Part shown: positions 1 to 37,858 of the stretch, piece by piece | Layout: each line of letters begins with the position of its first letter | How positions within the stretch are numbered: the first letter of the stretch is position 1 | Origin: Chloroflexota bacterium | GTDB lineage: Bacteria; Chloroflexota; Anaerolineae; JAAEKA01 | NCBI GenBank assembly: GCA_034717495.1 | Contig: JAYELL010000054.1 | Span: 1-37,858, forward strand | Length of the DNA stretch: 37,858 bases | Direction of reading: 5' to 3' | The notes under the pieces: generated by a model | Database searches by the model: none | Seen by the model: only the letters and a program-made list of their open reading frames with translations | Told to the model about the DNA's origin: nothing | Program-made: the position numbers and the translations under genes

Positions 1-1
1 A

Positions 2-211
2 TACCGCCCGCCCGAGCACCCACCTCAGCCCGGCCAACCCCAGGTCGTCATCATGCCCGGACCTGTCGGCCAGCGCAATCCCTGGCTCAACAGCGGCCTG
101 CCGCAGCAACAGCTCCCTCAGCCTCCCACCGACTTCTACAAGACCCAACCCGATCGACGCTTCAAGGTCGTCGGCGAGGATGAACACTGGCTGGATGCCG
201 AGCCCTATTGA
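2..211 (+). CDS. C-terminal end of an unidentified Pro/Gln-rich protein (5' truncated)
   Basis: An open frame enters from the left edge of the window and stops at TGA 209-211, giving about 69 residues. The first part is rich in Pro and Gln. The last part is more ordered and charged (DFYKTQPDRRFKVVGEDEHW), which suggests a linker followed by a short structured tail. The next gene starts 66 bases later on the same strand, so the two could share an operon. I cannot assign a family from the tail. Because DUF6504-type genes often follow Y-family (DinB/ImuB-like) polymerase genes, this could be the end of such a polymerase, but that is context only. The rest of the gene lies outside the window. Confidence 0.5.
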   Translation, partial: YRPPEHPPQPGQPQVVIMPGPVGQRNPWLNSGLPQQQLPQPPTDFYKTQPDRRFKVVGEDEHWLDAEPY

Positions 212-277
212 CGTCAATGGCCTTCGCGATCGACCTCTTTCCGATTCGAACAAAAGTACAAGTATGGAGGTGTCTGA

Positions 278-691
278 ATGCCCATCTTTCGACCTGAACC
301 AATCGACCTTATTGCACGACGTCACGACTATTTTCCGATCAGCTTTCGCTGGCGAAAGCGACGATTCGATGTCACTGCCGTGGAAAAATGCTGGAGCGAT
401 ACCCGCTCCGCCAAACGGCGATTTTTTCGAGTCCGTTGCCGCCAGGGTACGTTCGACCTCGAACACCAGGTGGACAGCGATAGCTGGCACCTGCAGCGCT
501 GGCCACTTACCTTGCTGCCCTTCTCGCAGAAAGCGCGGAAACTTCCTCGTTATCCGTTACCCAGGCGACAACGCCGGCCTAACCCAGGCCCAGGCCTGGC
601 AAGCAGATTGGCGGAACACCTGTTGCCCTCGGCGAAACTTCGCCCTGCCACCGTTTCCCTACCAAGGAGCAGGCCGTGGAAGACAAGCTAG
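278..691 (+). CDS. DUF6504-like small basic protein
   Basis: A 137-residue basic protein. The core (residues about 20-75) has the pattern FRWRKRRFDV, then an acidic/Trp helix, then FFRVRCRQGTFDLEHQ and SWHLQRW. This is how I remember DUF6504: a small beta-rich domain with W-x-x-R-R-F/Y near the start and a Trp-rich strand at the end. Members are frequently encoded beside Y-family translesion polymerases, so a role linked to DNA repair is possible but unproven. The tail after residue 80 is rich in Arg and Pro and looks disordered. The start is well supported: GGAGG at 266-270 lies 7 bases before the ATG. The gene overlaps the next one by 16 bases, which suggests translational coupling. Confidence 0.5.
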   Translation: MPIFRPEPIDLIARRHDYFPISFRWRKRRFDVTAVEKCWSDTRSAKRRFFRVRCRQGTFDLEHQVDSDSWHLQRWPLTLLPFSQKARKLPRYPLPRRQRRPNPGPGLASRLAEHLLPSAKLRPATVSLPRSRPWKTS

Positions 692-927
692 CCACCAACG
701 TGAGCCTGGGTTGGCTCTGGTTTGACAACGACCCCGCGACAAGTTTGGCTGACAAGGTATCGCAGGCAGCCAGCAGGTGCCGCAAGAAATTCGGCAAAAC
801 TCCAAGACTTTGTTATGTTAATCCAGGAACCCTGGGAGAAGGCCAGACAAAGGTGGGGCGTCTACAGGTGAAGGGGGCCAGGAATATCCTGCCCGGTCAT
901 TTTCTGTTTGTCATCGAGGAACAATGA
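676..927 (+). CDS. Conserved small protein of unknown function
   Basis: An 83-residue protein starting at GTG 676, with AAGGAG at 664-669 placed 6 bases upstream. It begins with an aromatic strand (LGWLWFDNDP), followed by a basic helix (DKVSQAASRCRKKFGKTP) and a strand with LCYVNPG. The end (LPGHFLFVIEEQ) looks like a closing strand. I recognise this layout as a recurring small hypothetical protein in Chloroflexota-type genomes but know no function for it. It overlaps the preceding DUF6504-like gene and may be co-translated with it. It is the last plus-strand gene before a convergent operon, and only 23 bases separate its stop from that of dgkA. Confidence 0.55.
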   Translation: MEDKLATNVSLGWLWFDNDPATSLADKVSQAASRCRKKFGKTPRLCYVNPGTLGEGQTKVGRLQVKGARNILPGHFLFVIEEQ

Positions 928-950
928 CAGGGGAAGCAGCAATAACAGAA

Positions 951-1322
951 TCAGACACCGACAAACAAGGCCCACAGACGAGGCCCAAAAATTGCTGCTG
1001 CAACGAAAACAGCGCCGGTCGCAGCCAACAACATGGCACCGGCAGCACAATCCTTGACCACGCCCGCCAACTCATCGTACTCGGGTGATACCAGATCTAC
1101 CAGCGCTTCGATGGCGCTGTTGACCGCCTCCAAAGCCAGAACGGAGAAAACCGTGATCGCTATGATCGCCCACTCCAACCGATCAATACTGAACAGGATC
1201 CCGGCAACCACCACCACCGCCGCCGCAAAAAGCTCGATCCAGGTATTTGGCTGCGTTCGAAAGGCATAAACTACACCGTTCACTGCACTGGAAAAGGAAT
1301 GCCAGCGACTGGTACTTTTCAC
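951..1322 (-). CDS. dgkA: Diacylglycerol/undecaprenol kinase family protein
   Basis: A 123-residue integral membrane kinase of the DgkA/UndpK family. Members phosphorylate diacylglycerol or, in many Gram-positive-type bacteria, undecaprenol, recycling lipid carriers for envelope synthesis. The length is typical. It has an amphipathic N-terminal helix (HSFSSAVNGVVYAFRTQPN), three membrane segments (about residues 30-48, 50-70 and 93-118) and the family signature ALEAVNSAIEALVD at about residues 62-75, including the conserved Glu and Asn of the active site. The KDCAAGAML segment before the last helix is also conserved. Its ATG overlaps the stop of ybeY by 4 bases. It is the last gene of the yqeY-pgpH-ybeY-dgkA run. 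The lipid substrate cannot be decided from sequence alone. Confidence 0.9.
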   Translation of the reverse strand: MKSTSRWHSFSSAVNGVVYAFRTQPNTWIELFAAAVVVVAGILFSIDRLEWAIIAITVFSVLALEAVNSAIEALVDLVSPEYDELAGVVKDCAAGAMLLAATGAVFVAAAIFGPRLWALFVGV

Positions 1323-1819
1323 GCGCTTTTACCTGACCTTTTCAGTATCTCGTCCTGAACCGCCCACATGCCAGCCTTTTCCTCGGGCGTTCCGTGGTCA
1401 TAACCCAGCAGGTGCAGTACGCCATGCACTGCCAACAGACTGAGCTCATCGGCGACGGAATGTCCGGCAGCATCCGCTTGTCGGGCGGCCGCGGGAAATG
1501 AGATGATGACATCTCCAAGATAGGTGGCGGCATCCGGCGCGCTCACGAAGACTGACTCCTCTTCAGCCAGCGTGTCCCATGCCGGGAACGACAACACATC
1601 GGTCGGCGTGTCGATACCCCTGTAGGCACAATTAAGCTGCTGCAACGTTTCCTCCCCCGTGACAACGACTGCCAACTCAACACCCTCCATCCCCTCGCGG
1701 CGCAGGGTCGCAGATACTACTTCAATCAGTCTATCGACGGGCGTAGCAGCCAGATAGGCGTTGTCGACCCGCAGGCCTACCTCAGCTGCCTGTGGCGGCA
1801 CTGACTTGGGCTGGCTCAT
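1319..1819 (-). CDS. ybeY: Endoribonuclease YbeY
   Basis: A 166-residue zinc-dependent endoribonuclease that takes part in 16S rRNA 3' maturation and 70S ribosome quality control. The zinc site H-x3-H-x5-H is present as HGVLHLLGYDH, followed by GTPEE. The upstream YRGIDTPTDVLSFP is the second hallmark of the family (residues about 68-81). The ATG at 1819 lies inside the end of the upstream HD-phosphohydrolase gene (38-base overlap). A later start near residue 18 cannot be excluded, because the first 15 residues (MSQPKSVPPQ...) look unstructured. The gene overlaps dgkA by 4 bases, so translation of the three genes is probably coupled. The pgpH-ybeY-dgkA order is widely conserved in bacteria. 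Confidence 0.93.
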   Translation of the reverse strand: MSQPKSVPPQAAEVGLRVDNAYLAATPVDRLIEVVSATLRREGMEGVELAVVVTGEETLQQLNCAYRGIDTPTDVLSFPAWDTLAEEESVFVSAPDAATYLGDVIISFPAAARQADAAGHSVADELSLLAVHGVLHLLGYDHGTPEEKAGMWAVQDEILKRSGKSA

Positions 1820-3929
1820 CGGTCAGTGGTTCCTCGATCTCCGGCTTGGGTTCCGGATACTTGATTCGGGGATGATGCACACCTTGCAAGGATCGTACGA
1901 AGACCTTCCGGGCTCTCTCCATGTCTCGCAACGTCAGGTCACTTTCCGAAAGCTGTCCTCCGATCAACTTGCCGTTGATAATCTTCCGAACGATCTCATC
2001 GATCTCCTCCTTGGACTCCGGGCGGGCTGCCCGCACCGCGCTCTCACAGCTATCAGCAAGCATGAGCAGTGCCGTCTCTTTGCTCTGAGGCTTTGGACCC
2101 GGATAACGGAAGTCTGCTTCATCCACCTGATCTTCACCCGATATCTTCTGCGCCTCGAGGTAGAACATTCGAACCAGGCCGGTTCCCTGGTGCTCGGAGA
2201 TGAAATCCCGAATGCGTCGGGGCAGCTTGTGGCGGCGCGCCAACTCCTGGCCATCCTTGACGTGACTAATGATGATCTGGGCGCTTGACCATGGGTCAAG
2301 CTGATCATGGGGGTCGGTGCCTTCCAGTCGATTCTCCACAAAAAAGTATGGGCGGGCGAGTTTACCGATATCGTGGTAGTACGCGCCCACCCGCGTCAGG
2401 AATGCATCGGCTCCGACCGCTTCCGCAGCCTGCTCCGCAAGGTTACTGACCAGCAGGGAGTGGTGATAAGTCCCCGGCGCTTTCATCATCAACTCCCGCA
2501 ACAACGGGTGGTTAGGACGGGCCAACTCCATTAACCGCAAAGGCGTCGCAAGATCGAAAATGGCGCCAAGAAGATAGAATCCGATGAGGGTAATGCTGGC
2601 AACAAGCAGCCCATTGACCGCCGCTGCAACCGCCAATTCGGCGTAACCTCCCAGGTCGGTGCTATCCAAGGGCACGTTGAAGGCAAGCAGGAGCACCAGG
2701 TTACTCAACGCAACAGCGGCACCTGCTCGCACGAAGTAGGTGGTGCGTTCCGCGCGACCAAGTACGAGGGTGCCAATCAAGGCTCCGATCACGGCGTAAG
2801 TGACAATCGCAACGGAGCCATCGGTCAGATAGCCGATAATGATGCCAAAGTAGATGGTAACCAAAAAGGTCAGGGCCTGTCCGAGCAAGGGACCGATCAA
2901 CATGGTCAGTGCAGCCAGTGGAAAGACATAGGCAAAGACAGGGCGTCCCGGCACCATCAGTTTCACCAATAGGAGGAAGGTAGCCAGCAAAGCCATTAGC
3001 AGACCCATCTGGCGATTGTCAAGCAGATAGGCGGAATCATTCTTGTAAAGGGATAATCCGAAAACCGCAGCCAATGCAAGGGAAATCAACAAGGCCGACA
3101 ATAACTGCCACCAATCCCAGCCCGGCTGGTTGAGTCCCAGTTCGTTCAGTGCCTCGATATGACGCTGTTCCACCACATCGCCCTGCCGGATGATGATCTC
3201 GTTTTGCTCGTAGCTGACCGTTTCCGAAGGCACCTTGTTGCGAATCTCCTGTCGGGCAATCTCCGTTCGCTCAGAGTTGTAGAAGGCATTGGGCTTGAGT
3301 AGCCCCTGGACCAGAGCGATTGCCACGTCAGCCTCGTCCTCGTCCTCCAGATCGATGTAGTTGGGCACAGTTCGTCTTGCCGAGGCCAGTTGAGTATCCC
3401 TGATTTCGCGCAGCATGATTACGTTGAGTGCTGCAGGAACTTCATTTCGAATCCGCTGCCATGGTTCTTCCTCCAGATCGAGAACCTGTTGCCAGGTCGC
3501 TTCTTCCAGAGGGACGTTTTCCGCATTTACAAGATTGACCAGCTTTTCCTGATCTGAGGCAAAGGTATCATATCTCACCGTCTCAATGTAATCGAGTACA
3601 TCGCGAGCGTAGGCTACCTGCTCTGTGCGGACCCGACGTTGTGGCTCGTAAACATCTGGCACCCGTAGCTCAGCCTCCAGGCGGCGTTGTTCCGTCAGGC
3701 TCTCACTGATGTACTCGATTCGCTCCGGAGCGCGAATATCGACCGGGCTGACATCCCCCACTTCCAGGTTGTATTGCCCGCTAAGAGGCCACTGAATCAC
3801 AAGAGTGGCCATGGTAAACAAAACAAAGAGGATACCGTAGGCCAGCGCTGCAAGGTATGAACGCCAGGTCAGACGCTTTACTGCCTTTTCGTCATCCCGC
3901 AAGGGACCGGAGAAGGATGAAGTTGTCAT
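1782..3929 (-). CDS. pgpH: PgpH-type 7TM HD-domain phosphohydrolase (c-di-AMP phosphodiesterase family)
   Basis: A 715-residue membrane protein of the 7TMR-HD family. It has one N-terminal membrane segment (about 25-47), a long extracytoplasmic 7TMR-HDED domain (about 50-270), a bundle of hydrophobic helices (about 280-470) and a cytoplasmic HD domain. The HD metal ligands are visible in HHSLLVSNLAEQAAEA and AYYHDIGKL, and EHQGTGLVRMFY is a further family motif. PgpH of Listeria hydrolyses cyclic di-AMP to pApA. The same activity is likely here, but substrate specificity is inferred from family. A Pro/Glu-rich tail (YPEPKPEIEEPLTDEP) ends the protein. It starts 24 bases after the yqeY stop and overlaps ybeY. 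A weak ribosome site suggests translation coupled to yqeY. Confidence 0.9.
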   Translation of the reverse strand: MTTSSFSGPLRDDEKAVKRLTWRSYLAALAYGILFVLFTMATLVIQWPLSGQYNLEVGDVSPVDIRAPERIEYISESLTEQRRLEAELRVPDVYEPQRRVRTEQVAYARDVLDYIETVRYDTFASDQEKLVNLVNAENVPLEEATWQQVLDLEEEPWQRIRNEVPAALNVIMLREIRDTQLASARRTVPNYIDLEDEDEADVAIALVQGLLKPNAFYNSERTEIARQEIRNKVPSETVSYEQNEIIIRQGDVVEQRHIEALNELGLNQPGWDWWQLLSALLISLALAAVFGLSLYKNDSAYLLDNRQMGLLMALLATFLLLVKLMVPGRPVFAYVFPLAALTMLIGPLLGQALTFLVTIYFGIIIGYLTDGSVAIVTYAVIGALIGTLVLGRAERTTYFVRAGAAVALSNLVLLLAFNVPLDSTDLGGYAELAVAAAVNGLLVASITLIGFYLLGAIFDLATPLRLMELARPNHPLLRELMMKAPGTYHHSLLVSNLAEQAAEAVGADAFLTRVGAYYHDIGKLARPYFFVENRLEGTDPHDQLDPWSSAQIIISHVKDGQELARRHKLPRRIRDFISEHQGTGLVRMFYLEAQKISGEDQVDEADFRYPGPKPQSKETALLMLADSCESAVRAARPESKEEIDEIVRKIINGKLIGGQLSESDLTLRDMERARKVFVRSLQGVHHPRIKYPEPKPEIEEPLTDEPAQVSAATGS

Positions 3930-3953
3930 GAAGGAAGTCCCGCCCGGAAAGGG

Positions 3954-4424
3954 TCAAGCGGATTCGGCCAACAGTTGGCGGGCTATCTGGTTAACCACTT
4001 TTCCGTCTGCTCGTCCAGCGAATCTGGCCATGGCAGGTCTCATTACAAGCCCGATCTCTTTGGAGCCCGAGGCACCCGTCTCAGCGATGATCTCCTGCAG
4101 TACCTCAGTGATTTCGGCCTTATCAAGCTGGCCAGGCAGGTATGTCTCGAGCACCAGAAGTTCAGCCTGTTCCTGCTCGACCAGATCGTTGCGTCCAGCC
4201 CTGGAAAATTCCGCAATGGATTCCCGGCGCTGTTTCGCCTGTTTATTGATGACCACAATGACCTCATCGTCGGTTAACATGGTGTCGCGTCCCTGAGAGG
4301 CGCGTTTCTCAACCTGGGCGTTGCTCACTGCCGTCTTCACCGATCGGATTGCCCTTTTGCGCGCCTCATCACGGTCCAGCATGGCAGCCTTGAGATCCTG
4401 GTCCAGTTGATCAAGTAGTGACAT
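3954..4424 (-). CDS. yqeY: GatB/YqeY domain protein
   Basis: A 156-residue protein of the YqeY family, which resembles the C-terminal tRNA-binding tail domain of GatB. Its cellular role is not well defined. Family features are all present: an N-terminal helix (MSLLDQLDQDLKAAMLDRD), K-R-x-A-I-R-S-V-K, the DDEVIVVINKQAKQRRESI helix, ETYLPGQLDKAEI, and the C-terminal MARFAGRADGKVVNQIARQL. I chose the ATG at 4422-4424 because AGGAG precedes it at proper distance and the family begins here. An in-frame start 25 codons upstream would include promoter DNA. It is the first gene of the minus-strand cluster and is read from the promoter at 4471-4499. Confidence 0.88.
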   Translation of the reverse strand: MSLLDQLDQDLKAAMLDRDEARKRAIRSVKTAVSNAQVEKRASQGRDTMLTDDEVIVVINKQAKQRRESIAEFSRAGRNDLVEQEQAELLVLETYLPGQLDKAEITEVLQEIIAETGASGSKEIGLVMRPAMARFAGRADGKVVNQIARQLLAESA

Positions 4425-4470
4425 GGGCTTTCTCCTGCTGTTGCGAGCGGCAGCGGTCAAGAACGCCACG

Positions 4471-4499
4471 ATTATAGCACGAGAGGTTTCAGGCGCCAA
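4471..4499 (-). promoter_or_regulatory. Sigma-70 type promoter of the yqeY-pgpH-ybeY-dgkA operon
   Basis: Read on the minus strand: TTGGCG (4499-4494), a 17-base spacer, then TATAAT (4476-4471) preceded by TGC, an extended -10. The predicted start lies about 40 bases before the yqeY ATG. No other promoter of this quality was seen inside the four-gene run. Confidence 0.75.
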
Positions 4500-4637
4500 A
4501 GCATTCCCGACCGGAGAGAACCATCAGGGAGTCCCGCTATAGGCGCCTACGAAATTATGAGCGGCAGTTTCCTGTCGAATTGGCACTCATCGCACCCACA
4601 GTGCTGGCTGAACTGCCACGCTGCCAGCCGAAAAAAC

Positions 4638-4666
4638 TTGCGCGGGTTGTAGTACTATGGTATATT
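4638..4666 (+). promoter_or_regulatory. Sigma-70 type promoter of the glycosyltransferase operon
   Basis: TTGCGC (4638-4643), a 17-base spacer, then TATATT (4661-4666) with TGG directly in front (extended -10). It would start transcription near 4673, leaving a leader of about 90 bases before the first glycosyltransferase gene. It is divergent from the yqeY promoter. Confidence 0.7.
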
Positions 4667-4696
4667 TTGGCGTGCACAGGCGCTGTTGCCTCCATG

Positions 4697-4727
4697 CCAC
4701 AACTTGTGAGTGTGGGGGGTTTTTTTT
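4697..4727 (+). terminator. Weak hairpin plus T-run in the leader of the glycosyltransferase operon
   Basis: CCACA (4697-4701) can pair with TGTGG (4711-4715). Four more G and eight T (4720-4727) follow. The stem is short, so this may only be a weak pause or partial terminator between the promoter and the first gene. It could set the amount of read-through into the operon. Confidence 0.3.
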
Positions 4728-4763
4728 GATGATCTTCCTTTCGAATCTTAAATTGGAAACAGT

Positions 4764-5891
4764 ATGCGGATTGCGATTGATGCCCGAATTGCTCACTATT
4801 CGGGCGCAGGAATCGGTCAATATACGGCCCAGCTTTCCCGAGCTCTGACCAGAATGGACAGAGAGGATGAATTTCTTCTTCTGCAGAGCAGAAAGGCTCA
4901 AACGCCTTTGGTCACCGGGCCCAATGTCAGGCAGATTGGCCTGTGGACCCCAAGTCACAACCGCTTTGAACAGTTTCTTTTGTCCCTCGAATTTCCCCTT
5001 CGGCGAATTGAGGTCGATTTACTGCACAGCCCGGATTTCATTCCGCCTCTGCATTTAAACAATTTCAAATCGGTCATCACGGTTCATGACCTGGCATTCC
5101 TGCGCTGGCCTCATTTCCTTACTGAGGATAGCGCTCGCTACTATGGCCAGGTTGACCAGGCGGTAGCCCGGGCTGACAAGATTATTGCCGTTTCGGAGAG
5201 CACGAAAAACGATCTAATTCGCTTGACTGGCGTTCCCCAGAAGAAAATCTCGGTCGTCTATGAGGCAGCTGATCCAATGTTCAGACCCTTGCCAACTGAG
5301 GAGGCACGCACTGCCCTCAAAGGCAAGTATCCGCTGCCCGAAGAATACATCTTCTTCGTGAGCACCATCGAACCGCGGAAGAACATCAGCACCCTGCTTC
5401 GGGCATACCGCCGCCTTCGTGACGATTATAAGGTGACAGCTGGCCTGGTTCTTGCCGGCGCCATCGGCTGGTTGGCTGACCAGGTCTTCGAAGATGTCGA
5501 GAGCCTGGGCTTGCAGGATAATGTCACATTCCTGGGGAGGGTTGACAATCTTGACCTGCTTTATCTGTACAATGCAGCCCAATGCCTGGCGCATCCTGCC
5601 TTCTACGAGGGTTTCGGGTTAACGCCGTTGGAGGCAATGGCTTGCGGAACGCCCACAGTTGTCTCCAGCATTTCCAGTCTTCCCGAAGTCGTCGGAGACG
5701 CGGCCCTACTGGTTGATGCCAACAATGACGAGGAGTTGGCTGTAGCGATCCATCGGCTCCTGACCGATCAGCAGCTTCGCCAATCGCTAAGAGAAAAAGG
5801 ATTGATCAGGGCCAGGGTATTTTCTTGGGATCGTGCGGCCCGAGAAACCCTGGCTGTCTACCGCAGTGCCATGGGCTTGCCGCCTGATTGA
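4764..5891 (+). CDS. GT4-family glycosyltransferase
   Basis: A 375-residue cytoplasmic GT-B fold glycosyltransferase of family GT4, which moves a sugar from a nucleotide-sugar donor to a glycan or lipid-linked acceptor. The N-terminal acceptor half begins with MRIAIDARIAHYSGAGIGQY (Gly-rich loop) and contains ITVHDLAFLRWP. The linker region has DKIIAVSESTKNDLIRLTG. The donor half contains STIEPRKNISTLLRAY, FLGRVDNLDLLYLYNAA and the family E-x7-E signature FYEGFGLTPLEAMACGTPTV, whose glutamates bind the donor. No signal peptide or membrane segment is seen. It is the first gene of a four-gene glycan cluster. Sugar and acceptor cannot be named from sequence. The ATG at 4764 has only a weak ribosome site. 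Confidence 0.88.
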   Translation: MRIAIDARIAHYSGAGIGQYTAQLSRALTRMDREDEFLLLQSRKAQTPLVTGPNVRQIGLWTPSHNRFEQFLLSLEFPLRRIEVDLLHSPDFIPPLHLNNFKSVITVHDLAFLRWPHFLTEDSARYYGQVDQAVARADKIIAVSESTKNDLIRLTGVPQKKISVVYEAADPMFRPLPTEEARTALKGKYPLPEEYIFFVSTIEPRKNISTLLRAYRRLRDDYKVTAGLVLAGAIGWLADQVFEDVESLGLQDNVTFLGRVDNLDLLYLYNAAQCLAHPAFYEGFGLTPLEAMACGTPTVVSSISSLPEVVGDAALLVDANNDEELAVAIHRLLTDQQLRQSLREKGLIRARVFSWDRAARETLAVYRSAMGLPPD

Positions 5892-5972
5892 TCTACACAA
5901 TTCCCTTATCACTCATCATTCTTCGCTGCTCGAACCGCTGGATCCTCAACTCAGGAACCGTTTTTCACAACC

Positions 5973-7307
5973 ATGACACGACGCCTGCTATTCCTGACAC
6001 CCCAGGTGCCCTACCCGCCTCACCAGGGCACGACCATTCGGAATTACAACCTGATTACCAATCTGGCGTCCAACTACGAAGTCCACCTTCTCTGCTTTCA
6101 ACACCCTTCGGACAACCCACCGGGCAATTCTCCATTGCCCCGTTTCTGCCCGGTTGTCGAAAGTGTGCCCGCACCGATCCGCTCAACGGCACAACGAGCA
6201 GTCACGACGCTTCTCTCACAATCGCCTGACATGGCCCTGCGATTGTCGTCCAGTCTATTCCAGGCTCGGTTGGGCATGCTGGCAGAGCAGTACCGCTACG
6301 ATGTGATACAGATCGAAGGTATCGAAATGGCGCCCTACGCACTCTGGCTGATGAACCACCCCTTGTGGCACTCGGCCCAGGCCAAGGAAAACCGGCCCAA
6401 TATTCCAATCGGACGGCCGCGCCTGGTATTTGACGATCACAATGCCGAATATGTGCTGCAACAGCGAGCCGCCGAGACCGACGTCCGCAAACCACGTCGT
6501 TGGCACGGAGCACTCTACTCTTACATCCAATGGAACAAGCTCAGGCGCTATGAACGCCAGGTATGTCAGCGAGTCGATCGAGTGATCGCGGTATCCAACG
6601 CCGACCGAGACGCTCTTCTGGCGTTGGATCCAACTATGGAGATTACTGTGGTGCCCAATGGGGTGGACCTGACATATTACGCGACCTACAATCCTGAGAA
6701 GGATACCCAGCGCCCAGATTATGGCCCCAATGCGCTGGTATTCACCGGCAAAATGGACTTCAGGCCCAATATCGATGCGGTGACCTGGTTTGTTGGCGAG
6801 GTTTTTCCTCTGGTGCTCCAGCAGGTTCCAGATGCCCACTTCGCCATTGTCGGCAAGGAACCTCATTCTCGGGTTCTCGATCTGGCCCAGCACCCCAGCG
6901 TTACAGTAACTGGTTGGGTTGAAGACATTCGTTCCCACATTGCTGCGGCTTCGGTATATGTCGTACCGTTGCGCATCGGTGGCGGCACGCGCCTCAAGGT
7001 ACTGGAAGCCCTGGCAATGCGCAGCGCCATGGTATCCACCCACCTGGGTTGTGAAGGATTTCCACTGAAAGAAACCGGCATTGTCTCTTTTGGTGACGAT
7101 GCCGCCAGCTTCTCACAGGAGGTAGTTGCGCTCTTGCGAGACCCGGAACGACGGAAACAGATGGGAGACGCCGGACATGTTTTCGTGGAGAACAGCTATG
7201 GTTGGGAAGCCATTGTTCCCCGGTTGACTGCTGTGTACCAGGAACTGGGCATCAACGGCCAGGAAAGGGTTGACAATGGATCACCCTATGCCCCAGCCAC
7301 TGCGTGA
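5973..7307 (+). CDS. Glycosyltransferase, GT4-like
   Basis: A 444-residue GT-B type glycosyltransferase. The N-terminus MTRRLLFLTPQVPYPPHQGT and the NYNLITNLA helix match the acceptor half of glycosyltransferases often found in exopolysaccharide clusters. The hinge contains DRVIAVSNADRDALLAL and VVPNGVDL. The donor half has LVFTGKMDFRPNIDAVTWF, VTGWVEDIRSHIAAASVYVV and PLRIGGGTRLKVLEALAM, where the conserved Arg/Lys and Glu bind the nucleotide sugar. It lies 81 bases after the first glycosyltransferase. Its 3' end overlaps the GT9 gene by 32 bases, so co-translation is likely. The role is probably in surface glycan or glycolipid synthesis; the exact linkage is unknown. Confidence 0.85.
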   Translation: MTRRLLFLTPQVPYPPHQGTTIRNYNLITNLASNYEVHLLCFQHPSDNPPGNSPLPRFCPVVESVPAPIRSTAQRAVTTLLSQSPDMALRLSSSLFQARLGMLAEQYRYDVIQIEGIEMAPYALWLMNHPLWHSAQAKENRPNIPIGRPRLVFDDHNAEYVLQQRAAETDVRKPRRWHGALYSYIQWNKLRRYERQVCQRVDRVIAVSNADRDALLALDPTMEITVVPNGVDLTYYATYNPEKDTQRPDYGPNALVFTGKMDFRPNIDAVTWFVGEVFPLVLQQVPDAHFAIVGKEPHSRVLDLAQHPSVTVTGWVEDIRSHIAAASVYVVPLRIGGGTRLKVLEALAMRSAMVSTHLGCEGFPLKETGIVSFGDDAASFSQEVVALLRDPERRKQMGDAGHVFVENSYGWEAIVPRLTAVYQELGINGQERVDNGSPYAPATA

Positions 7308-8538
7308 ACGCCTTGCCGCAGAACACCGGCAGGCTCTGAACGACGCCCCTGACCGCACGGGGCGCCAACGGATGCGGCGCCAGTTGCTGTACCTGTGGTC
7401 CCGACGCTATCCCCAAACCGGCGCAAAGCTACCTTCGTCGCCCAAAAGAATCCTCGTCGTACGTCCCGATCATCTGGGCGATCTGCTCTTCACCACGCCG
7501 GCCCTCCGGCTGCTTCGCACTCAATATCCTGGTGCAAAGATCACGGGCTTAGTTGGTCCCTGGGGACGGCCTGTCCTGGAGGATAACAATGATCTGGACC
7601 GGCTGATTGTCTGTGCCTTTCCCGGCTTCACCCGACAGCCCAAGGGCAGCCTGATCGATCCCTACAAACTGCTTTTTGAGGAAGCAGAGCGGATGAGCGA
7701 CCTGGGATTTGACCTGGCCTTCATATTGCGTTTCGACCATTGGTGGGGAGCGTGGCTCACGGCAGCAGCAGGAATCCCATTTCGCATCGGCTACGACTGC
7801 CCGGAGGTGGCTCCATTTTTAACCCATCCCATTCCCTACTCGCACGGCCGGCATGAGGTAGTTCAAAACCTGGCCCTGGTGGATGCTGCAGGCCCCGCGC
7901 CGGGCCAGGCAGATTCTCCAACTGTCCCTCCGGGAGCCTGGCCACTTCATTTCCCAATCTCCGCGAAGCATGACCAACAGGCTCGGGCTCTGTTCGCTTC
8001 ACTGGATTCAACTCGCCCGGTGGTGGCAATTCATCCAGGCAGCGGCGCCGAGATCAAACATTGGCGTACCGGGGCCTGGGCAAGCTTGGTTGCTAAGCTG
8101 CAGCAACAACATGATATTCAAGTGCTGTTCACTGGCTCCGCGGTCGAAACAGATCTGATTGATGCGATACTGCAACAAGTGCCGCCCGCTTTACAAGGCC
8201 AACTTCCCCATTCGCTGGCGGGGCAAACCGATCTACAGTCGCTGGCGGCAATCTACAGACGTTGCCGGCTGGTCATCGGACCTGATAGTGGCCCATTGCA
8301 TCTGGCTGTGGCCGCCGGCACCCCGACCATCCATCTCTACGGTCCAGTAGACAAAAAAACATTCGGTCCGTGGGGGAACAGTCAGCGTCATCGTGTGGTC
8401 ACCTCGGACTGGGGTTGTATTCCCTGTAACCGGCTTGACTGGAGGCCTCACCAGTTGCCCGATCATGGATGTGTGCGGGATATCACCGTGGAACAGGTGA
8501 TGGCCGAAGCCTCCAGGCTGTTGCTGAGCCCCAACTGA
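7276..8538 (+). CDS. GT9-family (heptosyltransferase-like) glycosyltransferase
   Basis: A 420-residue protein of family GT9, the ADP-heptose:LPS heptosyltransferase family. The N-terminal [20 protein letters not shown] is the diagnostic acceptor-side motif, with the aspartate that acts as base. The C-terminal half has [20 protein letters not shown] and [20 protein letters not shown], the donor-binding GPxSG/H loop. A short Cys pair (CIPCNRLDW) follows. I start at ATG 7276, with AGGAAAGG at 7261-7268, rather than at the TTG two codons earlier. GT9 proteins also occur in bacteria without LPS and then probably build other glycans. Presence here does not prove an outer membrane. Confidence 0.85.
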
Positions 8539-8600
8539 CCTTTGCCAAGCTCATGCTCTTCGGCTACAATGAGCGAAATCTGAACGAGAAACGATTGATC

Positions 8601-9368
8601 ATGACCAAGACTCCCAAGACTCCTATGAACGTCGTCCTGGAAGAGGACGATCACTGGTGGTTTGCCAGCCGCACGCGAGCCATTCTCAATTACCTGGACC
8701 GCTATGTTGGTCCTGGCCAGGATAAGAGAATCCTTGATGTGGGATGCGGCGCCGGTAACATGGCCCACCATCTTGCCCATTACGGCAGGGTAACTGGCCT
8801 GGACCTCAACCCCAAACCATTGAAGGTCGCTCAGGAGCGCGGCTTGGAGGTCAGGCAGGGAAGCGCCGACGACCTGCCCTTCGATGACAACAGCTTTGAC
8901 CTGATCACCCTGCTCGATACCGTCGAACATGTGCCCAATGAGCATGGTGTTTTCAGCGAGTGTTATCGGGTCTTGAAGCCTGGCGGGAAATTACTGGTCA
9001 CCGTTCCCGCGCTTATGTGGCTTTGGAGCCAAAACGATGTTATCAATGCCCATCAGCGGCGATACACCCAAAGCGAACTCAATAAGAAACTGGAACACCA
9101 TGGCTTCAAGGTGCTTCGATCCTCCTATAACAACTTTTTCCTGTTTCCGTTGGCTGCCAGCCTCATCCTGGCCCGCCGAGGACGCGCTGAACCGGAACTG
9201 GCCTCACCTCACTTCGACGAGGATGTCTACCAGGTTGAAATGGAACCTGCACCGCCGGGATTGAACGGCCTGCTCACCAGCCTTGGCAAGGTCGAAGCCT
9301 CACTCATGCAATCCCTGTCGCTGCCAATCGGGACCTCCATCCTTTGCATTGCAGAACGAAAGCAGTGA
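8601..9368 (+). CDS. Class I SAM-dependent methyltransferase
   Basis: A 255-residue methyltransferase. The SAM-binding motif I is [15 protein letters not shown] (residues about 44-58). The acidic end of strand 2 is [11 protein letters not shown], and motif post-I/II is [16 protein letters not shown], followed by [16 protein letters not shown] (motif III). This is the Methyltransf_11 layout seen in many glycan or lipid modifying enzymes. The N-terminal [20 protein letters not shown] is typical of a subgroup often found in polysaccharide clusters. The start at ATG 8601 gives the usual N-terminus; a frame extending upstream overlaps the GT9 gene and is less likely. Position at the end of the glycosyltransferase run suggests methylation of the same product. 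The C-terminal SLILARRG region may be membrane-associated. Confidence 0.85.
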
Positions 9369-9372
9369 TACC

Positions 9373-9780
9373 ATGGATTGTGAGGAGATCCGCGCCAGGA
9401 TAGCCGAAATCGAAGTTCGCTTGGCCGACGAACAACATACTGACGACCATAGAACCACGGCAGAGAAAAAGGCCGATGAAGACAGGCCCTGGCGGTGGAA
9501 CTTCCTGTTCGAAAAAGCCTTTGACATCCTGCCAGATTCTGATGGAGAGGACTTCTCTGCGGGCGAGTGGCTTTCCGAGGGCCTTGGTGGCTTACGCTAC
9601 TATCTTCAAGACATGGGCCCGGATGGCAATTTCTGGCAACAAGTTCACGCGGCTGAACGGACGTTGCTTCTGGCCTGGCGCAGTTTGCTTAATGCCAGAC
9701 TGGAGCAATTGGAAAAGAAAGCTGACGACGAGCCATCAGGAACGGCCCGCCGGCAACAAATCGATATCGAGTTTGACTAA
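9373..9780 (+). CDS. Acidic protein of unknown function
   Basis: A 135-residue acidic protein that I do not recognise. The first 35 residues form a probable coiled coil (CEEIRARIAEIEVRLADEQ). A Trp-rich middle follows (DRPWRWNFLFEKAFDIL), then a helical part with AERTLLLAWRSLLNARLEQL and a charged tail. No Cys or His metal pattern and no membrane segment are visible. It begins 5 bases after the methyltransferase stop, and the next gene starts directly at its own stop, so it is an operon member. A structural or adaptor role is possible, but nothing in the sequence proves it. Confidence 0.6.
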   Translation: MDCEEIRARIAEIEVRLADEQHTDDHRTTAEKKADEDRPWRWNFLFEKAFDILPDSDGEDFSAGEWLSEGLGGLRYYLQDMGPDGNFWQQVHAAERTLLLAWRSLLNARLEQLEKKADDEPSGTARRQQIDIEFD

Positions 9781-10839
9781 TTGTCTACGAATAAGGTCAA
9801 GGTAGGAATCCTGGGAGCGACCGGCGCTGTGGGACAGCGCTTCGTTCAGCTTCTGCATAATCACCCCTGGTTTGAAATCGTTGCCCTGGGCGCATCGGAG
9901 CGCTCCGCTGGCATGCGCTACGGCGACCGCCGCTGGGTACTCCGGCCCGACATGCCTGAAAGAATGGCAGACATGACCCTGCGGCGGGGGCTCCCGGAGA
10001 ACTTCGAAGATTGCAAGGTCATCTTCTCAGCCCTTCCCAGCAGCGCGGCGGGACCCACAGAACCGGCTTTTGCTGCCGCGGGATATGCGCTCTTTTCCAA
10101 CGCAGGCGCACACCGCATGGACGACGACATCCCGCTGATGATCACTGAGGTGAATCCCGACCACGCCAGTTTAATCAAAGTTCAGCAGGAAGGGCGCGGT
10201 TGGCCTGGCTTCATCGTGACCAACGCCAACTGCTCGTCGACCCACCTGACATCGGTGCTGAAGCCATTGCAGGATGCCTTCGGCCTGGATAAGGTTCTGG
10301 TGGTCACCATGCAGGCCGTTTCGGGTGCCGGCTACCCGGGTGTGTCCTCGATGGACATCCTGGACAATGTCGTGCCGTACATTGACAACGAAGAACCGAA
10401 ATTGGAATTGGAGCCCCGCAAGATGCTTGGAAGGTTGGTGAACGGCAGCATTGAACTGGCCGACTTCACCTTGAGCGCCCATTGCAACCGAGTGCCTACC
10501 CTCGATGGACACCTGGAGTGCGTTTCCCTTTCACTGAAGACGAAGGCAACGGAGCAGGACATCGATCGGGTTTTGCGGACATTTCGTGCTCTACCCCAGG
10601 AGCTTTCCCTCCCCTCGGCGCCCGATCCTGTCATCATAGTCCGGGATGAACCCGACCGCCCGCAGCCCCGGCTCGATCGTATGGCGGGCAATGGCATGGC
10701 AACTGTGGTCGGTCGCATACGCCCCTGCCCGATCCTGCAGTACAAGCTCGTGCTTCTCGGCCATAACACCGTACGTGGTGCAGCAGGAGGGTCGGTGCTC
10801 AACGCTGAACTCTTTGTTCACCAGGGCCTGATTGGCTGA
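9781..10839 (+). CDS. asd: Aspartate-semialdehyde dehydrogenase (archaeal-type)
   Basis: A 352-residue NADP-dependent enzyme that reduces aspartyl phosphate to aspartate semialdehyde, the branch point to Lys, Thr, Met and diaminopimelate. The Rossmann motif is VGILGATGAVGQRFVQLL. The catalytic Cys is in VTNANCSSTHLTSVLKPL, and substrate binding is seen in QAVSGAGYPGVSSMDI and SAHCNRVPTLDGH (catalytic His and Arg). The motif set fits the archaeal/fungal-type ASADH group, relatives of malonyl-CoA reductase, rather than the E. coli type. Translation probably starts at TTG 9781, directly after the TAA of the preceding gene. There is no clear Shine-Dalgarno site, so coupling is likely. A malonyl-CoA reductase role is an alternative, but nothing else here points to it. 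Confidence 0.88.
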   Translation: MSTNKVKVGILGATGAVGQRFVQLLHNHPWFEIVALGASERSAGMRYGDRRWVLRPDMPERMADMTLRRGLPENFEDCKVIFSALPSSAAGPTEPAFAAAGYALFSNAGAHRMDDDIPLMITEVNPDHASLIKVQQEGRGWPGFIVTNANCSSTHLTSVLKPLQDAFGLDKVLVVTMQAVSGAGYPGVSSMDILDNVVPYIDNEEPKLELEPRKMLGRLVNGSIELADFTLSAHCNRVPTLDGHLECVSLSLKTKATEQDIDRVLRTFRALPQELSLPSAPDPVIIVRDEPDRPQPRLDRMAGNGMATVVGRIRPCPILQYKLVLLGHNTVRGAAGGSVLNAELFVHQGLIG

Positions 10840-10860
10840 TTCCCCAAGAAGACACCTGAT

Positions 10861-12012
10861 ATGCAAACCCACGGAAATGCCTCCCTTCACGATCTGTTTG
10901 GCGACTTTGTGATGCTGCGCAACCTGGCACCGGTCGATCCGCGCCTGCCGCCATTCTCGGATGCCTGGCAGTCCATCGGTCTGGATAGCCCCAGAACGCC
11001 CCGCAAGCTGGAGCCGGAATATGCCCTGGTATCGGCCTGGTTTTTGCGAGCCGCTCAGGAGGTGAAAATACCTGGCTTGCCCATCGATGAGCTTCTGTTT
11101 ATTGGCGACACCGCACTGAACGATGGCAATGCCTTCCGCAATCTCCAGCGTGCCGGCGGCTGGCCAGCCTGGTGTTTCATCGGAAGCGAAAAGCTCAATC
11201 AGCCACCCAGCCATGTAGTCGAAGCTGACAACGTCTTTCTGGCAAATCGCTGGTCGGCTTTAGGAGATTGGCTGTCCTGGGTATTGGAGGCCGGGGCCTG
11301 TTGCGGAAAGGGGACCGCCGTCGTGGTCGACATGGACAAGACCGCCATCGGGGCACGCGGCCGCAACTCCGGTGTGATCGATGCTGCCCGGGTCGAAGGG
11401 GTGCAGCGAACGGTGGCCGAACTATTGGGTGGCGCCTTCGACGAAACAGGTTTCAAAGTTGCCTACGATGAACTCAACGAGCCGCCCTATCACCCCTTTA
11501 CAGCCGACAATCAGGACTATCTCGCGTACATCTGTCTGGTTCTGGGCGCGGGGCTGACCGGTCTGGATAGCCTTGTGAGCGACGTCAGGGCTGGCAAAAT
11601 GAGCAGCTTCCGCCAATTCATCGATTGGGCCGACGGGCAGATGGACCGGGCGCCTGCGGGATTACAGGCCATTCACAGCGATATCTATGAGCGAGTCAAG
11701 GCAGGAGATCCAACGCCATTCAAGGCCTTCCGACAAAACGAATTCGAATGCACGGTAGCCCGCTTCGGTCGATTGCCCTCTCGCTCTCCGGTTGAAACAT
11801 TGCTCAAGGAGCAGATTTGCATCACCCAGGAGGTTCGGGAGGTGGCCCTTTGGCTGCGAGAACGGGGTTGCCTGCTGGTTACCATGTCCGATAAGCCGGA
11901 CGAAGCCACGTTGCCTTCGCCCGAACTGATCGCTCAGGGCTACGCGCCCCTGCATCGTCTTCAGACTGCCGCGGTAGGAGAATCGATCGCACAAAAGTTG
12001 GCCGGCTTGTAG
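10861..12012 (+). CDS. HAD-like hydrolase of unknown substrate
   Basis: A 383-residue cytoplasmic protein with HAD-superfamily marks. The middle contains VVVDMDKTAIGARGRN (about residues 153-168), which fits motif I D-x-D-x-T. VALWLRERGCLLVTMSDKPD near residue 335-350 fits motif II, with the Lys of motif III nearby. A separate stretch near the N-terminus, LLFIGDTALNDGNAFRNL (about 78-96), looks like HAD motif IV with GD-x3-ND. That order is unusual and suggests a circularly permuted fold or a remnant of a second HAD domain. Between the parts lie about 150 helical residues (cap domain). It follows asd by 21 bases and precedes a DUF1015 gene. I cannot name a substrate. Confidence 0.6.
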   Translation: MQTHGNASLHDLFGDFVMLRNLAPVDPRLPPFSDAWQSIGLDSPRTPRKLEPEYALVSAWFLRAAQEVKIPGLPIDELLFIGDTALNDGNAFRNLQRAGGWPAWCFIGSEKLNQPPSHVVEADNVFLANRWSALGDWLSWVLEAGACCGKGTAVVVDMDKTAIGARGRNSGVIDAARVEGVQRTVAELLGGAFDETGFKVAYDELNEPPYHPFTADNQDYLAYICLVLGAGLTGLDSLVSDVRAGKMSSFRQFIDWADGQMDRAPAGLQAIHSDIYERVKAGDPTPFKAFRQNEFECTVARFGRLPSRSPVETLLKEQICITQEVREVALWLRERGCLLVTMSDKPDEATLPSPELIAQGYAPLHRLQTAAVGESIAQKLAGL

Positions 12013-12072
12013 GCCAACCCCTTCCTTCCGGGTACCATCAACATTCGCCGAACCCTTCCCAGGAGTCTCTTG

Positions 12073-13473
12073 ATGTCACGCATTATGCCCTTCCGTGGCT
12101 GGCGCTACGATCTAAGATCCGCCGGCACCGAAGACCTGAACGAGCTGGTTGCCCCACCCTTCGATGTTATCGATGTGCAAGGACAGGAAACCCTATACGA
12201 GCGACACCGCTGCAACATCATTGGCGCGATCCTGGGACGCGATGAGCCTGGCGACGCCGACAACAAAAATCGTTACACGCGCGCTGCTGCCACCCTGCAC
12301 TCCTGGCGCGCCAGCGGCGTGCTGCGCCAGGAGGTATCACCCAGCATCTATCTCCTGAGGGAACGTTTTGGCTTGGCTGATGGTGGTTTCACCGCTCGAA
12401 CGGGCATGGTTTTCCGTCTTCGCCTGGCGCCCTGGGGAAATGGTATCTTGCCCCATGAGCGCACCTTTCCTGCCACCAGGGCCGATCGCCTGGCTCTGAC
12501 CATCGCTACCCAGTGCCAGTTCAGCCCCATCTACGCGCTCTATTCCGACCCATCGGCTGCAGCACAGAATGCCTTGATATCGGTCGCCGAACGCCAACCC
12601 GATCTGCACTATCAGGATGACGACGGCGTCGAACACAGTCTGTGGGCAATTTCCCGGGCCAGCGCGCTTCAGACTGCCATCGAGAGCCTGGAAGATCGCA
12701 CATTCTTCATCGCGGATGGCCATCACCGCTATGAAACGGCCCTGAACTACCAACGCTATCGAAGATACGGCGTCTTGCCTGATGCCCCGGCGCCATCTCC
12801 GCTCACTGGCTGGCAGAGGGTGCCGGACTACCAGGACTATCAGCCACCGGGACCGAACGAACTGCAACCTTACGACACCACCTGGATCTATGCAGCTCGC
12901 TTCGAGGATCCGGGCGTGGTAGTTCTACCAACCCATCGTTGCCTGAATGGCTTGGCTGATTTCGACGGCGAGACACTGCTAGACCGGCTGGGGAAGCAGT
13001 TCGACGTGACCAGTTACTCCGATGATAGTGAATTGCTGGAAGCATTGCAGTCAGCGACGCCGGGCGATCACACCTACGCCCTCCTGTTGCCTGGCAGCGG
13101 ACCAGGGTATCTTCTCCAGCTGCGATCTGAACACGACATCAGAGCCCAGCTTGTCAAGCAGGATCATCCGACGGTGGCAGCCATCGATGCGGCAGCACTG
13201 CAAAGTTTGATCCTTGGCCCGCTGCTCGGCATTGCCAGGGTTTCAGGCGAACAGAAGCGCCACATCACGACGATGCCCAGCGCCAGCGATGCCATATCCC
13301 AGACCCGGGCGGGGGACTATCAGGCGGCCTTTTTGGTGAATCCAACGACACTGAAGCAGATTGAAGATGTGTCTAGGGCGAGTCAGGTTACGCCGCCAAA
13401 AACCACCTACTTTTTTCCAAAGCTGCCCTCAGGGTTGCTGGTGAATTGGATGGAGGCTGGATCATCCCCGTGA
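12073..13473 (+). CDS. DUF1015 family protein
   Basis: A 466-residue protein of the DUF1015 family, found in bacteria and some archaea; its biochemical function is not established. Family marks are the N-terminal PFRGWRYDLRSAGTEDLNEL and VAPPFDVID, RNNI-like spacing, LPHERTF, the central TFFIADGHHRYETALNYQ (about residues 213-230) and the C-terminal AAFLVNPTTLKQIEDVS with PKTTYFFPKLPSGLL. The ADGHHRYE motif has the look of an active or ligand site. AGGAGT at 12061-12066 lies 6 bases before ATG 12073, so I prefer this to the TTG one codon upstream. The stop codon overlaps a GTG by two bases (GTGA), where a doubtful small ORF could begin. Confidence 0.88.
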   Translation: MSRIMPFRGWRYDLRSAGTEDLNELVAPPFDVIDVQGQETLYERHRCNIIGAILGRDEPGDADNKNRYTRAAATLHSWRASGVLRQEVSPSIYLLRERFGLADGGFTARTGMVFRLRLAPWGNGILPHERTFPATRADRLALTIATQCQFSPIYALYSDPSAAAQNALISVAERQPDLHYQDDDGVEHSLWAISRASALQTAIESLEDRTFFIADGHHRYETALNYQRYRRYGVLPDAPAPSPLTGWQRVPDYQDYQPPGPNELQPYDTTWIYAARFEDPGVVVLPTHRCLNGLADFDGETLLDRLGKQFDVTSYSDDSELLEALQSATPGDHTYALLLPGSGPGYLLQLRSEHDIRAQLVKQDHPTVAAIDAAALQSLILGPLLGIARVSGEQKRHITTMPSASDAISQTRAGDYQAAFLVNPTTLKQIEDVSRASQVTPPKTTYFFPKLPSGLLVNWMEAGSSP

Positions 13474-13763
13474 GGGGTAGGCTGAACCAGCTTCTCGGCA
13501 TTGAGCGAAACGAAGCCATGAACGACAATCCGGTGGATGCCGCAGAAATGACTGCCGCCACGGTGGCAGTGGAAATGCGACGCGCCATGAATACCTTCAA
13601 GGCAGCTGAAGCTCTTTTTGACAGGAAGGTGCTGGGGTCGTACAATATGGGCTGTCTGGGACAACGAGGTCACGACCACTCTGATCGGTCTGTCTCGAGA
13701 CCGGTCTTTTTCGTTGGCAACGGCTTCCCGGCGGCATGGGAGGGCACCTTCAATGAGCGATAA
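13470..13763 (+). CDS. Doubtful small ORF between the DUF1015 gene and the aminotransferase
   Basis: An open frame of 97 codons that could start at GTG 13470, overlapping the DUF1015 stop (GTGA), or at ATG 13518. It ends 11 bases inside the aminotransferase gene. The first half reads like a helical protein (DAAEMTAATVAVEMRRAMNT, then FKAAEALF). The second half spans a strong promoter and a terminator hairpin and does not look coding. It may be a decayed or very short gene, or chance. No family was recognised. Confidence 0.25.
   Translation: MRGRLNQLLGIERNEAMNDNPVDAAEMTAATVAVEMRRAMNTFKAAEALFDRKVLGSYNMGCLGQRGHDHSDRSVSRPVFFVGNGFPAAWEGTFNER
13618..13646 (+). promoter_or_regulatory. Strong sigma-70 type promoter of the aminotransferase/aldehyde dehydrogenase operon
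   Basis: TTGACA (13618-13623), a spacer of 17, then TACAAT (13641-13646). This is close to perfect consensus. The start would be near 13653, leaving a leader of about 100 bases that contains a terminator-like hairpin. Confidence 0.75.
13683..13711 (+). terminator. Intrinsic terminator / possible attenuator in the aminotransferase leader
   Basis: CGGTCT (13686-13691) and AGACCG (13698-13703) pair perfectly around a 6-base loop. Three more pairs (one G-T) extend the stem to 9, and five T follow at 13707-13711. It lies between the promoter and the gene start. GACC just upstream can pair with the GGTC of the 5' arm, giving a mutually exclusive fold, as in attenuators. The signal sensed is unknown. 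Confidence 0.5.
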
Positions 13764-15144
13764 CTCATCCGATGCGCTTTCTTCGGCATTTGAGACTGAA
13801 CAACGATACGTTCTGCATACCTGGCAGCAACGCCAGGACGATTGGGATGGTCCCGAAATCGTTGGCGGCGAGGGCTCCTGGTTCTGGGATTCTACCGGCA
13901 AGCGTTATCTGGATCTTTGCAGCCAGGCCCAGTGCAATCACCTGGGCCACCAGCACCCCGATCTGGTCGCGGCCATCCAAGAGCAAGCGGATAAACTCTG
14001 TTACATCCACATCAACTGGGGTGCAGAACCGCGAGCCGAGCTGGCCCGGCGATTGGTGGAACTCAGCGGCATGGAGGGCAGCAAGGTGTATTTCACCATG
14101 TCGGGTGCCGGCGCTACTGAACACGCCATGAAGGCGGCGCGCTGGTTCACGGGGCGCCGCAAGATTCTCAGCCGCTACCGCTCTTATCACGGAGCGACCA
14201 GCAATGCCATGGCTCTTAGCGGTGATAGCCGCAGCTGGCACACGCCAGGCGTGCCGAACATCGTGCACACCCTCCCCCCCTACTGTTACCGCTGTCCCTT
14301 CGGAATGAATTTTCCCTCCTGCAACCTGCGATGCGCCACCAACATCGCCGAGGTGATCGAATGGGAAGGCAAGGAAAACGTTGCCGCGCTGGTCGTCGAA
14401 CCCATCGTGGGGACCAATGGAGTTTTCGCCGGACCGGGGGATTATTGGCGAGAGTTGCGAGCTATCTGTGACCATTATGGTGTGCTTCTGATCGCCGATG
14501 AGGTAATGACCGGTTTCGGCCGCACAGGCACATGGTTCGGCTGGCAACATTGGCCCGATGCACCACCCGATATCATGCTGTTAGGCAAGGGGCTCACTGC
14601 GGCCCATCTTCCCCTTGGGGCCGTCCTTCTCAATGAAGAATGCTCCAATTTTTTCGACGACCACCCGTTGCCTACCGGCCTTACCTACTCGGGCCACCCA
14701 CTCTGCTGCGCCGCCGGCAGGGCAGCGATCGATGTCTACGAAAAACAGGACCTTGTTCGACGGAGTCGCCGGCTGGGCGCCTGGATGCATGGGCAGCTTC
14801 AGAAGATCGTTGCCCACCATCCCAGTGCAGGGGACCTGCGAGGTCGAGGCCTGTTCGCTGCCATGGAAATGGTTTCCGACAGGGAAACAAGGCGTCCACT
14901 GGCGCCGTGGCCGCGGGTACCCGAGGCTCTCGCCCGTCTCAAGAAAGAGGCCAGGCAGCGAGGTGTTACTCTGACAGTGAGAGGAAACCTTTTGATCATC
15001 TCGCCACCGTTGATCATCGAAAAGGAAGATCTTGCCTTGGGCCTTTCCATCGTCGACGATCTGCTCTCGATCACCGATGACGAGTATGATACTGACGATT
15101 TTGCCTGGTACTTCGAGCGAAAACGCCTTCTGAATTCCCGCTGA
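13753..15144 (+). CDS. Class III PLP-dependent aminotransferase
   Basis: A 463-residue omega-aminotransferase (fold type I, class III), which moves an amino group from a terminal-amine substrate to a keto acid and leaves an aldehyde. Visible marks are YLDLCSQAQCNHLGH near the N-terminus, FTMSGAGATEHAMKAARW (phosphate-binding loop), SRYRSYHGATSNAMALSGD, VEPIVGTNGVF, LLIADEVMTGFGRTGTWF (Asp contacting the PLP ring nitrogen) and MLLGKGLTAAHLPLGAV with the Schiff-base Lys. A Cys-containing segment (YCYRCPFGMNFPSCNLRC) is notable and occurs in some members of the class. The start at ATG 13753 gives a normal N-terminus. It forms an operon with the dehydrogenase 31 bases downstream, which would oxidise the semialdehyde made. 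Substrate candidates are GABA, beta-alanine, ornithine/lysine-type amines or taurine; sequence alone does not decide. Confidence 0.88.
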   Translation: MSDNSSDALSSAFETEQRYVLHTWQQRQDDWDGPEIVGGEGSWFWDSTGKRYLDLCSQAQCNHLGHQHPDLVAAIQEQADKLCYIHINWGAEPRAELARRLVELSGMEGSKVYFTMSGAGATEHAMKAARWFTGRRKILSRYRSYHGATSNAMALSGDSRSWHTPGVPNIVHTLPPYCYRCPFGMNFPSCNLRCATNIAEVIEWEGKENVAALVVEPIVGTNGVFAGPGDYWRELRAICDHYGVLLIADEVMTGFGRTGTWFGWQHWPDAPPDIMLLGKGLTAAHLPLGAVLLNEECSNFFDDHPLPTGLTYSGHPLCCAAGRAAIDVYEKQDLVRRSRRLGAWMHGQLQKIVAHHPSAGDLRGRGLFAAMEMVSDRETRRPLAPWPRVPEALARLKKEARQRGVTLTVRGNLLIISPPLIIEKEDLALGLSIVDDLLSITDDEYDTDDFAWYFERKRLLNSR

Positions 15145-15175
15145 AATATCAAACTCAAAGAGGAGAAACCATACG

Positions 15176-16747
15176 ATGAAAAAGCAGAAGTTTAAGATCA
15201 CATACGGAACCCTGGCAGCCCCCAACCCTGAGTTGCACCAGTTGTTCGACCAGGCCCTCGACAATCTCAAGGGAAATCTGGGCAAGGCCTATCCATTATT
15301 CATCAATGGTCAGGAGTGTTGGGCAGAGGAGACCTTCGAAGATAGAAGCCCTGTCAACACCGACGTTGTGCTGGGTGTGTTCCAGAAGGGCACCGTGAAA
15401 GATGCCCAGGATGCCCTGGCTGCAGCGCGGGCTGCCTCCCCGGCCTGGAAAGCAACTCCCTGGCAGGAGCGGGTGGCGTTGATGCGCAAGGCAGCCGACC
15501 TGATCAGCGACCGGTTGATTGAGATCAGCGCGGTCATGTCCCTGGAAGTCGGCAAAAATCGCCTGGAGGCCCTGGGCGATGTTGAAGAGACCGCCGATCT
15601 GATTCGCTGGTACTGCGATGAGATGGAAAAAAACCAGGGTTACATCACCCCCATGCTATCGGAGTCGGACAAACACCACAATACCAGTATTCTCAAGCCG
15701 CACGGGGTTTGGGCTGTGATCTCCCCCTTCAATTTCCCCTTCGCCCTTGCTGGTGGTCCCAGTGGCGGCGCGTTGGTCGCAGGCAACACCGTTGTGTTTA
15801 AACCAGCCACCGACACGCCTTTCACCGGATGGCTGTTGACCGAATGCATGCGGGATGCCGGTCTACCGGACGGCGTCTTCAATTTCGTATCGGGCCCCGG
15901 ACGTATCGTAGGTGAGGAGTTGATCAACAACGCCGAGGTAGACGGAATCACCTTCACTGGATCCTACGACGTAGGTATGCATATCTATCGCACCTTTGCC
16001 TCAGGCCGCTATCCCCGCCCATGCATCGCCGAAATGGGTGGAAAAAACGCGGCCATCGTCAGCAGCAAGGCAGACCTGGACAAGGCCGCGCTGGGTGTGA
16101 TGCGATCCGCTTTTGGCTTGACAGGACAGAAGTGCTCCGCCTGCAGTCGCGTCTTTGTCGAGGAAGAGGTCAAGGAGGCCTTTATCGAAAAGCTGGTTTC
16201 CCTTGCGAAAAAGGTCGCCGTGGGCGATCCCTCCCGCCAGGAGATATACATGGGACCGGCCAGCAACAAGAGTGCCTTCGAGGACTATAAACGCTTCGTC
16301 GAGATCCTCCACCGGGATGGCAATGTGCTGGTTGGCGGCGAAGTGCTCACCGGCGGCGACTATGGCCGGGGCTTTTTCGTTGCTCCGACCGTGGTCACCG
16401 ATCTGCCCCTCGACCATGAGCTTTGGAAAGTTGAGATGTTTCTACCAATCGTCGTAGTTGCCGGTGTCGACAGCCCGGAGCAGGCCATGGCTCTGGCCAA
16501 TGACAGCGACTACGGCCTGACCGGCGGCTTCTTCAGCGAGGACAAGGAGGAAATCCAGTGGTACCTGGATAACATCGAAGCCGGCGTGGTCTATGTTAAT
16601 CGCGCTGCAGGTGCCACTACCGGTGCCTGGCCCGGATACCAGCCCTTCGGCGGCTGGAAGGGTAGCGGCAGCACCGGCAAGGCTGGCGGAAGCCTCTACT
16701 ATGTGCCCCAGTATATGCGCGAGCAATCGCAGACCGTGATTGACTGA
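15176..16747 (+). CDS. Aldehyde dehydrogenase, glutamate-semialdehyde (P5C) dehydrogenase-like
   Basis: A 523-residue NAD(P)-dependent aldehyde dehydrogenase. The catalytic Cys is in GLTGQKCSACSRVFVEE and the general-base Glu in IAEMGGKNAAIV. Cofactor-binding marks are ISPFNFPFALAGGPSGGALV, VVFKPATDTPFTGWLL and ITFTGSYDVG. The QKCSACSR motif and the C-terminal YQPFGGWKGSGSTGKAGG resemble the 1-pyrroline-5-carboxylate (glutamate semialdehyde) dehydrogenase group (RocA/PutA type) more than succinic-semialdehyde enzymes. GAGGAGA at 15159-15165 serves the ATG. With the upstream aminotransferase it would turn a terminal amine into a carboxylate through a semialdehyde. True proline catabolism is not shown, because no proline dehydrogenase gene is in the window. 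Confidence 0.87.
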   Translation: MKKQKFKITYGTLAAPNPELHQLFDQALDNLKGNLGKAYPLFINGQECWAEETFEDRSPVNTDVVLGVFQKGTVKDAQDALAAARAASPAWKATPWQERVALMRKAADLISDRLIEISAVMSLEVGKNRLEALGDVEETADLIRWYCDEMEKNQGYITPMLSESDKHHNTSILKPHGVWAVISPFNFPFALAGGPSGGALVAGNTVVFKPATDTPFTGWLLTECMRDAGLPDGVFNFVSGPGRIVGEELINNAEVDGITFTGSYDVGMHIYRTFASGRYPRPCIAEMGGKNAAIVSSKADLDKAALGVMRSAFGLTGQKCSACSRVFVEEEVKEAFIEKLVSLAKKVAVGDPSRQEIYMGPASNKSAFEDYKRFVEILHRDGNVLVGGEVLTGGDYGRGFFVAPTVVTDLPLDHELWKVEMFLPIVVVAGVDSPEQAMALANDSDYGLTGGFFSEDKEEIQWYLDNIEAGVVYVNRAAGATTGAWPGYQPFGGWKGSGSTGKAGGSLYYVPQYMREQSQTVID

Positions 16748-16755
16748 TACCCTGA

Positions 16756-16845
16756 GGCGACGCATTCCCTGCAAAGTTGCTGATTTGGCAAGATCGGCTC
16801 TTTGATACCAGATTCCTGCCCTGATCCCACAGGGAATGCGTCGCC
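16756..16845. repeat. Perfect 16-bp inverted repeat with a 58-base centre, between convergent genes
   Basis: GGCGACGCATTCCCTG (16756-16771) is matched exactly by its reverse complement at 16830-16845. The element lies between the stops of the aldehyde dehydrogenase (+) and pheT (-). It has no long T-run on either side. It could be a small inverted-repeat (MITE-like) element or a structured bidirectional terminator. Copies elsewhere in the genome would favour a mobile origin. Confidence 0.75.
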
Positions 16846-16882
16846 GAAACGATCATATGCCTTCTCCCCCACTACGCGGCCC

Positions 16883-19534
16883 CTATGCCCGCAACACCGC
16901 GCCCAGGACTTTTTCCAACCGCCCGATGATGCGACGGCGCACCTTCTCTACATCCTTGTCCTTCAAAGTTCTGTCCATGGCCTGGAAAGTCAGGCTGAAG
17001 GCCAGGCTCTTTTTGCCGCTCTCGATCTGCTTGCCCTGATAAAGATCAAACAGCTGCACATCGACCAGCAGCGAACCACCGCCCTGGCGAATGACCCCTT
17101 CGACCTGCTCGGCCGTCACTTCTTCGTCAACCACGACGGCCAGATCCTCCTTGACGACCGGATAGCTGGAGACGGGCTGCATACTCGTCTTCTCACTGGC
17201 AACGGCAATGAAAGGCTCCAGCTGCAACTCGGCCACACTCGCTCGCTGGTCGAACAAACCAAAGGCGCGTCGTACCAGGGGGTGTACCTCACCCAGGATT
17301 CCGGCGTGTCTTCCGTCAATGACCAGCCGGGCAGCCCGCGGACCAAAGACCGGATGAATCACCGCCTCGAAACGGGCGTCGTCCAGCAGGCCGAAGCGAT
17401 TCAGCAGTTCCTCCACAACTCCCTTGAGATCGAAGAAATCCAATGGTTCGGCATTGACATTCAGCCAGGCACCCATGTCACGCGGACCGCTCAAGCCGAC
17501 CGCTATATGCTCCGGCTCGGCGGGCAACGCCTCGCCATCCAAAGGCCAATAGACCTTGCCTATCTCGAACAAGGCCACCCGCTCGCTGTGGCGCAGGTTG
17601 TCGCCCATGGTCACTAACATGCTGCCCACCAGCGTGGATCGCAGGCGGTCGGCCGTGGCGGCCAGGGGATTCTCCAGGCGCACCAGTGCCTCCGGATCGA
17701 GGATGACGGGCAACAGCATCTCAGCCGGCGGCAGGTCGGGGTCCAACCTGTCATATTCAGCGCCAGGCTGTGCCGCCAACAGCTTCGGGTTGACCTCCGG
17801 GCCGATCAAGGCATAGCTGATGGTATCCTGGAGTCCCATACCCACCAGCACATCCCGCACCCGCTCCTTGCCTTCCAATTGCCAGTTACGCCACTGGGGC
17901 GGCAAGGTATCGTCCATAAGTGTGGTGGGAATCTTGTCGTAGCCGATGATTCTCGCCACCTCCTCGATCAGGTCGGCGTCGATGCTGACATCCAAACGGT
18001 GCCAGGGAACGGTTACCTGCATCATCTCACCGGCATCACCCGACCGGTCCACATCAAACTCCAAGAGCGTCAAGATATCCTGAATCTGGTCGGTGGCCAC
18101 ATCCATGCCCAGGATACGTTCAACCTCGGCAGCTGTTAATGCCACCTGGACACTCTGCTGTGGCGCCGGATAGCAGTCCTCCATACCCTGGACGATCTCG
18201 CCGCCAGCCAACTGAACCATCAGACGGGCACAGCGTTGAGCCGCGGGTACCGTCATCTCGGACGAAACACCCTTGCTGAAACGGGCTGTGGCCTCGCTGG
18301 GCAGGCGCAAGGTCTGGGAGGTGCGCCGGTTATTGATGAACTCGAAGCTGGCCGACTCCAACAGCACGTTGCGGGTGTTTTCGTTGACCTCGGTCTCCAG
18401 TCCACCCATGACGCCGCCGATCGCGATAGCACCCAGGGGATCGGTGATCATCAGCATGTCCTCGGTCATTTCCCGGTCGACGCCATCCAGAGTCGTGAAG
18501 CGCTCACCCTCCTCCGCGCGACGCATGATGATGGTGGGAACAGATTCTTCTCCCTCCGATGCGCGCAAGGCCCGCTCGACCAGCAGGTCATAATCAAAGG
18601 CGTGGGTTGGCTGGCCCCATTCCAGCATGGCGTAGTTGGTGGCATCCACGATATTGTAGATGGGCCGTACCCCCGCCTTGCGCAGCCGGTCCTTCATCCA
18701 TCCTGGCGACTCGCCCGTTTCCACATCCTTGATCAAGGTAGCAGTGTAACGAAAACAGAGGTCGGAATCGACAATATCGATGTGACAGAAGGCCTTGGCA
18801 GGCGGCGCCGGTCGGGATATATCTTCGGGACGCACAATCCCGGCAATGCTGGCCAGCTCGGGCTGCTCCCGTTTCATAGGAAGGTTGTAGAGGGCCGCCA
18901 CCTCCCGGGCAACGCCGATGATGTTGAGATTGCGAGCCAGATTGGGTGTCAGGTCCATAGTCAGGACGGCATCACCCATGTAATCGGCCAACGGTGTGCC
19001 AACTGGCGCGTTGGGCGGCAGGATTATGATACCCTCATGCTGCTCGCTGATTCCCAACTCCCGCTCCGAACAGGCCATGCCCTCCGATCGAATGCCACGG
19101 ATCTTGCCTGCTTTGAGCCTGAAGGTCTGATAGATTTCGGCATAGGGATCGATCAACCGGGCGCCGATGGTGGCAAAGGCCACCTTGAGGCCGCTATCGC
19201 CCGGTTGCAGATTGGGTGCGCCTGTGATGATTGTCATTGGCTTCTCGCCGCCATAACCGACGGTTGCCAGCAGCAATCGATCCGCATTGGGGTGCTGTTT
19301 GGTCTCCAGGATCTCGCCCACGAAGATACTCTCCCTATCCCAGGGTAATCCATCCTGCTCGCCCATCCGGTCGGGAGGCTTGTGATAACCGGGCGACGGG
19401 CTGAGACCGACCCAGCGTATATGTTCAACCTCCAATCCGGCCAGGGTGAGCCGTTCGGCCAACTCAACCGGGTCCAGATCGGAAACATCCACAAAATCGT
19501 TAAGCCACGACAGTGGCACGCGCATGGTAGTCAT
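16883..19534 (-). CDS. pheT: Phenylalanine--tRNA ligase beta subunit
   Basis: An 883-residue beta chain of the (alpha-beta)2 enzyme that charges tRNA-Phe, somewhat longer than the usual 780-820. Domains in order: N-terminal MRVPLSWLNDFVD; the tRNA-binding EMAP/OB domain (FVGEILETKQHPNADRLLLA, about 70-190); the B3/B4 editing domain (VDATNYAMLEWGQPTHAFDYD, about 240-430); B5 (about 435-510, with DLIEEVARIIGYDKIP); the catalytic-like core (about 520-780); and a C-terminal FDX-ACB anticodon-binding domain (SSYPVVKEDLAVVVDEEV to the end). The first ATG (19534) is kept because GAGG lies 5 bases upstream of it. It follows pheS by 59 bases and shares its T-box leader. Confidence 0.96.
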   Translation of the reverse strand: MTTMRVPLSWLNDFVDVSDLDPVELAERLTLAGLEVEHIRWVGLSPSPGYHKPPDRMGEQDGLPWDRESIFVGEILETKQHPNADRLLLATVGYGGEKPMTIITGAPNLQPGDSGLKVAFATIGARLIDPYAEIYQTFRLKAGKIRGIRSEGMACSERELGISEQHEGIIILPPNAPVGTPLADYMGDAVLTMDLTPNLARNLNIIGVAREVAALYNLPMKREQPELASIAGIVRPEDISRPAPPAKAFCHIDIVDSDLCFRYTATLIKDVETGESPGWMKDRLRKAGVRPIYNIVDATNYAMLEWGQPTHAFDYDLLVERALRASEGEESVPTIIMRRAEEGERFTTLDGVDREMTEDMLMITDPLGAIAIGGVMGGLETEVNENTRNVLLESASFEFINNRRTSQTLRLPSEATARFSKGVSSEMTVPAAQRCARLMVQLAGGEIVQGMEDCYPAPQQSVQVALTAAEVERILGMDVATDQIQDILTLLEFDVDRSGDAGEMMQVTVPWHRLDVSIDADLIEEVARIIGYDKIPTTLMDDTLPPQWRNWQLEGKERVRDVLVGMGLQDTISYALIGPEVNPKLLAAQPGAEYDRLDPDLPPAEMLLPVILDPEALVRLENPLAATADRLRSTLVGSMLVTMGDNLRHSERVALFEIGKVYWPLDGEALPAEPEHIAVGLSGPRDMGAWLNVNAEPLDFFDLKGVVEELLNRFGLLDDARFEAVIHPVFGPRAARLVIDGRHAGILGEVHPLVRRAFGLFDQRASVAELQLEPFIAVASEKTSMQPVSSYPVVKEDLAVVVDEEVTAEQVEGVIRQGGGSLLVDVQLFDLYQGKQIESGKKSLAFSLTFQAMDRTLKDKDVEKVRRRIIGRLEKVLGAVLRA

Positions 19535-19551
19535 AACAACCTCGCAAAAAC

Positions 19552-19591
19552 CATGTCAAAATTGTCTCTTGACATATTGACATGATGACAT
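19552..19591. repeat. Short repeats in the pheS-pheT gap
   Basis: Three imperfect 8-base units built on TTGACAT lie in a row at 19569-19591. In addition, CATGTCAA (19552-19559) and TTGACATG (19577-19584) form a perfect 8-base inverted repeat. The hairpin lies between pheS and pheT on the transcript and could tune expression of pheT relative to pheS. No T-run follows, so it is not a standard terminator. Confidence 0.5.
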
Positions 19592-19593
19592 GA

Positions 19594-20622
19594 TTAAAAC
19601 TGTTTCAGGAACCGCAGATCGTTGCCAAAGAAGTAGCGGATATCGCTAATGCCATGTTTCAGCATGGCGATTCTTTCGGGACCCATACCAAAGGCAAAGC
19701 CCGACCATTGTTTTGGATCGTAGCCGCCGTTCTCCAGCACCACGGGGTGCACCATGCCCGCTCCCATGATCTCCAGCCAGCCGGTGTACTTACAGACACC
19801 ACACCCCTTTCCTTCGCAAAGGATGCAATCGACATCAGCCTCGACGCTGGGCTCGGTGAACGGGAAGTGGGAGCAACGAAAACGCAGCTTACGGCCCTCT
19901 CCGTAGACCTGGTTGGCGAACTCGACGATGACCCCCTTGAGATCGGCCATGGTGATGTGGCGTCCGACGACCAGTCCTTCCACCTGGTGGAACATCATCT
20001 CGGCACGAGCTGTCACCTGCTCGTAGCGGTAACACAAGCCCGGCAAAATAACGCGTATCGGCTTATCGGGGCCGAGGGCCTGCATGGCATGGATCTGACC
20101 GGGGCTGGTATGGGTGCGCAGGATTATGCCCGGTTGCGTCGTATGAAAGGTGTCCCACATGTCGCGAGCGGGATGGCCCGGTGGCATGTTCAACAGCTCA
20201 AAGTTGCACTCATCGGTTTCCACATCCCTGCTGGTGAAAACCTGGAAACCCATGGCGGCGAAGATCTCGTAGATCTCGCGCAGGGTCTGGATGCTGGGAT
20301 GGTACCGGCCGATCTGAGGACGCCGTCCGGGCAGGGTGACATCGATACCCTCGGTGGCCAACTCGGACACCAGCGATCGCTCCGCCACTGCCTGCTTTTG
20401 TTTTTCATAGGCAGCGCTCAACTCCACTTTGAGTTGATTGGCTGCCTGTCCGTAGGCCGGTCGATCCTCGCCGGGCAACTTGCCGATGTTACGCATCAGG
20501 CCGGTCACCGACCCTTTGCGTCCCAGGTACTCAACCCGCCACGCTTCCAGGGCGGCAGCATCATCGGCGGCCGCCAGGCTTTCAATTGCCTCCTCGCGCA
20601 GGACTGTCAGTTCTTCCAACAT
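19594..20622 (-). CDS. pheS: Phenylalanine--tRNA ligase alpha subunit
   Basis: A 342-residue catalytic alpha chain, of normal length. The N-terminal 90 residues form the tRNA-binding coiled coil (YLGRKGSVTGLMRNIGKLP is the typical hinge). The class II core carries HPSIQTLREIYEIFAAMGF, motif 2 (LPGLCYRYEQVTARAEMMFHQVE, given here as the LCYRYE and FHQVEGL parts) and motif 3 (GFAFGMGPERIAML). The segment VDCILCEGKGCGVCKYTGW holds a C-x2-C-x4-C-x2-C knuckle just before the last core strands. Such a knuckle occurs in PheS of some Chloroflexota and Clostridia and probably binds zinc. AGGAGG at 20632-20637 precedes the ATG. The gene is under T-box control and is followed by pheT. Confidence 0.96.
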   Translation of the reverse strand: MLEELTVLREEAIESLAAADDAAALEAWRVEYLGRKGSVTGLMRNIGKLPGEDRPAYGQAANQLKVELSAAYEKQKQAVAERSLVSELATEGIDVTLPGRRPQIGRYHPSIQTLREIYEIFAAMGFQVFTSRDVETDECNFELLNMPPGHPARDMWDTFHTTQPGIILRTHTSPGQIHAMQALGPDKPIRVILPGLCYRYEQVTARAEMMFHQVEGLVVGRHITMADLKGVIVEFANQVYGEGRKLRFRCSHFPFTEPSVEADVDCILCEGKGCGVCKYTGWLEIMGAGMVHPVVLENGGYDPKQWSGFAFGMGPERIAMLKHGISDIRYFFGNDLRFLKQF

Positions 20623-20655
20623 GGCGCATTACCTCCTCACAAGACCGATACAACA

Positions 20656-20690
20656 AAAATGCCCACACCTCGCAGGGACGAGACGTGGGC
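20656..20690 (-). terminator. T-box regulated terminator hairpin
   Basis: On the minus strand GCCCAC (20690-20685) pairs with GTGGGC (20666-20661). The inner CTCG/CGAG pairs extend the stem, and ATTTTTGTT follows. It lies just after the T-box sequence and 34 bases before the pheS start. Confidence 0.85.
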
Positions 20691-20977
20691 CAGCATTCCG
20701 CGGTACCACCCTGATTTCCGGTGCTTGTCTTTTATTACACCAGACACTTATCCCGACACCGGTTGTTTTTACCGGGATCGGCTACCCGGATAACGGCGGG
20801 CCGCCGGAGCGGGCTAATCTGGCCAGTCGCCATTTCACCCGTCGGCTCAGGAGTGAACTTCTGTGAGCTTCTACCCAGCCGGACTTTCAGCGATCCTTTG
20901 GATCATCCAGCCTCTCTGGCAGTTTCCCCTCACCTACTCTTCTCCGTCACAGCCTGTAATAGGCTTGTTCAATTGTG
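20656..20977 (-). promoter_or_regulatory. T-box riboswitch (tRNA-Phe sensing) upstream of pheST
   Basis: The minus-strand leader carries the diagnostic T-box sequence AGGGTGGTACCGCGG (20712-20698), whose TGG pairs with the free CCA end of uncharged tRNA in the antiterminator. It is followed by a terminator hairpin with a U-run. Upstream, a long Stem I region starts near 20970 with GTGACGGAGAAGAGTAGG (AG-bulge type) and has a later GAAAG segment. The probable specifier codon is UUC (Phe), 20857-20855 read on the minus strand, inside AGAAGTTCACTCC. Uncharged tRNA-Phe would stabilise the antiterminator and allow pheST transcription. The 5' end follows from the promoter at 20984-21012 and is approximate. 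Confidence 0.92.
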
Positions 20978-20983
20978 AAGGCG

Positions 20984-21012
20984 ATTATGCATCACGCCAG
21001 GGCATTTGTCAA
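20984..21012 (-). promoter_or_regulatory. Sigma-70 type promoter of the pheST T-box transcript
   Basis: On the minus strand TTGACA (21012-21007), a 17-base spacer, then CATAAT (20989-20984). The start near 20977 gives a T-box leader of about 355 bases before the pheS ATG. Confidence 0.75.
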
Positions 21013-21041
21013 ACGCCGTCACAAGGCCCTGCCAACGCGCC

Positions 21042-21073
21042 ACGCTGTCTTCCCGCGCGCGGGAAGACAGCGT
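21042..21073. terminator. Perfect 32-bp palindrome downstream of the S8 protease gene
   Basis: ACGCTGTCTTCCCGCG (21042-21057) is followed directly by its exact reverse complement (21058-21073). In RNA it would form a 14-base or longer GC-rich hairpin. It lies 20 bases beyond the protease stop and just upstream of the phe promoter. The T-run lies on the gene side of the hairpin, so it is not a textbook intrinsic terminator. It could act as a 3' end-stabilising or terminating hairpin. Confidence 0.6.
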
Positions 21074-21093
21074 AAAAAGACCTGCTGAGTTGT

Positions 21094-23877
21094 TTATTGT
21101 GCCATCCAACCCCACCAGGCAACTACCTGCTGGATGTCGGCGATGTCCACATCGCCATCCATATCCAGGTCGTATCCCTGCACATAGCCAGCATCGCCAA
21201 GGACTGTATTCCAGGCATTGCCGACGGCGACGGCATCCAGCGAGTCCACCTCGCCGTCACAGTTGACGTCGGCGGTATTGTGAGCGCCCGCAAGTCCGCG
21301 GAAGGGTACGAGCTTGATGGCCAGCCCATCGCTGATGGCCGGCCAGTTGGACTTCGATACCAGCGTTGCCACGGTTCCCGTGTCGTTCTCGATGCCCATC
21401 ATGCTGTCACCAGGGCTGCTCACCGTCTGGTATTGCAGCAGGATCTCGCCACTGGCATCGTCGAAGACGAGCTCGAAGGTTTCTGGATAGCCATTGAGCC
21501 AGTGTTCGACATCATCATATTGCACGATCCACTGGCCGCTGTCGAAGCGATGGTAGACCTTGCCCTGGGTGCCGTTCTCGGGATTGAGATCGGTAGCAAA
21601 GCCATAGACGGCATTGTTAGGCTTGCCCTCGAAGGGGATCACGCCGTTGACCCGGTTGTAACTCTGGCCGAATTGCACGAACCCGTTCGAGCCAATGTAG
21701 GCTATTGTGTAATCGGTACCGTAAAAGCTCACGTTGCCACCGGTCACAACACCTTGTGATACATCGTCAGCGAGGTTCAGGGTGACGGTACCAGGCTGGC
21801 CCTGCAGTTCGACCCAATCGAAGGTCACCTGGCAGCCGGGGGCGCTCTCGCTGCTCAAGGCGTAATAGTCGGCCGTTGGCGTCAATACGATGTCATCGGT
21901 CAGATCGGCGGTGATGCTAATCTCCGTCTCGAAGGGTTCAAAGCCAGGCATCGAGGCCTTCAGCGTGTAGTCTCCCTCGGCCACCGCCATGCTGTAGTCG
22001 CCCAGGGCGTCGGACATGACAGGGGACAGGGGGTGGTTTTTCAGCCAAAGCTCTGCACCCCAAACGGGATTCGTTCCATCGGTCACCATGCCCGACAGCA
22101 AGTGAACTGGCCTGGCGACCAGGGCAAAATCCTGTTGGGTCACATCATCCTGGCTGACTGTGGGGGAGGCGCCGCCAGCAAGGTAGCCATAGGCCTCAAC
22201 CTCGACCGCATAGCTGCCCTGGCCGATCGTAAAGCTGTACTGACCATTCTCATCGGTGGTTTGTGGGACAGATTTGCCATTGCGCGTGATGGTAACCTGG
22301 GCGCCAGCGATAGGGGCAGCGCTCACCGAGTCGGTTAGTGTGCCAGCCAACGTGCCGCTCTCGAAGACCATGTCGGCTGCCGCTTTGGCATCGACACGGC
22401 CCCAGCCGAAGGTGTTATTGGGCACCTCGGTGGGCGCGATGCCTCCGCAGGTGCTACCGCCAGTCAGCGACAAAGCTGTGCCGCGCAGGATCGCCTCGGT
22501 CTCGGCAACCTTGCCGATCAGGTCCGGCTCCAGCGACCAGAGCAAGGCGACCGTGCCCGCGGTGTGTGGGGCGGCCATGCTGGTGCCATTCCAGCCACCT
22601 TGATAGGAGGTATCTGATGTTGCCACCGCGGAGTAGACGTTCACGCCGGGGGCCGCGACATCGGGGCCGGTGTCACCGCTGAACGGGTTGGGACCTCGGC
22701 TGGAAAAATAACCGATGCCGTCGCTGCTGTTGGTGGCGCCCGAGTTGAACGACGGTGGGTTATCGCCGGGCGCTCCCAAAGAGCCACAACCGGCAGAGCC
22801 ACTGTTGCCGGCGGAGTAGGAGTTAAAGATGCCGGCCATGCGCAGGTTATCTATGACCTGTGCGAAGTACAGAAAGCCGCCCGGCCCGCCCCAGGAATTG
22901 TTGATGATATGGGGGCGCATGTCAGGATCGGGATCGCTGCCATCGAGCTTGGTAGGGGCCAGCATCCATTGCGTGGCGCCCAGAAGGCCGGCGTCATTCG
23001 GGCAACAGCCATAGGCGGCTATCCATTGCGAGCCGGGCGCGACACCGATCTGGTCGGTGAATGAGGCGTTTTCACCGACCTGGCTGCCCATGACATGGGT
23101 GCCGTGGCTGCCTTCGGCGGCTACGGGAAACGGCGACGGCGAGCCGGGCACGCTGGGCACGCTGCGAGCGTCCCACCAGTTGTAGTCATGCTCAAAGGGG
23201 CCGGCCGCGGTCCCACTCTGGTTGCCGCGATATTGGCGTACCAGGGCCTCGTGGCTGTAGCGCACACCCGTATCGATGTTGGCCGAGACGATGCCCTCCC
23301 CACGCACGCCATAGATGGTCCACACCTGGTCCGCCCCGATCTTGGTTACGCCCCAGGCCACAGCCTCCGGGCTCTCCGGAACCTCCTCGACGATCGGCTG
23401 CGGAGCCTCGATTTTGGGCACTGCCATGACCTCTGCGACGCCCGGATAGGCAGCGATGGACTCTGCAGCTTGGCGATCCCCTTGTACCACAATCACGTTG
23501 ACGATCCAATAGGGCTGGTAATAGGAGATGGCGCCATCCACTTGTCTGGTCTGCAGGGCCTGCAGCAGACTGGCCTGGCTGCGCGCAGCCGTTGCTTGCA
23601 GGGTATGGAAGACATAGTGACCCTTGGCGCTCCAGTCGTCCATGTCTTCGGCGGCAGAGAGGTCGGCTTGCTGGTCGAAGATGACCCAGAATCGGGCCTG
23701 GCCATCCGCCGAAGCTGCAAATGCCGCCAACAGGTCGCTGTCCAGGGGTGCGGCAAAAGCAACACCGGGGCTAACCATTTCCGGCAAGGTGGTGAACGGG
23801 GCTGCCGCGCTGCCAGACACGATCAGCGTCAAGGCAACAATCAGAACGAACAATCGAGCGGATTTTCGATGTGGCAC
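21094..23877 (-). CDS. Secreted subtilisin-like S8 serine protease with CarboxypepD-reg repeats and a dockerin-like tail
   Basis: A 927-residue exported protease. It has a Sec signal peptide (RLFVLIVALTLIVSGSAAA, residues about 8-26), then an inhibitor-like propeptide (about 55-155). In the S8 domain (about 170-500) the triad is visible: Asp202 in ANIDTGV, His258 in GSHGTHVMG and Ser433 in GTSMAAPH, with the oxyanion Asn358 in SAGNSG. Two carboxypeptidase-regulatory-like beta domains follow (about 508-585 and 593-665), then a beta-rich domain (about 680-855). The end carries two EF-hand/dockerin-type calcium loops (DVNCDGEVDSLDAVAVGNAW and DLDMDGDVDIADIQQV). The start is GTG 23877 with GGAGG upstream. 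It is monocistronic, with its own promoter. It probably digests extracellular protein; the dockerin-like tail may bind calcium or a cell-surface partner. Confidence 0.93.
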   Translation of the reverse strand: MPHRKSARLFVLIVALTLIVSGSAAAPFTTLPEMVSPGVAFAAPLDSDLLAAFAASADGQARFWVIFDQQADLSAAEDMDDWSAKGHYVFHTLQATAARSQASLLQALQTRQVDGAISYYQPYWIVNVIVVQGDRQAAESIAAYPGVAEVMAVPKIEAPQPIVEEVPESPEAVAWGVTKIGADQVWTIYGVRGEGIVSANIDTGVRYSHEALVRQYRGNQSGTAAGPFEHDYNWWDARSVPSVPGSPSPFPVAAEGSHGTHVMGSQVGENASFTDQIGVAPGSQWIAAYGCCPNDAGLLGATQWMLAPTKLDGSDPDPDMRPHIINNSWGGPGGFLYFAQVIDNLRMAGIFNSYSAGNSGSAGCGSLGAPGDNPPSFNSGATNSSDGIGYFSSRGPNPFSGDTGPDVAAPGVNVYSAVATSDTSYQGGWNGTSMAAPHTAGTVALLWSLEPDLIGKVAETEAILRGTALSLTGGSTCGGIAPTEVPNNTFGWGRVDAKAAADMVFESGTLAGTLTDSVSAAPIAGAQVTITRNGKSVPQTTDENGQYSFTIGQGSYAVEVEAYGYLAGGASPTVSQDDVTQQDFALVARPVHLLSGMVTDGTNPVWGAELWLKNHPLSPVMSDALGDYSMAVAEGDYTLKASMPGFEPFETEISITADLTDDIVLTPTADYYALSSESAPGCQVTFDWVELQGQPGTVTLNLADDVSQGVVTGGNVSFYGTDYTIAYIGSNGFVQFGQSYNRVNGVIPFEGKPNNAVYGFATDLNPENGTQGKVYHRFDSGQWIVQYDDVEHWLNGYPETFELVFDDASGEILLQYQTVSSPGDSMMGIENDTGTVATLVSKSNWPAISDGLAIKLVPFRGLAGAHNTADVNCDGEVDSLDAVAVGNAWNTVLGDAGYVQGYDLDMDGDVDIADIQQVVAWWGWMAQ

Positions 23878-23913
23878 GGGGACCTCCGGTGAAATCTACA
23901 ATCAACGGTGGAT

Positions 23914-24075
23914 TCAGAAAAAAACGGCTGGCATTGCAGCGGCAATCACGTGAATCCTATCATAAAACCAGCCGAGGGGCAATTTGGATTTATGGGAAAG
24001 TGGTGGGATTTGTACGGGAACCGTCAAGTCCTGCCAGATGATCCGGCCAGCATTGGACTTTTCGCTGTTGGCCAT
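23914..24075 (-). pseudogene. 5' stump of a VOC (glyoxalase-like) family gene
   Basis: Starting at ATG 24075, with a GAGGAC ribosome site just upstream, the frame reads MANSEKSNAGRIIWQDLTVP. This closely resembles the beginning of VOC/glyoxalase-like proteins (GRI-x-W-x-DLTVP, normally followed by a DAEAVRDFY helix). After this point the frame loses all similarity and stops after 53 codons. The rest of the expected roughly 130-residue protein is missing. It lies 30 bases beyond the radA stop. It may be a deletion remnant, and the promoter of the protease gene now lies inside it. Expression as a short peptide is possible but unproven. Confidence 0.5.
23954..23982 (-). promoter_or_regulatory. 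Predicted promoter of the S8 protease gene
   Basis: On the minus strand TTGCCC (23982-23977), a spacer of 17, then TAGGAT (23959-23954) preceded by TGA (extended -10). The start near 23947 gives a 70-base leader before the GTG start codon. Confidence 0.55.
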
Positions 24076-24105
24076 AATGTCCTCGAAAATCCTTTGTGGG
24101 CAGGT

Positions 24106-25488
24106 TTATTCCCCACCCAGCCCTGCCTCCAGAGCCTGGCGCAGGGTCCGCACGCCAATGACCTCCATGCCTTTGGGTGGCGCTGGCAGTTTGCCCCGGC
24201 GCTTGGGGACCAGACAGCGGGTGAAACCCAGCTTGGCAGCCTCGTTGAGCCGGCGGGGCAATTGGCTAACGCTGCGTATTTCGCCGCTCAATCCCACCTC
24301 ACCCACGACCGCAAGATCGGCTGGAACGGGCACGTTCCTGAAACTGCTGGCAATGGAAATTGCAACCGCCAGGTCGGCAGCAGGCTCGTTGATGCGCAGG
24401 CCACCCACCACATTGATAAAAAGATCCTGGTCGCTAAGGCGAAAGCCAACCCGCTTGCCGAGTACAGCGGTCAACAGCAGAAGACGGTTGAAGTCGATTC
24501 CATTTGCTGTACGCCGCGGCTGTGCAAAGCTGGTAGTCGAAGCCAGTGCCTGCACCTCGACCAACAAGGGTCGGGTACCCTCCATCGTTACGGCGATGGC
24601 TGAGCCGGCCGCGTTGGGCAAGCGTTCCGCCAGGAAGGCCTCCGACGGGTTGCTGACCTCGCGCAGGCCCTTCTCCACCATCTCAAAGACACCAACCTCG
24701 TCGGTGGACCCGAAGCGATTCTTGACGCTGCGAAGCAGCCGGTAGGCCTGGAAACGCTCCCCTTCCAGATAGAGTACAGTGTCTACCATATGTTCCAGCA
24801 CCCGCGGCCCGGCAATCGCCCCCTCCTTGGTCACGTGCCCCACCAGAAAAACAGGGATGCTCTGGCTCTTGGCCAGCCGTAACAATTGAGCTGTACACTC
24901 GCGCACCTGGCTGACACTTCCCGCCGCCGAGGTACTGGCGTCTGAATAGATGCTTTGCACCGAATCGACCACTATCAGCGTGGGTTGAAGCGTTGCGGCA
25001 TGTTGCAGAATGGGCTCCAGGTGGATCTCGGCCAGCACAAAGAGATTGGGCTCTTCGATGCCAAGCCTGCTTGCCCGCAGCTTGATCTGCCGCGTGCTCT
25101 CCTCGCCACTTACATAGAGCACCTTGCCCTGGGTGCGGGCCATGTTGGCCGCCAGCTGCAACAACAAGGTCGATTTGCCGATGCCTGGATCACCACTGAC
25201 CAGCACACCGGAGCCTGGTACGATTCCCCCGCCCAGTACCCGGCTCAACTCGGTGCCCTCCACCGGCACACGGTCGAAACCGTCCGATGCAATCTCCGGC
25301 AGGGGTTGTGGTTCGCCACCTGCCTCCAGAGGCATCAGGGTGCGGCCTGCTCTGGATTGTCTGGGCGACTCGATGATCTGCTTCTCAACCAGGGTGTTCC
25401 ATTCCCCGCAATCGGGACATTTACCCATCCATTTTGGATGAGTGCTTCCACATTCCTGGCAGACAAAACGAACCTTGATTTTGGCCAT
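24106..25488 (-). CDS. radA: DNA repair protein RadA (Sms)
   Basis: A 460-residue RecA-related ATPase that acts on branched DNA during recombination and repair. In order: an N-terminal C4 zinc finger (CQECGSTHPKWMGKCPDCGEW, given as CQEC and CPDC pairs 15 residues apart); the ATPase core with Walker A GDPGIGKSTLLLQL and Walker B LIVVDSVQSI; the RadA-specific KNRFGSTDEVGVFEM motif; and a C-terminal Lon-protease-like domain (about 290-460). The latter contains GLRINEPAADLAVAISIASS and GEVGLSGEIRSVSQLPRR. I start at ATG 25488 (GAGG ahead), which gives the normal MAKIKVRFVCQEC beginning; longer in-frame starts upstream run through the promoter. It reads from its own promoter. Confidence 0.95.
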   Translation of the reverse strand: MAKIKVRFVCQECGSTHPKWMGKCPDCGEWNTLVEKQIIESPRQSRAGRTLMPLEAGGEPQPLPEIASDGFDRVPVEGTELSRVLGGGIVPGSGVLVSGDPGIGKSTLLLQLAANMARTQGKVLYVSGEESTRQIKLRASRLGIEEPNLFVLAEIHLEPILQHAATLQPTLIVVDSVQSIYSDASTSAAGSVSQVRECTAQLLRLAKSQSIPVFLVGHVTKEGAIAGPRVLEHMVDTVLYLEGERFQAYRLLRSVKNRFGSTDEVGVFEMVEKGLREVSNPSEAFLAERLPNAAGSAIAVTMEGTRPLLVEVQALASTTSFAQPRRTANGIDFNRLLLLTAVLGKRVGFRLSDQDLFINVVGGLRINEPAADLAVAISIASSFRNVPVPADLAVVGEVGLSGEIRSVSQLPRRLNEAAKLGFTRCLVPKRRGKLPAPPKGMEVIGVRTLRQALEAGLGGE

Positions 25489-25561
25489 GAGGACCTCGGC
25501 GTTCAGATGTTTGCAGTTTTTCTGATTTGATCGGTCGTTGATATGCAACAGCAATAGAACA

Positions 25562-25590
25562 ATTGTACTGATTTTTTGGGTTGAGGTCAA
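25562..25590 (-). promoter_or_regulatory. Sigma-70 type promoter of radA
   Basis: On the minus strand TTGACC (25590-25585), a spacer of 17, then TACAAT (25567-25562). Transcription would start near 25555, about 67 bases before the radA ATG. This supports the shorter RadA start. Confidence 0.7.
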
Positions 25591-25634
25591 ACCAACAATA
25601 ACAAGGGATGGCACAGCGTGCCCATCCATACGAC

Positions 25635-25664
25635 AACAAAGACCGGGCACGCATGCATGCCCGG
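25635..25664 (-). terminator. Intrinsic terminator of the decahaem cytochrome gene
   Basis: On the minus strand CCGGGCA (25664-25658) pairs with TGCCCGG (25649-25643) around an 8-base loop. TCTTTGTTG follows. It lies 36 bases beyond the stop codon of the cytochrome gene. Confidence 0.65.
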
Positions 25665-25699
25665 CCCTTTCGAAAATCAACTTGGTCAGACAGCAGGGA

Positions 25700-27934
25700 T
25701 CAAGGGCGCACCATGCCTGTCATTTCGACGGCAACCTGTTCACCCAGGTTCGCCAATGAGTCGTAGAGAACCTGGATAACATATTTGCCGTTGTGGGCGA
25801 ATGCACCTGGATCCTTCTGGACGTACTGATAGTTGTAGGCAGCCTTCAGCAGGTTGGGTGTCCAACTGGAGTAGGCATTGGGGTAAATCGCCTCATCCGG
25901 ATCCGCCACACCATCTCCGCTGGTATCGTTGAAGAAGTAGGGATAGCTGTGCGATTCGTACACGATGGGTGCGCCTACTACCTCGGCAGAATAGAGCTGC
26001 ATAGCTTCGTAGAGCTTGTCAGCCATCGTCCCGATCTCGCCAACAATCCCTTCATCCACATCACCATCACCATCGTAGTCGGCAACCGAGGCCGGACCCC
26101 GGATATCCGCGACATCCTCAACATCCACATGGCAGGTGAAGCAGCTGTCGGTCTTGACCTCCAACTCGTGGGTGCTATGACAGTCGGTGCAGTCCTGGAA
26201 GCCCTCTACGTGTCCGAACTTACCCAGGTATTCGAGATCAGGATACTGATAGGCGCCCTTGGCCTCGTCCCCGAACAGAGTTGCGCCAGCGGCGAAGTAG
26301 TGAACATTGGAGAAGCGCAGATTATTCTCTGGAACGGCATCGGGCGGCAGCCCCTCGGTGGCTTTGTCCAAGGTGCCAGTCCAGGCGCGGCCCTGATGGC
26401 AGTTGATGCAGAGATTGCTGTCTGCATCAGCCATGGACAGCACCGCACCGCTGGGGAACTCGACCTCGGTCACCTCGTATCGGGCATAGTCGTCAAGATT
26501 CTCGTGGCAGGTGGTACAGTTGAACCCGTTTGATGGCTCCAGAGATAGGTTGACTCCCTGGTCCAGGAAAATGGGCAGACCATCGGCAGTATGGCATTTC
26601 GAGCAGGACGCCGATACTTCGCCATCCTCGTCCCAGTGGCGGAAGGCTTCCTCCGATCCGGCAAAGTGTCCAGGATCGATGCGGGCAGCCGCGGAAAGAT
26701 CCACGGGTTCAGCGATGGCCTGGTTCAGATCATCGATGGAGTCGTAAAGAAGTTGGATGACGTACTTGCCGTTATGGGCGAACTCACCCGGATCCTTCTG
26801 GGAGAGCTGGTAGTTGTACGCCGCCTTGAGCAGCCGTGGCGACCAGGCGTTGTACTTGTTGCCATAGTTGGCTTCTTCCTGGCTGGCTTCGCCATCACCG
26901 TCGGTATCGATGAAGAAGTAGGGATATCCAGTCGGCGTGTACACGATCGGCGTGCCGATGACTTCCGTGGCATAGGCCTGGATAGCCGGGGAAAGCATCT
27001 CCTGCAGGCCCTGGATCTCCTCCATCACACCTTCTTCGACGTTGCCATCGCCATCGTAGTCGGCCTCAGAGCCCTCCATGCGCACCATGGCGAAATCCTC
27101 AACGGATTCGACATCGGTGTGGCAGGCCTGGCATTCCGCCAGTTTGATCTCAAGGGTATGGGAGCTATGGCAGCTGTCGCACGTGTTGTAGTCCTCGACA
27201 TGGAAGAACTTGGCGTCGTAGGCCTTGCCGTCGTATTCATAACCACCCTGGGCCAGGGTACCATACTGGGTAGCGGCAGCCGGATAGTAGTGAACGTTTT
27301 TGAAGCCCAACTCCTCGCTGACAGTGTCCACATCCTCGGTCAACCCAGCTTCTTCGATGGCCGTATTGACACTGACCGTCGACTCGCGGCCCTGATGGCA
27401 CTCCATGCAGCGAGCTTCATCACCCAGGCCAGTTATCTCGGCGCCCGAGGGAAATACCACACTATCCTTGTGGATCGTGGACTGGTTGTGGCAGGCAACA
27501 CAGGTAACAGTAGAGCCTACCGGGTGATCTTCATTTACCACACCTGGCTCTGAACCATCCTCACCCAGGAAATCGAGATAACCACCCTCGCTGTGGCACT
27601 TGGCACAGTTGGCCGGCACCACGGCGGGATCATCCTCGTTCCAGTGGGCAAAGGCTTCTGCCTCGGCGTCCGCGTGGCCCGACGCCAGCCAGGCTTCGGC
27701 GAAGGGTACGGCAGAGAGATCTGGCTCCGGGCAAGGCTCGGCTTCGGGGCAGGGCTCCGGCTCTGAACAGGGTGCACATTCAGGGCAGGGCTCTGCAGGT
27801 GGACAATCGGGGCACTCCGGACACTCGACCGGAGTCGTTGCTGGCGCGGGTGCCGGTTGGCTGGGGGTACTACATGCAACAAGCAACAATCCCAATGCCA
27901 GCAGCACTACAATTAGCAGGTAGCTACGTTTCAT
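25700..27934 (-). CDS. Decahaem c-type cytochrome lipoprotein with an internal duplication
   Basis: A 744-residue exported multihaem cytochrome. The lipoprotein signal peptide ends in LLVACS, so Cys21 should be lipid-modified and the protein held on the outer face of the membrane. A low-complexity stretch of Pro, Glu and eight Cys follows (ECPECPDCPPAEP and relatives, about 37-72). Two homologous halves each carry five CxxCH sites: CAKCH, CVACH, CMECH, CDSCH and CQACH in the first; CSKCH, CTTCH, CINCH, CTDCH and CFTCH in the second. Each half also has two calcium-loop-like segments (DYDGDGNVEEG, DTDGDGEASQEE; DYDGDGDVDEG, DTSGDGVADPDE) and ends with NGKYVIQxLYDS. It has its own promoter and terminator and is divergent from the octahaem operon. 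It is probably a cell-surface electron carrier or reductase; the substrate is unknown. Confidence 0.9.
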   Translation of the reverse strand: MKRSYLLIVVLLALGLLLVACSTPSQPAPAPATTPVECPECPDCPPAEPCPECAPCSEPEPCPEAEPCPEPDLSAVPFAEAWLASGHADAEAEAFAHWNEDDPAVVPANCAKCHSEGGYLDFLGEDGSEPGVVNEDHPVGSTVTCVACHNQSTIHKDSVVFPSGAEITGLGDEARCMECHQGRESTVSVNTAIEEAGLTEDVDTVSEELGFKNVHYYPAAATQYGTLAQGGYEYDGKAYDAKFFHVEDYNTCDSCHSSHTLEIKLAECQACHTDVESVEDFAMVRMEGSEADYDGDGNVEEGVMEEIQGLQEMLSPAIQAYATEVIGTPIVYTPTGYPYFFIDTDGDGEASQEEANYGNKYNAWSPRLLKAAYNYQLSQKDPGEFAHNGKYVIQLLYDSIDDLNQAIAEPVDLSAAARIDPGHFAGSEEAFRHWDEDGEVSASCSKCHTADGLPIFLDQGVNLSLEPSNGFNCTTCHENLDDYARYEVTEVEFPSGAVLSMADADSNLCINCHQGRAWTGTLDKATEGLPPDAVPENNLRFSNVHYFAAGATLFGDEAKGAYQYPDLEYLGKFGHVEGFQDCTDCHSTHELEVKTDSCFTCHVDVEDVADIRGPASVADYDGDGDVDEGIVGEIGTMADKLYEAMQLYSAEVVGAPIVYESHSYPYFFNDTSGDGVADPDEAIYPNAYSSWTPNLLKAAYNYQYVQKDPGAFAHNGKYVIQVLYDSLANLGEQVAVEMTGMVRP

Positions 27935-27991
27935 CGGCTTCTCCTTCTCCGCTTACATGTGCGCCGCTATGGCGCCCACGAAGCTTGGTGA

Positions 27992-28029
27992 GCGCATTGA
28001 GATCAGTGGGGATATTCCTCCCAATGCGC
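27992..28029 (-). promoter_or_regulatory. Inverted repeat in the 5' leader of the decahaem gene, with a degenerate operator-like core
   Basis: GCGCATTG (27992-27999) and CAATGCGC (28022-28029) are perfect complements 22 bases apart, inside the predicted untranslated leader. The loop contains GGGGATATTCCTC (28008-28020), which matches the GGGGA-N3-TNCCC palindrome of the other cytochrome promoters except for one position. It may be an RNA hairpin or a regulator site. Confidence 0.4.
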
Positions 28030-28095
28030 GGGACGAATAGAGGGTAGGTTTTAAAAAGAAGGCGTCTACGAAACGGTAAATTGATTGGTGCCTTC

Positions 28096-28124
28096 ATCAT
28101 GTCCAAATAACACCACAATGTCAA
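28096..28124 (-). promoter_or_regulatory. Predicted promoter of the decahaem cytochrome gene
   Basis: On the minus strand TTGACA (28124-28119), a spacer of 17, then CATGAT (28101-28096). The start near 28089 gives a leader of about 155 bases before the ATG at 27934. A dyad of FNR/CRP type lies about 100 bases upstream of the start. Confidence 0.55.
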
Positions 28125-28182
28125 GGAACCGTCGACGCGCACTACGTATTCCTACTTATACCAGCAAATTGAGTGGCGCGCC

Positions 28183-28196
28183 ATGATATAGATCAT
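28183..28196. promoter_or_regulatory. FNR/CRP-type dyad between divergent cytochrome operons
   Basis: ATGATATAGATCAT is a perfect ATGAT-N4-ATCAT dyad, one base per half-site away from the FNR consensus TTGAT-N4-ATCAA. Its centre is about 100 bases upstream of the predicted decahaem start. Oxygen- or NO-responsive control by an FNR/DNR-like protein is plausible for anaerobic respiration genes. No such regulator is encoded in the window. Confidence 0.45.
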
Positions 28197-28296
28197 ATTT
28201 TCAACAGCAAATCATGAGAATCCCCGGTTTTTGTCCTGCATTTTCGCTCGTAGCCATTGGCAAACCAGTGAATTGGGCTATTTCCACCACGATTGT

Positions 28297-28315
28297 CATG
28301 GGAATCTTCCCCATG
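28297..28315. promoter_or_regulatory. Upstream copy of the GGGGA-N3-TNCCC palindrome
   Basis: CATGGGAATCTTCCCCATG: 6-base perfect arms (CATGGG/CCCATG) around 7 bases. Read on the minus strand the core is GGGGAAGATTCCC. Its centre lies 66 bases upstream of the second copy (28366-28378), so both copies may face the same side of the helix and serve the plus-strand octahaem operon. The binding protein is proposed, not shown, to be the NarL-type regulator at 33630-34277. Confidence 0.5.
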
Positions 28316-28365
28316 CCCTCCCGGTCAGTGCCCCACAAACGCCTGTCGCCCATGGAAACCAAGAT

Positions 28366-28378
28366 GGGGACAATCCCC
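28366..28378 (+). promoter_or_regulatory. GGGGA-N3-TCCCC operator just upstream of the octahaem operon promoter
   Basis: GGGGACAATCCCC is a perfect 5-base dyad around CAA. It ends exactly 2 bases before the -35 box TTGAAA at 28381. The same arrangement, with the same 2-base gap, is found on the minus strand at 33565-33577. The position (centre about -45) suits an activator that contacts sigma. NreC-type NarL-family regulators are known to bind GGG-Nx-CCC dyads, which fits the regulator encoded nearby. Confidence 0.55.
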
Positions 28379-28380
28379 GA

Positions 28381-28410
28381 TTGAAATCAACCCGGTCCGC
28401 ATGTTAGACT
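28381..28410 (+). promoter_or_regulatory. Predicted promoter of the octahaem/FeS/NrfD operon
   Basis: TTGAAA (28381-28386), a spacer of 18, then TAGACT (28405-28410) preceded by TGT (extended -10). The spacer and -10 are not ideal, so activation by a protein bound at 28366-28378 would make sense. The start near 28417 leaves about 75 bases before the first small gene. Confidence 0.5.
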
Positions 28411-28491
28411 GAACATAGGAAAGCTGTCGAAATACCGGAAGGGTTCACTGCAATGTTGATCTCTGCAGTTCAGTGGTAAAGGAGCATCGTC

Positions 28492-28617
28492 ATGATAACC
28501 CCAGTAGTGTCGATCATCGGGCTGGCAATTCTCCGACTCGGTGTCCCGTTTGTATCCGTGATTCTATTAGGCATCGTTGCCCGGCGTATTGACCAGGCAT
28601 TTCCGGTCACAACGTGA
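28492..28617 (+). CDS. 41-residue membrane peptide, paralogue of the N-terminus of the two-CW protein
   Basis: A very short gene: GGAG at 28481-28484, ATG 28492, TGA 28615-28617. The product is almost one membrane helix: SIIGLAILRLGVPFVSVILL, then GIVARRIDQAFPVTT. The core ILRLGVPF matches VLRIGVPL in the membrane helix of the larger protein at 33029-33469. Both genes lie first in their operon, directly before a multihaem cytochrome gene. Conserved position and sequence argue that it is a true gene, perhaps an assembly factor or a small subunit of the cytochrome complex. No known family name was recognised. It ends 38 bases before the octahaem gene. Confidence 0.6.
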   Translation: MITPVVSIIGLAILRLGVPFVSVILLGIVARRIDQAFPVTT

Positions 28618-28655
28618 TCGGTCTCTCGCCTCTCACTTCCAGCAGGAGAAATGCC

Positions 28656-29624
28656 ATGCTAGGATTTTCTCTACACCACCGCATGCGATCCCGGCAGATG
28701 TTGCTGGCATGCGGTCTCACTCTCTTTCTTCTGGTCCTTCTACCGGTATCGGGGTTGGCCTATCAGTCCGAGCCAGAGTATTCGGGGCCGGAAAAGTGCG
28801 CGTTATGCCACATGGCAGAAACCCGTAGCTGGGAAAACTCCCCGCACGCTGGCGCGCTCTCATCGATCGAAGATGTCCACGAATTAGCCTGTGGTGAGGC
28901 CGGTTCCACCGTCGACTGCCAATGCATGACCTGTCATACAACCAACTTCGATCCCGATCTGCACACCTATGCCAGTGGCGGCGTAACCTGCGAGGCCTGC
29001 CACGGCGCCTACGTCGATGACCATCCGGAAAACGGCGTGATGCAGTTACAGGTCGACTCGGCTGTCTGCAGCAATTGTCATATAGAGACCCACAAGGAGT
29101 GGCAAGAGACAGCCCACGGCAATGCCAACGTGCAGTGCATCGGCTGTCACCAGGTCCACTCCCAGGATCTGAGGCTGACCGATCAGACACTCTGCCAATC
29201 ATGCCATCGAGATCGTCTAGAAGATTCAGGGCATATTGCCCACGCCAGAGCCAGTGTCCAGTGCACCGATTGCCATGCTTCACCCGACTCGGTGGCGCTA
29301 ATGGTCGATAATCCCCTTTTCGGCGGCAAGGCGCCCAGCCATACGTTCGACGTGAGCGCAGAGGCATGCGCCAACTGCCATGGCGAGACATTCCAGACAG
29401 GCGAAATGGTGTCCCTCTCAGGCACGTCTGGACGTACTGTTCCCGGCTCGGCCGTCATCTCCTCTGAAAACGAGGCCGACTGTGAAGAAGCCGAAAAGAC
29501 CAGCCGGCAGACACCGATCTTTGCTGCCGTGAGTCTGGGATTGGGCATCGGCATTGGCTCTCTTCTCGGGATAATCGCTATCGTCTTTATTGGCTTCATC
29601 AATCAGGGGAGCCGTGAATCATGA
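28656..29624 (+). CDS. Octahaem c-type cytochrome with C-terminal membrane anchor
   Basis: A 322-residue exported cytochrome. It has a signal peptide (residues about 15-35), eight CxxCH sites (CALCH 48, CMTCH 90, CEACH 112, CSNCH 138, CIGCH 161, CQSCH 180, CTDCH 203, CANCH 238) and a C-terminal membrane helix at about 287-317. The pattern CHMAETRSWENSPHAGAL after the first haem is common in NapC/NrfH-related and cytochrome c3-like multihaem families. AGGAG at 28644-28648 lies 7 bases before ATG 28656. The stop overlaps the ferredoxin start by 4 bases. It should accept or donate electrons to the FeS protein on the outer face of the membrane. Haems 1-7 align with the heptahaem protein at 32262-33017. 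Confidence 0.92.
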   Translation: MLGFSLHHRMRSRQMLLACGLTLFLLVLLPVSGLAYQSEPEYSGPEKCALCHMAETRSWENSPHAGALSSIEDVHELACGEAGSTVDCQCMTCHTTNFDPDLHTYASGGVTCEACHGAYVDDHPENGVMQLQVDSAVCSNCHIETHKEWQETAHGNANVQCIGCHQVHSQDLRLTDQTLCQSCHRDRLEDSGHIAHARASVQCTDCHASPDSVALMVDNPLFGGKAPSHTFDVSAEACANCHGETFQTGEMVSLSGTSGRTVPGSAVISSENEADCEEAEKTSRQTPIFAAVSLGLGIGIGSLLGIIAIVFIGFINQGSRES

Positions 29625-30556
29625 GCGCCTCAAAGAACACACAGATCTCCCGGCGCGGTTTTCTGAAGCGAGTCGGGACCGGCACGGCGGCTGCCTTCGG
29701 TCTGGCCATGCTGCCTCAACAGGCTCTGTCTGGCTATGCCAGTGGTGATAGCGAGAGTCATGGTCCAACCTGGAGCCTCTTGATTGACCTGACCCGCTGC
29801 ACGGGCTGCGACTCATGCGCTCTGGCCTGCAAGGCAAGCAACGAATTGCCTGATGCGGATGTGGTGCCATCGGCGCTGGATGCCGACACCTACACCTTCG
29901 TCGAAGAGCACCAGGTGACCAAGGCAGACGGCACAACTGTTACACGGTACGTGAAACGACAGTGTATGCACTGCCTGGATGCCTCATGCGTTTCCGCCTG
30001 CCCGGCGGCGGCCATGCACAATAGCGGCGAAGGCCCCGTGATCTACCGGGCCGATCGCTGTCTGGGATGTCGCTACTGCCAGGTGGCCTGCCCCTTCGAG
30101 ATACCTCGTTTCGACTGGGATAACGGGCTCACGCCCAAGATCAGTAAGTGCTGGATGTGCTTCGAAGGGCTCCAGGAAGGTCAGTTGCCGGCGTGCGTCG
30201 AGGCCTGTCCAACGGGTGCTCTTCGCTTTGGACGCAGGGATGACTTGTTGGCCCAGGCCCACGCCCAGATCGCCAGCAATCCTGCGCGCTATATCGATCA
30301 TGTCTATGGTGAAAACGAGGTTGGCGGCACTTCCGTGCTTTATCTCTCGGATGTGCCCTTCGAACAGCTAGGCTTCGTCGCCAACCTGCCTGATACCGCG
30401 CCGGCACAGGAAACCGAAAAAATCATGAGTAAACTTCCAACCGTCATCGCCGGCATGACCGCCTTGATGGCCGGATCTGCCTTCATTACCCATCGGAAAC
30501 CTGCCGAACCGGAGGATATTGTGCCGGAAGCGCTGGTTGTGAAAGAGGAGGAGTAA
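29621..30556 (+). CDS. Tat-exported 4x[4Fe-4S] ferredoxin subunit (HybA/NrfC type) with C-terminal membrane helix
   Basis: A 311-residue electron-transfer protein. The twin-Arg signal SRRGFLKRVGTG (about 10-21) directs it across the membrane folded. Four cysteine quartets follow: CTGCDSCALACK, CMHCLDASCVSACP, CLGCRYCQVACP, and CWMC paired with CVEACP. They would hold four [4Fe-4S] clusters, as in HybA, NrfC and DsrO. A membrane helix near the C-terminus (LPTVIAGMTALMAGSAFI) matches the HybA layout. It overlaps the octahaem gene by 4 bases, and the NrfD-like gene begins 3 bases after its stop. In a complex it would carry electrons between the quinone site of the NrfD-like subunit and the cytochrome. 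No hydrogenase or molybdoenzyme subunit accompanies it. Confidence 0.92.
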   Translation: MSASKNTQISRRGFLKRVGTGTAAAFGLAMLPQQALSGYASGDSESHGPTWSLLIDLTRCTGCDSCALACKASNELPDADVVPSALDADTYTFVEEHQVTKADGTTVTRYVKRQCMHCLDASCVSACPAAAMHNSGEGPVIYRADRCLGCRYCQVACPFEIPRFDWDNGLTPKISKCWMCFEGLQEGQLPACVEACPTGALRFGRRDDLLAQAHAQIASNPARYIDHVYGENEVGGTSVLYLSDVPFEQLGFVANLPDTAPAQETEKIMSKLPTVIAGMTALMAGSAFITHRKPAEPEDIVPEALVVKEEE

Positions 30557-30559
30557 AAG

Positions 30560-31882
30560 ATGGAGCTATTGGCTTCTCCCGCGCTCTGGTTGGTTCTCGC
30601 TCTTAGTGTTGCGATTCCTGTCCTGTTCATCGTCGGTGCCCGGCGCCTTGCCTTACGCATGGTGGACCGGCCCACAGCGATGACCGCTTCCCTGCCAAAA
30701 TTCCTGCCAGCGCCCCGTTTACGCGCACCTTCATTGCGATGGTTGCTGACCCGCGGACTGCTTCTCACGTTGATTGGCACTGGCCTGGGGATCATCATGC
30801 TGCGCTTTGTATATGGCCTTAGCGCAGTGACCAATCTCAGCGATCAGTTCGCCTGGGGACTGTGGATCAGCTTTGATGTCATGTGCGGCGTGGCCCTGGC
30901 GGCCGGAGCCTTTGTCATCGCAGCCACGGTGCACATCTTCCGTCTCGAACGGTTCGAACCACTGGTCCGTCCGGCTATTCTGACCGGGCTGCTGGGCTAC
31001 TTGCTGGTCGTCGCCGGACTGATAGTGGATCTGGGCAGGCCGTACAACGTGTGGCGACCGCTCTTCCACTGGCAGCACCATTCGGTGCTCTGGGAGGTGG
31101 GTGTCTGCGTGGCCACCTACACGACCGTTCTTCTGATCGAGTTTTTGCCCGTGGTGCTGGAAAAGGTCAACCATTTTGAGGCTGTGACCACCCGCTTGCC
31201 TACCGTGAAGCTCACCCAGCTTCTGAAGAAGGTATCGATCGCCTTCGTGATCATGGGTGTCGTTCTCTCCACGCTGCATCAATCATCCCTTGGTTCCCTG
31301 TGGGTACTGATGCCAACCAAGGTTTCACCCTTGTGGTACTCCCTCTACCTGCCTGTTTTCTTCTGGATGTCGGCTATCGCCGTCGGTCTTGCCATGACCA
31401 TCGTAGAGTCTACGCTCAGCTCCAAGGCGTTCAACCGTGGTCTGGAAACACACCTATTGGTCGACCTGGCCAAAGCCGCAGCGGTGGTACTTGCCATCTA
31501 CCTCGCGGTGCGGGCTATCGATCTGGTTGTGCGAGGCGCCTGGCCTCTGATGTTTGAGCCAACGCTCCAGGCCGCCAGCTTCTGGGCAGAGATCGGTCTC
31601 GGCGTAATGCTGCCGATCGTGCTTTTCTCCATCAGGCCCTTGCGCCAACGACATGGCGTGTTGTTCCTGGGCGCTGTTCTGATCGTGGTCTTTGGCGTCG
31701 TGCTGAACAGATTCAATGTCAGCCTGATAGGCCTGCTGCCCTACACCGGACAGATCTATACCCCATCATGGATGGAACTGGTGGTCACAATGACCCTGGT
31801 GTCGCTCGGTGTAATCGCCTTCGGGCTGGCGGCCAAGTATCTGCCGGTGTTTCACGAGGAAGAACATGAGGCATCCCGGTAA
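30560..31882 (+). CDS. NrfD/HybB-family quinone-interacting membrane protein
   Basis: A 440-residue polytopic membrane protein with about ten membrane helices. It belongs to the NrfD/HybB/PsrC family, whose members exchange electrons between the membrane quinone pool and an FeS subunit on the outer face. Family marks are DQFAWGLWISFDVMCGVALA, the VHIFRLERFEPL loop, LIVDLGRPYNVWRPLFHWQ, LSTLHQSSLGSLWVLMP and FNVSLIGLLPYTGQIYTPSW. The layout is nearest to HybB. AGGAGG precedes the ATG by a good distance. It is the last gene of the octahaem-FeS-NrfD operon, and an intrinsic terminator follows at 31937. The direction of electron flow cannot be told from sequence. Confidence 0.93.
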   Translation: MELLASPALWLVLALSVAIPVLFIVGARRLALRMVDRPTAMTASLPKFLPAPRLRAPSLRWLLTRGLLLTLIGTGLGIIMLRFVYGLSAVTNLSDQFAWGLWISFDVMCGVALAAGAFVIAATVHIFRLERFEPLVRPAILTGLLGYLLVVAGLIVDLGRPYNVWRPLFHWQHHSVLWEVGVCVATYTTVLLIEFLPVVLEKVNHFEAVTTRLPTVKLTQLLKKVSIAFVIMGVVLSTLHQSSLGSLWVLMPTKVSPLWYSLYLPVFFWMSAIAVGLAMTIVESTLSSKAFNRGLETHLLVDLAKAAAVVLAIYLAVRAIDLVVRGAWPLMFEPTLQAASFWAEIGLGVMLPIVLFSIRPLRQRHGVLFLGAVLIVVFGVVLNRFNVSLIGLLPYTGQIYTPSWMELVVTMTLVSLGVIAFGLAAKYLPVFHEEEHEASR

Positions 31883-31936
31883 AGACGTGCGACCGGCGTG
31901 AGGGTGCACAGTGGTGTACTCTGATACAATCAATTG

Positions 31937-31962
31937 CCCCGGCAGAGGAGCCGGGGTTTTTT
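31937..31962 (+). terminator. Intrinsic terminator of the octahaem/FeS/NrfD operon
   Basis: CCCCGGC (31937-31943) and GCCGGGG (31950-31956) form a perfect 7-base stem around AGAGGA. Six T follow. It lies 54 bases beyond the NrfD-like stop. The rest of 31963-32038 shows no gene or clear site. Confidence 0.9.
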
Positions 31963-32038
31963 GTTGGATACTGTACACTAAAGTTATGGCAACACCTACT
32001 TCACGGCACGCGCCTGCTGGTGTGCCCGTGCACCTGCT

Positions 32039-32261
32039 CGCTGCGAGAGCATCTCACAGGCCATTGGTATCAAAGTGGCATTGCTCTCGTGTTGGCATCC
32101 GGGCAGCCCCCCCCCCGTCCCCCCAGAGGGGGGTGATGTGAGCGGGATTCCCCCCTTTGGGGGGTTAGGGGGGCAGAACAAGATAGAAACCAGGAGTTTG
32201 TAAGCAATCATCCACGCTGCGAGAGCATCTCACAGGCCATTGGTATCAAAGTGGCATTGCT
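32039..32261 (-). repeat. GC-rich intergenic repeat element, bounded by a 47-bp direct repeat
   Basis: Positions 32039-32085 and 32215-32261 are the same 47 bases (starting CGCTGCGAGAGCATCTCACA). Between them lie long C and G runs: about ten C, then CCCCCCAGAGGGGGG, TGATGTGA, then CCCCCCTTTGGGGGG and TTAGGGGGG. These can form several hairpins and possibly G-quadruplexes. The order of blocks (CAAAGTGGC, CGTGTTGGCATCC, the C/G hairpins, TGATGTGA, AAACCAGG) is the reverse complement of the array at 37535-37858. The element ends exactly at the stop codon of the heptahaem gene. Confidence 0.85.
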
Positions 32262-33017
32262 TTAATCTTTGCCGGATGAGGGGATGCCGGCCATGAAGGT
32301 ATGGCCTGTGGGGGACCCGCCAGCCATCACGACTTGGGCGACGGGATGTGCCAGGTGGCAGTCAACGCACAGTTTCTCCTGCGCCGGGAAGCCATAGCCG
32401 GCGTGGGCCGAACCCAGTTTCTCCCTCTGGTGACACAGGAGGCATAACGAGTCGCTGGAGGTGGCGACGCGAGGTTTCTGACTATGCACCTCGTGACAGG
32501 CAGCACAGGAAACCCCGACCTGTCCGTGCTTGCTGTCCCGCCACTCATCCAGCGTGGTCGAGTGACAGGCGCCACAGAGTTCAGCCGAGGTTGCGATAGC
32601 CATGCTTTCTGCCGGGTGTTCCGGATGATAGGGTCCGTGACACGCCTCGCAGGTCACACCGGCCGACGAAAAACGCCCCGAAACAAGATTGTAACCGGTG
32701 GTATGACAGGGCAAACACTGGGAGGGTTCCGCTGTCTGCTTCAGTTTCACCTGGAAGGATGGATTGAAGGATGCCTGGGCGTGAGCAGTGCCGGCCCAGG
32801 CAAAAAACTGCTGATCATGACAGATGGCACACTGCTGGGGACCGGTGGCACTGGCCCAGAAATCATGGGAATCTCCAGCTTTCGCAGCCGAACGGGAGAC
32901 CGCTCCGGGCGCTCCCAACAGGGAACCGATTATGGTTGTTGCAATGATTGATGTCGTGAGCCCCACCACCAGCCACTGGCAGCGATTCCGGAGGTTGGCA
33001 GGGATTCGTTTTGACAT
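32262..33017 (-). CDS. Heptahaem c-type cytochrome, probably shortened at its C-terminus
   Basis: A 251-residue exported cytochrome. A membrane-spanning signal or anchor lies at about residues 15-40 (WLVVGLTTSIIATTIIGSLL). Seven CxxCH sites follow: CAICH, CLPCH, CEACH, CGACH, CAACH, CLLCH and CVDCH. It is a paralogue of the octahaem protein at 28656-29624: SAGVTCEACHGPYHPEHP matches SGGVTCEACHGAYVDDHP, and CHEVHSQ matches CHQVHSQ. After the shared G-H/S-HTF segment the octahaem protein continues to an eighth haem and a membrane helix, while this one ends (IPSSGKD) at a repeat edge. It lies 11 bases after the two-CW gene and shares its promoter. It is probably extracytoplasmic and still able to carry electrons. 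Confidence 0.88.
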   Translation of the reverse strand: MSKRIPANLRNRCQWLVVGLTTSIIATTIIGSLLGAPGAVSRSAAKAGDSHDFWASATGPQQCAICHDQQFFAWAGTAHAQASFNPSFQVKLKQTAEPSQCLPCHTTGYNLVSGRFSSAGVTCEACHGPYHPEHPAESMAIATSAELCGACHSTTLDEWRDSKHGQVGVSCAACHEVHSQKPRVATSSDSLCLLCHQREKLGSAHAGYGFPAQEKLCVDCHLAHPVAQVVMAGGSPTGHTFMAGIPSSGKD

Positions 33018-33028
33018 TTTTCGCCCAC

Positions 33029-33469
33029 TTAGTGTATCACCTGCCGTTCCGCCCAGACAGGTGCGTACTGCGTGTACAGGTCACAGTTGCTGCATTCGGG
33101 GGGCATTCTTCCTTCAGCCCCCTGGCGCGCCGTCCAACAGGGAACGTCCGGCTGGTGGCCCGCGGCGCAGTCTGCCCTCATGGCCTCGCTGCAGCCCTTC
33201 AGCGACCAGCAAGGCAGACCTGCCATGACACTGATCGCGGTTGGTTGAATGGTTGGCACTGCCGTGGCGGGATAGCCGCGCGGCGACCGGGATTTCGCTT
33301 GCACTTTGACCGGCCTTTGCCGGGGCTGTTTTCCGGCCTCGGCTTCGGCCTGCCACCTGGCGTCCAGGCGCAGAAGCACGTAGCCAATGCCGATCGTGAT
33401 CAGCAAAGGTACGCCAATACGCAGAACAAACAGTCCCAATATCGTCAATGCGCCGGTGAAGCCATCCAT
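33029..33469 (-). CDS. Small membrane protein with a C-terminal two-CW cysteine domain
   Basis: A 146-residue protein starting at ATG 33469. One membrane helix lies near the N-terminus (GALTILGLFVLRIGVPLLIT), with the LRxGVP core shared with the 41-residue peptide at 28492-28617. A basic, Pro/Gln-rich linker follows (about 45-75). The last 55 residues carry LPCWSLKGC, DC, PCWTARQGAEG and CSNCDLY: two CW motifs, each with further cysteines. This fits the two-CW domain I know from some PAS and chemotaxis proteins, thought to bind a metal or redox centre. It is first in an operon with the heptahaem cytochrome and may sense or handle redox state for it, or help its assembly. Longer in-frame starts upstream cross the promoter and are unlikely. 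Confidence 0.65.
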   Translation of the reverse strand: MDGFTGALTILGLFVLRIGVPLLITIGIGYVLLRLDARWQAEAEAGKQPRQRPVKVQAKSRSPRGYPATAVPTIQPTAISVMAGLPCWSLKGCSEAMRADCAAGHQPDVPCWTARQGAEGRMPPECSNCDLYTQYAPVWAERQVIH

Positions 33470-33533
33470 GCTGTTGCCCTTTTTTCTGATCAAGCCATAG
33501 CACACAGGTCCCGTTGACACTGCCGCTATTCTC

Positions 33534-33577
33534 AGCTTACCATGGGGGCGGCTCAGATTCAATCGGGTAATTTCCCC
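33534..33577 (-). promoter_or_regulatory. Promoter and operator of the two-CW/heptahaem operon
   Basis: On the minus strand: operator GGGGAAATTACCC (33577-33565), 2 bases, -35 TTGAAT (33562-33557), a spacer of 17, and -10 TAAGCT (33539-33534) preceded by TGG (extended -10). The operator-to-promoter spacing is the same as at 28366-28410, and the flanking ATGGGGA and CGATTGAA are also shared. The start near 33527 leaves about 58 bases before the ATG. Confidence 0.55.
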
Positions 33578-33629
33578 ATTTTTTTTGTGGGGAGAAGGGC
33601 CGGGAAAAGAAAAAGGGCCGCTGCTTGTG

Positions 33630-34277
33630 TTACAGGCTGATAAACCCCTTCTCAATCGCGTACTTGACCAGTTCAACCCGGTTGTGCAGGTTGAGTTTCC
33701 GCATGATATTCTCCCGGTGCCGATCCACGGTTTTTACGCTGATCACCAGTTCCTTGGCGATCTCCTTATTGGACTTTCCTTCGGCGATCAGGGTAAGCAC
33801 TTCTCGCTCGCGAGGGGTGAGTACCTCCTTGGTGGCCGATGTCGCCTCAGCCCGTTGCAGAAACTCGTTGACCAGTAGCTTGGCCAGCGATGGATAGATA
33901 AAAACATCACCCTGATTGGCGACCCGAATGGCAGCCACCAGATCGTCAGGCGCAGCACGCTTGGGCACGTAGCCCGATGCCCCGGCATTGAGCATTTCAA
34001 AAAAGTATTGTTCGTCCTCATGCATGGTCAGCGCCAATACGGCTACATCAGGAGCCTTTGCTTTGATCCGGCGCGTTGCCTCGATACCACTCATGCCCGG
34101 CATCGCTACATCCATGAGTATCACATCTGGCTCCAACGCTTCGAGGGCCAAAATGGCTTCTTCGCCACTGCCGGCTTCCCCCACAATCTCGAAATCGTTT
34201 TCAGCCAGGAATAACATGCGTAATCCAGCTCGTACAATGTCGTGGTCATCAACCAGCAGAAGCTTGATCTTCGACAT
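33630..34277 (-). CDS. NarL/LuxR-family response regulator
   Basis: A 215-residue two-component regulator. The receiver domain (1-120) has the acidic pair in LLVDDHDIVRAG, the phospho-accepting Asp56 in VILMDVAMPGMSG, the Thr in VLALTMHEDE and the Lys in GYVPKRA. The C-terminal LuxR-type helix-turn-helix is clear: LTPREREVLTLIAEGKSNKE, then IAKELVISVKTVDRHRENIM. It overlaps the kinase gene by 29 bases and is surely its partner. The nearest functional analogues are NreC, NarL and DegU-like regulators. The GGGGA-N3-TNCCC palindromes at the two cytochrome operons are the best candidate targets. Confidence 0.95.
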   Translation of the reverse strand: MSKIKLLLVDDHDIVRAGLRMLFLAENDFEIVGEAGSGEEAILALEALEPDVILMDVAMPGMSGIEATRRIKAKAPDVAVLALTMHEDEQYFFEMLNAGASGYVPKRAAPDDLVAAIRVANQGDVFIYPSLAKLLVNEFLQRAEATSATKEVLTPREREVLTLIAEGKSNKEIAKELVISVKTVDRHRENIMRKLNLHNRVELVKYAIEKGFISL

Positions 34278-36378
34278 CAGTTGTCGCTACCTCCTGTCCA
34301 AGTAAGGGAATGCTCACCCATATTCGAGTGCCGGCGTCGGGCTCCGAATCAATGGCACACTCGCCGCCCAATAGTGCGGACCGTTCCTGGATTCCCATCA
34401 ATCCCCAACCCGAGTAGGGAACCTGGCCTGTCGACAGCAGGCCCACATCAAATCCCTTGCCATCGTCCTCGACGATCAGGCAGACCAGAGTCGGCACAAA
34501 ACGCAGAACCACCGTGATACTGGAGGCAGCGGCGTGTTTGGCAACGTTGGTCAAGGCTTCCTGGAAGATCCGGAACAGCACGGTCTCGTATTCCGATGGC
34601 AGTCGAACCGGTGTGCCCTCGACAATAAACTCAACCGGCGTGTCCAGGCGTTTCTCGAACGCCTCGGTATACCAGCTGATCGCCGGTGCCAGACCCATGT
34701 CGTCAAGCAATGGGGGGCGCAGGTCGGCGATGATCTGTCGCAGTTCGCCCAACGCATCGGTGCTGAAGGATTTTATTTCACGCACCTGGCTGACCAATTG
34801 GCCCCCTGCCTTGCCATCGGTTTCCAGCAGGGTTTCCACACCACGCAGGCCGAGGGCAATAGCCGTCAGTGACTGGGCAGTGGCATCGTGAAGTTCACGG
34901 GCAATGCGCTTTCTTTCGGCTTCCTGGGCGCCCACTACCTGATGCAACAATTCACCAAGAGTCTGCTCCCGATCCTGAGCATCGCTGTATAGCCGGGCAT
35001 TCTCTATGGAAAGTCCCAACTGCCGTGTCACACCCAAAATCAGTTGCAGTTCATCGAGCGCCAGGTCGTGATACCCCTCGGCCCCAGCCTGTACCAGAAC
35101 TATGCTGCCGATGACCTGTTCCCGCACGAACAAAGGCAAACTGATCATCGTCACCGGGCTGGCATAGAGATGGCACTCGGGTTCGGTCAACGCCTGTTCA
35201 AATGAGACTTCCAACACCTCGCCATCCAGGTGTTCGCATAATACAAGCTTCTGGGTTGCACATTTTTCACCCAAGTCCCGAGCTCGCTCCAGCCGGGCAG
35301 AGCAGTCTGCCGAGGCGCAGCAACACTCTGCCTGCACTTCGAAGTCGCCCGTGCGCCGGTTGATCAGCAAGATCAAGCCCGCCTCAGGAAAATCAAGGCT
35401 ACGCACGAGCCGCTGTAGAGCAGCCTGCTGGCGAGCCTGCATCTCCATTTGGCTCGCCAGCAGGTTGGAAAGCTCCAGCATCAGGGCGAGTTCACGCGCG
35501 GTATTTCGCAACTCGGCATTGAGGCGTTCCCTCTCCTGGCCGGTCTGTTGCGCAGCTACCAGCGCCTCCGACTGTGCCTCTACCCTTGCCTCGTTCGCGT
35601 ATTCCAGTCGCCGCTGGCTCTCGACCTCAAAAGCATTCAACGTGCGTACCATGAAAAAGGCCAGAATGCCAGCCATGACCCCGCGAAAAAGCTGGATCGG
35701 GACGCCAAACCAATCAAGAAAGAGGGCGCTGTTGATGACCGACGATGGGAAAAGCACTGTCTCCCGGACAAAAAGCTGACCGACCACACCGTAGAGCAGC
35801 AGGGCCGTCGCGGCCCAAACCAGATCGCGGCCAAACTGGGGTATACCATGTTCGCGAAAAGTCCGCTGCTGAGCCATTAATGCCCACGCACCCAGAAGAG
35901 CGGCAGGAATCCCCAAACTGTAACGAGCCAGAACATCGGCGATACCAACCGCGTCATCCGAGGATAACTGCAACGTCAGGGTCACCACCACCGTTCCTGC
36001 TGCCCAGATGCCAAACACAATCAGCAGAGGAAACAGCAGCCGGCCTCCTGTCGTCTGCCCTGGCCGCAGAAGTCGCATGCCGAATGCTAATAGCATCAGA
36101 AACGAGACCACGAGAAAGGCCAGGCGGATGACTTCATGCAGCACGGTGGGTGCATACCCGGAGGTCAATGCCGCCACCAGTTGGAACATCACGATCCATT
36201 CGTGAACGCCGTGCAGAATGCCAAAGGCTGCCAGAGGCACAATGGCCTGGGCAAATCGGAACTCTGACCTCCTGCGACTTGCAAGGGCCAATGCCAGTCC
36301 CATGGCAAAAAAGGCCAGGCCGTAAAAAAAATATATGAGAACGCCGTAGCGCACAAGGAAGGCCGAAATCGGATTCAT
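34249..36378 (-). CDS. Membrane sensor histidine kinase (HisKA_3) with a cysteine-rich GAF domain
   Basis: A 709-residue kinase. Six or seven membrane helices fill residues 10-250, with His56, His59 and His81 in or near the membrane. A coiled coil follows (about 255-305). The GAF-like domain (about 310-465) contains an unusual cysteine cluster: Cys352-353-354, 359, 373, 381 and 402. Such a cluster could bind an FeS centre, haem or zinc, or act as a thiol switch. The HisKA_3 dimerisation domain has the phospho-accepting His497 in RKRIARELHDATAQSL. The HATPase domain (about 595-695) has the N-box EALTNVAKHA and the G-boxes VEDDGKGFD and GWGLMGIQER. Domain order and gene partner recall the NreB/NreC oxygen sensor and the NarX family. 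It is probably a redox or oxygen sensor for the cytochrome operons. Confidence 0.93.
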   Translation of the reverse strand: MNPISAFLVRYGVLIYFFYGLAFFAMGLALALASRRRSEFRFAQAIVPLAAFGILHGVHEWIVMFQLVAALTSGYAPTVLHEVIRLAFLVVSFLMLLAFGMRLLRPGQTTGGRLLFPLLIVFGIWAAGTVVVTLTLQLSSDDAVGIADVLARYSLGIPAALLGAWALMAQQRTFREHGIPQFGRDLVWAATALLLYGVVGQLFVRETVLFPSSVINSALFLDWFGVPIQLFRGVMAGILAFFMVRTLNAFEVESQRRLEYANEARVEAQSEALVAAQQTGQERERLNAELRNTARELALMLELSNLLASQMEMQARQQAALQRLVRSLDFPEAGLILLINRRTGDFEVQAECCCASADCSARLERARDLGEKCATQKLVLCEHLDGEVLEVSFEQALTEPECHLYASPVTMISLPLFVREQVIGSIVLVQAGAEGYHDLALDELQLILGVTRQLGLSIENARLYSDAQDREQTLGELLHQVVGAQEAERKRIARELHDATAQSLTAIALGLRGVETLLETDGKAGGQLVSQVREIKSFSTDALGELRQIIADLRPPLLDDMGLAPAISWYTEAFEKRLDTPVEFIVEGTPVRLPSEYETVLFRIFQEALTNVAKHAAASSITVVLRFVPTLVCLIVEDDGKGFDVGLLSTGQVPYSGWGLMGIQERSALLGGECAIDSEPDAGTRIWVSIPLLGQEVATTDVEDQASAG

Positions 36379-36386
36379 TCAGTTAC

Positions 36387-36392
36387 ATTGTA
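36387..36392 (-). promoter_or_regulatory. Extended -10 element of the kinase/regulator operon (near-leaderless start)
   Basis: On the minus strand TACAAT (36392-36387) is preceded by TGG. No good -35 box is seen 16-18 bases upstream. The start would be near 36380, only about 2 bases before the ATG at 36378, and no Shine-Dalgarno sequence precedes that ATG. The mRNA may be leaderless. Confidence 0.4.
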
Positions 36393-36589
36393 CCATCTGT
36401 TAACTGGGAAGCCTATGACGCGCGCCAGTGGAACGGAAACGCAAGATGAAATGTGAAAGTTGGGGAAACAGCCAGGGCCAGTGGCGCTTTCGTCCACACC
36501 TGGAACAGGAGGCATTTCTGCTCAACCCGGGAGTTATGGTACACTTCTGCCAGACATTTGTCAAACGATTCCGGAGACTCCCAATACCC

Positions 36590-37510
36590 ATGGCCCTTCA
36601 AAGTTACGTCGTCGAAGGCCGGGCCCATCTGTTGGCTCGCCTGAAACTGGTTGGGGATCTGCTGTTGGCCGCGGCGCTCTATTTTGGGGGCGCGCCCCTG
36701 CTTTTCCTTCTCGCGCCAGCCATCGACATCATTCTTCTTCTGCCCTATCTGCGTTACGTGAAACGCTCGCCAGCTGTCCTGACACTTGGGACCCTGCTGC
36801 TATCTGCCCTGCTCCTGGCTCTGGCACCCGCTGGGCTTGGCACAATCGGTGTGACTCTATGGGTGCTTTACCCGTTGATTCCCCTTGCTGCCGCCTTCGT
36901 GCTTGGTCGCCGTAATATCGCCTGGCAGGCGGCAGCCCTCACAGTCGTGGTTGCCCTGGGGGGCGGTTATCGGGTTTGGAACAACGGGCAAGACCTGGTA
37001 TTCGATCAAACTACCCTGATCGCGTTTTTGCTCGCAATCGTTATCTGTGTGGCGGTTGCATCGTGGCTGATGGCCCGGACGCTGCAGGCCGATCCCGGCA
37101 ACCGGGACCTTCTTGGATCAGCACTGACAGTAGTCAAGGGAGTCATAGTCATCCCCTTTAACTGGGTCGTTGGCGGCATCAACCCAGACGCCTTGCAGTT
37201 GGAGCTTCATCAACTCAAACGGCAACACAACCCCCGCTGGATCGTCCTGGATATCGCACCTGCCGGCGAACTGGGACGCCGCGATCTGACTGCAATCGAC
37301 CAGGCCGCCGAGGGGATATCCTCGACCCATTGCACCATCGTTCTGGCTCGTCCCCCTGTTGATGCGTTGGGACACCTTGATATCGCGCGGCCTGTGGTGG
37401 GCCGGATTGAACGATTTGCCACCGTTCCCCAGGCAGTCGAGGCCGGTCTTCGCAGGTTGGGCTGGACCAAGGAGAGCGAACAGGCGCAGCGAGTCGTGAC
37501 CACGCTCTAG
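36590..37510 (+). CDS. Membrane protein with a C-terminal STAS-like domain
   Basis: A 306-residue protein starting at ATG 36590. An earlier frame start at 36428 would add a Trp/Arg-rich segment that overlaps a probable extended -10 (TACACT, 36540-36545, preceded by TGG). The first 190 residues hold about six membrane helices (LLARLKLVGDLLLAAALYFG to WLMARTLQ). The last 110 residues look like a STAS/anti-anti-sigma-type domain (IPFNWVVGGINPDALQLELH, then RWIVLDIAPAGELGRRDLTA, AEGISSTHCTIVLARPP), as in sulfate transporters and SpoIIAA. The protein is too short and lacks the motifs of a SulP transporter. It is divergent from the kinase gene, so a signalling link is possible. Function unknown. 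Confidence 0.6.
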   Translation: MALQSYVVEGRAHLLARLKLVGDLLLAAALYFGGAPLLFLLAPAIDIILLLPYLRYVKRSPAVLTLGTLLLSALLLALAPAGLGTIGVTLWVLYPLIPLAAAFVLGRRNIAWQAAALTVVVALGGGYRVWNNGQDLVFDQTTLIAFLLAIVICVAVASWLMARTLQADPGNRDLLGSALTVVKGVIVIPFNWVVGGINPDALQLELHQLKRQHNPRWIVLDIAPAGELGRRDLTAIDQAAEGISSTHCTIVLARPPVDALGHLDIARPVVGRIERFATVPQAVEAGLRRLGWTKESEQAQRVVTTL

Positions 37511-37531
37511 ACGAATACTCGTCGCTAGAGC
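37504..37531 (+). terminator. Hairpin overlapping the stop of the STAS-like gene
   Basis: GCTCTAG (37504-37510) pairs with CTAGAGC (37525-37531), and the inner ACGA/TCGT pairs extend the stem with a small bulge. It spans the stop codon TAG. No T-run follows, so it is a hairpin of uncertain function at the edge of the repeat array. Confidence 0.4.
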
Positions 37532-37534
37532 AAT

Positions 37535-37858
37535 GCCACTTTGAAACCAGGGGTTGGATGGGAACGGCATGTTCGGCCCCCCTAACCCAACAACGGGGGG
37601 AACTCCGGTCACATCACCCCCCTCTGGGGGGCCGGGGGGGGCTATTCGGATGCCAACACGAGAGTGTGGTCACTTTGGAACCAGGGGTTGGATGGGAACG
37701 GCATGTTCGGCCCCTTAACCCCCCAAAGGGGGGAACTCCGGTCACATCACCCCCCTCTGGGGGGCCGGGGGGGCTGTTCGGATGCCAACACGAGAGTGTG
37801 GCCACTTTGAAACCAGGGGTTGGATGGGAACGGCATGTTCGGCCCCCCTAACCCAACA
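37535..37858 (+). repeat. Tandem array of the GC-rich intergenic repeat (about 133-bp unit), running off the window
   Basis: Two full units and the start of a third begin at 37535 (GCCACTTTGAAACCAG), 37669 and 37801; the periods are 134 and 132 bases. Each contains GGGGTTGGATGGGAACGGCA, a C-run, CCGGTCACATCACCCCCC, CTCTGGGGGG and GATGCCAACACGAGAGTGTG. The blocks are the reverse complement of those at 32039-32261. Units differ by a few bases and in run lengths. Open frames through the array are meaningless. I see no gene in 37511-37858. Confidence 0.9.

Follow-up and report, generated by a model that had tools for sequence, protein, structure and literature searches.

A conserved operator and promoter shared by two multihaem cytochrome operons beside a NarL-type two-component pair in Chloroflexota

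Two operons encoding multihaem c-type cytochromes (CYT1 and CYT2) in a Chloroflexota bacterium are preceded by the same operator and promoter and lie next to the genes for a NarL-type response regulator and a histidine kinase. The operator, a weak -35 box and an extended -10 are kept together in the orthologous promoters of many families, which gives good support to the original prediction that both operons belong to one local regulon of the adjacent pair. The two-promoter regulon is judged to be real, conserved and of a known general kind, with a previously uncharacterised regulator and operator. Gene regulation in these uncultured Chloroflexota is poorly understood, and a full-text literature search found no such regulon for them.

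Operators and promoters of the two cytochrome operons

The window, that is, the whole stretch of 37,858 nucleotides analysed here, is one contig (C54) of a 5.0-Mb home genome in 120 contigs. On the plus strand, the CYT1 operon opens with the gene for a 41-aa single-TM protein with an LRLGVP motif (28492..28617), small relatives of which were found heading CYT1-type operons in other genomes, and continues with CYT1 (28614..29624; PF13435), whose start is probably the ATG near 28656, an HmcB/HybA-like Fe-S protein (29621..30556) and an HmcC/HybB-like membrane protein of the NrfD family (30560..31882; PF03916). The CYT2 operon on the minus strand comprises a small membrane protein with an LRIGVP motif (33029..33469), for which Pfam matched no family, and CYT2 (32262..33017). 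The two operons are convergent. The Fe-S and NrfD-type subunits are closest to HmcB and HmcC of the Hmc complex of sulfate reducers and, as there, lie beside multihaem cytochromes; the NCBIfam scores fall below the cut-offs (HmcB 258 against 420 bits, HmcC 319 against 550, HmcA 20 against 400 for CYT1) and no hexadecahaem HmcA was found, and the complex is, as judged by sequence, Hmc-like, not Hmc.

Upstream of both operons we recovered the predicted 13-mers, GGGGACAATCCCC at 28366-28378 (plus strand) and GGGGAAATTACCC at 33577-33565 (minus strand), each followed by GA and then by a -35 box (TTGAAA or TTGAAT) with an extended -10, and with the flanks ATGGGGA and CGATTGAA common to both sites. 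The motif proposed for them, GGGGA-N3-TNCCC, has given way to a longer one. A 48-nt block recurs upstream of the target genes, AAATGGGG-N6-CCC(A/G)AT(A/T)GA...GTGnTAnnnT (35 training sites), and a count over 61 sites finds the outer A,T and A,T in 59-61 of them, G at the four G positions in 44-52 and C at the first two C positions in 60, so that the operator is an 18-bp dyad, AT-N-GGG-N6-CCC-N-AT, with the consensus ATGGGG-N6-CCC(R/C)AT. This dyad, usually accompanied by another copy further upstream, stands at a nearly fixed distance from the extended -10 (TGnTAnnnT), and the -35 hexamer that it touches is weak and variable across relatives.

The CYT1 proximal operator, ATGGGGACAATCCCCGAT (28364..28381, plus strand), matches RTGGGG-N6-CCCNAY exactly, is nearly invariant in four aligned genomes of the same family and shares its last base with the first base of the -35 box. 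The predicted promoter (28381..28410, plus strand) consists of TTGAAA, an 18-bp spacer and the extended -10 TGTTAGACT, in which TAGACT is preceded by TGT; the aligned relatives have a 17-bp spacer and TGRTATnCT. The third copy that had been predicted upstream, CATGGGAATCTTCCCCATG at 28297..28315, was confirmed 66-67 bp from the first. In the 18-bp register this distal operator (67 bp from the proximal one), a variant of 17 bp, carries 9 of the 12 consensus bases; its counterpart at 67 bp in the same-family relatives is a perfect or nearly perfect copy. Before CYT2, the proximal operator ATGGGGAAATTACCCGAT (33562..33579, minus strand) is again an exact RTGGGG-N6-CCCNAY match, with a core that is invariant in the aligned relatives, and the predicted promoter (33534..33562, minus strand) combines TTGAAT, a 17-bp spacer and the extended -10 TGGTAAGCT, here TAAGCT preceded by TGG. 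The CYT2 distal operator, CCCGGCCCTTCTCCCCAC (33587..33604, minus strand; 25 bp upstream), is degenerate, keeping the right half only (CTCCCCAC) and 8 of 12 consensus bases, which is about what chance alone would give; relatives carry CTAGGGAAGTCACCC at the same 25-bp position. If the -10 starts at -12, the operator centres are predicted at about -44.5 (CYT1) and -43.5 (CYT2).

Divergent from the CYT1 operon lies a decahaem-type lipoprotein gene (25700-27934, minus strand), which had been considered a possible further member of the regulon on account of a weak operator copy at 28008-28020. That copy is present in the window and is not conserved in the aligned same-family relatives; no operator-promoter precedes the decahaem gene in the genomes examined, the best profile score upstream of the gene is negative, and the suggested membership was dropped. 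The CYT1/decahaem intergenic region contains a conserved CRP/FNR-like dyad, TGAT-N4-ATCA at 28184, and the decahaem gene may therefore answer to another regulator.

Specificity of the element and its distribution in the class

The exact 13-mer pattern gives five strand-matches at four places in the window, one of them (28831) inside a gene, against 0.60 ± 0.91 in shuffled sequences, of which 1 in 100 reached five; with one mismatch there was no clear excess in the window (23 against 16.3, a value reached by 12 of 100 shuffles). A genome-wide scan for GGGGA-N3-TNCCC was close to background (42 matches against 30 in the reversed control), and the 13-mer was abandoned as a genome-wide marker. The reality of the observation thus rests on conservation and on the composite promoter, not on the 13-mer alone. 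TGGG-N7-CCCCA was likewise rejected as a marker in the home genome: its 53 matches, against 14 in a reversed control that may carry coding bias, were counted irrespective of placement relative to genes. The strict dyad RTGGGG-N6-CCCNAY occurs four times in 5.0 Mb (control, five); two of these are the window operators, and the other two (contigs C68 and C83) have no evident target gene.

Far greater specificity was obtained with R1, a sequence-only profile of the 48-nt operator-plus-promoter built from 27 sites, among them the CYT2 site of the window and excluding its CYT1 site. The top match in the home genome is the CYT2 promoter (33534-33581, E = 2.3e-6), a training site, followed by the CYT1 promoter (28362-28410, E = 0.013), which was outside the training set; the third match (E = 0.86) is noise. 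The two promoters of the window are the only significant R1 matches in the home genome, and each of four same-family genomes has two good sites, at the orthologous promoters. Across 40 held-out loci the best eight matrix matches all lie upstream of target genes, as do 14 of the 21 matches above 12 bits, while column-permuted matrices gave a mean of 5.2 matches in total.

Close homologues of the regulator were found in 133 of 396 genomes of the class (search with the regulator alignment A1), and the entire block is preserved in three syntenic relatives (L001-L003). Among 80 regulator-homologue loci compared, the first forty and forty more distant ones, the kinase-regulator pair adjoins the small membrane protein, CYT2 and/or CYT1-HmcB-HmcC in most of the former and many of the latter, and orthologues of the CYT2-operon small membrane protein directly adjoin the regulator in most loci. 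The odds ratio for co-occurrence of regulator and HmcC homologues is 16, a value that ignores shared ancestry.

R1 matches (E <= 0.02) were found in 32 of the 396 genomes, and 29 of the 32 carry the regulator, called at a stringent cut-off, a second result in keeping with the predicted regulon. In two of the other three (G001 and G202) the contig ends within the regulator gene, next to the operator, and the third (G270) has a single weak match (E = 0.011). The association is significant overall (Fisher p = 4e-12, ignoring shared ancestry and with many matches from training genomes) and among untrained genomes (p ~ 2e-4, with a group size estimated by hand and ancestry again ignored), and is weaker within HmcC-positive genomes alone (p = 0.013). 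Most R1 matches precede genes for the small membrane protein, multihaem cytochrome or HmcB/C-like complex. Only 29 of the 133 regulator-positive genomes have a match, which means that either R1 is narrow or the operator has drifted in distant families.

The 110 bp preceding the proximal operator were searched for a second dyad in 61 promoters and in shuffled DNA. One with all 12 consensus bases is present in 17 of the 61 promoters (shuffle mean 0.005) and one with at least 11 in 30 (shuffle 0.055), at distances that cluster mainly at 23-26, 33-37, 66-68 and 75-78 bp. The best phasing period of those tried was 10.5 bp (R = 0.82 over 38 sites); because many of these sites belong to the 25-bp class and phasing over seven distance clusters gives p ~ 0.05, helical phasing of the tandem operators is suggestive only. 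A strict two-site pattern, with nine matches in the 396 genomes, six of them in regulator-positive ones, proved too strict as a marker.

The two-component pair and related systems

The response regulator (33630..34277, minus strand) combines a receiver domain (PF00072, 4.5e-30) with a GerE/LuxR-type HTH (PF00196, 9.9e-25), an architecture that, together with a co-encoded histidine kinase, places it in the NarL/FixJ family; its best solved relatives are VraR, NarL and DevR. The cognate HisKA_3 kinase gene (34249..36378, minus strand), whose nearest named relatives are from Litorilinea/Caldilineaceae MAGs of the Chloroflexota, overlaps the regulator gene and encodes a multi-TM N-terminal region followed by GAF, HisKA_3 and HATPase domains. 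Residues H56, E60, W61 and M64 of the multi-TM region are invariant and the GAF domain is absent from several orthologues, so that the site of signal perception is probably the membrane or its vicinity; the Cys-rich GAF was accordingly set aside as an essential sensor. The cue itself is probably redox state or an electron acceptor, acting through the conserved membrane region. No operator that could mediate autoregulation was found upstream of the kinase operon in the window.

The original prediction had likened the regulator to NreC and the operator to a GGG-N-CCC dyad said to be bound by it. The NreBC systems of Staphylococcus carnosus and Bacillus licheniformis do pair a NarL-family regulator with a HisKA_3-type kinase, bind a GC-rich palindrome and control respiratory or sulfur redox genes (PMC5694512, PMC9918477); that literature describes the box no more closely than as such a palindrome. 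In that system NreB is an oxygen sensor with a 4Fe-4S PAS domain and NreA a nitrate-binding protein, whereas the kinase here has a multi-TM region and GAF, Pfam finds no PAS in it, and no NreA-like gene was found beside the pair.

Of the documented arrangements, that of DevR/DosR in Mycobacterium tuberculosis comes closest: its promoters have close-packed sites that are bound cooperatively, and the start-proximal one overlaps the -35 (PMC3029386). Promoters of the class analysed here show the same layout, at least two closely spaced sites of which the proximal one overlaps the -35; the CYT2 distal site of the window is degenerate. OsdR of Streptomyces coelicolor recognizes AGGGCCGATCGGCCCT, AGGG-N8-CCCT (PMC5069765), and the GGG-N8-CCC within it has the same outer spacing as GGGG-N6-CCCC here. 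The likeness to both extends to a G-run/C-run dyad, at least two close sites and two-component control of respiratory or hypoxic genes. The Chloroflexota operator nevertheless has outer AT...AT and, proximally, R after CCC, so that only GGG-N6-CCC is kept there; the recognition-helix residues differ (as judged by eye), and so do the kinase, the target genes and the size of the regulon, which is much smaller. The inverted repeat bound by ComA of Bacillus subtilis, TTGCGG-N4-CCGCAA, also lies upstream of where RNA polymerase binds, and a second element stands closer to the promoter (PMC4797271); the NarL-family type of upstream repeat is shared, but the consensus differs and the second ComA element is a direct repeat.

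Regulatory model and its alternatives

We consider it likely that the adjacent kinase-regulator pair controls both operons as a small regulon, through cooperative activation of the DevR type, a mode favoured because the DevR/DosR layout is the nearest and the OsdR outer spacing is equal. The phosphorylated regulator would bind the 18-bp dyad as dimers, one at about -44, touching the weak -35, and a second 67 bp (CYT1) or 25 bp (CYT2, degenerate here) further upstream, and together they would recruit RNA polymerase to the extended -10 promoter, as for DevR/DosR. Binding by this regulator, the role of phosphorylation and activation rather than repression are what we infer. As a result, the two multihaem cytochromes would be expressed in step with an HmcBC-like complex that is probably quinone-linked.

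The contact between proximal site and -35 would equally suit a repressor that covers the -35 region and is released on a signal, and an extended -10 could work without an activator. We regard repression as unlikely, however: the -35 boxes are poor and variable across relatives, a second upstream site at stereotyped distances suits an activator better, and DevR, like other NarL-family regulators with such a layout, is an activator (PMC3029386). Still less probable is that another transcription factor binds the conserved site while the two-component pair controls something else. The link between site and regulator is indirect, the home genome holds close NarL-type paralogues (seven matches to the regulator profile), and the CRP/FNR-like dyad is conserved upstream of the CYT1 operon; yet the operator is almost confined to regulator-bearing genomes, mostly beside the regulator gene, and a G-run/C-run dyad is the kind of site bound by the NarL-family regulators DevR and OsdR.

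The promoters may share ancestry, since the first genes of the two operons encode related small membrane proteins, and with the 13-mer near background genome-wide (42 against 30) their similarity might be ascribed to chance or to an operon start that was duplicated and inherited without any regulatory role. This we hold to be very improbable, because operator and -10 are near-invariant at both promoters in relatives whose surrounding intergenic DNA has diverged, and because the held-out prediction, the genome-wide specificity of the composite and the recurrent second dyads contradict it.

Activation by the adjacent pair can be drawn into a fuller picture, which we offer tentatively and as somewhat less probable than its core: a dedicated, class-conserved two-component regulon in which a previously undescribed membrane sensor responds to a redox or extracellular-acceptor cue and controls an HmcBC-like electron-export module through helically phased tandem operators, an account that may well prove wrong in part. 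Since the shared site is conserved across much of the class together with the neighbouring sensor-regulator pair, one environmental signal probably switches both electron-transfer gene sets on. The analysis thus offers, for a multihaem cytochrome module that is widespread, a regulator and an operator specific enough to be tested as a pair. It also supplies a profile with which the promoter can be recognized in further genomes and a starting point for finding the signal that switches on this electron-transfer route.

Dyads and repeats

A CRP/FNR-like dyad, TGAT-N4-ATCA (28184-28195, +), lies between the divergent CYT1 and decahaem-type lipoprotein genes. Four same-family genomes keep this dyad; its distance upstream from the distal operator, the predicted second operator copy of the CYT1 multihaem cytochrome operon (28297-28315), is ~40 bp in those genomes and 115 bp in the window. 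Between the convergent CYT1 and CYT2 cytochrome operons, copies of a ~45-nt direct repeat (gagagcatctcacaggccattggtatcaaagtggcattgct) at 32037-32085 and 32217-32262 flank C-run/G-run inverted repeats. On L012, an unrelated Chloroflexi contig, two GGGGATA(A/G)TCCCC dyads (positions 2314 and 3244) occur in repeated contexts, with a terminator-like hairpin plus T run after each one; these dyads probably represent a different repeat.

Sensor kinase and small membrane proteins

The histidine kinase (34249-36378, -) carries a long N-terminal region with multiple transmembrane segments, in which residues H56, E60, W61 and M64 are invariant; its Cys-rich GAF domain is missing from several orthologues. 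The CYT1 and CYT2 operons each begin with a gene for a small membrane protein (28492-28617, +, and 33029-33469, -, respectively), and the two products share an LRxGVP motif. These proteins, for which no Pfam family was found, are retained adjoining the NarL/NreC-type regulator across the class.
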